NCBI GenBank assembly: GCA_026706845.1
Contig: JAPOXY010000205.1
Span: 1 to 46,373 of the forward strand
DNA length: 46,373 nt
Reading direction: 5' to 3'
Origin: Gemmatimonadota bacterium
Lineage (GTDB): Bacteria; Latescibacterota; UBA2968
Part shown: one piece after another, positions 1 through 46,373 of the stretch
Position numbering within the stretch: the stretch's first letter is position 1
Layout of the letters: every line of letters starts with the position of its first letter
Position numbers and translations under genes: made by a program
Notes under the pieces: generated by a model
What the model was told of the DNA's origin: nothing
Databases searched by the model: none
What the model saw: the letters and a program-made list of their open reading frames with translations, nothing else

Positions 1-104
1 TCGAGCGGCAATCTGAATAGGGAAATAAAACCCATGACTATGAGACTGAGCGCTACCATTACAGCAGTAATGGGTTTTTTGATCGCGTATTCCGAGAGTT
101 TCAT
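1..104 (-). CDS. RND-family efflux permease, N-terminal fragment (cut by window edge)
   Basis: The minus strand opens with ATG at 104-102 and stays open to base 1. The 34 visible residues begin MKLSEYAIKKPITAVMV, continue into a hydrophobic stretch and end in SLFRLPL. This is the usual start of AcrB/HME-type RND permeases: a short amphipathic helix, then the first transmembrane segment, then an R-L-P motif entering the periplasmic domain. A GAGG ribosome site lies about 7 nt upstream. The family exports drugs, metals or lipids across the envelope by proton antiport with a membrane-fusion protein and an outer-membrane channel. The remaining ~1000 residues lie outside the window, so the substrate cannot be guessed. 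The palindrome at 199-216 is a plausible operator for it. Confidence 0.75.
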   Translation of the reverse strand, partial: MKLSEYAIKKPITAVMVALSLIVMGFISLFRLPL

Positions 105-198
105 AAGCGGGCCTCAAAAGAGCGAAAATTGAAGGTTGAAGTAAGGAACGAGACGCGAATCTCAGAGTGCGTCCATCAGAGATTGAGACTGATTTTGC

Positions 199-216
199 TA
201 AGTAACCATTTACTTA
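199..216. promoter_or_regulatory. Operator-like palindrome between RND permease and aldolase genes
   Basis: TAAGTAA-CCAT-TTACTTA is a perfect 7-bp inverted repeat with a 4-bp centre. It lies about 95 bp upstream of the RND permease start and 150 bp upstream of the aldolase start. A -10-like GATAAT/TAATAT stretch follows at about 223-230. TetR-family repressors of RND pumps commonly bind palindromes of this size. No regulator gene is visible in the window, so the assignment is inferred. Confidence 0.45.
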
Positions 217-369
217 CTTACGGATAATATACAACATTTCGCTGCAAAAGCAACCGCAGTTTTTTTAAAAATTTCACCATTACAGAAAAGACTTGCGATT
301 TTGTTTCAATAGATATTTCATGCTGAAGTCTGAACATAATCACGTAACTATATTTTGGAGGAGACTTCC

Positions 370-1251
370 ATGGGCAATCGCGTCAATCGCGCAGTTGAGT
401 TGCTTGCACAAGATCAACCTATCTATTACACGGGTGCACACACAGGGCATGTGCTTACGTTTGAACAGGGTCAGAATGACGCCAGTACCTGGGCGGATTA
501 TATCAATGTGGGTATGGAACACGGGGCTTTTAATCTGGGAGGTCTCGACGACTATATGCGCGGTCTGGTGGGCGGGGGACCTACAAATAGTGGGCACAGG
601 ACGCCCGCTGTTATTGTCGAAGCCCCCGTGGAGGGCGCGTCTGAAAATATTGTGCGCTACAATGCCTGGCAGTTTCGGCAGATTCTCGCGCGCGGTGTAC
701 ACGGCGTTTTGCTCTGTCAGGCGGAATCGCCCGATGCGATACGCGCTTTTGTCGAGTCGTGTCGCTATCCCATTAACAAGATCGGCGTTGGACACGGCCT
801 CAGTACAGGTACGCGAGGCGTGGGATCCGAATCGTCGGCCTCAGCGATATGGGGTGTTAACCGCGATGAGTACATCCAGAAGGCCGATCCCTATCCGCTG
901 AATCCCGATGGCGAGTTGCTGTTGGGCATCAAGATTGAGAATGTGCGCGGCGCGTCCAATATCGAACAGATTCTCAAGGTGCCCGGCATTGGATTTGCCG
1001 AAATGGGTCCGGGCGATTTGAGTATGTCGATGGGGTATTTGCACCGTCCAACGCCTTTTTCTCCCGAAATGCAAGAGGTGAGAGATCGAGTGAAGGCAGC
1101 CTGTGAAGAAAATGGCGTTGCTTTTCTCGAGGGGGGTAGTCCCGAGACGGTTGCCGCAAAAATAGACGAGGGCGTGCGCGTGGTTTCTGGGGGCAGGGAA
1201 GAGATCGCGCGTATTGGACGCGAATATTCAGGCCGCCGCATGCCGGTTTAA
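370..1251 (+). CDS. HpcH/HpaI aldolase family protein
   Basis: This 293-aa protein belongs to the class II, metal-dependent HpcH/HpaI aldolase/citrate lyase family, TIM barrels that cleave or form C-C bonds of 2-oxo acids with pyruvate-like donors. Supporting motifs are IKIENVRG, carrying the family's metal-ligand Glu, and EMGPGDLSMSMG, which matches the GPxDLsxSxG strand with the second acidic ligand. The ATG at 370 is chosen because GGAGGA sits 8 nt upstream; an upstream TTG at 355 in the same frame lies before that ribosome site. The gene stands alone, with a promoter-like AT-rich leader and a shared hairpin after its stop. The substrate is unknown; catabolic and sugar-acid roles are both possible. 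Confidence 0.85.
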   Translation: MGNRVNRAVELLAQDQPIYYTGAHTGHVLTFEQGQNDASTWADYINVGMEHGAFNLGGLDDYMRGLVGGGPTNSGHRTPAVIVEAPVEGASENIVRYNAWQFRQILARGVHGVLLCQAESPDAIRAFVESCRYPINKIGVGHGLSTGTRGVGSESSASAIWGVNRDEYIQKADPYPLNPDGELLLGIKIENVRGASNIEQILKVPGIGFAEMGPGDLSMSMGYLHRPTPFSPEMQEVRDRVKAACEENGVAFLEGGSPETVAAKIDEGVRVVSGGREEIARIGREYSGRRMPV

Positions 1252-1258
1252 AAAAATA

Positions 1259-1283
1259 GGGCTGTGCGATGTTTGCACAGCCC
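1259..1283 (-). terminator. Intrinsic terminator, bidirectional, strongest for the minus-strand MORN gene
   Basis: GGGCTGTGC and GCACAGCCC form a perfect 9-bp stem with a 7-nt loop between two converging genes. Read on the minus strand it is followed by a run of seven T (A-tract 1250-1256), a classical Rho-independent signal for the gene at 1307-1786. It may also stop the aldolase transcript. Confidence 0.85.
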
Positions 1284-1306
1284 TGAGTATTCAGTTTAAT
1301 AGATGC

Positions 1307-1786
1307 TTAAAATGGATTGCCCTGGCGGGCCAGCTCAAATTTTCGCCAGCCGACTTGTTTGCCATTTTCGAATACTTTTTGTATGGCGTAAAAGGAGGAC
1401 GGATCGTATTCTCGCCAGACACCTGTTTTCTTTCCCTCCAGATATCGGCCTTCTTCTTTTTTCACACCGTTTCTAAAATAAGATATCCAATTCCCATCTT
1501 CCACACCATTTGTCCAGTTGCCTTCTGTTTTTTTCTGTCCGTTGCTGTAAAATGTGATCTCAAGTCCGTCTTGCATGACGCCATTTTTGTATGTGCCCTG
1601 CCCGCGCACATTGCCCGCAGCATCGTAATATGTCCAAACGCCAGTGCGGGCACCGCTGTCGTATTGCCCTTCTGCCAGTACGCGGCCGTATTGTTTTATT
1701 TGCGTCTGCCCTTCAAATAGTGAGGGCATCTGACACCCGGTTGTGAGTATTCCCACGATAAAAATTGCAATAGAGCGTTTGATCAT
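1307..1786 (-). CDS. MORN/YwqK-type repeat lipoprotein
   Basis: The 159-aa protein has a short N-terminal hydrophobic segment ending ILTTGC, a probable lipobox with the lipidated Cys at about residue 18. The rest is made of MORN-like repeats of about 20-23 residues: G-x-W-x-x-Y-x-x-x-G-x-x-x-x-x-G-x-Y, for example TGVWTYYDAAGNVRGQGTY, then GNWISYFRNGVKKEEGRY and GVWREYD. Such repeats form extended beta-hairpin sheets. They occur in the family named after the YwqK antitoxin, but in lipoproteins of this kind the role is unknown. It is probably anchored in the envelope. It is transcribed toward the aldolase gene and ends at the shared hairpin. No partner gene is adjacent. Confidence 0.75.
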   Translation of the reverse strand: MIKRSIAIFIVGILTTGCQMPSLFEGQTQIKQYGRVLAEGQYDSGARTGVWTYYDAAGNVRGQGTYKNGVMQDGLEITFYSNGQKKTEGNWTNGVEDGNWISYFRNGVKKEEGRYLEGKKTGVWREYDPSSFYAIQKVFENGKQVGWRKFELARQGNPF

Positions 1787-2031
1787 TTATTTTCTCCTGT
1801 GTTGTTCTTTAGATGGACATTTTACTGTAATACAACTAATATACAAAACTGCTTTCATAAGGCAAAGATGAAATGACAAAAGACGTGTTTAATGCTTGCG
1901 CGTGCGCATAATATCATACCGGACCTCAACCGCAAAGCGATTGCATTCAACTATCTCTTTATTGTCACAATCGTCCTCTCATCGTAATTTTTATTTTAAA
2001 GGTTCGCCCATCGCGGCCTAAAGAGTCCAAT

Positions 2032-2757
2032 ATGCTACTTATTGAACTCGGTCAACGCCTTCGCGCTCAGCGGGAACGCCTTGGCCTCAAGCAAAACGAC
2101 ATTGCCAATGCCCTGCAGGTAAGCCCACAGGCCGTTTCCAAGTGGGAAAGGGGCGAAAACGGTCCCGATATTGCTACTCTGGGACCGCTTGCCAAATTGC
2201 TCGGCGTTTCTACGGACTGGCTTTTGGATGCACATGGCGAAAATCAAGATGTTTTTGATGCTACTATCTTTACCTCTACCGTTGTCGGTGCATACCAAAA
2301 ATCATTACAAATGGAGGCGCGAGAGTTTGCAGCCTGGGCAAATGGCATTTTGTTTCAACTGACCGAAGCTGTTTTGCGCCATGATGGCGTTCCGCTCAGA
2401 TATATGGGAGACGCATTTTTGTGTTTTTTTTCTGGCGTACACCATCAGCTTCGCGCTGCCCAGGCAGCGGCATTTTCCCAGCGGCTTATCAGCGAAGACC
2501 TGGTCATTGGCTTGAGCAGCGGTGAGATTTATTTGGGCGCAATGGGGCATCCCGATTACGCCCATCCCGATGTGACAGGAGAAGTGGTCAACATCGCATT
2601 TATTGTTCGAGAATGGGCAGAAACAAATGTCCGCAAAGGAATTGCAGCAACGACATCTGTGTCGAACAATCTCGATGAAGTTTTTGATATTTCCCAACCC
2701 ACAGAAATCAATTTTCGTGGCATCAAGACGCCCATCTCAATTTGCGAGATTAGATAG
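2032..2757 (+). CDS. XRE-type HTH regulator fused to a degenerate class III nucleotidyl-cyclase domain
   Basis: Residues 5-62 are a canonical XRE/Cro helix-turn-helix (QNDIANALQVSPQAVSKWERG). From about residue 75 to the end (241) the sequence follows the class III adenylate/guanylate cyclase fold: a first strand (ATIFTSTVVG), then YMGDAFLCFF, GLSSGEIYLGAMG, TGEVVNIA and a closing FRGIKTPISI. The second metal-binding Asp is kept (D127). The first, normally in F-x-D-I, is replaced by Ser82, and the GD-VN motif reads GEVVN (E184). Catalysis is therefore doubtful, and the domain may bind a nucleotide instead. The gene lies 30 bp upstream of ahcY on the same strand, so it may regulate or be cotranscribed with the methyl-cycle genes. 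XRE fused to a cyclase fold is uncommon. Confidence 0.75.
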   Translation: MLLIELGQRLRAQRERLGLKQNDIANALQVSPQAVSKWERGENGPDIATLGPLAKLLGVSTDWLLDAHGENQDVFDATIFTSTVVGAYQKSLQMEAREFAAWANGILFQLTEAVLRHDGVPLRYMGDAFLCFFSGVHHQLRAAQAAAFSQRLISEDLVIGLSSGEIYLGAMGHPDYAHPDVTGEVVNIAFIVREWAETNVRKGIAATTSVSNNLDEVFDISQPTEINFRGIKTPISICEIR

Positions 2758-2787
2758 GCGTATGCCAACCGAGAGAAAGGATGATAT

Positions 2788-4239
2788 ATGGCCGATATAG
2801 TGTTGCCCGATAGCGCGACGGATATTCAAATTCCCGATTATTCGCATCTGCCCCATAAAGTCGCCGATATGTCTCAGGCAGATTTTGGACGGAAAGAGAT
2901 TACAATTGCCGAGCGCGAGATGCCCGGTTTGATGGCTGTGCGCGAAAAATACGCAGATCAGAAACCTCTCAAAGGTGCTCGCATAATGGGGTCTTTGCAC
3001 ATGACGATTCAGACAGCTGTGTTGATCGAGTCTCTCAAAGTGCTGGGGGCCGATGTGCGCTGGGCGTCGTGCAATATTTTTTCTACGCAGGATCACGCCG
3101 CTGCCGCTATTGCAGAAACAGGTACGCCGGTTTATGCGTGGAAGGGCGAGTCGCTGGAAGAATATTGGGAATGTACTTTGCAGGCACTCAATTTTGTGGA
3201 GGGTGGACCGACACTTATTGTCGATGATGGCGGGGATGCAACGCTGCTGGTTCACCGGGGGTATCAGGCTGAAGACGATCCCTCGATTCTCGATGAGCCG
3301 ACCGATAATCGCGAATTGGAGATTGTCAATGCCGTGCTGAAGCGGCAACTCGAACGCAATCCGCGTTTTTGGCACAATATGGCCACCGATATTCAGGGCG
3401 TGTCAGAGGAGACTACAACGGGGGTTCACCGTCTGTATCAGATGCGGGATGAAGGCGTGCTTCTCTTTCCCGCGATCAATGTCAATGATTCGGTGACCAA
3501 ATCGAAATTCGATAATCTCTATGGCTGCCGCGAGTCGCTCGCCGATGGTATTAAGCGCGCGACAGATGTTATGGTCGCCGGGAAGGTCGTTTGTGTGTGC
3601 GGTTATGGCGATGTGGGCAAGGGATGTGCCCAGTCTATGCGGGGATTTGGCGCGCGCGTGTTGGTGACGGAAATCGATCCGATATGTGCTTTGCAGGCGG
3701 CGATGGAGGGGTTTGAAGTGACGACTGTGGAAGATGCCCTTTCCGAAGCCAATATTTTTGTTACGACGACGGGCAATACGGATATTATCCGCATTGAGCA
3801 CATGGAAAATATGCTCGACCAATCCATTGTGTGCAATATCGGACATTTCGACAATGAAATTCAGGTCGATAAGCTGGGTGATTACCCGGGCATTATGCAC
3901 GAAAATATCAAGCCGCAGGTCGATAAATACACGTTTCCAGATGGGCGTGCGATCTTTTTGCTCGCAGAAGGCCGTCTGGTCAATCTCGGCTGTGCGACCG
4001 GGCATCCTTCTTTTGTGATGTCCAATTCGTTTACCAATCAGGTGCTGGCGCAGATGGATCTGTGGGCACAGCAGCGCGAAGTCGGCGTTTATACCCTGCC
4101 CAAACACCTCGATGAGGAGGTCGCACGGCTTCACCTTGAAAAGCTCGGTGTAAAGTTGACTGAACTCACGCAGAAGCAGGCCGATTATATTGGCGTGTCC
4201 GTCGAAGGTCCGTACAAACCCGGTCATTATCGGTATTAA
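2788..4239 (+). CDS. ahcY: S-adenosylhomocysteine hydrolase
   Basis: This 483-aa enzyme splits S-adenosylhomocysteine reversibly into adenosine and homocysteine with bound NAD, removing the inhibitor produced by every SAM-dependent methyl transfer. Evidence includes [14 protein letters not shown] and the [11 protein letters not shown] block near the N terminus. The NAD-binding GYGDVGKG starts at about residue 272, followed by [10 protein letters not shown] and the invariant C-terminal PYKPGHYRY. The stretch around RNPRFWHNM is the roughly 40-residue insertion seen in the longer bacterial form. AAAGGA lies 8 nt before the ATG. It is followed 45 bp later by metF, which supplies methyl groups for remethylating homocysteine, so the pair forms a methyl-cycle operon. 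Confidence 0.97.
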
Positions 4240-4248
4240 CGATTAGAG

Positions 4249-4268
4249 ACTGGGAGCTTAGCCCCAGT
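4249..4268 (+). promoter_or_regulatory. Hairpin in the ahcY-metF gap, overlapping a G/C-rich dispersed motif
   Basis: ACTGGG and CCCAGT form a perfect 6-bp stem with an 8-nt loop, followed by CCCAGCCCC and TATTTT just before the metF ATG. There is no recognisable ribosome site for metF, so the hairpin could affect translation or act as a weak terminator. The reverse complement of this stretch closely resembles the direct G-rich repeats at 19824-19854 upstream of rplU. Confidence 0.4.
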
Positions 4269-4284
4269 ACCCAGCCCCTATTTT

Positions 4285-5163
4285 ATGCGATTTTTAGACT
4301 ATTTTACCGGCGATCAACCGGTCATTTCCTTTGAGATTTATCCCCCGCAGACGCAGGGTGGTATGCGTGCCCTCAAAGCGCGGGTTGTACCCAATTTGCT
4401 CAAGCTGAATCCCAGTTATATGACGGTTACGTATGGCGCGGGTGGTTCTACTCGCGCCAAAACGCTGGAGATTGCCTCGCTTATCCAGAACGAATTTGGT
4501 CTGACAGCGGCGTGTCATCTCACATGTGTGGGGTCGTCCCGAACGGATATTGATGATATTCTGAAGGCGATTCGCACAGAGGGTATTCGCAATATTGTCG
4601 CGCTTCGCGGCGATCCCCCGCGCGGCGAAGATACTTTTGTGCCCGCGAAGGATGGATTTGCCCACGGCAATGAGCTTGTGGCGCATATTCGCAGCACTGA
4701 ACCGAAAGATGATGGGTTTGGGTTGGCTGTTGCGGGGTATCCCGAGAAACACCTTGAAGCGCCCAATTTCGATACCGATATTGCAAATTTGAAGCGCAAG
4801 GTCGAGTCCGGTGGGGATATTGTTATTACGCAGCTTTTTTACAATAACGATTATTTTTTTCGCTTTGTCGATCGCGTGCGTGCAGCCAATATTACAGCAC
4901 CTGTTGTTCCGGGGTTGATGCCGATTCTCGCGGCGGGACAGATACAGCGCATCGCGTCTTTGTGCGGGTCTGAGATTCCCGGGGATTTGCAGGATCAACT
5001 CAAGGGGGCTGTGGATGATGAAGATAAGGCGATGAAAATTGGGGTAGATCAATGCATCGAGCAGGCAACCGAATTGCTCGAACAGGGCGTGCCGGGTATT
5101 CACTTTTACGTGCTCAACAAGTCCATCCATATGCGTCGGATTATCAGTGCGCTTCCTCTCTGA
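4285..5163 (+). CDS. metF: Methylenetetrahydrofolate reductase
   Basis: The 292-aa protein is a bacterial-length flavin enzyme reducing 5,10-methylene-THF to 5-methyl-THF, the methyl donor for methionine synthesis. Family hallmarks are ISFEIYPPQT at the N terminus (the FE-x-x-PP motif), VTYGAGGS, HLTCVG, NIVALRGDPPRG, AGYPEKH, and DIVITQLFYNN followed by PGLMPI. The C-terminal VPGIHFYVLNKS is also conserved. The gene lies 45 bp after ahcY and is probably cotranscribed. Its ATG lacks a clear Shine-Dalgarno sequence. Its 3' end overlaps the converging chorismate-lyase-like gene by 20 bp. Confidence 0.96.
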   Translation: MRFLDYFTGDQPVISFEIYPPQTQGGMRALKARVVPNLLKLNPSYMTVTYGAGGSTRAKTLEIASLIQNEFGLTAACHLTCVGSSRTDIDDILKAIRTEGIRNIVALRGDPPRGEDTFVPAKDGFAHGNELVAHIRSTEPKDDGFGLAVAGYPEKHLEAPNFDTDIANLKRKVESGGDIVITQLFYNNDYFFRFVDRVRAANITAPVVPGLMPILAAGQIQRIASLCGSEIPGDLQDQLKGAVDDEDKAMKIGVDQCIEQATELLEQGVPGIHFYVLNKSIHMRRIISALPL

Positions 5164-5761
5164 GCGGAAATTTCTCAGTGATCAGCATGATTAGCTTTTT
5201 ATTGGCGAATACCCTGTAGGTGCGGCTGAGTAGTGGTTCCCCTTCAAGATGCGCAATGGCTTCCGGCAAATCCCGTGCGGTTTCAAAGCAGCACCACAAC
5301 AATTCACGGCGGGTTTCCAGTCCGCTGTTTTGCAGAATTCCTCCCAATCCCGAAGGATCTGATTCCAATCCGTCCAAAATGCCTTTTGGCAAGTGTTGTG
5401 GTACAATGAGGGATGTGGCATACGCCTGAGTTTTCGGCGTTTCGTTGCCGATTGAGGGTGTTTGTAATGCTACTTGTCGCGCGATGACTGGTGCTCCTGA
5501 TGGCAACTCGAGCCAGATATGCTCTGTGCAGAGTGTCTGTTCCGCCTGATGGAGGAGTACGACTTCCACAGGTGTGAGTGTATAGGCTTCGATGAGTCTT
5601 GTGACGGTGCCGTCGGTGACGATCAATGCCCGCTGGAATGGCGTTAATTGCGCGATGTTGATTTCTCCAGACATTGCTGGCCTTTCGGCTTGTGCGACAA
5701 ATATATTTTTTACATGTGTGTCAGCAAAGGTTGTCGAATTGAAAATTGAATCTGTCTTCAT
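5144..5761 (-). CDS. Chorismate lyase-like protein (UbiC/DUF98 superfamily)
   Basis: The 205-aa product matches the DUF98/Rv2949c branch of chorismate-pyruvate lyases, which convert chorismate to 4-hydroxybenzoate plus pyruvate. Visible family blocks are LTPFQRALIVTDGTVTRLIE near residue 40, a central VIARQVAL, ETRRELLW with an Arg pair typical of the active site, and the closing RTYRVFANKKLIMLITEKFP. AAAGGAC lies 9 nt before the ATG. No ubiquinone, mycobacterial-phenol or menaquinone gene is nearby, so the product's use is unknown. Its 3' end overlaps that of metF tail to tail. Function is inferred from motif pattern alone, and a non-catalytic homologue cannot be excluded. Confidence 0.7.
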   Translation of the reverse strand: MKTDSIFNSTTFADTHVKNIFVAQAERPAMSGEINIAQLTPFQRALIVTDGTVTRLIEAYTLTPVEVVLLHQAEQTLCTEHIWLELPSGAPVIARQVALQTPSIGNETPKTQAYATSLIVPQHLPKGILDGLESDPSGLGGILQNSGLETRRELLWCCFETARDLPEAIAHLEGEPLLSRTYRVFANKKLIMLITEKFPLREEAH

Positions 5762-5889
5762 CGAGCTATTGTCCTTTCATATATACAGTTGTTGTGTAAC
5801 GCAGGTGCACTTTAGACACATAAGGACAAAAAAAGTTCTGAAACATTGCATGTGTGATTCTAATCAGTTATTTTGATGGAAAGGACAGC

Positions 5890-6648
5890 ATGCGTATCAT
5901 AACCTGGAATGTAAACGGATTGCGGGCGGCGCTTCGCAAGGGGTTTATGGATCATATTAAAACGCTAAACCCCGATGTGATCCTTTTGCAAGAGATTCGG
6001 GTCTTGCCCGAGCAACTATCTGCGAGCGAGCGCAATCCTGAGGGATGGCATGTTATCTGGCATCCGGCCGAGCGCAAGGGCTATGCGGGTACAGCGGTAT
6101 GGTCTCGCACGCCTTTAAGTGAGGAAGAACGCGGTGAGGGCGATTCTGAAGGCCGGATTTTGCGGGTGAGTACTCTGGGGATTCAATTTGTCAGCGTGTA
6201 CCTGCCTTCGGGATCATCGGGCGATGAGCGCCAGGCGATTAAGGAGTGCTGGATGGATCGCTTTCGTCCCTGGGCCGATGGCCTGGTCAAAAAACGGGTT
6301 CCCACAATTATGGGCGGTGATTTTAATATCGCGCATACCGAACGCGATATTTTTTATGCTAAAAGCAATGAAAAAAATTCGGGTTTTTTGTCGCATGAAC
6401 GCGCGTGGATGGGCAATCTCATCGCTTCTGGCTGGCGCGATTTTACACGGGAACAATACGGCGATGTTCAGGGTCCGTATTCGTGGTGGTCCAATCGGGG
6501 AAGAGCCAGAGAATTGGACCGCGGTTGGCGCATCGACTATTTGTTGGGTAATGAGGTAGCTGCAAAGCGCGTTGAATCCGCCCATGTTGATCGCGAAGGT
6601 GGCATGACCATATCTGATCACGCACCGGTTGTTGTGGATTTGAAATAG
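5890..6648 (+). CDS. xth: Exodeoxyribonuclease III / AP endonuclease
   Basis: This 252-aa member of the EEP phosphatase-nuclease fold probably cleaves DNA at abasic sites and trims 3' ends in base-excision repair. The motifs run in order: ITWNVNGLRAA, LLQEIR (the usual LQETK, with the metal-binding Glu kept), GYAGTAVWSR, VYLPSG, GGDFNIAH with the catalytic Asp-Asn pair, YSWWSNRGRARE, GWRIDYLL and the terminal SDHAPV. The ATG at 5890 follows AAAGGACAGC and starts directly at the core fold; 12 residues of open frame upstream carry no ribosome site. tldD follows 22 bp downstream. Confidence 0.93.
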   Translation: MRIITWNVNGLRAALRKGFMDHIKTLNPDVILLQEIRVLPEQLSASERNPEGWHVIWHPAERKGYAGTAVWSRTPLSEEERGEGDSEGRILRVSTLGIQFVSVYLPSGSSGDERQAIKECWMDRFRPWADGLVKKRVPTIMGGDFNIAHTERDIFYAKSNEKNSGFLSHERAWMGNLIASGWRDFTREQYGDVQGPYSWWSNRGRARELDRGWRIDYLLGNEVAAKRVESAHVDREGGMTISDHAPVVVDLK

Positions 6649-6670
6649 CTCATACACACAGGAGATTTCC

Positions 6671-8101
6671 ATGCACACTCTTGAAACACATCCTTTTGCA
6701 GCGTTATTCGGCGTTGATGAAAGCGTGGCCGAGCAGGCATTGTCCGAAGCGATGTCCCGAGGTGCCGAATTTGCCGATCTGTATTTTCAGCATGTGCGTA
6801 CTACGTCACTCAGTTTGGAAGATGGCATTATTTCCAGTGCCAATACAGGCGTTGATCAGGGCGTGGGGATTCGCGCGGTGATTGGGGATCAGGTTGGCTA
6901 TGCTTTTTCCGAGAGTTTAGAGGCAGATGCAATTTATGCGGCTGCTCGAACAGCGGCTGCAATAGCAGAGGGCACAAAAAATGTGCCCCCGCAACACTTG
7001 CAGGGCAGAGAGGTTGACAATTACTACGCGATTGATCGCGACTGGGATGAGGTCAATATTACCGAACGCCTGCCACTGGTGCAGAATGCGGAAATAATGA
7101 CTCGCGCAATGGATCCCTCAATAGAAAAGGTGTCTGTGGGGTGGATGGATAGGGATGAGCGCGTGCTCATTGTGACCAGCGATGGTGTTTTCAGTACGGA
7201 CCGGCGGCCTATGGCGACGCTGTATTGTTCGGTGACAGCCAACAAGAATGGCGTGCGGCAGAGCAATGGGGCTTCGGTTTCCCGGCGCGAGGGGATTGAC
7301 TATTTTACCGAAGAGAATATCAAAGCGGTCTGTCAAAAGGCGGTTGATCGCACGATGATTCTCTTTGAGGCGCAGCGCCCACCTGCTGGCGAGATGCCGG
7401 TGGTGCTTGCAGCTGGTGCTTCGGGTATTTTGCTCCACGAGGCGATTGGTCACGGCCTGGAAGCGGATTTCAACCGCAAGGGTACTTCTATTTACGCGAC
7501 GATGATGAATGAGAAAGTCGCCCCGGATTTTGTGACGATTGTCGATGACGGTTTGCAGGAAAATGATCGCGGGGCGCTCAATGTAGATGACGAGGGCCAG
7601 GCTACTGCGTGTACGACGCTTATTGAAAACGGCGTCTTAAAAAGCTATTTGCACGACCGCATTTCGGCCAGGCACTACGGGGTCGCACCCACGGGGTCGG
7701 GTCGTCGCGAGAGTTTTCGGCATGTTCCTATGCCGCGTATGCGATCTACGTATATGCTCGACGGTCCCCACACCCGCGATGAGATTATTGGCGCTGTCGA
7801 TTACGGCATTATTGCCGATACGTTTACCAATGGACAGGTGCAAATTGGCGCGGGTGATTTTACTTTTTATATCAAGAATGGATGGCTTATTGAAGGCGGC
7901 AAAATTACTGCGCCGATCAAGGATGTCAATATTATTGGCAATGGTCCCGAGGCATTAAAAAATGTGGTTATGGCAGCAGGTGATGCCGTGCTGGATGATG
8001 GTAGCTGGACGTGTGGAAAAAACGGGCAGGGTGTGCCCGTTTCGATGGGCGTTCCGACGATGCTGGTGGAAAAGAGTATGACTGTGGGTGGGGTGAATTA
8101 A
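6671..8101 (+). CDS. tldD: TldD, zinc metalloprotease subunit
   Basis: The 476-aa protein is the catalytic half of the TldD/TldE heterodimeric zinc protease, which degrades small unfolded peptides and in some bacteria matures microcins or acts on modified peptides. The zinc motif is H256-E-A-I-G-H260 in LLHEAIGHGLEAD. The glycine-rich C-terminal blocks YGIIADTFTNGQVQIGAGDF and NIIGNGPEALKNVV are also typical. An AGGAG site precedes the ATG. The stop codon abuts the tldE start (TAAATG), so the two are almost certainly translated together. Confidence 0.95.
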   Translation: MHTLETHPFAALFGVDESVAEQALSEAMSRGAEFADLYFQHVRTTSLSLEDGIISSANTGVDQGVGIRAVIGDQVGYAFSESLEADAIYAAARTAAAIAEGTKNVPPQHLQGREVDNYYAIDRDWDEVNITERLPLVQNAEIMTRAMDPSIEKVSVGWMDRDERVLIVTSDGVFSTDRRPMATLYCSVTANKNGVRQSNGASVSRREGIDYFTEENIKAVCQKAVDRTMILFEAQRPPAGEMPVVLAAGASGILLHEAIGHGLEADFNRKGTSIYATMMNEKVAPDFVTIVDDGLQENDRGALNVDDEGQATACTTLIENGVLKSYLHDRISARHYGVAPTGSGRRESFRHVPMPRMRSTYMLDGPHTRDEIIGAVDYGIIADTFTNGQVQIGAGDFTFYIKNGWLIEGGKITAPIKDVNIIGNGPEALKNVVMAAGDAVLDDGSWTCGKNGQGVPVSMGVPTMLVEKSMTVGGVN

Positions 8102-9418
8102 ATGGAACGAGAACTTCTACAACAGGCAGAACAGGCGGTTGATCAGGCGCGCGGAGCAGGTGCGAATGATGCGATAGCGCGGGTGCGGGATGAAAATAGC
8201 ACGGAGTACACGTATCGCGATGGGAATATTGAGCAGGTCCAACAGAGTGCTGCCCGCGGCTTGAGTATTCAATTATATGTCAATGGGCGGTATTCGACAC
8301 ACCAGACCTCGGATTTGCGCGCGGCGTCTGTTGCCCGGTTTATCGAAGATGCAGTTGCGCTGACACAGCATCTGGCTGAAGATTCGCATCGCGTTATTCC
8401 CGATGCTGCACTGTATGACAATCGTCCGGATACTGACCTCCAATCCGACGATGTTGTGGTGCGCGATTTGCCCCGCGAAGCGTGTATTGATTGGTTAAAA
8501 AAAATGGATGCTGTCACCCATACAGATGACCGTGTGGTGAGTGCTACCGCCGATGTTTACTATGGTTGGAATACGTCGGCTCGGGTGAGTTCAAATGGAT
8601 TTTCGGGGATACAGAGCGGGACTTCGATAGGCTATGGCGCGAGTGTGACGCTCAAAGAGGGCGAGCACGGGCGTCCCGAAGACCATCGCTATGTGCGGGC
8701 GCATCATTTGTCGGATTTGCCCGATCCAGAGGCGGTTGCGCGCGAGAGCCTCGACCGCGCACTTTCCCGATTGGGGAGTGAAAAAGCGCCGAGTGGGCGG
8801 GCGACTATGGTGGTTGATCCCGAAGCTGGCGGGCGTTTGATTGGCGCGATATGGGGTGCGTTGCAGGCGCGCAGCATTCAGCAGAATCGGTCTTTTCTCG
8901 CTGATAAAAAAGACGCGCAAATTGCCAGTTCGCTCCTGTCGGTGACAGATGATCCCCTGATGGTGCGCGGTCTCGCATCTCGGCATTACGATGGCGAGGG
9001 GATTTCGGCAAAGCGCAGGTGTGTCGTCGATCAGGGCGTCTTGCAAATGTATTATGTCGATACGTATTACGGGCGCAAACTCGGCTGGGAGCCTACAACT
9101 GGAATGTCGTCTAATCTCGTTTTTGCACCGGGCGATAAAGATCTCAATGGCCTGATTGCAGAGATCGAGGATGGCTTTCACGTCACGTCCTGGCTCGGCG
9201 GCAATGCCGATACGACGACTGGGGATTTCTCTTATGGTTTTCGCGGCTTTCGCATTGCCAACGGGCAGAAGACGGGTGCGGTATCGGAAATGAATATCGC
9301 TGGCAATTTTCTCGATTTGTTGCAAAATCTCGTCGCCGTGGGCAATGATCCCAATGTCTATTCCAGCGTGCAAACGCCTACTCTAATTTTTGACAATGTG
9401 GCGTTTAGCGGAAAGTAA
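8102..9418 (+). CDS. pmbA: TldE/PmbA, partner subunit of TldD
   Basis: This 438-aa protein begins on the base after the tldD stop. It is the non-catalytic TldE/PmbA partner that completes the substrate chamber. It shares the overall TldD layout: an N-terminal domain with VRDENSTEYTYRDGNIEQV, a central region ending VVDPEAGGRLIG, and the C-terminal GNADTTTGDFSYGFRGFRI and EMNIAGNFLDLL blocks. It lacks the HExxxH zinc motif, as expected. Length and order (D then E) are normal for the family. Confidence 0.93.
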   Translation: MERELLQQAEQAVDQARGAGANDAIARVRDENSTEYTYRDGNIEQVQQSAARGLSIQLYVNGRYSTHQTSDLRAASVARFIEDAVALTQHLAEDSHRVIPDAALYDNRPDTDLQSDDVVVRDLPREACIDWLKKMDAVTHTDDRVVSATADVYYGWNTSARVSSNGFSGIQSGTSIGYGASVTLKEGEHGRPEDHRYVRAHHLSDLPDPEAVARESLDRALSRLGSEKAPSGRATMVVDPEAGGRLIGAIWGALQARSIQQNRSFLADKKDAQIASSLLSVTDDPLMVRGLASRHYDGEGISAKRRCVVDQGVLQMYYVDTYYGRKLGWEPTTGMSSNLVFAPGDKDLNGLIAEIEDGFHVTSWLGGNADTTTGDFSYGFRGFRIANGQKTGAVSEMNIAGNFLDLLQNLVAVGNDPNVYSSVQTPTLIFDNVAFSGK

Positions 9419-9445
9419 AAAGAGTGGCATTAGAGAGGGTAAATA

Positions 9446-10729
9446 ATGTCTGCCGCGTCAAAAACGTCGCGCCATATTGCATTGGATATCCTCTGTCGCG
9501 TTGAACGGGGCGCTTATCTCGACCGTTTGCTCGACGCGCAGCGCGAGCATATCCGCGGTCCCGATGGCGATTTGCTTCACCATCTCGTGCGGGGTACGCT
9601 GACCTATCGGGCGCGTCTCGACCATATTTTGACGCCCTATCTCAAAAAATCCCTGTCCAGACAGCACGCAAAACTCCGCAATCTCCTGCGCCTCGGTGTT
9701 TACCAACTCCAGTATCTCGACCGCGTGCCGCCTTATGCGGTTGTTTCTGAATCCGTTATTCTCGCCCGTCACATTCTCGGGGAGCCGGTCGCCAGACTGG
9801 TCAATGCGGTGTTGCGCGGTGTGGCCGAGAATCGCAAGCCTGTTGTTTTTCCCGATTTTGATAGCGATCCCGTTGAGTATCTCGCCATTATGACATCACA
9901 TCCCCAATGGCTCGTCGCGCGGTGGATCAAACGCTATGGCGTGGATGAGACACGCGCCCTGTGTGAATTTAATAATGCCCAACCTACCCTGACCATTCGC
10001 CCCAATGCGTTGCGAACGACGTCCGATGCTTTGCGCGATCAACTCGCTCTCGAAGGGATTGACACCGAATTTGCAGCATCCAATCTCCTCGCTGTATCCC
10101 AGGTGGGTCATCTTTTTCAGAGCAGGGCTTATTGCGATGGTCTCTTTAGCGTTCAAGGCGCAGGGGCTGCAATGGTTGTTCCCCTGCTCGATCCCCAACC
10201 CGGCGAGGCTGTTCTCGATTTGTGCAGTGCGCCCGGCGGCAAAACCACTGCTATGGCCGAGCGTATGAAAAATCGGGGTTTTATTCTCGCTACAGATCTC
10301 TATCCGCGTCGCCTCGAAATGCTAAAAAAAAACACGCACCGACTCGGGATTACATGTGTTTACCCTCTCGCTGTCGATGCGCGTTGTCTGGCTGTGAATC
10401 GCTTATTTGATCGGGTTCTGGTCGATGTGCCCTGTTCCTCGCTGGGTATTCTGAATCACCATCCCGACCTGCGCTGGCGAAAATTCGATATTCACGGTCT
10501 TGCGCGCTTGCAGCGTACTCTTCTCGATAGCGCTGCCGATTACGTGCGCCCGGGCGGCGTTCTGGTTTACAGCACTTGCACGCTTGAACCGGAGGAAAAT
10601 GAGCGCGTTGTCGAAGGCTTTTTAAGCGATCATCCGGGCTTTCGAGTGACCCATCCCTATTTGCAATTGCTGCCCCATCAAACTGGTAATGACGGTGTTT
10701 TTGCCGTGCGGTTGAAGCGCTCTGTTTAG
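9446..10729 (+). CDS. rsmB: 16S rRNA m5C967 methyltransferase RsmB
   Basis: The 427-aa protein has an N-terminal NusB-like RNA-binding domain (about residues 8-140: ALDILCRVERGAYLDRLL, LRLGVYQLQYLDRVPPYAVV) and a C-terminal Fmu/NOL1-type Rossmann methyltransferase domain. SAM binding is shown by LDLCSAPGGKTTAMAE. The two cysteines of the m5C mechanism are C330 in DVPCSS and C378 in YSTCTLEPEE. It modifies a cytosine of 16S rRNA during ribosome assembly. The stop codon overlaps that of the converging sulfatase by a few bases. Confidence 0.94.
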   Translation: MSAASKTSRHIALDILCRVERGAYLDRLLDAQREHIRGPDGDLLHHLVRGTLTYRARLDHILTPYLKKSLSRQHAKLRNLLRLGVYQLQYLDRVPPYAVVSESVILARHILGEPVARLVNAVLRGVAENRKPVVFPDFDSDPVEYLAIMTSHPQWLVARWIKRYGVDETRALCEFNNAQPTLTIRPNALRTTSDALRDQLALEGIDTEFAASNLLAVSQVGHLFQSRAYCDGLFSVQGAGAAMVVPLLDPQPGEAVLDLCSAPGGKTTAMAERMKNRGFILATDLYPRRLEMLKKNTHRLGITCVYPLAVDARCLAVNRLFDRVLVDVPCSSLGILNHHPDLRWRKFDIHGLARLQRTLLDSAADYVRPGGVLVYSTCTLEPEENERVVEGFLSDHPGFRVTHPYLQLLPHQTGNDGVFAVRLKRSV

Positions 10730-12210
10730 ACCAACTCGTAGTGTCTGGAGTCAGGTGGAGGCACTGGCCGGGCATCTTCGGTGTTGATGCTCCAGTCGGC
10801 CAGTCGCAGTCGCATGGCGGCGAGGGCGTCGCGATGTTGATCTTCGTCGATTACATTGACCAGTTCGCCTGGATCGGCGACGAGGTCGTAGAGTTCGTCG
10901 CGGTCTCCCATGGGGTCGTGGACGTACTTCCACTCACGGGTGCGGACCATTTTGCACCGACCGGCTGCCTCGCGCCACTGCAAGGTGTCAATCAGGGTTT
11001 TGCGGCCCCAGGGTTGAGGTAGCTTTTCCAGGTCGGGCATGGTAAAGAGCGGTCCCCCGCTTCCGTATTCGGAAAAGGTCGCGTCCCTGGGTGCGGCTGC
11101 GGTTACAGTGGGTAGGGGTATTCCGTGCATGGCATGCGGCTGCGCCAGCCCTTGCAAGTGTAGCAACGTGGGCACGACATCAATCAGATTGGCCATGCTT
11201 TGATCGCGCACCCCGGCGGTGACCTGTCCGGGCCAGGAGACGATCAGCGGCACCCGCGTCAGGCTGTCGTAGAAGACCCCGCCTTTGCACTGCATGGCGT
11301 GTTCTCCCATAAAGTCGCCGTGGTCCGAACAAAAGACCACAATTGTTTGCTCTCGCAGCCCCAGTGCGTCGAGTTTGTCGAGTATTTGGCCGAGTGCGTC
11401 GTCGATAAAGCGCACCATGCCAAAATACGAGGCCATAACGCCGTAAACGTCTTCAATTGGATCGCGGTGCATCCCCAGCATCTGGTAGAGCACGCGGTTG
11501 CGTTCGGGTGCGCGCTCGTCGTCGAATTCGCCGTTGCGCCAGGGGGGAAGGTCAATATTTTCGGGCGGAAACAAGGCCGCGTACTCGGCCGGACACAGCC
11601 AGGACTCGTGTGGATCGGGAAAGGAGACCCACAGGGCAAAGGGTTGGTCTTGGTACTTTTCGATAAAGCGCGTCGTCTGTCCGGCGATCAGGCCGGTGGA
11701 GTGATCCTCCAACGGCAACTCGGAGGTGCCGTAGCTGAAGCGGGGGTTCTGATGGGCGAGCTGGCGATTTTCGGCGGCGACCTTGCGTCGGCCTTCTGCC
11801 GGGCGGAACCAGTCCATGCCCCGCGTCTCTTCGCCGCTACCACCGTGGGTACCGGGGTTCCACACGTCGAAGAGGGCCAAATCCTCCTCCTGTTCGAAGC
11901 AGTGGTTTTTGCCGATCAGGCCCGTGGCGTAGCCCTCTGCTTTCCAGAGTTGCCAGGCGTGTTCGGCACCGGCTGGCATCAAGGTCTGGTTGCGTCGGCC
12001 CCCGTGCGAGTGGGGAAATTGCGAAGTCCAAAATGAGATGCGCGCTGGCACGCAGAGGGGGTGCGGGGTGATGGCGTTTTCAAAGAGAACCCCGCTATCT
12101 GCTAGGCGTTCCATCGACGGGGTTTGGCAAAAGGTGTTGCCGTAGAGATGGCTGGCCGTGGCGCGCTGTTGATCGGTCATGATTACCAGGATGTTGGGGC
12201 GGTCAGTCAT
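10726..12210 (-). CDS. Type I (formylglycine-dependent) sulfatase
   Basis: The 494-aa protein belongs to the alkaline-phosphatase-fold sulfatases, which hydrolyse sulfate esters of polysaccharides or small molecules. It opens with NILVIMTDQQRATASHLYG, holding a metal-binding Asp. The signature C53-V-P-A-R carries the Cys to be oxidised to formylglycine; the family motif is C-x-(P/A)-S/A-R. VVFCSDHGDFMGEH supplies the second metal site, and a GGVFYDSLTRVPLIVSWPG block follows. No signal peptide is evident, so it may act in the cytoplasm. It starts 20 bp downstream of the sat stop on the same strand, suggesting cotranscription. The substrate cannot be told from sequence. Confidence 0.93.
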   Translation of the reverse strand: MTDRPNILVIMTDQQRATASHLYGNTFCQTPSMERLADSGVLFENAITPHPLCVPARISFWTSQFPHSHGGRRNQTLMPAGAEHAWQLWKAEGYATGLIGKNHCFEQEEDLALFDVWNPGTHGGSGEETRGMDWFRPAEGRRKVAAENRQLAHQNPRFSYGTSELPLEDHSTGLIAGQTTRFIEKYQDQPFALWVSFPDPHESWLCPAEYAALFPPENIDLPPWRNGEFDDERAPERNRVLYQMLGMHRDPIEDVYGVMASYFGMVRFIDDALGQILDKLDALGLREQTIVVFCSDHGDFMGEHAMQCKGGVFYDSLTRVPLIVSWPGQVTAGVRDQSMANLIDVVPTLLHLQGLAQPHAMHGIPLPTVTAAAPRDATFSEYGSGGPLFTMPDLEKLPQPWGRKTLIDTLQWREAAGRCKMVRTREWKYVHDPMGDRDELYDLVADPGELVNVIDEDQHRDALAAMRLRLADWSINTEDARPVPPPDSRHYELV

Positions 12211-12230
12211 GGTGTTCTGCCTCGTTTTTG

Positions 12231-13493
12231 TTATGCGGCTGCCGACATGGCTTTGCTCAATATCTCCGATGTGCTGGGGCGCATGATTCGGGGATCGACT
12301 TGTTCGCCGTTGCTGAGTGTGTCGCGCACTTGAGAGCCTGAGATAAAGACCGGTTGTTCATCGGGGTGATGTTCCATCAAATCCACGCGTCCAAGTGATT
12401 CGTAATAGGCGGCAAATCCCACGTTTACGGGCTGAATTTGCAGGTCGCCATTCAGATGATCAAAAATTTCCTGTGCATCGAAGTCTCCCCAGATCGCGCT
12501 GCCGTCGTGATAGGGGGCATCGGCGTGTTTGCGGCCGATAATGATGTCGGTAAATCCAAAGTTTTGGCGATAAATGGCATGCATGACGGCTTCTTTGGGT
12601 CCGGCGTAGAACATTTTGATGTCCAGCCCGAGCAAAATGACTCTATCCGGTACAGATTCACCGCGTTTTTGCCAGAGTTCCACATCGCTATCCCCTTCGC
12701 CCAGTCCCCGAGATGCGATGAGTGCTTCGTAAGTTTGCATGCGAATCTCTGCGTTCACGTCGTCCGATTTGGTTTCTCCCACGAGGGGATTTAAGCACGC
12801 GCCTGCGTTGTGTCCCTGGCGCAGGAGGGTTTCCAAACCATATACCAGTGCGTATTCGTGTGCCCGATGCAGGGCATTGCGCGTTTGAAATGCCACAACG
12901 CGGTTCCAGCCTTTTTGTGTCAGGAGGGGTCTGATTTCACGCGGGCTGAGGACGTATTGTCCAAAATGTGGATTTTTGGGTTGGGATAGTACCTGAATTT
13001 CGCCGCCGAGGAGATGGGTTTTGTCGGCATCGCCATTCAGGACCATGTCGGCACCGGGATGGTCTGTGCGGTCCGTTAAATATACGCGCTGAAGATATTT
13101 GGTTTTGTCCCATTCAAAGATGTCGCTGATGTCCAGTACCGCCACAGTTTCGCCAGATGTGTTTTCCAATGCGACTTTTTGCCCAATCGAAAGGGTTTTG
13201 GCGAGGTCGGAACTCACGGGTAGTGATATTGGGATCGTCCAGGCATAGCACTTGCCGCCCACTTCGATGACGGATTCGTCGAGTACTCGATGATATGTTT
13301 GTGCATCCATTGGTCCTGTTAGTGGACTCAATCCGCCGTCGCCAAAACGATAGACCGAGGATAGATCTGCATCGCTGACCGGGACACGCGTCAGTCCGTT
13401 TGCTCTGGATAAAAATGTTTCAACATCTACTATCAGGCGATTGACCGGTTCGGATAGACCACCGTGGGGTGCAATCAGGGGTGTATCGGACAT
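12231..13493 (-). CDS. sat: Sulfate adenylyltransferase (ATP sulfurylase)
   Basis: This 420-aa homomeric-type ATP sulfurylase forms adenosine phosphosulfate from ATP and sulfate (or ATP from APS in sulfur oxidisers). Motifs are [11 protein letters not shown] (the QxRNxxHxxH nucleotide loop), [16 protein letters not shown], the [10 protein letters not shown] variant of GRDHAG, and [14 protein letters not shown]. The start is set at the ATG at 13493, preceded by GGAGG with 9-nt spacing; an in-frame ATG 42 nt further upstream lacks such a site. It heads a probable two-gene unit with the sulfatase. No APS kinase or APS reductase is in the window, so assimilatory or dissimilatory use is not decided here. 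Confidence 0.95.
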
Positions 13494-13602
13494 TTGGATA
13501 AACCTCCAGTGTTGTTTTTGATATTCTTGATTCACTAAGTAATGAATATATCTTTGACCTGTTTTCTGTCAAGAAAGAAAGCGGTTTTGGGCTTCTGCTT
13601 CT

Positions 13603-14658
13603 TCAACGCAATTCATCCCACTTGAATTCCAGGCGGATGAGATCTGGGGGCGATTCGCGCAGGTGGAGGGATTTATAGGTTATGATATTGAAATACACTT
13701 TTTCGGCGCGCGTTGTGAAATAAGGCATCGCATAATACCCGTCGGGTACAACTGCGCCTTCGTAATTGTCCAGTATGGCATAGGTGAGGATGTCGAGTGA
13801 TTCGGGATCAAATTTGAATAGACACAGTTTCATGCCGCGTATCGATTTCATGTAATTTCTACCGATAAAGTAGTAGTTGCCATCTCGCTTGAAAAGTCGC
13901 GGTCTGCCTATCTGGGCGCGTATGAATTTGTAGGTCTGTGTCAGGTTCACTTCTCTGATTAAGTGGAACGATCTATCGGTAAAATGCATTCGCTGGATGC
14001 CGTCCAGACCTCGTGTGTTGAAGATGTATCCGTCTTCATATCGCAGGAAGGATGTTTCATTGATGGGGGCGTTGCCAAAGGCTTTTGTGAGGTTAGCTAC
14101 AAACTGCCAACTTTTCCCATTGTCATCGGATCGAATCACATCCACATTGGGATTGTTATTTCGATAATGCCGGTAGGGCGTCAGGAGCATCCAGGTCGTT
14201 TCGTCCTCTGTCAGAGATTCAAAGGCATAGACATATTCCGTACCGTTGATGGAGCCGAGTTTTTCCCCGCCTTCAAAATGCACGCCATTGTCCGAAGACC
14301 GATATGCAAGAAGCCCGAATTTGTCTTTGGAATTTGGGAAATGGGGATCTACGTACAGGCCAATATCGCCATTGGCGAATCGGACAAATTCTCCGTTCTG
14401 GATCGTGAATCCATCCAGGTGCGCGACAATTTTCCGATCCGAAATTGTCCCCGTGGTGGGATTGTAGCGAAATATCTCCCAGTCGGCGGCTGGTTCTGTG
14501 TTGTGCCGGGTGCCGCGTTTGTAGGCGATCAGGACATTATGCTCGTCCAGAAACAAGAGGTGTGGGGCTTTCACATAAGGCAGTGTCTTTTGTTCTGCGG
14601 CTCGTATCAGGATTTCCTGGGTTTTGTAATGAGGTAGAATGGGGATATGAGGTTTCAT
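13603..14658 (-). CDS. Sialidase-fold / BNR (Asp-box) repeat protein
   Basis: The 351-aa protein has at least two Asp-box motifs of the form S-x-D-x-G-x-x-(W/F), YRSSDNGVHFE and IRSDDNGKSWQF, on a six-bladed beta-propeller pattern typical of sialidase-superfamily proteins. It has no evident signal peptide. The catalytic Arg triad of true sialidases cannot be assigned with confidence, so the enzyme activity is unknown; many relatives are annotated only as exo-alpha-sialidase-like. It begins 10 bp after the leucine-rich lipoprotein gene on the same strand. Its ribosome site is weak, which fits translational coupling to that gene. Confidence 0.7.
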   Translation of the reverse strand: MKPHIPILPHYKTQEILIRAAEQKTLPYVKAPHLLFLDEHNVLIAYKRGTRHNTEPAADWEIFRYNPTTGTISDRKIVAHLDGFTIQNGEFVRFANGDIGLYVDPHFPNSKDKFGLLAYRSSDNGVHFEGGEKLGSINGTEYVYAFESLTEDETTWMLLTPYRHYRNNNPNVDVIRSDDNGKSWQFVANLTKAFGNAPINETSFLRYEDGYIFNTRGLDGIQRMHFTDRSFHLIREVNLTQTYKFIRAQIGRPRLFKRDGNYYFIGRNYMKSIRGMKLCLFKFDPESLDILTYAILDNYEGAVVPDGYYAMPYFTTRAEKVYFNIITYKSLHLRESPPDLIRLEFKWDELR

Positions 14659-14667
14659 GGTATTTTT

Positions 14668-15276
14668 CTACTGGCAGTTGGTACCAAGAAAAAAGGGTAT
14701 GCCTTGAAGCCATGTCTGAAAGGCAGCATTGAGCGGCGCGCATAGCTCCGTGTCTTGAAAGATGAATTCCTTTAGATTCGTCAGGTTTGTCAGGCTTTGG
14801 GGAAGTGGACCCGTCAGGCCATTCTGGTCGAGATACAGTCCCGTGAGGTTGGACAGATTGCTCAATTCAGAGGGGATTGATCCGCTCAATGCATTTCTGG
14901 AAAGATACAGGTCCGTGAGGTTGGACAGATTGCCCAATTCGGAGGGGATTGGGCCATGCAACTGATTGTTGGAAAGATTTAATGTTTTGAGGTCGGACAA
15001 TTTGCCCAATGCCCCGGGAAGTTCGCCCGTTAGATTATTGTTGGCGAGGTCCAGGGCTATGACCCGTTCATTAGAAACCGTGATGCCATGCCAGGTCGAA
15101 AGATCACTATCGCTCAGCCAATTTGTTTTGTTCGTCCAGTTTGCTCCGTTGGTTGCGTTGTACAGGGCTACCAGTACATCGCGGTCTGCCGCCAGTGACT
15201 GTTCTGGTCCCGTGCTGTTCTTCCCACAACTGAAAAGGAGAAATACCAGCATAATGTAAATGGGAAATGGTCGCAT
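14668..15276 (-). CDS. Leucine-rich repeat lipoprotein
   Basis: This 202-aa protein has a 17-residue signal ending LLFSC, a good lipobox with the lipidated Cys at about residue 17. An N-terminal cap follows (ALYNATNGANWTNKTNWL and STWHGITV), then four to five leucine-rich repeats of about 24 residues with the pattern L-x-x-L-x-L-x-x-N-x-L-x-G-x-(I/L)-P (for example LKTLNLSNNQLHGPIPSEL). This is the plant-like LRR class also found in bacteria. It closes with a Cys-containing C-terminal cap. It is probably a surface or periplasmic binding module. It precedes the sialidase-fold gene by 10 bp, so the two may act on one glycan or protein substrate; that is inference. Confidence 0.85.
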   Translation of the reverse strand: MRPFPIYIMLVFLLFSCGKNSTGPEQSLAADRDVLVALYNATNGANWTNKTNWLSDSDLSTWHGITVSNERVIALDLANNNLTGELPGALGKLSDLKTLNLSNNQLHGPIPSELGNLSNLTDLYLSRNALSGSIPSELSNLSNLTGLYLDQNGLTGPLPQSLTNLTNLKEFIFQDTELCAPLNAAFQTWLQGIPFFLGTNCQ

Positions 15277-15364
15277 TATGCCATCCTCAAAAAAAGGCTA
15301 CCGAAAGAACGAAATCGGTGACCTATTATGAGGTTGTTTTCTCTTTTATGTCAATATATAAAAA

Positions 15365-15400
15365 AACAGGCACTTGCTAGAATGTACGTAAGTGCCTGTT
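15365..15400 (-). terminator. Intrinsic terminator downstream of tRNA-Lys
   Basis: AACAGGCACTT and AAGTGCCTGTT make an 11-bp stem with a 14-nt loop. On the minus strand it is followed by a run of T (A-tract 15359-15366), seven bases after the tRNA 3' end. Confidence 0.85.
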
Positions 15401-15406
15401 AGATTA

Positions 15407-15482
<76 letters not shown>

Positions 15483-15527
15483 GTTTTTTATGTACGATTG
15501 GAAATGTAAAGAAGCCTTTGTGTGATG

Positions 15528-16001
15528 TCAAGCCTTGCGAACATAAGTTCCGCTGCGTCCGCCACTTTTTTGTAAGAGACAGATTTCTCCGATGACCATG
15601 TTGCGATCTACTGCTTTGCACATGTCGTAAATGGTCAATAGGGCGACACTGACCGCGGTGAGCGCTTCCATTTCGACACCTGTGCGGTCGGGTACGCGCA
15701 CGGTTGCACGCACTATAATGCTCGCGTTTTCGGTCTCAAAGTTGAGTTCGACGCCCGTAATGCCCAGCGGGTGACACATTGGGATGAGGTCAGAGGTGCG
15801 CTTGGCAGCCATGATGCCCGCAATGCGTGCGGTTTCCAGCACATTGCCTTTGGGTATGTTTCCCCCGGTGATGAGTTGCAGGGTTTCGGGCCGCATTTCA
15901 ATTTTGCCCGATGCGATCGCCTCGCGGTCTGTCACATCTTTATCTGTGACATCCACCATCTTTACGGATCCCTGTTCGTCAATATGTGTCAATTTTGCCA
16001 T
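15528..16001 (-). CDS. moaC: Cyclic pyranopterin monophosphate synthase MoaC
   Basis: The 157-aa enzyme makes cyclic pyranopterin monophosphate in molybdenum cofactor synthesis, together with the radical-SAM protein MoaA (not in this window). Motifs include [24 protein letters not shown] with the catalytic region His, [25 protein letters not shown], and GRSG near the C terminus. The length is typical. It starts 6 bp after the moeA stop, so moeA-moaC is one transcription unit read right to left. Confidence 0.96.
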
Positions 16002-16007
16002 GATCTT

Positions 16008-17231
16008 TTACCAGCTATTTAATAAAATGAGGTCTAATTCAGTTCCCGCACGCACATGGGCATCTTCGGCGTTGACCACGAATAAGCTGTTTGCGCGGGC
16101 CATTGAAAACAGGTCCGCCGAGCCGTGGTGCCCGACCCAGGAGCTTTCCCATATGCCGTTTTTGCTCGGAACACTGTGCGCGGGTACAAATTGCTTTCGC
16201 CCGGGCGTTTGTCGAAAGTCGGCACTGAGCACTGTGCGGACGGTGGGGAGGTGTACATCTGTCATGCACTGCATTTTTCTGATTGCAGGGCGCATGAGCA
16301 ATTCCAGGCCGACTACAGAAGATACTGGATTGCCGGGTAAGCCAAAGACCTGTCGCGGACCTTTTACGCCAAATGTCAGGGGTTTGCCGGGTTTCATGCG
16401 GATGCGGTCAAATAGTACTTCGACACCCAGATCTCGCATGCCGTCTTGCACCAGATCGTATTCGCCGGCGGAGACACCACCCGATAGGGCGACGATATCA
16501 CAGGTCTCCAGACCCTCGCCGATGGTTTGTATCAAGGCATGGATGTCGTCTTCTACTATGCCGAGATAACGCGCCTGCGCCCCCGAGCGCAAGACTTGAG
16601 CGACCATCGAGTACCCATTGCTATTTCGAATTTGACCGGGTTTGGGTTTGTGGTGTGGTTCCACCACTTCGCTGCCGGTTGCCACGATGCCGACTACTGG
16701 TTGGCGATAGACCTCGATATGGATATGTCCCACAGCGGCGAGAATGCCAACTTCGGGGGGGCGTATGACCGTGTTGGCCTGTAATACGACCTGATTGACG
16801 CGCACATCTTCGCCGAGGCGGGCGATATTTCTGCCTGTTTCCGTGGTGTCGAGCACGCGCACCTTTTTGGCATCTGCGTGTGGTTCTGTGTCTTCGACCA
16901 TAATTACCGTGTCTGCGCCATCGGGTACGGGTGCGCCTGTCATAATTTGAGAGGCTTGCCCACATTCTACGCGCTTTTGCGGGACTGTGCCCGCTGGGAT
17001 CTCTTCGATTACATCGAGTATGACCGGTGTATTACTGGATGCGGATGCGATATCTGCTCCCTGAAGGGCATAACCATCCATGAGGGCTTTGTCAAAGGGG
17101 GGCATATCGATATCTGAGCGCACATCTTCGGATAAAACGCGCCCGAGCACGTCGTCCAATCCCACGCGGATTTTGTCAATTGGCCGGGTATTTTCCATTA
17201 CAATGCGGATGGCGTCGTCCATTTCAATCAT
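16008..17231 (-). CDS. moeA: Molybdopterin molybdenumtransferase MoeA
   Basis: This 407-aa protein inserts molybdenum into adenylylated molybdopterin. It shows the N-terminal LGRVLSEDV and PPFDKALMDGYAL blocks, the IMTGAPVPDGADTVIMVED segment, the molybdopterin-binding core GIVATGSEVV, NSNGYSMVAQ and LSGGVSAGEYD, MKPGKPLTFG, and the GLPGNPVSS loop. AAGGAG lies 7 nt before the ATG. It is the first gene of the moeA-moaC unit. No molybdoenzyme gene is present in the window. Confidence 0.96.
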   Translation of the reverse strand: MIEMDDAIRIVMENTRPIDKIRVGLDDVLGRVLSEDVRSDIDMPPFDKALMDGYALQGADIASASSNTPVILDVIEEIPAGTVPQKRVECGQASQIMTGAPVPDGADTVIMVEDTEPHADAKKVRVLDTTETGRNIARLGEDVRVNQVVLQANTVIRPPEVGILAAVGHIHIEVYRQPVVGIVATGSEVVEPHHKPKPGQIRNSNGYSMVAQVLRSGAQARYLGIVEDDIHALIQTIGEGLETCDIVALSGGVSAGEYDLVQDGMRDLGVEVLFDRIRMKPGKPLTFGVKGPRQVFGLPGNPVSSVVGLELLMRPAIRKMQCMTDVHLPTVRTVLSADFRQTPGRKQFVPAHSVPSKNGIWESSWVGHHGSADLFSMARANSLFVVNAEDAHVRAGTELDLILLNSW

Positions 17232-17416
17232 ATTTTACTCCTTGTCTATTTTCCCAATCGCGCATAATATACGCAAACTCGTTCGAAGTATTTGAGATTT
17301 TTTTTTTGTTTTTTTCATAGAGTATGTCGATATTTGTTTAACATACTGTGTTCAAAATGACAATATTTTTGACGGGAAAAATCGCGATAGAGTGTATTTT
17401 AACTATGAGGAGCAAT

Positions 17417-18136
17417 ATGTCCAAGACAGCAATTATTACTGGCGCAGGTACCGGAATTGGTGCGGGCATTGCCATTGCATTTGCCGAAGCGGGCTATAAT
17501 CTCGCACTCGTGGGTCGGCGTATAGAACCCCTTGAAGAGATAGCCCGGCAATGCGGCTCTGCCAATATCGAGATTTGCGCTGCCGATGTTGCCGACCGCC
17601 AGGCGGTTCAATTGCTTGCCGACCAAACGGTCGCGGCATTTGGTTGCATCGATATTTTAGTGAACAACGCGGGCATCAATACCAAAAAACGCCACTTGAC
17701 CGATATTGCGGATGAAGACTGGGACCGCGTTATGGAGATCAATCTCACGGGTGCTTTTAATGCGTTTCGCGCTGTTTTGCCACAAATGAAAGCGCAAAAT
17801 GACGGTCTGGTTATCAATGTCTCATCTATGGCTGGCAAAAGAGCGGGTATGATCAGTGGTGTGGCTTATTGCGCGTCCAAATTTGGCATGGCCGCGCTGA
17901 ATCAATCGATTAATGTCGAGTTTCGAGAGGCGGGTATTCGCGCCTGCTGTATTTATCCCGGAGAAGTCGATACACCTATCTTAGACCACCGCCCCAATCC
18001 CGTTTCAGATGAAAAACGCGCGGCCGCTCTTTTGCCCGAAGACATTGCCGCAGCCGCACTTATGGTCGCTCAGATGCCAGACCGCGTCATTGTCGAAGAA
18101 ATTACCATTTTTCCACGCCGCGTGGTTGGGAGATAG
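17417..18136 (+). CDS. Short-chain dehydrogenase/reductase
   Basis: This 239-aa classical SDR has the cofactor loop TGAGTGIG (residues 8-15), the NNAG motif, a catalytic Ser in NVSSMAG, and the Y151-x-x-x-K155 pair in YCASK. The start MSKTAIITG at 17417 follows GAGGAGCAAT; in-frame codons upstream would add 23 residues with no family counterpart. The fold reduces or oxidises alcohol and keto groups with NAD(P)H. The substrate is unknown. It lies divergent from moeA and 59 bp before rng. Confidence 0.88.
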   Translation: MSKTAIITGAGTGIGAGIAIAFAEAGYNLALVGRRIEPLEEIARQCGSANIEICAADVADRQAVQLLADQTVAAFGCIDILVNNAGINTKKRHLTDIADEDWDRVMEINLTGAFNAFRAVLPQMKAQNDGLVINVSSMAGKRAGMISGVAYCASKFGMAALNQSINVEFREAGIRACCIYPGEVDTPILDHRPNPVSDEKRAAALLPEDIAAAALMVAQMPDRVIVEEITIFPRRVVGR

Positions 18137-18139
18137 AAG

Positions 18140-18178
18140 GAGCGTTGTACAACTGGCCGTATCTCAGGCCAGTTCATA
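18140..18178 (+). repeat. Dispersed stem-loop repeat, copy 1
   Basis: AACTGGCC (18151-18158) and GGCCAGTT (18167-18174) form a perfect 8-bp stem with an 8-nt loop between the SDR gene and rng. A 39-bp stretch around it recurs at 35227-35265 with 35 of 39 bases identical. It lies directly before the RNase G ribosome site and so is probably in its leader. Confidence 0.7.
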
Positions 18179-18195
18179 TCAGTAAGGAAGATAAA

Positions 18196-19737
18196 ATGAA
18201 AACCGAAATTATCATTAATGTCGCTTCACACGAGTCGCGAATTGCCATTCTCGAAGATGGGAAACTCGCGGAAATTCTCGTTGAGCGCGCTGAAAGAGAA
18301 CGCATGGTTGGCGATATTTATCAGGGTGTTGTCACGGCGGTTTTGCCCGGCTTGCAGGCCGCCTTTGTCGATATTGGGCAGGAAAAAGCAGCCTTTTTAC
18401 ACGTCTCAGATATGCCTGGCTCGCCCGGCTCAATGGTCGAGCTCGACTCGGAAGTCCTCGAAGACATTCGGGATCAGAGCAATGGTCAGAGCAAGTTCAG
18501 TATTGATGAGCTTGTGTCCAGGGGCCAGGAGGTCATTGTACAGATTAAAAAAGAGTCTATTAACACAAAAGGACCGCGCATTTCTGCTGTGCCATCGCTT
18601 GCCGGTCGGTTTATGGTGCTTGTGCCCGATGGCGATAAAGTCGGCGTGTCGCGCAAGATTACCAATTGGCGTGAAAAACGGCGCCTTCGAGATCTCGCGG
18701 GCAATATCAAGCCCGAGGGCTTTGGCCTTATTGTGCGTACCGAAGCCAATGGCAAAGGCGATCGGGAACTCGGGCGCGACCTCAAGCAGCTTTTGACCAC
18801 CTGGAAACGGCTTCAAAAACAGGGAAAGAAGAGTAGCGGGCCCCAGTTGCTTCACAAGGAAGTGGGTATGACGTCTGGCCTTATCCGCGATTTGTTTACG
18901 GAGGATGTTCACCGCCTTGTCGTCGATTCGAAGCGCGAATACAAGCAAATTCAGGCATATCTCAAAGGGGTTTCGCCCGAGTTGCGCCGAACCGTGGAAT
19001 ACTACGGCGATACGCGACCGATTTTCGACGCTTTTGGCATTGAGGCTGAAATTGAAAAACTCTCCGAACGAAGGGTCTGGTTCAAAGGCGGTGGTTATCT
19101 GGTTATTGATCCGACCGAAGCGCTGGTTGCCATTGATGTCAACAGTGGGCGCAGCGTGGGTAAAGGACGCGCCAGGCAAGATGAGACCGTGTTGAAGACC
19201 AATTTGGAGGCTGCCCGAGAAGTTGCCCGACAACTCCGTTTGCGCGATATGGGCGGACTGGTGGTTGTCGATTTTATCGATATGGACCATGCGCGAGATC
19301 GCAAGCGCGTGGAAGATGAAATGCGTCAGGCTATTCGCCGCGACCGGTCCAAAATCCGGTATTCACGGATTACAGCGTTTGGGCTGATGGAGATGACCCG
19401 CCAGCGGGTGCGTCCCAGTTTGATGTCCACTTATTCTACGCCCTGTCCGCAATGCCATGGTACCGGGCATATTCCGAGTCAGGAGACCGTGTTGTCGCGT
19501 ATCGAACGCTGGCTCAAACGCTCTCGCGCAGCTGCGCTCGAAAGACGGCTCACTGTGCAGGTTCATCCCACGCTCGGGTTCTATTTGCTCGAAAATCGCA
19601 GGGAACGCCTCAAAGCCATTCGCAAATCCACCCGGGTTTGGCTCGATGTCGAGTCGGCTCCGGATTTGAGTGAGGAAGATTATCGCATTTTTTCCAGAAA
19701 GCGGAAGATTGATGTGACAAATGAAGTTCAAACTTGA
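18196..19737 (+). CDS. rng: Ribonuclease G / E family endoribonuclease
   Basis: The 513-aa protein has the RNase E/G catalytic half. It starts KTEIIINVASHESRIAILEDG, then an S1-like RNA-binding domain (GDIYQGVVTAVLPGLQAAFV), the 5'-sensor and DNase-I-like core, and the metal-binding Asp residues in ALVAIDVNSG and VVVDFIDMD. The zinc-link CPQC (C417/C420) follows. Length and lack of a long C-terminal scaffold favour RNase G over RNase E. It cuts single-stranded RNA in rRNA maturation and mRNA decay. The ATG at 18196 follows AAGGAAGATAAA. It lies before rplU-rpmA, an arrangement seen in many bacteria. Confidence 0.93.
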   Translation: MKTEIIINVASHESRIAILEDGKLAEILVERAERERMVGDIYQGVVTAVLPGLQAAFVDIGQEKAAFLHVSDMPGSPGSMVELDSEVLEDIRDQSNGQSKFSIDELVSRGQEVIVQIKKESINTKGPRISAVPSLAGRFMVLVPDGDKVGVSRKITNWREKRRLRDLAGNIKPEGFGLIVRTEANGKGDRELGRDLKQLLTTWKRLQKQGKKSSGPQLLHKEVGMTSGLIRDLFTEDVHRLVVDSKREYKQIQAYLKGVSPELRRTVEYYGDTRPIFDAFGIEAEIEKLSERRVWFKGGGYLVIDPTEALVAIDVNSGRSVGKGRARQDETVLKTNLEAAREVARQLRLRDMGGLVVVDFIDMDHARDRKRVEDEMRQAIRRDRSKIRYSRITAFGLMEMTRQRVRPSLMSTYSTPCPQCHGTGHIPSQETVLSRIERWLKRSRAAALERRLTVQVHPTLGFYLLENRRERLKAIRKSTRVWLDVESAPDLSEEDYRIFSRKRKIDVTNEVQT

Positions 19738-19777
19738 CATAAAGTACGACTTCGGATAGATTTAGCCCTCTTTGGAT

Positions 19778-19802
19778 TTCCCGATCCACGCCGGGTCGGG
19801 AA
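19778..19802 (+). terminator. Hairpin after rng, possible terminator or L21 leader element
   Basis: TTCCCGATCC and GGGTCGGGAA form a 10-bp stem (one T-G pair) with loop ACGCC, about 40 bp after the rng stop and 73 bp before rplU. The following TCTGTTTG is only weakly T-rich, so it may be a weak terminator or a leader structure for the ribosomal-protein genes. Confidence 0.5.
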
Positions 19803-19823
19803 GTCTGTTTGAAAATAAAAAGT

Positions 19824-19854
19824 GGGGGCTGGGGACTGGAGGTTGGGGACTGGA
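19824..19854 (+). repeat. Tandem G-rich motif before rplU
   Basis: GGGGCTGGGGACTGGAGG is followed at once by a second TTGGGGACTGGA unit. A near match in the opposite orientation occurs at 4249-4281 in front of metF. It sits 20 bp before the rplU ribosome site. Function unknown. Confidence 0.5.
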
Positions 19855-19874
19855 ACAATTTCTGGAGGTTTAGT

Positions 19875-20192
19875 ATGTATGCAGTGGTCGATATTGCTGG
19901 CAGCCAATACAAGGTGCAAGAGGGCGATCATATCCGCGTGGCCCGGCTCGATGCCGAGGCGGGGGATTCACTCACTTTGCCCGATGTGTTGCTCTTAGGT
20001 GGCAGCGATGAAATCAAAGTGGGTACGCCTCAAGTTGAAGGGGCTGCCGTCGAAGTGAGTGTTAAAGGGCATAGTCTTGCAGATAAAGTCACGGTTTTTA
20101 AGATGAAGCGCCGCAAAAATTACCGGCGCAAGAGAGGGCATCGGCAATCTTATACCGATCTTCAGGTTGAAAAAATTGTAGCGGAAAGCTAA
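19875..20192 (+). CDS. rplU: 50S ribosomal protein L21
   Basis: The 105-aa protein starts [18 protein letters not shown] and carries the C-terminal [16 protein letters not shown] basic block that binds 23S rRNA, as in all bacterial L21. The start at 19875 follows GGAGG with normal spacing. It is followed 17 bp later by rpmA, the near-universal L21-L27 pair. Confidence 0.97.
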
Positions 20193-20209
20193 AATCGAGG
20201 AGGCTTTTC

Positions 20210-21405
<1,196 letters not shown>

Positions 21406-21441
21406 GAGTTGACAGAATAAAATAAAAGCGGTTTCACAATC

Positions 21442-21490
21442 AGCCCGTTCAATCTCCCCAATAGAAGGGTAGTTGGACGGGCTTTTATCT
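21442..21490 (+). terminator. Intrinsic terminator after mdh
   Basis: AGCCCGTTCAA and TTGGACGGGCT form an 11-bp stem (one T-G pair) around a 20-nt loop and run into TTTTATCTTAT. It separates the housekeeping operon from hsdM. Confidence 0.85.
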
Positions 21491-21518
21491 TATGTGCAAA
21501 AAATGAGAGGACGATCAA

Positions 21519-23654
21519 ATGCAAGATAGCCAAGTCAATCGCATTCCCAACTTTATCTGGGGCATTGCCGACGATGTGTTGCGAGATCTGTACGTGCGGG
21601 GCAAGTACCGCGATATTATCCTGCCGATGACGGTGATTCGGAGGCTGGATGCGGCGCTTGAGCCGACCAAGCAGGCTGTTCTCACTATGCGAACCAGACT
21701 GGACGAGGATGGCGTTATTGAGCAGGAGGCCGCTTTGAAGCAGGCTGCCGGGCACGCTTTTTACAACGCATCTCCATTTACTTTGCGCGATCTTCGCTCT
21801 CGCGCCAACAGGCAGCAACTTCGGGCTGACTTTGAGGCATATCTGGACGGATTTTCGTCCAATGTGCAGGATATTTTGAAGAATTTCGAGTTTCGCAATC
21901 AGATTCCGCGTTTGTCCGATGCCGATGCTCTCGGCGCGCTGATTGAGAAATTTCTGTCGCCGGATATCAATCTGAGTCCCTATCCGGTGGAGAATGGCGA
22001 TGGCTCTGTGCGGTTTTCCGGTCTGGATAATCACGCGATGGGTACGATTTTCGAGGAGCTGGTGCGGCGGTTTAATGAGGAGAATAACGAAGAGGCTGGC
22101 GAACACTGGACACCACGCGATGCGGTTAAGCTGATGGCAAATCTCATTTTTCTTCCGGTGGCTGACGAGATTGAGTCGAGTACTTATCTGCTCTACGATG
22201 GTGCTTGCGGTACGGGTGGTATGCTGACTGTCGCAGAGGAGACGCTTCGAGATCTCGCCCAGGAGCGCGGTAAGCAGGTTTCCACGCATCTTTATGGACA
22301 GGAGATCAATGCTGAGACCTATGCCATTTGCAAGGCGGATCTTTTGCTGAAGGGCGAAGGCAGCGCAGCGGATAATATTGTCGGAGGTCCGGAATATTCG
22401 ACGCTTTCCAATGATGCTTTCCCTTCCCACAAGTTTGATTTTATGCTCAGCAATCCGCCTTATGGCAAGAGTTGGAAGAATGATCTGGCGCGTATGGGGG
22501 GCAAGAGCGGCTTATCTGATCCGCGATTTCTTATCGCTCACAACGGCGACGCGGAATATTCCCTGCTCACCCGCTCCAGCGATGGGCAGATGCTGTTCCT
22601 CGCCAATCTGCTTTCGAAGATGAAGCGCGATACCACGCTGGGCAGCCGCATTGCCGAGGTTCATAATGGAAGTTCCTTGTTCACTGGTGATGCCGGGCAG
22701 GGGGAGAGCAATATCCGCCGTTGGATTATCGAGAATGACTATCTGGAGGCGATTGTCGCGCTGCCGCTCAATATGTTCTACAATACGGGTATTGCCACGT
22801 ACATCTGGGTGTTGACCAATCGCAAGCCAGCGCATCGGCGCGGCAAGGTGCAACTTATCGACGCGACCGAGTGGTACAGTCCTTTGCGTAAGAATCTGGG
22901 CGCCAAGAACTGCGAGTTGTCCAATGACGACATCCGCCGCATTTGCGATGCTTTTCTCGCGTTTGAGGAGACGGAACAGTCGAAGATTTTTCCCAATAAG
23001 GCATTTGGCTACTATAAGGTGACGGTTGAACGACCACTGCGGCTCGCTGTTGATTTGTCGCCAGAGCAACGGACGCGATTTCGGGATGCTTGCCGAGAAG
23101 CAAAGGAAGAGCCGCTCGCCGATGTGGTTGATCTGGTGGCGGAGACTTTGGGCAACGGTCCCCATCTCGATTTCAACAGTTTCATGGATGCGGTTGCCGC
23201 AGAGGCTTCTGAGCAGGGCGTTAAGCTGATCGCCAAGCGGAAAAAGCTGTTGCAAACGTCGCTGGCATTCCGGGACGAAGCCGCCGAGCCAGTGATTAAG
23301 AGGGTCCACAAATTGGGCAATAGGGAGCCAAATCCGATTCGCGGTCTGGTAGAGACGACTGTGAATGACCAGTGCGTTATCGTTGAATATGAGCCAGACA
23401 GCGAGTTGCGAGATACCGAACAGGTCCCCTTGCTCGACGAGGGCGGTATTGAGGGTTTCTTGCGCCGCGAGGTGTTACCTTATGCTCCAGATGCATGGTA
23501 TGTCCTGACGAGTGTCAAGATTGGCTATGAGATCAGCTTTACCCGCCACTTCTACAAGCCACAACCTATGCGGTCAAGAGAAGAGATTCGCGCTGATATA
23601 ATGGCGTTGGAGCGAGAGAGTGAGGGGGTACTGGCAGAGATTATTGGGGAGTAA
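21519..23654 (+). CDS. hsdM: Type I restriction enzyme modification subunit (N6-adenine methyltransferase)
   Basis: The 711-aa protein is a type I HsdM: an N-terminal helical domain (IPNFIWGIADDVLRDLYV to about residue 160), then the gamma-class methyltransferase core with motif I DGACGTGGM (D227) and motif IV N312-P-P-Y. It then continues with NDYLEAIVALPLNMFYNTGI. A long C-terminal region (residues about 480-711) contacts specificity and other subunits and makes the protein longer than the ~500-aa EcoKI-type HsdM. It methylates adenines at the site read by HsdS. GAGAGGAC precedes the ATG. It heads the island. The next gene is not hsdS but an inserted methyltransferase-ATPase pair. Confidence 0.94.
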   Translation: MQDSQVNRIPNFIWGIADDVLRDLYVRGKYRDIILPMTVIRRLDAALEPTKQAVLTMRTRLDEDGVIEQEAALKQAAGHAFYNASPFTLRDLRSRANRQQLRADFEAYLDGFSSNVQDILKNFEFRNQIPRLSDADALGALIEKFLSPDINLSPYPVENGDGSVRFSGLDNHAMGTIFEELVRRFNEENNEEAGEHWTPRDAVKLMANLIFLPVADEIESSTYLLYDGACGTGGMLTVAEETLRDLAQERGKQVSTHLYGQEINAETYAICKADLLLKGEGSAADNIVGGPEYSTLSNDAFPSHKFDFMLSNPPYGKSWKNDLARMGGKSGLSDPRFLIAHNGDAEYSLLTRSSDGQMLFLANLLSKMKRDTTLGSRIAEVHNGSSLFTGDAGQGESNIRRWIIENDYLEAIVALPLNMFYNTGIATYIWVLTNRKPAHRRGKVQLIDATEWYSPLRKNLGAKNCELSNDDIRRICDAFLAFEETEQSKIFPNKAFGYYKVTVERPLRLAVDLSPEQRTRFRDACREAKEEPLADVVDLVAETLGNGPHLDFNSFMDAVAAEASEQGVKLIAKRKKLLQTSLAFRDEAAEPVIKRVHKLGNREPNPIRGLVETTVNDQCVIVEYEPDSELRDTEQVPLLDEGGIEGFLRREVLPYAPDAWYVLTSVKIGYEISFTRHFYKPQPMRSREEIRADIMALERESEGVLAEIIGE

Positions 23655-23810
23655 ACATCTTACCGAATGCAATTCCCTTCTTAAAACAGGCAGGGATGGA
23701 CTTGAATGTGCGGGTAAAGTTGACTATACTAAATACATAGTGAAATCGCTCTGATTACACTGTAAAATAAATTAAGTGTTTGACAGCTAAAAGAAGGATG
23801 AGGAGATAAA

Positions 23811-24857
23811 ATGCCACTAAAAAATAACTCAAAGAAAATTCACGCAGTGGATCTTTTTTGCGGTATTGGTGGATTGACAAAAGGTCTCGATTTGTCTGGT
23901 ATTAGCGTCAAGGCAGGTTTTGATATTGACCAGTCGTGCCAATACGCATATGAGGCAAATAATCCTCAATCAAAATTTTTCACCACCGATATTCGTGACA
24001 TTCAATTCAGCGATATTGCTCCACATTACAAGGACGCGAATATTGTGGTGATGGCCGGTTGTGCGCCTTGCCAGCCTTTTTCAGCGCATAATCAAAATAG
24101 AAAGACGCAAAATTTTCGAACGGATGATTGTTCTTTGGTCGGGGAATTTGCTCGTCTTATTAGAGAGGGCTTGCCCGACTTAGTCACTATGGAAAATGTT
24201 CCTGGGCTCGCCAAACACGAAGCATTTGACGAATTTCTTGTAATGCTCAACGACTTGGGTTACGAGTTGGACTATGATGTTTTGTCATGCGCGGATTACG
24301 GTGTTCCACAAAATAGAAAACGCCTTGTTCTATTAGCGTCCAGGCTGGGTGAAATTTCTTTGCCTTGCCCAATGGGAGACAAAAAGACTGTTGCCGACTT
24401 CATCCAACACTTGCCTGCGATTAAAGCCGGAGAAGCCTGTCCCGATGACCCTGCTCATATTTCGATGGCATTGTCCGAGAAAAACAAATTACGAATTAGT
24501 CAATCAAAACCAGGAGGAACATGGCAGGATTGGGACGAGGATATTATCAACGATTGCCATCGTAAGGCATATTATTCATCGTCCTATGGCAGAATGCGTT
24601 GGGATGCGCCCGGGCCAACCATCACTACACAATTCTGTTATTACAGCACTGGACGATTCGGGCATCCTGAACAGGACCGGGCTATATCAGTTCGTGAAGC
24701 TGCATTGTTACAAACTTTCCCACCCGATTACAAATTCGCAGAGTTCGGACACCCCGTTATCATAACCAAAACGGCGCGGTACATTGGCAATGCTGTGCCG
24801 GTCAAACTGGCTGAAGCCATTGGCAAATCACTTATAGAGGCAGCAAATGTCCAATAG
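23811..24857 (+). CDS. DNA (cytosine-5) methyltransferase
   Basis: This 348-aa C5 methyltransferase has motif I VDLFCGIGGLTKGL, motif IV AGCAPCQPFS with the nucleophile C87, motif VI ENVPGL, motif VIII-like VPQNRKRLVL, and motifs IX-X at SVREAALLQTFP and YIGNAVP. The target-recognition region between VIII and IX is short. The gene is visibly AT-rich against hsdM and the ribosomal genes. AGGAG precedes the ATG, and a promoter-like TTGACT lies near 23717 in the 156-bp gap after hsdM, so it may have its own promoter. Its stop overlaps the ATPase start by 11 bp, indicating a tightly coupled pair. It probably protects sites that the ATPase-nuclease would attack. Confidence 0.94.
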   Translation: MPLKNNSKKIHAVDLFCGIGGLTKGLDLSGISVKAGFDIDQSCQYAYEANNPQSKFFTTDIRDIQFSDIAPHYKDANIVVMAGCAPCQPFSAHNQNRKTQNFRTDDCSLVGEFARLIREGLPDLVTMENVPGLAKHEAFDEFLVMLNDLGYELDYDVLSCADYGVPQNRKRLVLLASRLGEISLPCPMGDKKTVADFIQHLPAIKAGEACPDDPAHISMALSEKNKLRISQSKPGGTWQDWDEDIINDCHRKAYYSSSYGRMRWDAPGPTITTQFCYYSTGRFGHPEQDRAISVREAALLQTFPPDYKFAEFGHPVIITKTARYIGNAVPVKLAEAIGKSLIEAANVQ

Positions 24858-26892
24858 CAGATATAGAATGAGTATCAGTTTGAATGTGCTTAACCACTTG
24901 GGATTGAACCTGTATAGCAATACGCCAGCGGTGCTTGCCGAAGTAATTGCCAACGCTTGGGATGCCGATGCTACTGAAGTAAAAGTTGATTTCAATATTG
25001 CACAGAAAACGATTACCGTTACCGATAATGGTCACGGAATGGACGTGGATGACATCAACGATAAGTATCTGCATGTTGGGTATCAAAAGAGGGGGGATAC
25101 GTCCGATTATCACACGCCTGGTGGTAGAAAACCGATGGGTAGAAAAGGTATTGGGAAGTTGTCTTTGTTTTCCATTGCGAAAAAAATCTTTGTCTATAGC
25201 CTCAAAAAAGGAGGTGAGAACGAATCCTTTTTAATGGATTCAGACGAGATTAAAAAGGCTATACAGAATGAAGACCCGTCATCGCCAGGTGAATACGAAC
25301 CTGAACAAGTGAAGTTTGACGTTGACATTGAGAAACAGGGGACGATCATAAAAATTACGGAACTGAAGAAGCTGCGATTGACACAGGCTTCAATCAATGG
25401 GCTTAGAAAGAGAATTGCCCGTAGATTTGGAATTATCGGTGAGCAGTGGGATTTTCGTATCTTCGTGAATGGCGAAGAGGTAAACTTTTCTGACCGAGAT
25501 TATTTTCACAAAGCTCGTTTTATTTTTCAATATGGCGCCTATGACTATGCTCAATATTGCCAAAATTTAGACACGGATAACGACACGGGCGACAAGATGA
25601 GCTTTGAACGCCCCTGTCGTTTCGATTCGAAGGGCAATGCCACCGAAGAAGGGGTACACAAAATTAGCGGCTGGATCGCCATCGCACGTCACTCTAACGA
25701 TTTGGATGACGGACAAGGGCAGGAAGATAACCTTAACAAAATCACGATTGTTGTACGAGGTAAAGTGGCACAGGAAGATATTTTGAATGAACTCCGAATG
25801 GGATCAATGATAAGCAAATTCATCTACGGAGAAATTTACGCTGATTTTCTTGATGAAGACAGAAAAGAGGACATTGCCACTTCCAGTCGCCAAAGACTTG
25901 TTGAAGATGACCCGCGCTATATTGCAACTAAGAAGTTCATTGATAATGAAATTAAGCACATACGGACAGAAACGGATAAACTTAAAGAAAAGAAAGGATT
26001 AGAACAGGCGATTACGTACAACCCCTATATCAAAGAGTGGTATGATGAATTACGGCCGCCTCACTTGCAAGAACCAGCAAAGAAAATTTTTGCTGCTATC
26101 GATCAAGCAGGAGTAGATGAGGCACATAAACAGAATTTCTACGCTGATGGAGTATTACTTTTTGAGTCACTAAAGATGAACTATGCCCTGGAGAAATTGG
26201 AAACCATTGATGCGTCCAACTTAGACGAATTTCTTAGTTATTTGTCTGATGTTGATGCTATAGAAGCAGCTCGTTATCACGAGATAGTTCAAGAACGACT
26301 CAGTATAATCCGCAAATTACGAGAGCAGGTTGACAAAAATGTTATTGAAGCGTTGTTACGGGATTACATATTTGATCACTTATGGCTTCTTGATCCTGCC
26401 TGGGAACGCGCAACCGAGTATAAACACATGGAACAAACTCTTCAAAGAGTCGTGGATGGAGTCACCCAAAAAAATAAGTTTGTAAGAACAGATATCAGAT
26501 ACCGTAGGGTTTCCGGCGCACATGTGATTATCGAACTAAAAAGGCCTGAGAGACTTTTGGAAAAGACAGAAATCGAGTCTCAGATCCGTAAGTACATTGC
26601 TGCCGTTGGCAACGAATTGAAAAAGGACCCTAATGAGAGCCATCTCCTTATTGAATCATTTTGCATTGTAGACAGACTGCCTCAGGGATGGGAGGATCGT
26701 GAAACCCGAAGAACCGACGAAGATTCATTGAAACTTTATCGTATTAGAGTTCTCACTTATACCGAACTAATTAACAATGCTAACTCAGCATACTCGAAGT
26801 TTATTCAGGCATCCGAGTCAGTAACAGAACTGCGTACTCTGCTTGATAACATCCGGTCATACAAAGCAGAATCAAATGATCGCGAACCTTAA
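24847..26892 (+). CDS. GHKL (MutL/MORC-like) ATPase with C-terminal PD-(D/E)XK-like nuclease domain
   Basis: The 681-aa protein carries a complete Bergerat ATP fold at its N terminus: the N box with E32...NAWDADA, the G1 box DNGHGM (60-65) and the G2 box GRKGIGKLSLF (98-108). A middle helical region includes DHLWLLDPAWERATEY. Near the C terminus D549 and E563-L-K565 in HVIIELKRP fit the D...(D/E)xK core of restriction-type nucleases. Comparable MutL/MORC-like ATPases fused or linked to nucleases and DNA methyltransferases are known from bacterial restriction systems (described by Iyer, Abhiman and Aravind). Overlaps with the C5 methyltransferase upstream and hsdS downstream place it in one operon. 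It may be the restriction partner of the C5 methyltransferase. The nuclease assignment rests on motif pattern only. Confidence 0.8.
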   Translation: MSNSRYRMSISLNVLNHLGLNLYSNTPAVLAEVIANAWDADATEVKVDFNIAQKTITVTDNGHGMDVDDINDKYLHVGYQKRGDTSDYHTPGGRKPMGRKGIGKLSLFSIAKKIFVYSLKKGGENESFLMDSDEIKKAIQNEDPSSPGEYEPEQVKFDVDIEKQGTIIKITELKKLRLTQASINGLRKRIARRFGIIGEQWDFRIFVNGEEVNFSDRDYFHKARFIFQYGAYDYAQYCQNLDTDNDTGDKMSFERPCRFDSKGNATEEGVHKISGWIAIARHSNDLDDGQGQEDNLNKITIVVRGKVAQEDILNELRMGSMISKFIYGEIYADFLDEDRKEDIATSSRQRLVEDDPRYIATKKFIDNEIKHIRTETDKLKEKKGLEQAITYNPYIKEWYDELRPPHLQEPAKKIFAAIDQAGVDEAHKQNFYADGVLLFESLKMNYALEKLETIDASNLDEFLSYLSDVDAIEAARYHEIVQERLSIIRKLREQVDKNVIEALLRDYIFDHLWLLDPAWERATEYKHMEQTLQRVVDGVTQKNKFVRTDIRYRRVSGAHVIIELKRPERLLEKTEIESQIRKYIAAVGNELKKDPNESHLLIESFCIVDRLPQGWEDRETRRTDEDSLKLYRIRVLTYTELINNANSAYSKFIQASESVTELRTLLDNIRSYKAESNDREP

Positions 26893-28234
26893 ATCCTATC
26901 CCCACTACAAATCCTCCTGTGTGGAGTGGCTCGGTGATGTGCCAACGCATTGGGAAGTGCGGCGGTTGAAGCGCGTCGCATCATTGAATCCAAGTAAGAC
27001 CGAATCGCAGGCATTTCTGACGGCAGACATGCCAGTAATATTTCTACCTATGGAACGAGTGGGGGCGGACGGAAAAATAGATGAAAAGATGGTGTCTGCC
27101 TCCAGTGTTTGGAATGGCTTTACTTATTTTAGACGAGATGATGTTCTCGTTGCCAAAATCACCCCTTGCTTTGAGAATGGCAAGGGTGCGTGTCTTGATT
27201 CCTTATCTACGGTAATCGGTTTTGGATCAACTGAATTTCACGTTTTAAGATCGAGCCCCTCAGTTTTACCACAATTTCTGTATCGACTTACCGCCCTTGC
27301 AGAATTTCGGCATTCTGGTGCTGAGGAGATGACCGGAGCAGCAGGTCAACAACGAGTACCACAGGCATTTGTGGCAAACTATCCCCTTCCTCTCCCACCC
27401 CTCTCCGAACAAACCGCTATCGTCCGCTATCTTGATCATACTGACGAGCGCATCTGCCACTACATCAGCAGCAGAGAGCGGCTCATCGAACTGTTGGAGG
27501 AATATCGGCAGGCGGTCATCCACCACGCAGTCACGCGCGGCCTTGATCCCGATGTGCGTCTCAAGCCATCGGGTGTGGAGTGGCTGGGCGATGTGCCAGC
27601 GCATTGGGAGGTGAGGCGATTTAAAACTATAGGGAAGAACTTTACGAATGGAACTACTGCTGAACAGTTGGCGACAGGTATCTCCGATTTCCCCGTTTCA
27701 AGAATCGAAACTATATCTACAGGTCAGATTACTTATTCAAAAGTGGGCTACTTGAATGAATCTTCAGTTATCAAATCCTTTTATTTACAGCCAGATGATT
27801 TTCTCATTAGCCATATCAACAGCTATGAGAGAGTTGGTAATTCTGCCAGATACAAAGGTGAACGTGCTCTGCTACATGGGATGAATTTGATACGTATTAC
27901 GCCACTAAAGGTCATTGTCCCGAATTACCTTGAATACTTACTAAAATCTTCACTGTTTATTGGGAGTATGCAACGGGCCTGCAAGCCAGCTATTAATCAA
28001 GTGTCTGTTACAACGGCAGCAATTAAAGCAATACAATTTCCTCTCCCACCCCTCGCCGAACAAACCGTCATCGTCCGCTATCTCAATAAGGCCACCGCCG
28101 ATATTGACGCTGCCATTGACCGCGCTCGGCGAGAAATTGAGTTGCTGGGTGAATACCGTACGCGGTTGATTGCCGATGTGGTTACAGGCAAAGTAGATGT
28201 GCGCGAGGCAGCGGCTGAGTTGTCCGCTGTTTAA
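26876..28234 (+). CDS. hsdS: Type I restriction enzyme specificity subunit
   Basis: The 452-aa protein has two target-recognition domains separated by conserved helices. The halves are recognisable as repeats: VEWLGDVPTHWEVRR (about residue 17) recurs as VEWLGDVPAHWEVRR (about 237), and PLPPLSEQTAIVRYL (about 172) recurs as PLPPLAEQTVIVRYL (about 389). Each half reads one part of a split DNA site. The start is the ATG at 26876, which overlaps the ATPase gene by 17 bp; an upstream in-frame TTG is less likely. It serves both HsdM and HsdR, which lies 3.2 kb downstream. The near-identical DNA of the paired repeats would allow domain exchange by recombination. Confidence 0.95.
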   Translation: MIANLKSYPHYKSSCVEWLGDVPTHWEVRRLKRVASLNPSKTESQAFLTADMPVIFLPMERVGADGKIDEKMVSASSVWNGFTYFRRDDVLVAKITPCFENGKGACLDSLSTVIGFGSTEFHVLRSSPSVLPQFLYRLTALAEFRHSGAEEMTGAAGQQRVPQAFVANYPLPLPPLSEQTAIVRYLDHTDERICHYISSRERLIELLEEYRQAVIHHAVTRGLDPDVRLKPSGVEWLGDVPAHWEVRRFKTIGKNFTNGTTAEQLATGISDFPVSRIETISTGQITYSKVGYLNESSVIKSFYLQPDDFLISHINSYERVGNSARYKGERALLHGMNLIRITPLKVIVPNYLEYLLKSSLFIGSMQRACKPAINQVSVTTAAIKAIQFPLPPLAEQTVIVRYLNKATADIDAAIDRARREIELLGEYRTRLIADVVTGKVDVREAAAELSAV

Positions 28235-28254
28235 TGAACAGAAATAGAGGTTAT

Positions 28255-28830
28255 ATGGACAATCACGCAGTTTTCAAGATGACGCCCGGACGCGCCGCGC
28301 TGGTAGGGCTGATGGACTGTTATGTGCGCGGCTTGCTGGATCCATTCGTGACGCTGCTGGAAGTGCATAAGCTCATGTATTTTATGCAGGTCGCAGGCGA
28401 GCCGTTGAGATTGAAATTCGTTAAAGCCACGTATGGGCCTTATGCTAAGAACCTCCGGCATGTTTTGAACGCCATTGAGGGACATCTGGTGTCCGGCTAT
28501 GCAGATGGTGGCGATGCGCCCGATAAGGAATTGGAATTGGTTCCAGGCGCGCTTGAAGATGCCCATGCGTTTCTCGAAAACACACCTGAAACGCAGGCGC
28601 GCTTTGAAAGAGTTTCCGCGCTTATTGAAGGGTTCGAGTCGTCGTTTGGCCTGGAATTGCTCTCTACGGTGCATTGGATCGCCAGCGGGGAGGAGATATT
28701 GGACTTTGACGACATAGTGAATCACACTTACGTCTGGAGCGAGAGAAAGAAGCAGTTTTCACAGCGTCAGATTAAGATTGCATTTGATGTTTTGTCAGAG
28801 AAGGACTGGATTGTGCATTCCGATGTGTGA
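28255..28830 (+). CDS. Stand-alone DarG C-terminal-domain-like protein (macrodomain missing)
   Basis: The 191-aa product runs TPGRAALVGLMDCYVRGLLD, LLEVHKLMYFMQ, YGPYAKNLRHVLNAIEGHL, SGYADGGDAP and FGLELLSTVHWIAS. From memory this matches the region following the macrodomain in DarG, the antitoxin of the DNA-ADP-ribosylating toxin DarT. The macrodomain that normally precedes it is absent, because hsdS ends just upstream. No DarT gene is present in the window. In DarTG the C-terminal domain alone is reported to block DarT by mimicking single-stranded DNA, so a lone copy could still inhibit a toxin. The start at 28255 follows AGAGG; an ATG at 28234 overlapping the hsdS stop is possible but lacks a ribosome site. 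It could instead be a distant DUF4065-type protein. Confidence 0.65.
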   Translation: MDNHAVFKMTPGRAALVGLMDCYVRGLLDPFVTLLEVHKLMYFMQVAGEPLRLKFVKATYGPYAKNLRHVLNAIEGHLVSGYADGGDAPDKELELVPGALEDAHAFLENTPETQARFERVSALIEGFESSFGLELLSTVHWIASGEEILDFDDIVNHTYVWSERKKQFSQRQIKIAFDVLSEKDWIVHSDV

Positions 28831-29311
28831 GACAGCGCATCCAGGAAGGACATTTCATAAATAAAAATTAAAGAAAACGAGTCTAAAAAAGAGTATTATA
28901 TAAAAAGAAAATATATAAATATTTGTTTTAAAAAGATTTGTCCTTTAATAAATTTTAGAATATTTTGAGAGTTTATTAAAGGATTTAGCAAAGTCACGTT
29001 GTTTTTCAAGCTCTCGATTGACTATGAGCCTGAATCTTTTAACTTTGTTTGACGGTTGCTTGACGGTTGTTTGATAGAAAATCCAAAAAATGATTCGGCA
29101 GAGCAGATTCGATTTTGTAACTTATTGTTATACAAATATTTACTGTTTTGGAATTTGTTTGATGGTTGTTTGATAGAAAATCCGAAAAATGACTCGATGG
29201 AGTAGATGTAATTTTGTAACTCATTGTTATAAAATTACTTACTGTTTTGGAATTTGCTTGATGGTTGTTTGATGGAAGCCAAATGATCACCGACACCACA
29301 GAGCGCGTTTG
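28831..29311. other. AT-rich gap holding repeat array 1
   Basis: About 480 bp without a convincing gene. The first 200 bp are very AT-rich with no clear hairpin terminator for the hsdS unit. From 29048 the tandem array described separately begins. A minus-strand frame stays open through the array only because 99 is a multiple of three. Confidence 0.6.
29048..29290 (+). repeat. Repeat array 1: 99-bp tandem units with 11-bp iterons
   Basis: Copies begin at 29059, 29158 and 29257, an exact 99-bp period; the third copy is truncated after about 34 bp. Each copy starts with 11-bp iterons, CTTGACGGTTG or TTTGATGGTTG then TTTGATAGAAA, with an extra iteron at 29048. A spacer follows with ATTTTGTAAC and TTGTTATACAA or its variant, then TACTGTTTTGGAA. 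Since 99 is nine times 11, all iterons sit on one helix face. The last iteron runs straight into the 9-codon hsdR-start remnant at 29283. Possible roles are operator array for the XRE protein, promoter region, or recombination site. Confidence 0.85.
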
Positions 29312-29312
29312 A
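29283..29312 (+). pseudogene. Remnant of an hsdR start (nine codons)
   Basis: ATG at 29283 encodes Met-Ile-Thr-Asp-Thr-Thr-Glu-Arg-Val and then TGA. The real hsdR at 31398 begins Met-Thr-Thr-Asp-Thr-Thr-Glu-Arg-Gly. The codons differ mostly at synonymous positions. In both places the start follows the last iteron of an array (TGATGGAAGCC and TGACTGGAACC) within about 11 bp. This suggests the piece is an old duplicated or displaced hsdR 5' end. It is short, so chance resemblance is not fully excluded. Confidence 0.55.
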
Positions 29313-29479
29313 TGTCTATTGCAGGGCGTCCCGATATTGGATATACTCTCACAGACTTGAAGAACCATAGTGAGGCCGCGCGAAATAATTTGAGGGTGGA
29401 GGTCTTTGAAGGGGCTATGGAAGAATTGGGTGATGTGACGATTGTAGCAGAGGTTAATGATAGAGGTTGTAACCCATGA
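29312..29479 (+). CDS. 55-aa unknown protein, coupled to XRE-ImmA gene
   Basis: The frame starts MSIAGRPDIGYTLTDLKNH, is soluble and acidic toward the end (VEVFEGAMEELGDVTIV) and finishes NDRGCNP. Its TGA overlaps the next ATG as ATGA, the usual sign of translational coupling in an operon. The family is not recognised. Small acidic proteins ahead of XRE-ImmA genes could be antitoxin or inhibitor components, but nothing in the sequence proves this. The ribosome site is weak (GAGCG). The start codon overlaps the stop of the hsdR remnant (TGATG). Confidence 0.5.
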   Translation: MSIAGRPDIGYTLTDLKNHSEAARNNLRVEVFEGAMEELGDVTIVAEVNDRGCNP

Positions 29480-30642
29480 GTAGCCGACGTTTGCAAATAA
29501 CATTGCAGCCTGCTGTGTTGCGGTGGGCGCGGGAGCGGGCGCGCATTGATGCCGAGCAACTGGCGGATAAGATGCAGGTGAAGCCAGAGCGCGTGTTGGC
29601 GTGGGAACGCGATGGCAGGATCAGTATTGCCCAGGCAGATAAACTTGCCCAGCGTACGCATACCGCTCTGGGCTTGCTATACTTAACAGAGCCGCCCAAA
29701 GATCTCTTGCCAATACCCGATTTTCGTACCCGAGACGATGATCTGCAGCCGAGTGTCAATCTCCTCGATACTATTTATCTGATGCAGCGTCGTCAGTCCT
29801 GGATGCGCGACGAGTTAATCGGGGAGGGTGCCAGACCGCTGAGCTTCATTGGAAACTATGAGATAGGTGGCGATCCCCTGCAAGTCGCCCGTGCAATGCG
29901 TGATGCACTCCAACTTACTGACGATTGGGCTGCATCTGTATTTACCTGGTCTGATGCCCTTGGGCATTTGCGGAGTAGAGCCGAGGATGCCGGTGTGCTG
30001 GTGGTTTTCAATGGCATTGTGGGAAATAATACAAGCCGCAAACTCGATCCGGATGAATTTCAAGGCTTTGCTCTCGTAGATGAGTATGCTCCGTTGGTCT
30101 TTGTGAATAATGCCGACTTCAAAGCAGCGCAGATGTTCACCCTCGCTCACGAACTCGCACATCTTTTTGTTGGAGAGACTGGGGTATCCAGTTTTGAACA
30201 TCTGAAGTTCGATTCTAATACCACAGAGAGATTTTGTGACCAAGTAGCGGCGGAATTTTTAGTGCCAGCAGAGGAGTTGCGAGCCTTTTGGCCTACAGCT
30301 GAGCGGACAAGCGATCCTTATCAACCTGTTGCACGTCAATTCAAAGTGAGTTCTCTCGTAGCCGCACGTCGAGCGCGCGATCTCGGCTTGATTGACCCGA
30401 TTGCCTTTTTCAAATTCTATGACGAATATACAGACAGGGAATGGCACAGCAGTCAGCAAAGTCAAGCAAGTGGTGGAAATTTCTGGAATACTCAGAAATG
30501 GCGCATTGGCACTCGATTTGGTAGTGCAATCTTCCGAGCAGTTAAAGAAGGCCGTCTGCTCTATCGCGAAGCGTACAATCTCACCGGTCTGAAGGGAGAA
30601 ACTTTTGAAAATATGCGAGACAAGATGGAGATACAGGTGTGA
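29476..30642 (+). CDS. XRE-type HTH domain fused to ImmA/IrrE metallopeptidase
   Basis: The 388-aa protein has an N-terminal XRE helix-turn-helix (residues about 8-65, ending VLAWERDGRISIAQADKLAQ). A central domain follows, then an M78-family ImmA/IrrE zinc peptidase with H225-E-L-A-H229 in TLAHELAHLFVG and a downstream DQVAAEFLVP. Such proteins bind their own promoter and cleave a repressor or partner after a signal, as ImmA does in ICEBs1. It is coupled upstream to the 55-aa gene and downstream to a PIN gene (4-bp overlap). The XRE domain is the natural candidate to bind the iterons on either side. Confidence 0.9.
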   Translation: MSSRRLQITLQPAVLRWARERARIDAEQLADKMQVKPERVLAWERDGRISIAQADKLAQRTHTALGLLYLTEPPKDLLPIPDFRTRDDDLQPSVNLLDTIYLMQRRQSWMRDELIGEGARPLSFIGNYEIGGDPLQVARAMRDALQLTDDWAASVFTWSDALGHLRSRAEDAGVLVVFNGIVGNNTSRKLDPDEFQGFALVDEYAPLVFVNNADFKAAQMFTLAHELAHLFVGETGVSSFEHLKFDSNTTERFCDQVAAEFLVPAEELRAFWPTAERTSDPYQPVARQFKVSSLVAARRARDLGLIDPIAFFKFYDEYTDREWHSSQQSQASGGNFWNTQKWRIGTRFGSAIFRAVKEGRLLYREAYNLTGLKGETFENMRDKMEIQV

Positions 30643-31160
30643 TAAATCAGGCTCCATCCTTGTTCGTGCTGGATACAAGTGTTTTTATACAGGCTCATCG
30701 CCTCTATTACGCGCAAGATCTATGTCCGGGATTCTGGGATAGTCTGACGCATTATTGCAGCGAGGGGCGGGTGTTAAGCATTGATCGCGTTCGTGACGAA
30801 ATGCTTAACAACCAGGATCAACTATCTGAGTGGGTTAATCAAGCACCAGATAGTCTTTTTGTATCATCCGCGGAACCAGAGGTTGTAAATGCTTTTACGG
30901 ACATGATGGACTGGGTACAGGGGAATGAGCAGTTTCAACTTGAAGCAAAAGAGGAGTTCGCAGGCGTAGCTGATGGATGGCTTGCGGCCTACGCGAGGGT
31001 TCACAGCGCGGTTGTGGTTACTCAAGAGGTATATAGTCCAGGCGTGAGGAAAAGGGTTCCTCTGCCAAATGTATGTAGAGAGTTCGGTGTTGATTACCGA
31101 GACACTTTTGAGATGTTGCGAGAGCTTAAGGTCAGTTTCGACTGGAGACGTTCTCCATGA
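30639..31160 (+). CDS. PIN-fold protein of the DUF4411 family
   Basis: The 173-aa protein has the PIN N-terminal strand LFVLDTSVF with the first acidic metal ligand D12, a middle SIDRVRDEML segment with conserved acidic residues, and GVADGWLAAYA plus VVTQEVYSP for the remaining ligands. PIN domains are Mg-dependent ribonucleases, most often toxins of toxin-antitoxin pairs. DUF4411 genes are commonly found directly after XRE-ImmA genes, as here. It starts with GTG overlapping the upstream stop by 4 bp. The toxin role is inferred from family and context. Confidence 0.85.
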   Translation: MINQAPSLFVLDTSVFIQAHRLYYAQDLCPGFWDSLTHYCSEGRVLSIDRVRDEMLNNQDQLSEWVNQAPDSLFVSSAEPEVVNAFTDMMDWVQGNEQFQLEAKEEFAGVADGWLAAYARVHSAVVVTQEVYSPGVRKRVPLPNVCREFGVDYRDTFEMLRELKVSFDWRRSP

Positions 31161-31184
31161 CTACTTTGACCTGAGTTGCTGCTC

Positions 31185-31397
31185 GGTAATTGACGGGTAA
31201 TTGATGGGTAATTGACACATAGGGAACCGGGAAACTGTGAATTTTACTTAACTGATTTATTTTACTCAAATTATGTTAATTGATGGGTAATTGACTGGTA
31301 CTTGACTGACGAGCAGAGATATGAGATCGTATTTTTCGTAAATTATTGAATATACAATAGTTATTTTACTTGACTGGTACTTGACTGGAACCTCCTG
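31185..31397 (+). repeat. Repeat array 2: 90-bp units with 11-bp iterons, upstream of hsdR
   Basis: Three iteron clusters begin at 31185, 31275 and 31365, exactly 90 bp apart. Within clusters the step is 11 bp: GGTAATTGACG, GGTAATTGATG, GGTAATTGACA; then GTTAATTGATG, GGTAATTGACT, GGTACTTGACT; then TTTACTTGACT, GGTACTTGACT. The spacer of the second unit contains GAGCAGA and TATTGAATATACAATA, recalling GAGCAGATTC and TATTGTTATACAAATA in array 1. The last iteron ends 11 bp before the hsdR ATG, which has no Shine-Dalgarno sequence. A promoter/operator role is likely; recombination between arrays is also possible. Confidence 0.85.
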
Positions 31398-34382
31398 ATG
31401 ACCACTGATACAACTGAACGCGGTTTAGAAGATCGCATTTGCGAGATGTTGGCTGGTAGGGCGGATGAATCGGGTACGGGTGATGTAGGGGAGCGTCCGG
31501 CTGCCTATAGCGCGGGTTGGCGTTATGGGGATCGCGAGGATTATGACCGCGAGTATTGCGTGGATCTGGCGCAGTTGACGGCTTTTCTGGTGGCGACGCA
31601 GCCGGAGATTGCTGAGGCGCTTTCTCTGGAGAGCGATAATCCAACGCGACGCCGGTTTCTCGCCCGGTTGAAGAGTGAGGTTGGCAGGCGTGGGATTGTC
31701 GATGCGCTTCGCAATGGGGTCAAGCACGGGCCGCATGATATTGCGCTTTTTTACGGTGCGCCGTCGCCGGGCAACCGTCGGGCAGCAGCGCTTTACGAGC
31801 AGAATCGCTTTTCGGTTACGCGCCAGTTGTCGTATAGCAATGCCAATAAGCGGCTCGCGCTGGATCTTGCGCTGTTTATCAATGGCCTGCCGGTGGCGAC
31901 TTTTGAGTTAAAAAATAGCCTTACTAAGCAGACGGTGGCAGATGCGGTTGAGCAATACAAACGCGACCGTGATCCGAGGGAGGAACTTTTCCGCATTGGT
32001 CGTTGTTTGGCTCATTTCGCGGTGGATGAACACGAGGTGATGTTCTGTACGCATCTCAAGGGTAAGTCGTCCTGGTTTCTGCCTTTTAATAAGGGTTGGA
32101 ATGACGGTGCTGGCAATCCGACCAATCCCAATGGCCTTAAGACCGATTATTTGTGGCAGGAGGTTCTGACCCGGCAGAGTTTGACGGATATTATCGAGAA
32201 TTACGCTCTGCTGGTGGAGTCTGCTGACGCGCAGACCGGGCGCAGGTCTCGGACGCAAATTTGGCCGCGCTATCACCAGTTGGATGTGGTGCGGAAGTTA
32301 CTGGCTGATGCTGTGGAGAAGGGGGCGGGGCAGCGCTATCTCATTCAGCATTCGGCGGGTAGTGGTAAGTCCAATTCTATCGCCTGGTTGGCACACCGTC
32401 TCATTGGGCTGGAAAAGGGCGGTGAGATGGTTTTTGATTCGATTATTGTTGTGACTGACCGGATTATTCTGGATAGGCAGATTAACGATACGATTCGGCA
32501 GTTCGCGCAAGTGGGGGCGACTGTCGGGCATGCCGAAAATTCTGGCGATCTGCGTCGCTTTATCGGCGAAGGAAAGAAAATTATTATCTCTACGGTGCAG
32601 AAGTTTCCGTTTATCCTGGACGAGATTGGCGCAGAACATCGGGGGAGCCGCTTTGCCATCATTATTGACGAAGCGCATTCCAGCCAGGGCGGGCGCACGT
32701 CTTCGGCGATGGCGCAGGCTCTGGGCGACCATGAGGACGGGGATGATGAAGATACGTTTGAAGATAAGATTAACCGGATTATTGAGCAAAAGCGTCTGTT
32801 GACCAATGCGAGCTATTTTGCTTTTACTGCTACGCCGAAGAATAAGACGCTGGAGTTATTTGGCACACCATCGCCGCAGCCCGATGGCACGACAAAGCAT
32901 CGGTCTTTCCACGGCTATGCGATGAAACAGGCGATTGAGGAGGGTTTCATTCTGGATGTGCTGGGTAATTATACGCCGGTAAAGAGCTACTACCATCTCG
33001 CCAAGACGATAGAAGATGATCCGGAGTTTGATACAATAAAGGCGAGAAAGAAGCTCATCAGCTATGTGGAAACACACAGTCATGCGATTCGCCTCAAAGC
33101 GGAGATTATGGTTGACCACTTCCACGAGCAGGTGCTGGCACCGCGCAAAATTGGGGGACAGGCACGGGCTATGGTTGTAACTGGTGGTATTCAGATGGCG
33201 ATTGAATACTATCACGCTATCCGCAATTACCTGAACGAGCGCAATAGTCCGGACAAAGCTATTGTTGCTTTTTCTGGCGAGGTGGATTACGGAGGTGAGA
33301 GGGTGAGTGAATCGTCGTTGAACGGTTTTCCGTCATCGCAAATAGCCAATAAGATTCAGGAAGATCCCTATAGGCTTCTGGTCTGCGCGGATAAGTTTCA
33401 GACGGGCTATGATGAGCCTTTGCTGCATGTGATGTACGTGGATAAGGTGCTTTCCGGTATTAAGGCCGTGCAGACTCTTTCGCGTCTCAACCGCGCCCAC
33501 CCTGATAAGCGCGATACGTTTGTGCTGGATTTCTACAATGACGCTGAGATGATAAAGGATGCTTTTGCTGATTACTACCGCACGACTATTTTAGCGGATG
33601 AAACCGATCCGAACAAGTTGCACGATCTCAAGGCCACGCTGGATGGCCGACAGGTTTATTCCGATGAGCAAGTCCACAATGTAGTGGCGTCGTATTTGAA
33701 GGGCGATGACCGTGGGGCTTTTGATCCCATTCTGGATGAGTGTGTGGCGATCTATCGCAGTGAACTGGATGAGGATGGGCAGGTTGAATTTAAGGGGAAT
33801 GCCAAAGCCTTTGTACGCGCATACAACTTTTTGTCTCAGGTGCTTCCCTACGCGAATGTGGAGTGGGAACAGCTTTCCATTTTTCTGAATTTTCTCGTTC
33901 CCAAGTTGCCGACGCCCGTTACTGAAGATTTGTCGCTGGGTATTGAGGGTGCTATTGATATGGATAGCTATCGCGCGGAGAAACAGGCGACGATGCAAAT
34001 TCTGCTGTCCGATGAGGATGCCGAGATCGATCCGGTGCCCACAGGTGGTGGCGGTCATAAGCCAGAGCCGGAAATGGACCGGCTTTCCAATATTCTCCGG
34101 TCGTTCAACGATCTTTTTGGGGATATTCCGTGGACCAATGAAGACCGCATTCGCAGGATGATTACCGAGGATGTTCCGAAGATGGTTGATTCGGATAGTG
34201 CCTATCGCAATGCGCGAGAACATTCAGATGAGCAGAATACGCGCATTGAACACGATAAGGCGTTGGAGAAAGCGATTATGGCTCTGCTCTCGGACGATAC
34301 TGAACTTTACAAGCAGTATTCCCAGAATGAAGCGTTTAAGCGTTGGCTGGAAAATAGCGTGTTTGAACTGACCAATCGCTAA
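31398..34382 (+). CDS. hsdR: Type I restriction enzyme endonuclease/translocase subunit
   Basis: This 994-aa HsdR has the N-terminal nuclease D156...E170-L-K172 in LDLALFINGLPVATFELKN. The superfamily II translocase core follows: motif I HSAGSGKSN at about 317-325, motif II D424-E-A-H, motif III FAFTATP and motif VI QTLSRLNRAHP. A helical C-terminal region contacts the methyltransferase. It pulls DNA by ATP hydrolysis and cuts it when the site is unmethylated. It lies 3.2 kb from hsdS, separated by the DarG-like gene, two repeat arrays and the XRE-ImmA/PIN cassette, so its expression is probably independent of hsdMS. Confidence 0.96.
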   Translation: MTTDTTERGLEDRICEMLAGRADESGTGDVGERPAAYSAGWRYGDREDYDREYCVDLAQLTAFLVATQPEIAEALSLESDNPTRRRFLARLKSEVGRRGIVDALRNGVKHGPHDIALFYGAPSPGNRRAAALYEQNRFSVTRQLSYSNANKRLALDLALFINGLPVATFELKNSLTKQTVADAVEQYKRDRDPREELFRIGRCLAHFAVDEHEVMFCTHLKGKSSWFLPFNKGWNDGAGNPTNPNGLKTDYLWQEVLTRQSLTDIIENYALLVESADAQTGRRSRTQIWPRYHQLDVVRKLLADAVEKGAGQRYLIQHSAGSGKSNSIAWLAHRLIGLEKGGEMVFDSIIVVTDRIILDRQINDTIRQFAQVGATVGHAENSGDLRRFIGEGKKIIISTVQKFPFILDEIGAEHRGSRFAIIIDEAHSSQGGRTSSAMAQALGDHEDGDDEDTFEDKINRIIEQKRLLTNASYFAFTATPKNKTLELFGTPSPQPDGTTKHRSFHGYAMKQAIEEGFILDVLGNYTPVKSYYHLAKTIEDDPEFDTIKARKKLISYVETHSHAIRLKAEIMVDHFHEQVLAPRKIGGQARAMVVTGGIQMAIEYYHAIRNYLNERNSPDKAIVAFSGEVDYGGERVSESSLNGFPSSQIANKIQEDPYRLLVCADKFQTGYDEPLLHVMYVDKVLSGIKAVQTLSRLNRAHPDKRDTFVLDFYNDAEMIKDAFADYYRTTILADETDPNKLHDLKATLDGRQVYSDEQVHNVVASYLKGDDRGAFDPILDECVAIYRSELDEDGQVEFKGNAKAFVRAYNFLSQVLPYANVEWEQLSIFLNFLVPKLPTPVTEDLSLGIEGAIDMDSYRAEKQATMQILLSDEDAEIDPVPTGGGGHKPEPEMDRLSNILRSFNDLFGDIPWTNEDRIRRMITEDVPKMVDSDSAYRNAREHSDEQNTRIEHDKALEKAIMALLSDDTELYKQYSQNEAFKRWLENSVFELTNR

Positions 34383-34435
34383 GCTGGGGACTCCGCGTAT
34401 TGGAGAATATAGAGCAAAAGGTGAGAAGTTCAGTG

Positions 34436-34619
34436 CGGATAGGTGGGAACTCGACACGGATGGGGGGGAGTTAAGCGCGGATGGGAGGGAGACGGATACA
34501 GGGGAGCTCGGCACGGATATAGAGGAGCTCGGCAACGGATACAGGGGAGTTCGGCTCGGATACAGGTAAGCTTCACTCGGATACAGGTATGCTTAGCCCG
34601 GATACCGGTATGCTCCTGG
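34436..34619 (+). repeat. Minisatellite: nine units of about 21 bp after hsdR
   Basis: Units begin with CGGAT at 34436, 34457, 34478, 34493, 34514, 34536, 34557, 34578 and 34599. Seven are exactly 21 bp, one is 15 and one 22. The common core is CGGATACAGG-(G/T)-(G/A)-AG-(C/T)-TC. The units drift gradually from left to right, as expected from slippage and unequal exchange. The step equals two helix turns and seven codons, so frames stay open on both strands without being genes. It lies between the hsdR stop and its terminator. Function unknown. Confidence 0.9.
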
Positions 34620-34633
34620 TTGCTTAACAAAAC

Positions 34634-34666
34634 AGCCCGTCCTGAAAATGGATGGGCTATTTTTTG
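34634..34666 (+). terminator. Intrinsic terminator after hsdR and the minisatellite
   Basis: AGCCCGTCC and GGATGGGCT form a 9-bp stem (one G-T pair) around a 7-nt loop, followed by ATTTTTTG. Its 3' side overlaps the stop codon of the converging MazG-like gene. Confidence 0.88.
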
Positions 34667-35055
34667 TCAAATCCACCTTCACGCGCTTGGCGGGTCATTT
34701 CCCGGATGAGTTTGGGGGCGGGGTCTTCCCATCCTTCGGGTTTGAGTATTTTGCCGTCTTCTCGGCGAATGACTTTCCCGTTTACGACTTTTTGCATGTT
34801 TGCATTGTGGACGATGTCGAAGAGTGGGTCGAGGTTGATGCCGTTTCGTACGGCAAAATCGCAGATGTAGTAAATTGCATCGACGAGCGCGTCAGCCTGT
34901 TCTGTGACGGTTTGCGCGTCCATTAATTCGTCCATTTCATCGTTGACCATTTGTCTTATGAATGCGATGCCTTCTGTTGTCATGTTTTGCGGATGCGCTG
35001 GCAGGGCGTCGTTACAGGCCATTGTAAATTCGCGCACTTGAGCAGTGTATCCCAT
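34657..35055 (-). CDS. MazG/HisE-type nucleotide pyrophosphohydrolase-like protein
   Basis: The 132-aa all-alpha protein carries the E-x-x-E...E-x-x-D pattern of the MazG/PRA-PH superfamily: VNDEMDELMDA, then EQADALVDAIYYICDFA. It continues with DPLFDIVHNANMQKVVNGK, REDGKILKPEGW and DPAP, which are frequent in HAD-linked PRA-PH-like proteins. Such enzymes hydrolyse NTPs or phosphoribosyl-ATP to the monophosphate and PPi. The natural substrate is unknown. The start at 35055 follows AGGAGTACGC; in-frame codons up to 35109 lack a site. It faces hsdR and marks the right border of the island. Confidence 0.8.
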   Translation of the reverse strand: MGYTAQVREFTMACNDALPAHPQNMTTEGIAFIRQMVNDEMDELMDAQTVTEQADALVDAIYYICDFAVRNGINLDPLFDIVHNANMQKVVNGKVIRREDGKILKPEGWEDPAPKLIREMTRQAREGGFDKK

Positions 35056-35463
35056 GCGTACTCCTGGTGAATGGTAAGGGGAGAGATATAAGAGAGCTTG
35101 CCCCTGCATGTTTTAAGCAAGGGTGAGATGTAAGGAGGGAGAAGTGTGTGTTAGAAATTACTAAAATACATGTTCAAAAACAAATGTAATGATTCCACAG
35201 CAATCAATGTAAAGCGCGAATAGACAGAGCGGTGTACAACTGGCCGTCTTTCAGGCAAGTTCATAGACAAATGGCAATACATACTGATACTGACTTACAT
35301 CATGTCAGCACATGCTTTGGGAGGATGGGTGGGGTTCGTCTATTCGTTGATTCGTCTATTCGTCTATGTATTTTTGGTCTTTGACTTTTGGGCGTTGCGT
35401 CTATATTTTTTTGCGCGATATTTTGTTGATCGGTGAACTATGACGTGAAAGGATTTACATTAC
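35056..35463. other. Gap between MazG-like gene and dapL
   Basis: About 400 bp without a gene. It holds copy 2 of the dispersed stem-loop (35227-35265) and a small hairpin CTGAC...GTCAG near 35299-35316. Direct repeats of TTCGTCTATTCGT are at about 35336-35370. A promoter-like TTGACT with TATTTT 17 bp on lies near 35391-35419 in front of dapL. No riboswitch fold was recognised. Confidence 0.5.
35227..35265 (+). repeat. Dispersed stem-loop repeat, copy 2
   Basis: This 39-bp stretch matches 18140-18178 at 35 positions. AACTGGCC pairs with GGCAAGTT, with one mismatch in the stem, and the flanks GTAC and TTCATA are the same. Both copies lie in plus-strand gene leaders (rng and dapL). Confidence 0.7.
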
Positions 35464-36690
35464 ATGGCGAGTATTAATGCAAATTACGACAAATTGGCTG
35501 CGGGATATTTGTTTCCCGAGATTGCGCGGCGGACGCAGACTTTTCTCGATGCGCATCCAGAGGTGTCCGTGATGCGGTTGGGTATTGGCAATACGACCGA
35601 GCCGCTGACGAGGAGCGTGATTGCCGGTTTGCACGATGCGGTGGATCAGATGGCGCATGTGGAGACGTATCGCGGCTATGCCGATGGCGGAGAGGGTGAG
35701 CCTGAGATGCGGGAGGCTCTGGCGAAGCGCTATGCAAAGTACGGGGTTGAACTCGATGCATCTGAGGTTTTTGTGAGCGATGGCGCCAAGTCGGATTCGG
35801 CGAATATCCAGTCGATTTTTGGTATGGATAATGTGATTGCTGTGCAGGATCCGGCGTATCCGGTATATGTCGATAGCAATGTGATTGCCGGGCGGACGGG
35901 TGAGGCGGTGAACGATCAGTACGAGGGACTGGTTTATATGCCGTGTACAGAAGAGAATGGTTTTATGCCCGAGGTGCCGGATGAAAAGGTGGATTTGATC
36001 TATATTTGCAGCCCGAATAATCCTACGGGTGCCGTGGCAACGCGAGCGCAGCTTCAGGCGTTTGTGGATTATGCGATAGAACACAGGGCGGTGATTATTT
36101 ACGATGCGGCTTATGCCGGGTATATTTCGGATGCGGATTTGCCGCGAACGATTTACGAGGTTGAAGGGGCAAAGTCCTGTGCGATTGAGATCAATAGTTT
36201 TTCCAAAGATACCGGGTTTACGGGTGTGCGCCTGGGGTGGACTATTGTGCCGATGGATCTGGTGGTAGAAGATGCAGAGGCGGGTAAGTTGAATACGCTG
36301 TGGGGCAGGCGTCAAAATACGTTTTTTAATGGTGCTTCTAATATTGTGCAATTGGGTGCTTTGTCGGTGTTTACAGAAGAAGGCGAGCGAGAGTGCCAGG
36401 AGATGATTGCGTATTATATGGAAAATGCGCGCATTATTCGGGCGGGGCTGAGGCGTATTGGGCTGACGGTTTTCGGCGGTGTACACGCGCCTTATTTGTG
36501 GCTCAAGACCCCGAATGGTATGTCGTCGTGGGACTTTTTTGACAAGTTGTTATCAGAAACCCATGTTGTGGGTACGCCGGGTTCGGGTTTTGGTCCTGCT
36601 GGCGAAGGTTATTTTCGTTTGAGTTCGTTTGGACATCGAGAAGATGTCGAGCGGGCAGTGGCGAGTATTCAGGCGAATTTGAAGATTTGA
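35464..36690 (+). CDS. dapL: LL-diaminopimelate aminotransferase
   Basis: This 408-aa fold-type I PLP enzyme converts tetrahydrodipicolinate directly to LL-diaminopimelate, the short route to lysine and peptidoglycan precursors. It starts with SINANYDKLAAGYLFPEIAR and has RLGIGNTTEPL, GYADGGEGEPEMREALA, VSDGAKSD, CSPNNPTGAV and SFSKDTGFTGVRLGWT with the PLP-binding Lys. This pattern separates DapL from other aminotransferases. AAAGGA lies upstream of the ATG. A sulfatase gene follows 9 bp later. Confidence 0.96.
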   Translation: MASINANYDKLAAGYLFPEIARRTQTFLDAHPEVSVMRLGIGNTTEPLTRSVIAGLHDAVDQMAHVETYRGYADGGEGEPEMREALAKRYAKYGVELDASEVFVSDGAKSDSANIQSIFGMDNVIAVQDPAYPVYVDSNVIAGRTGEAVNDQYEGLVYMPCTEENGFMPEVPDEKVDLIYICSPNNPTGAVATRAQLQAFVDYAIEHRAVIIYDAAYAGYISDADLPRTIYEVEGAKSCAIEINSFSKDTGFTGVRLGWTIVPMDLVVEDAEAGKLNTLWGRRQNTFFNGASNIVQLGALSVFTEEGERECQEMIAYYMENARIIRAGLRRIGLTVFGGVHAPYLWLKTPNGMSSWDFFDKLLSETHVVGTPGSGFGPAGEGYFRLSSFGHREDVERAVASIQANLKI

Positions 36691-36699
36691 GGTGAAGAG

Positions 36700-38145
36700 A
36701 TGACGCGGTCCAATCCAAACATCATTTTTATTTTGGCTGATGATATGGGCTATGGAGATATGACGTGCCAGAATCCAGAGTCTAAAATTCCAACGCCGAA
36801 TCTGGACAGGTTGGCGTCACAGGGGGTTCGTTTTACCGATGCCCACGCGCCGTCCAGTGTCTGTACGCCGTCGCGCTATGCGATTCTTACGGGGCGGTAT
36901 TCGTGGCGCACCCGGTTGCAAGGTGGTGTGTTGTGGCCCTGGGATCCGCCTTTGATTGATCCGGGGCGAAAGACGGTGGCGACATTGCTGCGAGATCAGG
37001 GATATCGCACGGCCTGTATTGGGAAGTGGCATCTGGGATGGAACTGGGAGACAAAGGATGGACGTGCGGCTTATGAAGGCGCGGAATACGGGGTGATGGG
37101 TAGGGATCAGCGGTATGAATTGGCCGGGAATATCGATTTTAGTAAGCCGGTTACTGGTGGTCCTGTAGAATGTGGATTTGATTATTATTTTGGCGATGAT
37201 GTACCCAATTTTCCGCCTTATACCTGGTTTGAAAACGATCAGTTAGTGGATGCGCCGGTTGAGGAGAAGCCCGAGGAGATGTTTGGATCGCCCGGGCCAA
37301 TGGCGCCGGGATGGTCGCTCGAGGCGGTGATGCCCGAGTTGACCCATCGCGCAGTTCAATATATTGAGGCGGCGGATGAGCAACCATTTTTTTTGTATTT
37401 TCCGCTGACTGCGCCGCATACGCCTATTGTTCCGATAGATGAGTTTAAGGGTATGAGCGAGGCGGGTGAGTACGGAGATTTTGTGTGTGAAGTGGATTGG
37501 ACTGTGGGCGAGGTGATGGCGGCTCTTGATCGAAGAGGGATTGCCGAGAATACGCTGATTATTTTTACCAGCGATAATGGCCCGGAAAGTTTTGCGTATA
37601 GACGGGTCCAGGAATACGGGCATTACAGTATGGATGGCTTGCGGGGGTTGAAACGCGATGTGTGGGAAGGTGGGCATCGAGTTCCGTTTGTTGCCAGGTG
37701 GCCCGGTCAGATTGAGGGGGACAGGGTTTGCGATGAGGTGATTTGTATGTCCGATTTTATGGCTACGGTGGCGGCGATAACTGGCGTGTCTTTGTCGGAG
37801 GATATGGGTGAAGATAGTTATAATATATTGCCCGCGCTTTTGGATGAGTCTTTTGATACGCCCATCCGGGAGGCGACTGTGCATCACAGCATTCGGGGAA
37901 AGTTCGCCATTCGGAAGGGCCGCTGGGTGTTGATTGATGCACCCAATGGGGATGATAGTAAAGAACCGGATTGGTTTGTGGAAGAACGCGGGTATGTGCC
38001 TCACGATCATCCGGGCGAACTCTTTGATCTCGAACGCGATCGGATTGAGCGATTTAACCGTTATGCAGAATATCCCGAGGTCGTTGAAGAACTCAAGACT
38101 TTGCTCGAAAAGTATAAGCGACAGGGCCGAAGTGTTTCGGGCTGA
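36700..38145 (+). CDS. Type I (formylglycine-dependent) arylsulfatase family protein
   Basis: The 481-aa protein has the metal-binding D14-D15 in FILADDMGYGDM, the full signature C55-T-P-S-R with the Cys to become formylglycine, LTGRY, KWHLGW, and FTSDNGPE for the second metal site. No signal peptide is seen, although such sulfatases are often exported. It is only distantly similar to the sulfatase at 10726-12210. It begins 9 bp after dapL and is followed 11 bp later by the NHL-repeat gene, so the three may share a transcript ending at the hairpin at 39124. The substrate is unknown. Confidence 0.94.
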   Translation: MTRSNPNIIFILADDMGYGDMTCQNPESKIPTPNLDRLASQGVRFTDAHAPSSVCTPSRYAILTGRYSWRTRLQGGVLWPWDPPLIDPGRKTVATLLRDQGYRTACIGKWHLGWNWETKDGRAAYEGAEYGVMGRDQRYELAGNIDFSKPVTGGPVECGFDYYFGDDVPNFPPYTWFENDQLVDAPVEEKPEEMFGSPGPMAPGWSLEAVMPELTHRAVQYIEAADEQPFFLYFPLTAPHTPIVPIDEFKGMSEAGEYGDFVCEVDWTVGEVMAALDRRGIAENTLIIFTSDNGPESFAYRRVQEYGHYSMDGLRGLKRDVWEGGHRVPFVARWPGQIEGDRVCDEVICMSDFMATVAAITGVSLSEDMGEDSYNILPALLDESFDTPIREATVHHSIRGKFAIRKGRWVLIDAPNGDDSKEPDWFVEERGYVPHDHPGELFDLERDRIERFNRYAEYPEVVEELKTLLEKYKRQGRSVSG

Positions 38146-38156
38146 GCGGTAGAGGG

Positions 38157-39098
38157 ATGAATTTTATGGGACGTATTTTTTGCATCCTGATTGTATTTGC
38201 TTGTATTGGCACGGCCAGGGCAGAGGTGCAGGTCGAGTTTCGCTTTGAGGCTGTTTTTGGCGAAGTCGGGGGTGGCGATGGGCAATTTCTCAATCCCGAG
38301 GGGTTGACTCTGGATACGTCGGGCAATGTGTTTGTGGTGGATACGGGAAATGATCGCGTCCAAAAATTGTCTTCAACGGGAACTTTTTTGCGGGCGGTAG
38401 GTGGACCGGGCTGGGAAGATGGGCAATTTAACAAACCGGGTGGTATTGCCGCGAGCAAGGGGCTGGAGATTTATGTGGCCGATGGCCGGAATCGCCGCAT
38501 TCAGGTGTTTAATCTCAATTTGCGTCTTTTGGCGGTGATTGGGGGTACGGATGCTGCTGGTTCTGTGGATCTGGGGACGCTCAGTGGTATTGCCGTGTCG
38601 GATGCAGATGAGATTTTGGTGAGCGATATCGATGCCGATCAACTGGTGCAGATCGATACGTATAGCCGCGTTGATCGCAGTTTTGGCGGTTTTGGGTATG
38701 GGGCTGGCAATTTGCGGCGTCCTTTGGGGATTGCAATAGAAGGGCGCAAGGCAGTTTATGTTTGCGATAGCGAGAATGATCGGATCGCGGTATTCGACAG
38801 GTTTGGCAATTTTCAAAAGACGATGGGCGAAGATGTTTTATTGCAGCCCTCTGCGCTGTGTATGGGGCCAGAGCGGACGCTGATTGTAGCGGATACGGGC
38901 CACCATCGCGTTGTGGTGTTTGACCTCGATTCTGGCAGTGTTGCAGAATTTTTGGGCGGTCCCGATCCGGGAAAGGGGGCGATGGCATTTCAGTTTCCCC
39001 GAGGTGTCGCACTTGGACGCGCTGGCAGGTTGTTCGTTCTGGATTCGGGCAATGGGCGCATTCAGAAGTTGCAATTACAGGTTTCAAGGGTGAAGTGA
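38157..39098 (+). CDS. Secreted NHL-repeat beta-propeller protein
   Basis: The 313-aa protein has a cleavable signal peptide (hydrophobic segment CILIVFACIG, cleavage after ARA). About six NHL repeats follow, each with the pattern G-x-F-x-x-P-x-G-(I/L/V)-A-(V/L)-x-x-x-G-x-(I/V)-(Y/F)-V-x-D-x-x-N-x-R-(I/V)-Q, for example NPEGLTLDTSGNVFVVDTGN and VALGRAGRLFVLDSGNGRIQ. NHL propellers bind proteins, glycans or RNA; no catalytic site is evident. It lies next to outer-membrane genes, so a periplasmic or surface role is likely. A terminator follows within 30 bp. Confidence 0.88.
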   Translation: MNFMGRIFCILIVFACIGTARAEVQVEFRFEAVFGEVGGGDGQFLNPEGLTLDTSGNVFVVDTGNDRVQKLSSTGTFLRAVGGPGWEDGQFNKPGGIAASKGLEIYVADGRNRRIQVFNLNLRLLAVIGGTDAAGSVDLGTLSGIAVSDADEILVSDIDADQLVQIDTYSRVDRSFGGFGYGAGNLRRPLGIAIEGRKAVYVCDSENDRIAVFDRFGNFQKTMGEDVLLQPSALCMGPERTLIVADTGHHRVVVFDLDSGSVAEFLGGPDPGKGAMAFQFPRGVALGRAGRLFVLDSGNGRIQKLQLQVSRVK

Positions 39099-39123
39099 GG
39101 AAGTGTGAAATGGGAAAAGGCCG

Positions 39124-39159
39124 GGATATTCCGCGGGGGCGGGATGTCCTGTTTTTTTT
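39124..39159 (+). terminator. Intrinsic terminator after the NHL gene
   Basis: GGATATTCCGC and GCGGGATGTCC form an 11-bp stem with two G-T pairs and a 4-nt GGGG loop, followed by TG and a run of eight T. Confidence 0.88.
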
Positions 39160-39177
39160 ACATACGAGACATGAGAG

Positions 39178-42100
39178 ATGAGTTTTAACACCCTTCGTAT
39201 TGCTCGGGGCATTGTATTTTTTTTAATCTGTGTCGTGAAGGCGTACGCACAGCTGCCCGTGCCAGAGCAGTTTACGTTGTTCGATGGGGAACGGGTGTTT
39301 CAAGCAGATGGAAGCCGCGGGCCTTTTTCGATTTCCGATCGCGCTATTGAGGCGAAGAGTGAACGGGTTTGGGTAGATGGGGTGTTGCTCGTTCGGGATC
39401 GGGATTATGTGGTGGATGCAGATCGCGCGTTGCTGACGCTTTTGCGAAATGTTGCGCGGGGTGTGGAGATTGTGGTGCGTTTTAGGCAGCGTCCTCTGGT
39501 AACTGCACCTGTGGTTCAGCGTCGCCAGTTTCAACCGGGGAAAGGCAGTGGGGATCAACCGATTGTGCGCGTGTTTTCTCCGCCTGTTGTGCGAGATAGG
39601 AATGAGGAGGAGAAGTTGACGATTGGTGGTCATAAGAGTATTTCTGTGACCGCAGGATCACAACACGCGGTTCATCAGGCTTTGCAGTTGCGTATTTCGG
39701 GCGAGGTCGCCGAGGGGGTCAATTTATTGGCTGTGCTGTCCGATCGCAATTTGCCAGTAGGGGAGCAGGGAGGATCAAAGCGGTTGCAGGAATTAGATCG
39801 CGTGTTTTTTCAGGTTGACTCCGACCAGGTATCGGCCACGCTCGGCGATCTCGATGTGGCGTTTGACGAGACTGTGTTTGGGCGCTATCGGAGGCAGTTG
39901 CAGGGTGCGCGCGTGTTGGCCTATCGAGAGAAGGGACAAGTTGCGGCTTTTGGGGCGGTGTCGCGGGGACGTTGGGAAACGCGGCGGTTGGTGACGATTG
40001 AAGGGTTTCAGGGACCTTATTCGTTGTCGGGTGGTGGGTTGAGGGGGCAAATTGTGCCGGAGTCTGAGCGCGTGTATCTCAATGGGCGATTGCTCACCCG
40101 CGGGGATGGGGCAGATTATACGATTGATTACGAGCGCGGGCATGTGGCGTTTATGCCTGAGATACCAATTGGGGTCGAGAGCCGCGTTACAGTGGAGTAT
40201 CAGGTGATTGATGCCGGTATGAGAAGCCGGCTGATGGGTATGGAGTCCCGCATGTCGCTCGCTGAGGGGATGTCTGTGGGGACGACGCTGATTCGAGAGT
40301 CTGATCGTTCCGCATTATCGCCCGGACCTACTGCGGTGCAGCGGCAGTTGGGGGTGGTGTACGCGACGTACACGCCGTGGTCAAATGCGCGCGTTTCTGG
40401 GGAGGTTGCCCTGAGTGATCGGGATTCGGGAAGTGGGCGCGGGGTTCGCATGGACGGCGCGTGGACAGGGCGCGATTTTGAAGTCACGGGTCGGTTTCGC
40501 CAGGTTGGGGCCGATTTTGAAGCATTTGAGCGATTGGATAGGGGGCGGGCTGCCGGGCGATGGGGTTGGCAAGCCGATACTGCGCGAACTGCCCAACGCG
40601 AGGGCGAGGTGGCTGTGCGTTGGGATTTGGGCAAGGCACTTTCTATTACCGGGGAATACGGGCAGCATGTGGGTGTTGTGCGAACGGATCGGAAGAGTGT
40701 GGGGATCCGTTCACCTGTGGGGATGTATCGCTATGAGTCGCTCGGGCGCGATAGCGGCGGGATGCGCCGGCACGAGGGACAGGTTGAAGTGTCGATGGGG
40801 GAGGTTGTGCCAGGGTTCCGTTTTTCGCTGGAAAATGGGGTGGGCGATGGGGTGGGTAGCAGTTCGCTTTTTTATGCGGCGCGTCCACGCGTTTTGCCCG
40901 AGGGCATTGACAAACAGGAGTTGGTGTGGCACCTGGGCATTGGCGAAGGGCGAAATTGGTCGTGGGTATCGGAGTTGAAATACCGGAAGTTCAGGCAGCG
41001 AGAAACGGTGTGGCAGGATAGTTTGCGCGGTTGGTTGCATACCCACAGGGCACAGGTGACAAATTGGAGGGGCTGGATTTTTTCGGGTTCTTATACGCAC
41101 GGAGAAATTCAGATCGGGCGCGAACGTCAGCAGACGACGACGCATCTGGGGCGCGTGCGGTTGGGGCATAATCGTCCCGGCTCGTCACATCAGATAACGT
41201 ATCGTGTTTCGAGTACGCGGGTCAGTCAGCCCATTTTTGTCGAGGTGGCGCCCGGGTTGGGAGAATATATTTGGGAGGATGCCAATGGCGATGGTTTGCG
41301 AGATGTGGAAGAGTTTGTGCCCGATGTCGATGGCGATTATGTGCGGGTTTATGATTACGGGCAGTTTGCCCCTGCACGCGATGGCGCGCTGGGCATGCGT
41401 CTGGAGATTGATTTTCGGCGTTTGATTGGAGATGAGCACTTTTTGTCCGTTGTTGCGCTGGATGCGTCGTTGCGCGCAGAGCGACAGATTGCGATTGGGA
41501 CAAGGCACGCGGCTCCCTGGGATCTGTTTGGTTTTGATGCGGATGCCGGGATTTTGGGTGCTCGCAGAGATGGATTGGTGCGTCTTTATTTGTTTCGGTA
41601 TCACAAACGGGGATCGCTGCGTTTGACTGCGCGCGTGCGCGGTCAGGTCAATCGGGCGTTTTACGGAGGTGCTGCCGAATCTTTTGTGCAGGGTGGGGCG
41701 TTGGGAAAATTGAGGCCTGGCAATCGCCTTGAACTGGAGACGGAATTTGATTTGGGGCACAGAGCGCGCGAGGGTGCCGGTGCTTTTGCCTATCGCATTG
41801 ATGGTGCGAGTGGTGCGCTGCGCTGTGCGTTCAGGTCTGCGCGTAAATGGTATTTGCGTTTGGGTGTTTTGGGTGGGCGAGATTGGGAAGGTATCAGGGT
41901 GTTGCGCGCGTGGCATGTCGGCGTTCAGCCAGAGGTGATTTACGCTTTGCCCGGTCGCGGGCGATTGCGCGGGCGGTTGGATTGGACGCGGGTTTGGGCG
42001 ACGGATGTAGTGCCCTTATTTTTGGGGTTGGCAAGGGGCAATCGCCAGGGACAGAACTGGGCGTGGCGGTTGGGGATGGATTACCGTTTTGGCAAATATG

Positions 42101-42189
42101 TATCGGCGCGGGTGATGTACGATGGGCGCATAAGACCTGCTCGTCAGACGATACATCTCGGGCGCATGGAGATGCGGGCGGTGTTTTGA
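39178..42189 (+). CDS. Large outer-membrane beta-barrel protein with two similar beta-domains
   Basis: This 1003-aa protein has a signal peptide ending AYA before QLPVPEQ. Two similar domains follow, one at about 37-105 (GPFSIS, then SERVWVDGVLLVRDRDYVVD) and one at about 278-345 (GPYSLSGGGL, then SERVYLNGRLL, DYTIDYERGHVAF). Both show the L-x-(D/N)-G-x-x-L-x-R-x-x-D-Y pattern. Residues beyond about 360 alternate polar and hydrophobic positions with many aromatic residues and end in MEMRAVF; a C-terminal Phe is typical of proteins inserted by the BAM machine. Near residue 700 DANGDGLRDVEEF plus PDVDGDYV looks like a calcium-binding D-x-N-x-D-G loop. The family is not named with confidence. 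The BamA-like gene follows 109 bp later. Confidence 0.75.
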   Translation: MSFNTLRIARGIVFFLICVVKAYAQLPVPEQFTLFDGERVFQADGSRGPFSISDRAIEAKSERVWVDGVLLVRDRDYVVDADRALLTLLRNVARGVEIVVRFRQRPLVTAPVVQRRQFQPGKGSGDQPIVRVFSPPVVRDRNEEEKLTIGGHKSISVTAGSQHAVHQALQLRISGEVAEGVNLLAVLSDRNLPVGEQGGSKRLQELDRVFFQVDSDQVSATLGDLDVAFDETVFGRYRRQLQGARVLAYREKGQVAAFGAVSRGRWETRRLVTIEGFQGPYSLSGGGLRGQIVPESERVYLNGRLLTRGDGADYTIDYERGHVAFMPEIPIGVESRVTVEYQVIDAGMRSRLMGMESRMSLAEGMSVGTTLIRESDRSALSPGPTAVQRQLGVVYATYTPWSNARVSGEVALSDRDSGSGRGVRMDGAWTGRDFEVTGRFRQVGADFEAFERLDRGRAAGRWGWQADTARTAQREGEVAVRWDLGKALSITGEYGQHVGVVRTDRKSVGIRSPVGMYRYESLGRDSGGMRRHEGQVEVSMGEVVPGFRFSLENGVGDGVGSSSLFYAARPRVLPEGIDKQELVWHLGIGEGRNWSWVSELKYRKFRQRETVWQDSLRGWLHTHRAQVTNWRGWIFSGSYTHGEIQIGRERQQTTTHLGRVRLGHNRPGSSHQITYRVSSTRVSQPIFVEVAPGLGEYIWEDANGDGLRDVEEFVPDVDGDYVRVYDYGQFAPARDGALGMRLEIDFRRLIGDEHFLSVVALDASLRAERQIAIGTRHAAPWDLFGFDADAGILGARRDGLVRLYLFRYHKRGSLRLTARVRGQVNRAFYGGAAESFVQGGALGKLRPGNRLELETEFDLGHRAREGAGAFAYRIDGASGALRCAFRSARKWYLRLGVLGGRDWEGIRVLRAWHVGVQPEVIYALPGRGRLRGRLDWTRVWATDVVPLFLGLARGNRQGQNWAWRLGMDYRFGKYVSARVMYDGRIRPARQTIHLGRMEMRAVF

Positions 42190-42225
42190 TCCGCAGAAGA
42201 AAACGCGAGTAATTTGAGCGTTTTT

Positions 42226-42316
42226 CGCAGATGGACGCAGATGAAAAATCAAGTGTAGGGGCGGTGCCCCTGTGCCCGCCCGTCGCGCAAAGGTGCAGAT
42301 GAATACGGATAAATAC
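42226..42316 (+). repeat. Dispersed-repeat-like block overlapping the Omp85 start
   Basis: The block contains CGCAGATGGACGCAGATGAA and the GC-rich inverted sequence GGGGCGG...CCGCCC at 42257-42280. A third related unit, TGCAGATGAATACGGATAAA, is at 42294-42313. Such GCAGATGAA and GGGGCGGTGCCCC units are familiar as intergenic repeats in some environmental bacterial genomes. The third unit supplies the start codon of the next gene. Confidence 0.55.
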
Positions 42317-43969
42317 ATAAAAATATGGCGGTATTTGCTTTTTGCGATTTGGATGGCCTGTGTCGGTTCCAGCGCGGGGGGAGAGGTGCGTGCGATTGTG
42401 AAGCGCGTGCAGGTTGAAGGTACGCGGTCTGTAAGTGCGCGCGATGTGCGGGGGTGGTTGGTTACGCGGGCAGGGGTTGCGGTGGATTCGGCGTTGTTGC
42501 GGAAGGATGTTTACCGCATTTTGAAGGGGTATCAGGCGCGTGGATTCTGGCATGTGGCGGTGGCTTTTCCCAGGGTTGCCATGCGCGCGGGCGACGCGGC
42601 GGTGGCTTTTGCGATTGTTGAAGGGGTGCGAACGCGGGTCGCGTCTGTGGATGTGCGCGGTGATTTGATTTTTGATCAATCTGATGTGCTTATGACATTT
42701 GGTCTGGCGCAGGGTATGGTGTTGCTTGAGAGCGATTTGAACCAGCGGTTGGATCATTTGTTGCGTTTTTATGAAGATCAGGGCTACCCGTTTTGCGCGT
42801 TGCGTCCAGATGTGCGATTTGATGGTGATGAGGCGCGGGTAGAGGTGGTGGTGTCGCCCGGTCCTCTGGTGCATGTCAATGCGGTGCGTTTTGAGGGCAA
42901 TCAAACGACGCGGGAAGATGTTTTGTTGCGGCATATTTCGTTTGTTGCGGGCGAGGTCTATGATCAGCGTCGCGTGGATGCTTTTGTGAGGCAGTTGCAG
43001 AATTTGCCGTTTATTGACCGAGTTTATGCGCCTGAACTCGTATCTACCGGTGGTGAGATGGCGCTTGTGATCAGTGTAGAGGAGTCGCGCCACACGCGCG
43101 TTGAAGGGGTGCTCGGTGTGGGGTCTGGACAGGGTTTGACCGGGGAGATCGCGCTCGATGTTCTGAATTTTTCCGGTGGGGGACGAGAGGGTTACGCGCT
43201 GTGGTCGCGGCAGGGTGTGGGGTTGTCGAATTTGCATGTGTCGTATCGCGAACCCTATGTGTTAAATAGCCCGCTTTCAGGTTGGGGTGCTGTGGAGACG
43301 GTTGCGCGTCCGGGGTATGTGACGCATAAGTTTGGGGGTGGCGCAGATGTTTCTGTGGGTGAGGGCGCGCGGTTTTTTGGCGGTGTTGCACACAGGCGCG
43401 TTTTGCCCGATTCTTCGGGGTTGGAATTTTTCGAGGCTGAGAGGATGTGGTCTATCGAGTCAGGTGTTCGGTTTGATCGACGGGGGCATGCTATGGGCGG
43501 TTGGAAAGCGGAGATCAGGGGAGAGATTGGCGAGGTTTCAGATGGGGTCCGGCGCGTGCAGTGGGGTGTTGATGGACAGGTGTTTTTGCCTGTGGGCAGG
43601 CAGTCTGTTGTTGCTGGTCGAGCGCGCGCTTTTTGGGTGGGACAAAAGGGGAATGTGCCGCAGTCTGCTGGCATCTGGCTGGGGGGCGCACAATCGCTGC
43701 GGGGCTATCGGGAAGAGATGTTTTGGGGGACGAATGCGGGGTGGGTCAATGTGGAATGGCGGTGGTTGCTGGGTCCGAAAACGCGGCTTTTTGCTTTTGT
43801 CGATGCGGGGCGGATTGAAGGGGCAGGGACGCATTCATGGCCCGTGTCCTACGGCATTGGTCTGTTGGCAAATGGACGTATGGGTGCAGTTGGGATAGAT
43901 TATGGATTGCCACGGGGCGAGAGTTTGGGACAGGGTATGGTGCATGTGCGGATGGTCAGTGCGTTTTAG
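42299..43969 (+). CDS. Omp85-superfamily protein (BamA/TamA-like)
   Basis: The 556-aa protein has a signal sequence (KIWRYLLFAIWMACVGSSAGG). About three POTRA domains follow: VKRVQVEGTRSVSARDVRGW, VASVDVRGDLIFDQSDVLM and VNAVRFEGNQTTREDVLLRH. The C-terminal 16-strand-type barrel has the conserved loop-6-like GGAQSLRGYREE motif (S-x-R-G-Y) and ends in MVSAF with a terminal Phe. Omp85 proteins insert or export outer-membrane proteins. It is shorter than a classical BamA (about 800 aa, five POTRAs), closer to TamA. The ATG at 42299 is preceded by AAAGGTGCAG and lies inside a dispersed repeat; 9 further in-frame residues upstream are unlikely. Its likely client is the neighbouring 1003-aa barrel protein. 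Confidence 0.88.
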   Translation: MNTDKYIKIWRYLLFAIWMACVGSSAGGEVRAIVKRVQVEGTRSVSARDVRGWLVTRAGVAVDSALLRKDVYRILKGYQARGFWHVAVAFPRVAMRAGDAAVAFAIVEGVRTRVASVDVRGDLIFDQSDVLMTFGLAQGMVLLESDLNQRLDHLLRFYEDQGYPFCALRPDVRFDGDEARVEVVVSPGPLVHVNAVRFEGNQTTREDVLLRHISFVAGEVYDQRRVDAFVRQLQNLPFIDRVYAPELVSTGGEMALVISVEESRHTRVEGVLGVGSGQGLTGEIALDVLNFSGGGREGYALWSRQGVGLSNLHVSYREPYVLNSPLSGWGAVETVARPGYVTHKFGGGADVSVGEGARFFGGVAHRRVLPDSSGLEFFEAERMWSIESGVRFDRRGHAMGGWKAEIRGEIGEVSDGVRRVQWGVDGQVFLPVGRQSVVAGRARAFWVGQKGNVPQSAGIWLGGAQSLRGYREEMFWGTNAGWVNVEWRWLLGPKTRLFAFVDAGRIEGAGTHSWPVSYGIGLLANGRMGAVGIDYGLPRGESLGQGMVHVRMVSAF

Positions 43970-44064
43970 CTGGTTAAATTCGCGTTGACATCCATACGCT
44001 CGGGGCGTATTCTGTGTCGTTTCTGAACTTTTGAGAGAAATTATTCATTCACAGGGAGGACCTT

Positions 44065-45987
44065 ATGTTGAACAGGATTCGCAGTATCATGATGTTAGTA
44101 CTCGCCGCAGGTCTCATGTGGGGCTGTGGTGGCGAGCGCGGGATGGAGTCTTCCGGGGTAGATGAACAGATTGGACGCCCGCTGAGTAAAATGGTCGTAG
44201 CGGGTGGGGGTATGTCTCAGGCGACGGTGGTGGCGACTGTGTCGCAAGATGATGCGCCTGTGGCAGGTGTGATGGTCGAGTTTGCGCGTTCTATTGCCGG
44301 GCAGATGCCCGATTATCAGTGGTCGGGTATGACCGATGATATGGGGCGCGTCACAGTGGAGATATCCGGTCAGGTGAGTGGATATTATCAGGCACGCGCT
44401 TCTCAAGATGGTTCTGTGATGGGGCGCTGGTCGAGTATTCCGATCAATGGAGGCTATACGTCAACAGTTGCGTTGCCCATTGGTGGACAGGCGCAGGTGA
44501 CGGGTACGTCTAAACTCATATCAGTTGGCCTGGTTGTGTCTCAAACGGGGCGGTTATCCGAGACTGGGCAGGGGTTTATCAATGGCTTTGAAATGGCTCT
44601 TGAAGAGGTGAACTCACAACTGAGCGATATGACTTTGAGGTTTATTGTCGAGGATGATCAGAGCACTATAGAAGGCGCTACTACAGCGTATAATAAACTC
44701 ATTTATGAAGATGGCGTGCCAGTTATTCTCGGTGTTTATACTTCTACCATGGTGCGCGCGGTTTTTCCCATTGCACAGGAAAATGAAGTCGTGGCGATCA
44801 GTCCCACTTCGGCCGCACGCGGCCTCAGCGCGATTGGCGATTTTGTTTTTCGCGTCGCCCTTACTGTTGATGCGCTGATTCCGGGGGGTGTAAAACTGAC
44901 GCGGGAAAAATTGGACTATGAGCGCGTGGTTACGATGTTTCAAAATATGGATGTTTTTTCGCAGAGTAGCGATGAGGTGTTGAAAAGTGCCTTTAGTGAG
45001 AACGGGGTCGAGGTTCTGACTACTGAGACTTTTGAAACCGGCGCTATGGATCTTTCCGCGCAATTTTCCCGGATTGTGGCGTTGAATCCAGATGCGATTT
45101 TTGTTTCGGCTATATCAGCAGGGCGAACACAGGCTCTGATCGATGGGGGACAACACGGTATTCCTATCCTGATGCCCCTGCTTACTATGGATGAGGTAGA
45201 ACGCGCCGGGGAGGCAGCTGAGGGGGCAATTAGTTTTACGTATTGGAGCAGTACGGGCAATGTGCTGGCCAATCGCGTCTTTGTTGAGAATTATATGACG
45301 AAATACGGTGCCGCGCCGGGCCGATTCGCCGCCGTGTCCTACGCGACGGTTCACATTTTGGCAAAGGCGATTGCAGATGCCCGGTCCCCTGATTCGCACG
45401 CGATTCGGGACGCATTGGCTCAAATCGAGAATTTGGACACGATTTTGGGTTCGTTTTCTTTTGATGCCAATGGCGATGCGGTTTACGATCCGGCTGTTCT
45501 GATTGTCAAGGATGGGAAATTTGAGGTGTTTGATACAAAAACTGCCTTGGCGGCAATCGGCGAGACGAACGAAAGCGGTGTGGCTGGAAAAGCGGTTTTC
45601 ACACAAATCGGTGATAATATCAAGCTCGTCGTCTCGCTCGCTAATGCGTCCGCAGGCGAACACGCTGTCCATATCCACACAACTGGCGATTGCAGTGCGC
45701 CAGACGGGACATCGGCTGGCGGGCATTGGAATCCCACTGGCGTTGCACACGGAAAATGGGGAGAAGGTGAATTTCACCTCGGCGACATTGGCAATATGAC
45801 TGTGGATGATCAAGGCATGGGGAAAATTGAACTGACGACAAATCTGTGGGAGATGAACACTGGCTCAGACATAGATATTGTTGGAAAAGCGATCATCGTC
45901 CATGCGGGTGCTGATGATTTTGTGTCACAACCTTCGGGCAATGCTGGCGCACGTATCGGTTGCGGCGTGATTGAGTTAGGACAGTAA
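44065..45987 (+). CDS. Lipoprotein fusing an amino-acid-type solute-binding domain to Cu/Zn superoxide dismutase
   Basis: The 640-aa protein has an N-terminal signal with the likely lipidated C21 (WGCGGE). An Ig-like beta-domain lies at about 48-148, and a LivJ/periplasmic-binding-protein type I domain at about 150-490 (ISVGLVVSQTGRLSETGQGF, IVEDDQST, VILGVYTSTMVRAVFPIA, AAVSYATVHILAKAI). The last ~135 residues are a complete Cu/Zn SOD. Copper ligands are H536 and H538 in VHIH, bridging H554 in GGHWNP, and H613 in IIVHAGADD. Zinc ligands are H562, H571 and D574. The disulfide pair is C543 and C633, with the active-site Arg in NAGARIGCGV. All key residues are intact. It may sense a ligand and remove superoxide at the envelope. 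No permease gene is adjacent. Confidence 0.9.
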   Translation: MLNRIRSIMMLVLAAGLMWGCGGERGMESSGVDEQIGRPLSKMVVAGGGMSQATVVATVSQDDAPVAGVMVEFARSIAGQMPDYQWSGMTDDMGRVTVEISGQVSGYYQARASQDGSVMGRWSSIPINGGYTSTVALPIGGQAQVTGTSKLISVGLVVSQTGRLSETGQGFINGFEMALEEVNSQLSDMTLRFIVEDDQSTIEGATTAYNKLIYEDGVPVILGVYTSTMVRAVFPIAQENEVVAISPTSAARGLSAIGDFVFRVALTVDALIPGGVKLTREKLDYERVVTMFQNMDVFSQSSDEVLKSAFSENGVEVLTTETFETGAMDLSAQFSRIVALNPDAIFVSAISAGRTQALIDGGQHGIPILMPLLTMDEVERAGEAAEGAISFTYWSSTGNVLANRVFVENYMTKYGAAPGRFAAVSYATVHILAKAIADARSPDSHAIRDALAQIENLDTILGSFSFDANGDAVYDPAVLIVKDGKFEVFDTKTALAAIGETNESGVAGKAVFTQIGDNIKLVVSLANASAGEHAVHIHTTGDCSAPDGTSAGGHWNPTGVAHGKWGEGEFHLGDIGNMTVDDQGMGKIELTTNLWEMNTGSDIDIVGKAIIVHAGADDFVSQPSGNAGARIGCGVIELGQ

Positions 45988-46033
45988 TAGGAGACAGAAA
46001 GTTTTGTTAAACGGTGTGAAAGCATAGCATGAG

Positions 46034-46068
46034 AAAGGGCGCGTTTAAAACGCGCCCTTTTTCTATTT
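46034..46068 (+). terminator. Intrinsic terminator after the binding-protein/SOD gene
   Basis: AAAGGGCGCG and CGCGCCCTTT form a perfect 10-bp stem with loop TTTAAAA, followed by TTCTATTT. Placed 47 bp after the stop codon. Confidence 0.9.
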
Positions 46069-46081
46069 ATCAAAAGAGAAT

Positions 46082-46363
46082 TTATGCTATTATCCACCAA
46101 AACGGGTTAAGTCCACTCCACCTAAGCGGAGTAATTCCAACAAGAAACCCTGATCGGCTCGTATGGCAGTCACGAGAGCAATGATAACATCCATTTGCCG
46201 GTCCATATCCTATCCTTTCTGCTTCTCTAACCGCAAGGAAGCAGGAAAGAAAGTTGCCGAGATAGACACGGTTTGAAGGACTTGGCAACCAACTGCAATC
46301 TTCAATGTGGACTTCATGATCTCCTTTGTCGTTTGTGTTTTTATTTACGTAGTAATATACCAC
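46082..46363 (-). CDS. Small Cys-rich protein of unknown function
   Basis: The 93-aa protein begins YYYVNKNTNDKGDHEVH, then EDCSWLPSP, YLGNFLSC, AVREAERIGY and NGCYHCSRDCHTS. This Cys pattern (C...C...C-x-x-C...C) is recalled from a widespread family of roughly 70-aa hypothetical proteins that end soon after CHT. The cysteines suggest metal binding or disulfides; no function is known. The start is GTG at 46363, with GGAGAA 5 nt upstream, close to the window edge. The extra ~25 C-terminal residues (FLVGITPLRWSGLNPFW) come from a stretch with an inverted repeat ACTCC...GGAGT and may be a later extension. Confidence 0.7.
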   Translation of the reverse strand: MVYYYVNKNTNDKGDHEVHIEDCSWLPSPSNRVYLGNFLSCFLAVREAERIGYGPANGCYHCSRDCHTSRSGFLVGITPLRWSGLNPFWWIIA

Positions 46364-46373
46364 GATATTCTCC

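Follow-up and report, generated by a model that had tools for sequence, protein, structure and literature searches.

Iteron arrays and gene-start remnants border successive accessory cassettes between hsdS and hsdR in a Latescibacterota type I restriction locus

In the 46,373-nt stretch of DNA analysed here (the window), two iteron arrays bracket a predicted toxin-antitoxin cassette between hsdS and hsdR of a type I restriction-modification locus; a nine-codon remnant of an hsdR start follows the first array and the intact gene follows the second. The original prediction, that a toxin-antitoxin cassette had been put in front of hsdR leaving an array and an hsdR start behind, is borne out by the different cassettes and joints found at the same site in relatives. 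Judged by comparison of sequences, the arrays of the window most likely represent the 3′ end of Schlafen/AlbA_2 cassettes and are not a property of hsdR.

The hsdS–hsdR interval of the window

The features of the locus are as follows.

21519-23654 (+): hsdM, type I methyltransferase (Pfam N6_Mtase, 1.8e-50; HsdM_N)
26843-28234 (+): hsdS, specificity subunit (Pfam Methylase_S; PADLOC Specificity_I)
28234-28830 (+): DarG, C-terminal part only (PADLOC DarG model 155-328; NCBIfam DarG 158-338)
28975-28986 (+): ATTAAAGGATTT site of a second (AlbA-b-type) iteron family, between the DarG part and array 1
29049-29276 (+): iteron array 1, TTGAYGGTTGY, unit spacing 99 bp
29284-29313 (+): dead hsdR start, nine codons (MITDTTERV*), recognised through the longer scars of relatives
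29319-29347 (+): promoter-like TTGCAG-17-TATACT of the cassette, sigma70-like, conserved in comparison with relatives
29476-30642 (+): XRE-ImmA, predicted antitoxin/regulator (Pfam HTH_3 and Peptidase_M78)
30639-31160 (+): PIN-like DUF4411, predicted toxin RNase (Pfam PF14367, 2e-50)
31190-31388 (+): iteron array 2, TTGAYKGGTAM, unit spacing 90 bp; a chimera in which A2a (GGGTAA) and A2b (GGTAC) meet in iteron register
31398-34382 (+): intact hsdR, 994 aa (Pfam HSDR_N, SWI2_SNF2)

The pattern TTGAYNGNTNNTTGAY matched nine times in the window against 0.06 matches expected from dinucleotide shuffles, and all nine are intergenic and lie within the two arrays, in agreement with the proposal that these bracket the cassette. 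TRF reported 11-bp periods in the arrays, plus a 99-bp period for array 1, and the two arrays belong to related sub-types without being identical. Across loci, the array units are spaced by 79, 88, 99 or 110 bp with a best period of 10.5 bp, a quantisation that is partly forced by the 11-bp iterons within clusters. An RNA element, or an RNA antitoxin resembling those of type III systems, was considered for the array and rejected: the folding z-scores of single units scatter about zero and RNAalifold gives no pairs. The array units have no conserved RNA fold.

The junctions originally quoted after each array proved exact, with TTTGATGGAAGCC-AA-ATGATCACCGACACCACAGAGCGCGTTTGA following array 1 and CTTGACTGGAACCTCCTG-ATGACCACTGATACAACTGAACGC following array 2 and leading into hsdR, which starts about 10 nt past the last iteron and is, as proposed, the real gene. 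The reading of the first copy as a dead hsdR start does not follow from the nine codons by themselves, which are non-significant as hsdR (E about 0.5 for a search space of 50 kb); it holds because relatives have scars of the same kind, 17-37 codons long, that tblastn identifies as hsdR starts (L040, E 2.8e-5; L098, 9.5e-11; L298, 1.8e-11).

The XRE-ImmA and PIN-like genes overlap by 4 nt and form a predicted toxin-antitoxin pair. Both had been expected between the arrays together with a third gene, a 55-aa ORF (29309-29479), which we rejected as a gene or antitoxin because relatives show indels in it and because early stop codons interrupt it in G031, G033 and the two copies of G032; this ORF overlaps the conserved TTGCAG-17-TATACT sequence. 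Upstream, the window is without DarT and the DarG macrodomain, both of which are complete in G031 (L038, 9743-11488), where DarT and DarG are located between hsdS and hsdR. No integrase was found among the annotated genes of the slot.

Cassettes and joints at the same site in relatives

In eight relatives of the same genus, the syntenic site contains one to three array-bounded cassettes, and these differ between genomes, so that other cassettes do occur between array and hsdR, where the original prediction had proposed to look for them. The cassettes are ImmA with or without PIN, HigBA, Schlafen/AlbA_2 and HNH, and they are followed by hsdR, a BrnA-fused hsdR or no hsdR. In G033 and in G029, whose locus sits at a contig start, DarG is followed by an A1 array, the stub, ImmA-PIN, an A2 array and hsdR, BrnA-fused in both. 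G031 has ImmA with only the tail of PIN, then BrnT-BrnA::hsdR; G030 has a Schlafen and an HNH cassette; and G032 stacks three cassettes (HigBA with fused remains, ImmA and Schlafen) and contains duplicated fragments of the ImmA N terminus, the hsdS tail and the DarG tail. Schlafen is at the site in G034, G035 and G037, where hsdR was not found at E<=1e-60, and in G046 and G049 arrays are also found in front of an unrelated hsdR family. Most loci are from MAGs, those of G037, G038, G049 and G050 being on single contigs; the plasmids discussed below are closed.

Relatives with the ImmA cassette keep the remnant in a decayed form, and neither a first array and remnant unconnected with hsdR nor a loss of the nine-codon match with the cassette retained was seen in the form in which the original prediction had put these outcomes. 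Between the window and G029, the cassette and hsdR are similarly diverged (about 92% and 93% at the nucleotide level), so the event seen in the window is old, having taken place before the species with this cassette diverged. For G020 (L102), we discarded the reading that an hsdR start is fused to an hsdR end downstream of ImmA-PIN, as inspection by eye makes a C-terminal hsdR remnant alone likely. Single two-iteron matches before type IIG-like genes in G022, G023 and G050 (L107-L109) were excluded, control counts being similar, so that they may be due to chance.

The junction between stub and cassette is largely cassette-specific, yet a given junction can have different left neighbours: the ImmA unit is found behind DarG or behind HigBA-A2a, and Schlafen-a and Schlafen-b, each with its own constant junction, behind DarG or behind PIN′-A2a. 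The same cassette and remnant behind different left neighbours therefore indicate exchange at or near the arrays, and the arrays themselves are chimeric in iteron register. Synteny breakpoints fall inside arrays in 30 of 95 cases against 11.5 expected (p 4e-7), an enrichment taken as supporting evidence only, since mutually similar arrays can attract alignment ends and possibly inflate it.

On the right side of the cassettes, the array and hsdR (or another next gene) are conserved and homologous. The stubs on the left are imprecise in length (9-37 codons) and one carries an hsdS fragment: in G034, a 27-codon stub is followed by a 3′ fragment of hsdS and then by Schlafen, as expected for donor DNA of the form ′hsdS-Schlafen-array-hsdR. 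Such joints argue for a displacement that is homologous on one side and illegitimate on the other, and against a neat exchange between sites. The idea of the arrays as exchange sites is thus retained for the position of the joints and given up for neat exchange, the arrays being most likely Schlafen-derived. No donor, circle or intermediate was seen in the window's own lineage.

Schlafen genes and the arrays

When about 85,000 species were scanned for the pattern, arrays adjoining Schlafen genes turned up in several phyla, and in several phyla on both flanks of them. The motif is present 3′ of 20 of 22 Schlafen homologues picked by protein search, as compared with 9 of 299 other genes (Fisher 7e-23), and a de novo repeat test 3′ of Schlafen was also significant, if weaker than the motif test. 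The cassette gene contains the Pfam domains SLFN_AlbA_2 and HATPase_c_4 followed, in a structural model, by a C-terminal winged helix; Foldseek matches the model to the N-domain of SLFN13 (5.5e-5), and NCBIfam has no named family for these cassettes. The array appears to be the 3′ tail of this gene, carried along with it across many phyla. For the window, Schlafen ownership of the arrays is assigned by comparison only, because DarG and ImmA-PIN precede arrays too. The array as an element of hsdR only was rejected, arrays being found after Schlafen genes and before unrelated genes.

In genus g11 (Latescibacterota), the site before an oxidoreductase gene is without Schlafen and without array in five genomes; in three, Schlafen-array directly precedes the RBS of this gene, and two have only the last 8-22 Schlafen codons with the array, or a decayed array. 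G046 and G048 carry a Schlafen scar plus a new Schlafen-array, the array being duplicated and, in G048, the gene start too. Direct repeats surround Schlafen in G038 (178 bp, 97%), G048 (207 bp, 89%) and G046 (145 bp, 94%), and the check for target duplication returned sites without any array in five genomes and single-array scars in G049 and on a second G048 contig. In 6 of 34 loci, as against none of 198 mismatched pairs, the region upstream of Schlafen contains the beginning of the next gene in truncated form (p 7e-6), the six loci being partly non-independent, as three are related plasmids; Roseobacter plasmids are among them, with stub and gene only 51-54% identical.

Possible routes of cassette entry and known systems

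We consider it probable that the cassettes were added by sequential displacement, with homology on one side, at the array and gene start, the arrays being the 3′ part of Schlafen. The hsdS–hsdR interval would be a slot accreting accessory defence genes, in which each addition brings a unit of one or more cassette genes, the iteron array and the start of the next gene. The right side of the incoming unit would recombine by homology (array and/or hsdR) and the left side would join illegitimately within the first 8-40 codons of the resident gene; because this joint falls inside the resident gene start, the old array and the old-gene stub would be left upstream of the new cassette. At a later stage, homologous recombination from one array to another may reshuffle, fuse or pop out cassettes. 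The array, as the 3′ terminal part of SLFN_AlbA_2-HATPase_c_4-winged-helix genes, would most likely be an operator that the C-terminal winged helix of Schlafen is predicted to bind, controlling the next gene. For the window, this would mean that the Schlafen genes have been lost, that array 1 and the hsdR stub are a scar left by an older state, and that ImmA-PIN-array 2-hsdR is a later unit.

Tandem duplication followed by deletion would give similar stubs: unequal crossing-over would double an accessory gene-array-hsdR segment, and a deletion would then reduce the first hsdR to its initial codons, with no need to import a new cassette at each step. The variable stub length, as from deletions, the duplicated fragments of G032 and the long repeat flanking Schlafen in G038 fit such a course. 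However, the genes of successive units differ and are no copies of each other, and the window stub is closer to a G050-type hsdR (21/24) than to its own hsdR (18/24); this and the low stub-gene identity on the Roseobacter plasmids suggest that the second unit came from elsewhere, and we regard duplication as possible but rather unlikely.

More speculatively, Schlafen and its 3′ array might form a very small mobile cassette, the array being both operator and landing site, with Schlafen binding the helically phased iterons and promoting recombination of cassette, array and gene start into the start of the next gene. We think this unlikely; if true, it would bring other toxin-antitoxin and defence genes into the hsdR slot and, in several phyla, into slots like it. 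An integron-like variant, in which the array is an attachment site and Schlafen-array a minimal mobile element moved by a dedicated recombinase or by Schlafen itself, could account for the array as cassette terminus, the five sites without both Schlafen and array, the solo-array scars and the Schlafen genes flanked by arrays on both sides. It is very unlikely, as no transposase or integrase was recognised in the cassette-array unit, the left joints are imprecise and include fragments of neighbour genes, and the duplication extends past the array into the next-gene start; moreover, we know of no recombinase activity of HATPase or Schlafen domains. Least probable, even if compatible with sequential displacement, is that the arrays are only hsdR operators, passively copied and exchanged as a by-product of shared sequence: the last iteron adjoins the RBS or start of the next gene, the units are helically phased and the unrelated hsdR family of G046 and G049 is array-preceded, but arrays occur behind Schlafen genes that are followed by a gene other than hsdR, and cassette-specific stubs stand behind different neighbours across arrays.

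Sequential displacement is described for the T6SS effector-immunity modules of Vibrio cholerae (PMC5361080), where one side is likewise a homologous anchor, the other is illegitimate, and remnants of displaced genes pile up in order. There, the remnants are whole immunity genes and the anchor is upstream, whereas in the hsdR slot the anchor is downstream (array and hsdR) and the remnant consists of first codons behind an iteron array. Insertion of restriction-modification (RM) genes with long target duplication (Nobusato et al. 2000; Furuta et al. 2010, as cited in PMC3031569) shares RM-linked genes with direct target duplications at their flanks; in the hsdR slot, in contrast, the duplicated part is the iteron array of the cassette plus the next-gene start, and non-RM genes are affected too. 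A chromosomal integron similarly has ordered gene cassettes with repeated elements between them, unlike which the slot has no recognised integrase, no attC-like folding and imprecise joints.

The same slot is occupied in the RptR-DarTG2 island, in which DarTG2 is embedded between hsdS and hsdR and RptR is present as well (PMC12255303), and DarTG is also an occupant in relatives of the window. The TAGCTA repeats to which RptR binds are located upstream of rptR itself and of hsdM; the accessible sections of that paper describe no slot-hsdR array, hsdR stubs or stacked cassettes. Bacterial Schlafen-histidine-kinase-like-wHTH proteins have been linked to BREX (PMC12839542, which also refers to a preprint of 2025 dealing with the part of bacterial Schlafens in phage defence); their domain layout is that of the array-owning cassette gene, and the available text mentions no iteron array. 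We found no link between Schlafen and the hsdR slot in the literature searched. While the hsdS–hsdR slot has already been called a hotspot, its array border and the Schlafen origin of that border seem to be new.

It is known that systems collect in defence islands, but the entry of single genes into an intact restriction operon is rarely visible; here its traces are preserved as arrays, gene-start stubs, stacked cassettes, array-less sites and solo-array scars. The Schlafen-array coupling may serve as a sequence signature for spotting such slots in any genome, and the winged helix together with the 11-bp iterons offers a DNA-binding hypothesis for a family now being linked to phage defence. 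The arrays of another lineage are of the AGTAAAGGATTT type.

Anatomy of the hsdS-hsdR slot and its cassettes

The locus was set against 63 further genomes from the same phylum. The slot is the interval between two genes:

26843-28234, hsdS, left border
31398-34382, hsdR, right border

It contains, in this order, a C-terminal DarG segment, array 1 (29049-29276), a nine-codon ORF, XRE-ImmA, PIN/DUF4411 and array 2 (31190-31388). The iteron pair motif has nine matches in the window, all nine inside the two arrays, vs 0.06 expected; a slightly longer motif has one further match elsewhere in the 5.46-Mb genome. The array-to-start junctions quoted in the original prediction are exact in the sequence. 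In three relatives the 55-aa ORF listed there as a gene is interrupted by early stops, which rules it out as such; a conserved TTGCAG-17-TATACT overlaps with it.

The DarG part (28234-28830), immediately 3' of hsdS, lacks DarT and the macrodomain, and DarTG is complete in the relative G031. Between its hsdM and hsdS genes, at 23811-26892, the type I operon encloses what looks like a complete type II system (C5 methyltransferase and BbrUII/HgiDII-family restriction enzyme, NCBIfam 2e-205). A 21-bp tandem repeat at 34492-34614, when translated, resembles the repeats in a Schlafen gene of 644 aa lying 3' of hsdR in G029, of which it is probably a remnant. The window's genome has a second hsdR fragment, 44% identical (G000:C155:5-2086).

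Among members of the genus, compared in hsdR-forward orientation, there are hsdR homologues of 80-97% identity; for hsdR in G034, G035 and G037, which have Schlafen cassettes, there was no match at E<=1e-60. Relatives carry HigBA-like, ImmA, Schlafen, HNH and OLD-like cassettes (domains SLFN_AlbA_2 with HATPase_c_4, HNH_5 and OLD-like TOPRIM). G032 has three in series. In the first, fused fragments of ImmA, hsdS and DarG precede HigB (PF09907) and a short partner; the second is ImmA, and the third is a Schlafen of 587 aa. In G030 a Schlafen cassette, an HNH cassette and the beginning of another Schlafen cassette are present, and a separate contig has an OLD-like ATPase 5' of a composite array. 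G031 has DarT, full DarG and ImmA with the PIN tail only. Since G037 and G038 are single-contig genomes, the slot pattern is no assembly product.

G029 and G033 share the ImmA-PIN cassette and both arrays with the window, but their HsdR has a 66-residue N-terminal extension. In G031 this extension comes after a full BrnT toxin gene (PF04365), so we read it as a putative BrnA fused to HsdR. The in-frame extension occurs in four relatives' loci (L037, L038, L039 and L040; BrnA::HsdR, 1059 aa), and in G034 a segment resembling it is fused to a Schlafen fragment.

The stub junction is specific to each cassette type, with two forms for Schlafen-a, and that of a given cassette recurs although its neighbour on the left differs; the array sub-types A2a, A2b and A1 are joined to one another in iteron register. 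These observations support exchange at or near the arrays. Synteny breakpoints fall in arrays in 30 of 95 cases (11.5 expected, p 4e-7), a count to be taken with caution as arrays resemble each other. Because G020, of another family, has an array, ImmA-PIN and a likely hsdR C-terminal remnant (L102, 10850-11000), this order may extend beyond the genus. In G046 and G049 the same iteron array lies directly 5' of hsdR genes from an unrelated family with 22-23% identity (L104, 8450-8574; L106, 8479-8524).

Origin of the gene-start stub

The nine codons had been proposed to be an hsdR start. Taken alone, the match of MITDTTERV to HsdR MTTDTTERG does not reach significance (E 0.5), and the proposal is supported by longer stubs in relatives, behind the same array type in G032, MITDTTECSLEDRICDL (tblastn E 2.8e-5), and G034, MITDTTEHGLKDRICDMLISRADKLSTND (E 9.5e-11), and behind an array of the second (AlbA-b) iteron type at a second site in G038, MTTDTTERGMEERVCAMLTHRADPPDAADVRER (E 1.8e-11). 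Between array and brnT, G031 has one more piece of hsdR, which judged by eye spans about codons 68-78. Judging from sequence, the window's remnant is hsdR. It shares 21/24 nucleotides with the hsdR start of G050 vs 18/24 with its own hsdR, and since 5/6 differences from the latter are at third codon positions, the stub descends from a different hsdR allele that once coded.

Stubs vary in length, an hsdS fragment from the donor side is present, stub and gene have diverged, and the right side is conserved. This pattern favours recombination by homology on one side, with an illegitimate joint on the left, followed by array-array crossovers. The main rival is tandem duplication followed by deletion; a dedicated recombinase is possible but unlikely. 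Long target duplication on insertion of restriction-modification genes has been reported (cited in PMC3031569). The mechanism favoured here, one-sided homology with an illegitimate joint, resembles the one proposed for T6SS module arrays (PMC5361080).

Earlier work already names the hsdS-hsdR slot a potential hotspot (PMC12255303) and catalogues Schlafen-wHTH proteins in defence loci (PMC12839542). In the literature searched, outside which lie many subscription papers and preprints, we found no account of an iteron array behind Schlafen, nor of gene-start stubs or arrays as cassette borders; these features may be new, short of proof of novelty.

Coupling of arrays to Schlafen genes

In another Latescibacterota genus (g11), the region 5' of an oxidoreductase gene was compared. 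Schlafen and array are both absent there in G040, G042, G043, G045 and G047; in G041, G046 and G048 a Schlafen-array lies directly 5' of the RBS; G049 and G050 keep the last 8-22 Schlafen codons and an array or decayed array, with nothing more of the cassette. As cassette-free sites are also without array, the array at this site belongs to the cassette, not the target. G046 and G048 have a Schlafen scar with a new Schlafen-array on its right: an old array is followed by a re-insertion, by which the array has been duplicated in both genomes and the gene start in G048. Left of the scar, L335 and L332 carry CRISPR-like repeats, TGTTCCCCGCAGGCGCGGGGATGAACCG. A stub of the following gene stands 5' of Schlafen in 6/34 loci vs 0/198 mismatched pairs (p 7e-6), three related closed Roseobacter plasmids being included.

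Three iterons in register were searched for in about 85,000 species, and the matches listed cover many phyla. Among them, the array is immediately 3' of a Schlafen-like gene in Caldilineaceae, Arenicellales, Bifidobacterium, Spirochaetaceae, KSB1, Deltaproteobacteria and Rhodothermales, and some gene orders are hsdM-hsdS-Schlafen-array-hsdR or hsdM-DarG-array-hsdR. With Schlafen homologues taken from a protein search independent of the iteron pattern, the motif was found <=260 nt 3' of 20/22, vs 9/299 other genes (Fisher 7e-23). Schlafen-b genes have a different iteron, AGTAAAGGATTT, which in G002 is TTAATAAAAAC x4.

Array units are spaced by 79, 87-90, 98-100 and 110-111 bp (best period 10.5 bp), which fits a protein bound to one face of the DNA helix; RNA folding of the array is unremarkable. 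In the AlphaFold model of the L122 Schlafen (mean pLDDT 78) a winged helix is predicted at the C terminus; the model matches DIP2311 (3lmm) as well as the SLFN13 N-domain. Arrays are most likely operators of the next gene, with Schlafen as the predicted binding protein.

One Caldilineaceae site occurs in three states, namely Schlafen-array intact, Schlafen broken with array, and array alone. On annotated plasmids Schlafen is placed within other defence operons: in Aliarcobacter it separates hsdM from hsdS, and in Desulfosarcina it has a DUF1156 gene on one side and a PLD-type anti-phage gene on the other.

Follow-up and report, generated by a model that had tools for sequence, protein, structure and literature searches.

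A conserved lipoprotein of Latescibacterota that joins a Cu/Zn superoxide dismutase to an apparently exchangeable solute-binding domain

Extracytoplasmic Cu/Zn superoxide dismutases (SODs) are usually free or anchored single-domain enzymes. Fusions of the Cu/Zn SOD domain to other domains also occur: according to the available part of one report, InterPro holds 276 domain architectures that contain it, and the same report describes DrSOD (DRA0202) of Deinococcus, in which a Cu/Zn SOD and a beta-propeller lactonase form a single chain, and which is the closest published parallel that we found to the protein described here (PMC12362111). As far as that part of the report extends, DrSOD resembles our fusion in that an intact, secreted bacterial Cu/Zn SOD is joined to an unrelated domain and confined to one lineage, and differs from it in that the SOD is N-terminal, the partner is an enzyme and a solute-binding domain is absent; nothing is said there of the partner being exchanged (PMC12362111). 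No propeller (SGL/TolB-like) was matched by Pfam on the fusion chain, where the partner is a type I solute-binding protein (SBP) domain. HAAT/LivJ proteins (3td9, 4nqr) share its two-lobed fold along the full domain, at 24-26% identity, but in the fusion this domain lies between a leader and an SOD and has no adjacent LivHMGF genes. The free SOD lipoproteins of Poribacteria share with the fusion all ligands, a lipoprotein-like leader and an SOD part that is 65-75% identical, but are about 190 aa long and contain neither a binding domain nor the leader module; other lipoproteins of the genus carry the same leader before ligand-binding domains, but their C-terminal parts differ and include no SOD. 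Literature searches at title level found no published account of an SBP-SOD fusion. InterPro may already contain the architecture without a name for it; among the known multi-domain Cu/Zn SODs it is a new one.

The window analysed here is the whole stretch of 46,373 nucleotides, which is the entire contig C205 of a source genome (G000) of 5.46 Mb in 279 contigs. Positions 44065-45987 on the forward strand, on which the features listed in this paragraph lie, form a single open frame of 640 aa whose stop is followed by 386 bases to the end of the contig. The coordinates, the single frame and the domain order given in an earlier note on this DNA all hold under translation and Pfam: a lipoprotein leader is followed by a beta-sandwich module, a Peripla_BP_6 domain and a Cu/Zn SOD. 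The signal peptide (44065-44127), read by eye from the translation, has a lipobox (LMWG-C) with predicted lipidation at Cys21, a residue kept in 11 of 11 aligned copies of the same gene. It precedes a leader module of disordered stalk and beta-sandwich (residues 22-148; 44128-44508), a binding domain that we term type A (residues 149-490; 44509-45534), a short linker whose length differs between relatives in the segment alignment (residues 491-503; 45535-45573), and the SOD (residues 504-640; 45574-45984). A terminator-like hairpin with a T run, compared by sequence and unscored, lies past the stop (46034-46062), and a POTRA/Omp85 gene, whose position is constant by synteny in the genus, ends 95 bp upstream (42272-43969).

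The fusion is real and conserved and is not an artefact. The same domain order was sought in related genomes, as the earlier note had proposed, and the full fusion was recovered, among the matches listed, in 10 of 64 Latescibacterota genomes from two families: seven of the 11 genomes of the window's genus (G000-G006, the source genome included) and three of the four members of a second genus in the second family (G015-G017). The other nine proteins are 62-95% identical to that of the window (among the matches listed). Cu/Zn SODs occur in 19 of the 64 genomes; all 10 in families f1 and f2 sit in frames of 644-677 aa, one per genome, and the remaining nine, all of family f4, lie outside such frames, one of them being cut by a contig end. 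Two separate genes as the rule in relatives, a doubt raised in the earlier note, is thus rejected, since every one of the 10 SODs in families f1 and f2 is fused. The other doubt raised there, an assembly or binning error that joined two genes, has practically no chance of being right: fragmented bins do make up nine of the 11 genomes of the genus and the entire second genus with its four members, but the same frame and junction recur in 10 separately binned genomes, syntenically within the genus, and the contigs that carry a second type of binding domain (type B, below) have genus-specific flanks at about 90% identity.

Within the genus the locus runs through genes for an aminotransferase, a sulfatase, an NHL protein, a 1003-aa protein, the POTRA/Omp85 protein and the fusion, followed by PIG-L and MFS genes on the opposite strand (G001 and G006 differ on this 3' side). 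The 1003-aa protein (39178-42189) is barrel-like by eye, has no Pfam match above cut-off, and is syntenic with the Omp85 gene across the genus. In the second family the fusion lies at another location, between genes for large proteins of mostly about 1100 aa. G007, a single-contig genome, has at the same locus a gene that stops after residue 490, with a type A domain, no SOD, and then a similar hairpin terminator; its type A domain is nested within the clade of fused type A domains (SH-aLRT 88 and 86), so that loss of the SOD is the simplest history. G014 and G019 lack the fusion at this place, where PIG-L/MFS or MFS genes come directly after the Omp85 gene; G008 has a different gene at the fusion position, and the contigs of G009 and G010 stop there. 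Because no Cu/Zn SOD was detected in four of the 11 genus members (G007-G010), the enzyme is dispensable in the genus.

The SOD domain was described in the earlier note as intact, and this is borne out. Sod_Cu (PF00080) matches residues 506-636 (E 9.6e-37; 126.8 bits against a cut-off of 28.9) over positions 1-133 of the 133 in the profile, and the nearest solved chain is 7b4o (E 1.7e-34). With positions mapped onto what we take to be human SOD1 numbering, the copper ligands (H536, H538, H554, H613), the zinc ligands (H562, H571, D574 and the shared H554), the disulfide cysteines (C543/C633) and the active-site R630, whose codons span 45670-45963, are conserved throughout the 10 fusions. Across the 12 compared pairs that possess the SOD, dN/dS is 0 to 0.26. 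The domain falls below the cut-offs of the NCBIfam SodC equivalogs NF047632 (75.6 against 250 bits), NF007628 (45.8 against 165) and NF047631 (40.2 against 230), and is by sequence a member of the SOD superfamily that belongs to none of the three. No second Cu/Zn SOD was found in any of the 10 fused genomes. One Fe/Mn SOD per genome was present in all 16 genomes checked, and the fused enzyme would therefore supplement it. We consider that the SOD is probably envelope-tethered and active.

Peripla_BP_6 (PF13458) matches residues 152-479 (E 2.1e-47; 162.9 bits against a cut-off of 31.7), and the predicted domain aligns with 3td9 at full length, in both lobes, with Z 43.4 over 337 residues and 26% identity, so that the label 'LivJ-type' in the earlier note is correct as to fold. 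When it was aligned with LivJ of S. pneumoniae (4gnr, alignment only), the acidic pocket residue, which we take to hold the alpha-amino group in 4gnr, had no clear counterpart. AlphaFold2, run on 28 aligned sequences, gave a confidence of about 75-97 per ten-residue block for the binding domain and the SOD (one SOD block reached 62) and a low one for residues 1-148. The binding domain has a dN/dS of 0.11-0.32 in 14 pairs; as these values indicate purifying selection and the SOD residues are intact, both domains are maintained. No ABC permease or ATPase gene stands beside the fusion, as the earlier note had also observed, and its neighbours are the Omp85, NHL, sulfatase and aminotransferase genes; the four BPD_transp_2 permeases of the genome lie on other contigs, two of them on C124 next to another SBP that by eye resembles UrtA. 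The further claim that the SOD is tethered to the binding domain stands as a statement of structure, with the domains and the leader on one chain.

The leader module was called Ig-like in the earlier note, which fits the kind of fold and is imprecise as to family. Predicted alone with AlphaFold2, residues 22-151 form an all-beta sandwich of eight strands behind about 27 disordered residues; Big_1 (PF02369) matches residues 48-117 under its cut-off (24.5 bits in the whole protein and 27.3 in the module alone, against 34.9), and Foldseek gives weak matches to transthyretin-like, CnaB and further beta-sandwich folds. Overlooked in that note was that the module is a chassis common to many lipoproteins in the genome, where it has at least 14 matches at E<=1e-10, the fusion gene included. 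In the proteins examined, its partners are Peripla_BP_6 domains (single or in tandem), an SBP_bac_3-like domain (sub-cut-off) and Cache domains, while the protein on C34 has no Pfam match; lipoproteins with the module ahead of ligand-binding domains lie on C227 (tandem SBP-SBP), C79, C147, C141, C21 and C114. Since the partners are mostly ligand-recognising and without kinase parts, the family looks like a group of anchored proteins serving as receptors or scavengers, of which one is armed with an SOD.

Further lipoproteins of this build were observed along the way. One in G004 (L221:478-3726, on C286) combines the leader module and Peripla_BP_6 with a C-terminal Peptidase_S55 match below threshold (22.4 of 25 bits), and would be a further case of an enzyme-like part placed after a binding domain. 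The tandem paralogue (L002:1450-4056 on C227 of G000, and L213-L219) has its second binding domain in G000, G001, G002, G004 and G006; this domain is missing in G003, G005 and G007, and the copy in G010 is truncated where its contig stops. Its presence or absence by genome indicates that the C-terminal part of the tandem paralogue also comes and goes. Two other proteins of the source genome (L098 on C265, with a weak Cache match, and L099 on C83, judged by eye) contain the beta-sandwich module and end in a FlgD_ig or Por_Secre_tail-like part. In the second family several leader-module binding lipoproteins stand in tandem (L222-L224, on G015:C37, G016:C36 and G017:C33), and Poribacteria show similar SBP arrays, for example on G081:C18, among the matches listed.

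Comparison of the fused genes within the genus points to a mosaic structure, which the earlier note had also overlooked: the sequences show cassette replacement of the binding domain among relatives. At one syntenic locus, the leader module and SOD are 84-99% identical in amino acids within the genus (in a segment alignment of 11 copies of the same gene, the leader module is 86-91% and the SOD 85-99% identical to that of the window). The binding domain, by contrast, is of two types that are only about 46-62% identical to each other: type A in five genomes (G000, G001, G003, G006 and G007; 81-97% identical to the window) and type B in three (G002, G004 and G005; 46-58% identical to the window). 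In these three, sliding DNA identity to the window lies mostly at 80-95% to the left and right of the binding domain and falls to 58-66% only within about 44500-45400, inside that domain (the row at 46000, which is not homologous between genomes, was excluded); the exchanged stretch would correspond to residues 150-476 (44512-45492, breakpoints approximate). Type B is 98-99% identical among its three bearers, above the identity of their own flanks, and occurs in G002 with an SOD 98% like that of the window and in G004 and G005 with SODs at 85-89%; because type B is paired with divergent SODs, the binding domain and the SOD must have had separate histories.

Synonymous differences agree with this picture. 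Between G000 and G002 they amount to 19% in the leader, 63% in the binding domain and 14% in the SOD (Fisher p 4e-13 and 9e-17), and between G002 and G004 to 16%, 4% and 27% (p 2e-8 for the binding domain versus the SOD); G015 and G016, both of the second family, differ by 1%, 4% and 27% (p 5e-9). Between the families, pS is 0.30-0.37 for the leader and 0.42-0.52 for the SOD, below the 0.62-0.76 of the binding domain and the 0.73-0.74 of Omp85, the one comparison gene, a pattern that suggests transfer of the fusion from family to family. Conserved codons are present at both edges of the exchanged stretch, and short homology there would allow recombination of the binding domain.

Phylogenetic trees were built for each part. 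The 10 fused SODs group in a single clade (SH-aLRT 100), a point also missed by the earlier note, which lies amid SOD lipoproteins of Poribacteria and is separate from the family f4 SODs of Latescibacterota (75 of 79 rows, four cut copies of fused genes having been dropped), and the leader modules of all fused genes, here with the four cut copies (L166-L169), also form a single clade (SH-aLRT 98). In the SBP tree (103 rows of 122 domain hits, after duplicates and short ones were dropped), types A, B and C each form a clade of their own (support 100); type A groups with paralogues of the genus, while type B lies inside a clade of the three B and five Poribacterial domains (support 100). AU tests on 90 of the 103 rows (13 distant or long ones dropped) reject a single clade of A+B (p=0.0008), B+C (0.003) or A+B+C (3e-5). 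A clade of A+C is unrejected (p 0.26), and the tree therefore shows no third exchange. A direct search for type B in 80 chosen genomes (20 Latescibacterota and 60 Poribacteria) placed its nearest unfused relatives in Poribacteria, with 75% identity, while other SBPs of the 20 Latescibacterota reached no more than 61% (both among the matches listed). No gene with leader and type B but without SOD was seen among the relatives examined. Most simply, a leader, an A- or C-like binding domain and a Poribacteria-like SOD would have been fused once, and in three genomes a Poribacteria-like binding domain would then have replaced the earlier one. The donor of type B may have been Poribacterial; an identity of 75% is, however, far from a recent direct match.

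From these observations we hypothesize, as a probable though far from certain account, that the protein is an envelope-tethered SOD with an exchangeable ligand-binding domain. Putatively secreted and lipidated, it would be anchored in the cell envelope, probably in the outer membrane, through Cys21, the stalk and beta-sandwich raising the binding domain and the C-terminal SOD off the membrane; the SOD would most likely clear superoxide outside the cytoplasm, and the binding domain would capture a small molecule; the presence of the two on a single chain would presumably be of benefit. A receptor, concentrator or docking part is more likely here than an uptake component, because there is no adjacent transporter and numerous related lipoproteins share this construction and bear sensory-type domains. 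In evolution the protein would act as a three-part chassis in which the leader and SOD stay constant and the binding domain is swapped whole. More tentatively, and as a possibility rather than an expectation, the constant lipid anchor and constant payload (the SOD) might be combined with interchangeable binding domains, some of them cross-phylum, that bring or hold superoxide removal at a recognised molecule or partner. Rather doubtful is the simpler notion of a plain tethered antioxidant, in which the binding domain is an inherited spacer or filler whose binding has no bearing on the SOD, and recombination exchanges it neutrally. The SOD indeed stands alone in the Poribacterial lipoproteins of about 190 aa, the leader module bears many unrelated C-terminal domains, and G007 has the binding domain without the SOD, so that the two are separable; a filler would not, however, be expected to show purifying selection in 14 of 14 pairs, to keep the full two-lobed fold and to be replaced each time by another full-length binding domain, nor would SOD and Peripla_BP_6 genes be expected as neighbours in two of 40 Poribacterial loci or divergently arranged in G041 and G044.

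Antigenic or phage-escape variation, with an exposed binding domain, recognised by lectins of the host or by phage, being swapped for escape while the SOD independently protects from host oxidants, seems unlikely to us. The near identity of type B in three genomes with more divergent surroundings looks like the result of recent spread, and SOD alleles move too, as the values for G015 and G016 indicate, but surface exposure is presumed and dN/dS within a type is not raised (0.11-0.32). Still harder to credit is a transport role, in which the binding domain works with an ABC permease encoded elsewhere while the SOD protects an oxidisable ligand as it is taken up: this would suit the LivJ/HAAT binding-protein fold and the four permease genes of the genome, yet no permease is nearby, the two on C124 adjoin the other, UrtA-like SBP, and the leader-module lipoproteins (at least 14) outnumber the four permeases.

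A Cu/Zn SOD here bears a receptor-type domain in bacterial groups known from animal hosts, and host oxidants are a plausible threat to these bacteria. The genomes of these Latescibacterota presumably derive from sponges. For sponge Latescibacterota, the available part of one report names katG and sodA in the context of superoxide dismutase (PMC12993501). The natural set, in which types A and B each occur with SOD, type A also occurs alone and the SOD is also found free, offers a comparison for asking if a ligand domain steers an SOD, and the clean replacement of one domain in a conserved gene, from a source near another phylum, lets the exchange of single domains in uncultured bacteria be seen directly.

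In Poribacteria, PF00080 matches were found in 70 of 84 genomes, typically in frames of about 190-220 aa whose products are mostly 65-75% identical to the fused SOD; a follow-up search covered 81 of the 84. An SOD gene and a Peripla_BP_6 gene adjoin on the same strand in two of 40 Poribacterial SOD loci, an adjacency for which a rough estimate gives a chance of 0.03-0.2 (for 68 genes, at an assumed 8 SBPs per genome), and which, noted post hoc and against many loci without it, is suggestive. A fixed SBP-SOD gene pair was rejected, as only these two of the 40 loci have such an SBP in their flanks; a stable pair is further disfavoured because the SBP of G125, 95% identical to that of G060 (among the matches listed), has no SOD beside it. 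In G041 (L174:8246-10302) and G044 (L175:6570-8609) a free SOD lipoprotein gene is divergent from a Peripla_BP_6 lipoprotein gene, an arrangement not present in G027. A second, divergent SOD family, among the weak PF00080 matches, occurs in G128 (L177:1389-2585) and G139 (L178:1070-1783): in these two its copper-ligand histidines are kept, the zinc ligands are replaced by A, G and E, Arg143 by H and Cys146 by M, and these proteins resemble copper-only SODs.
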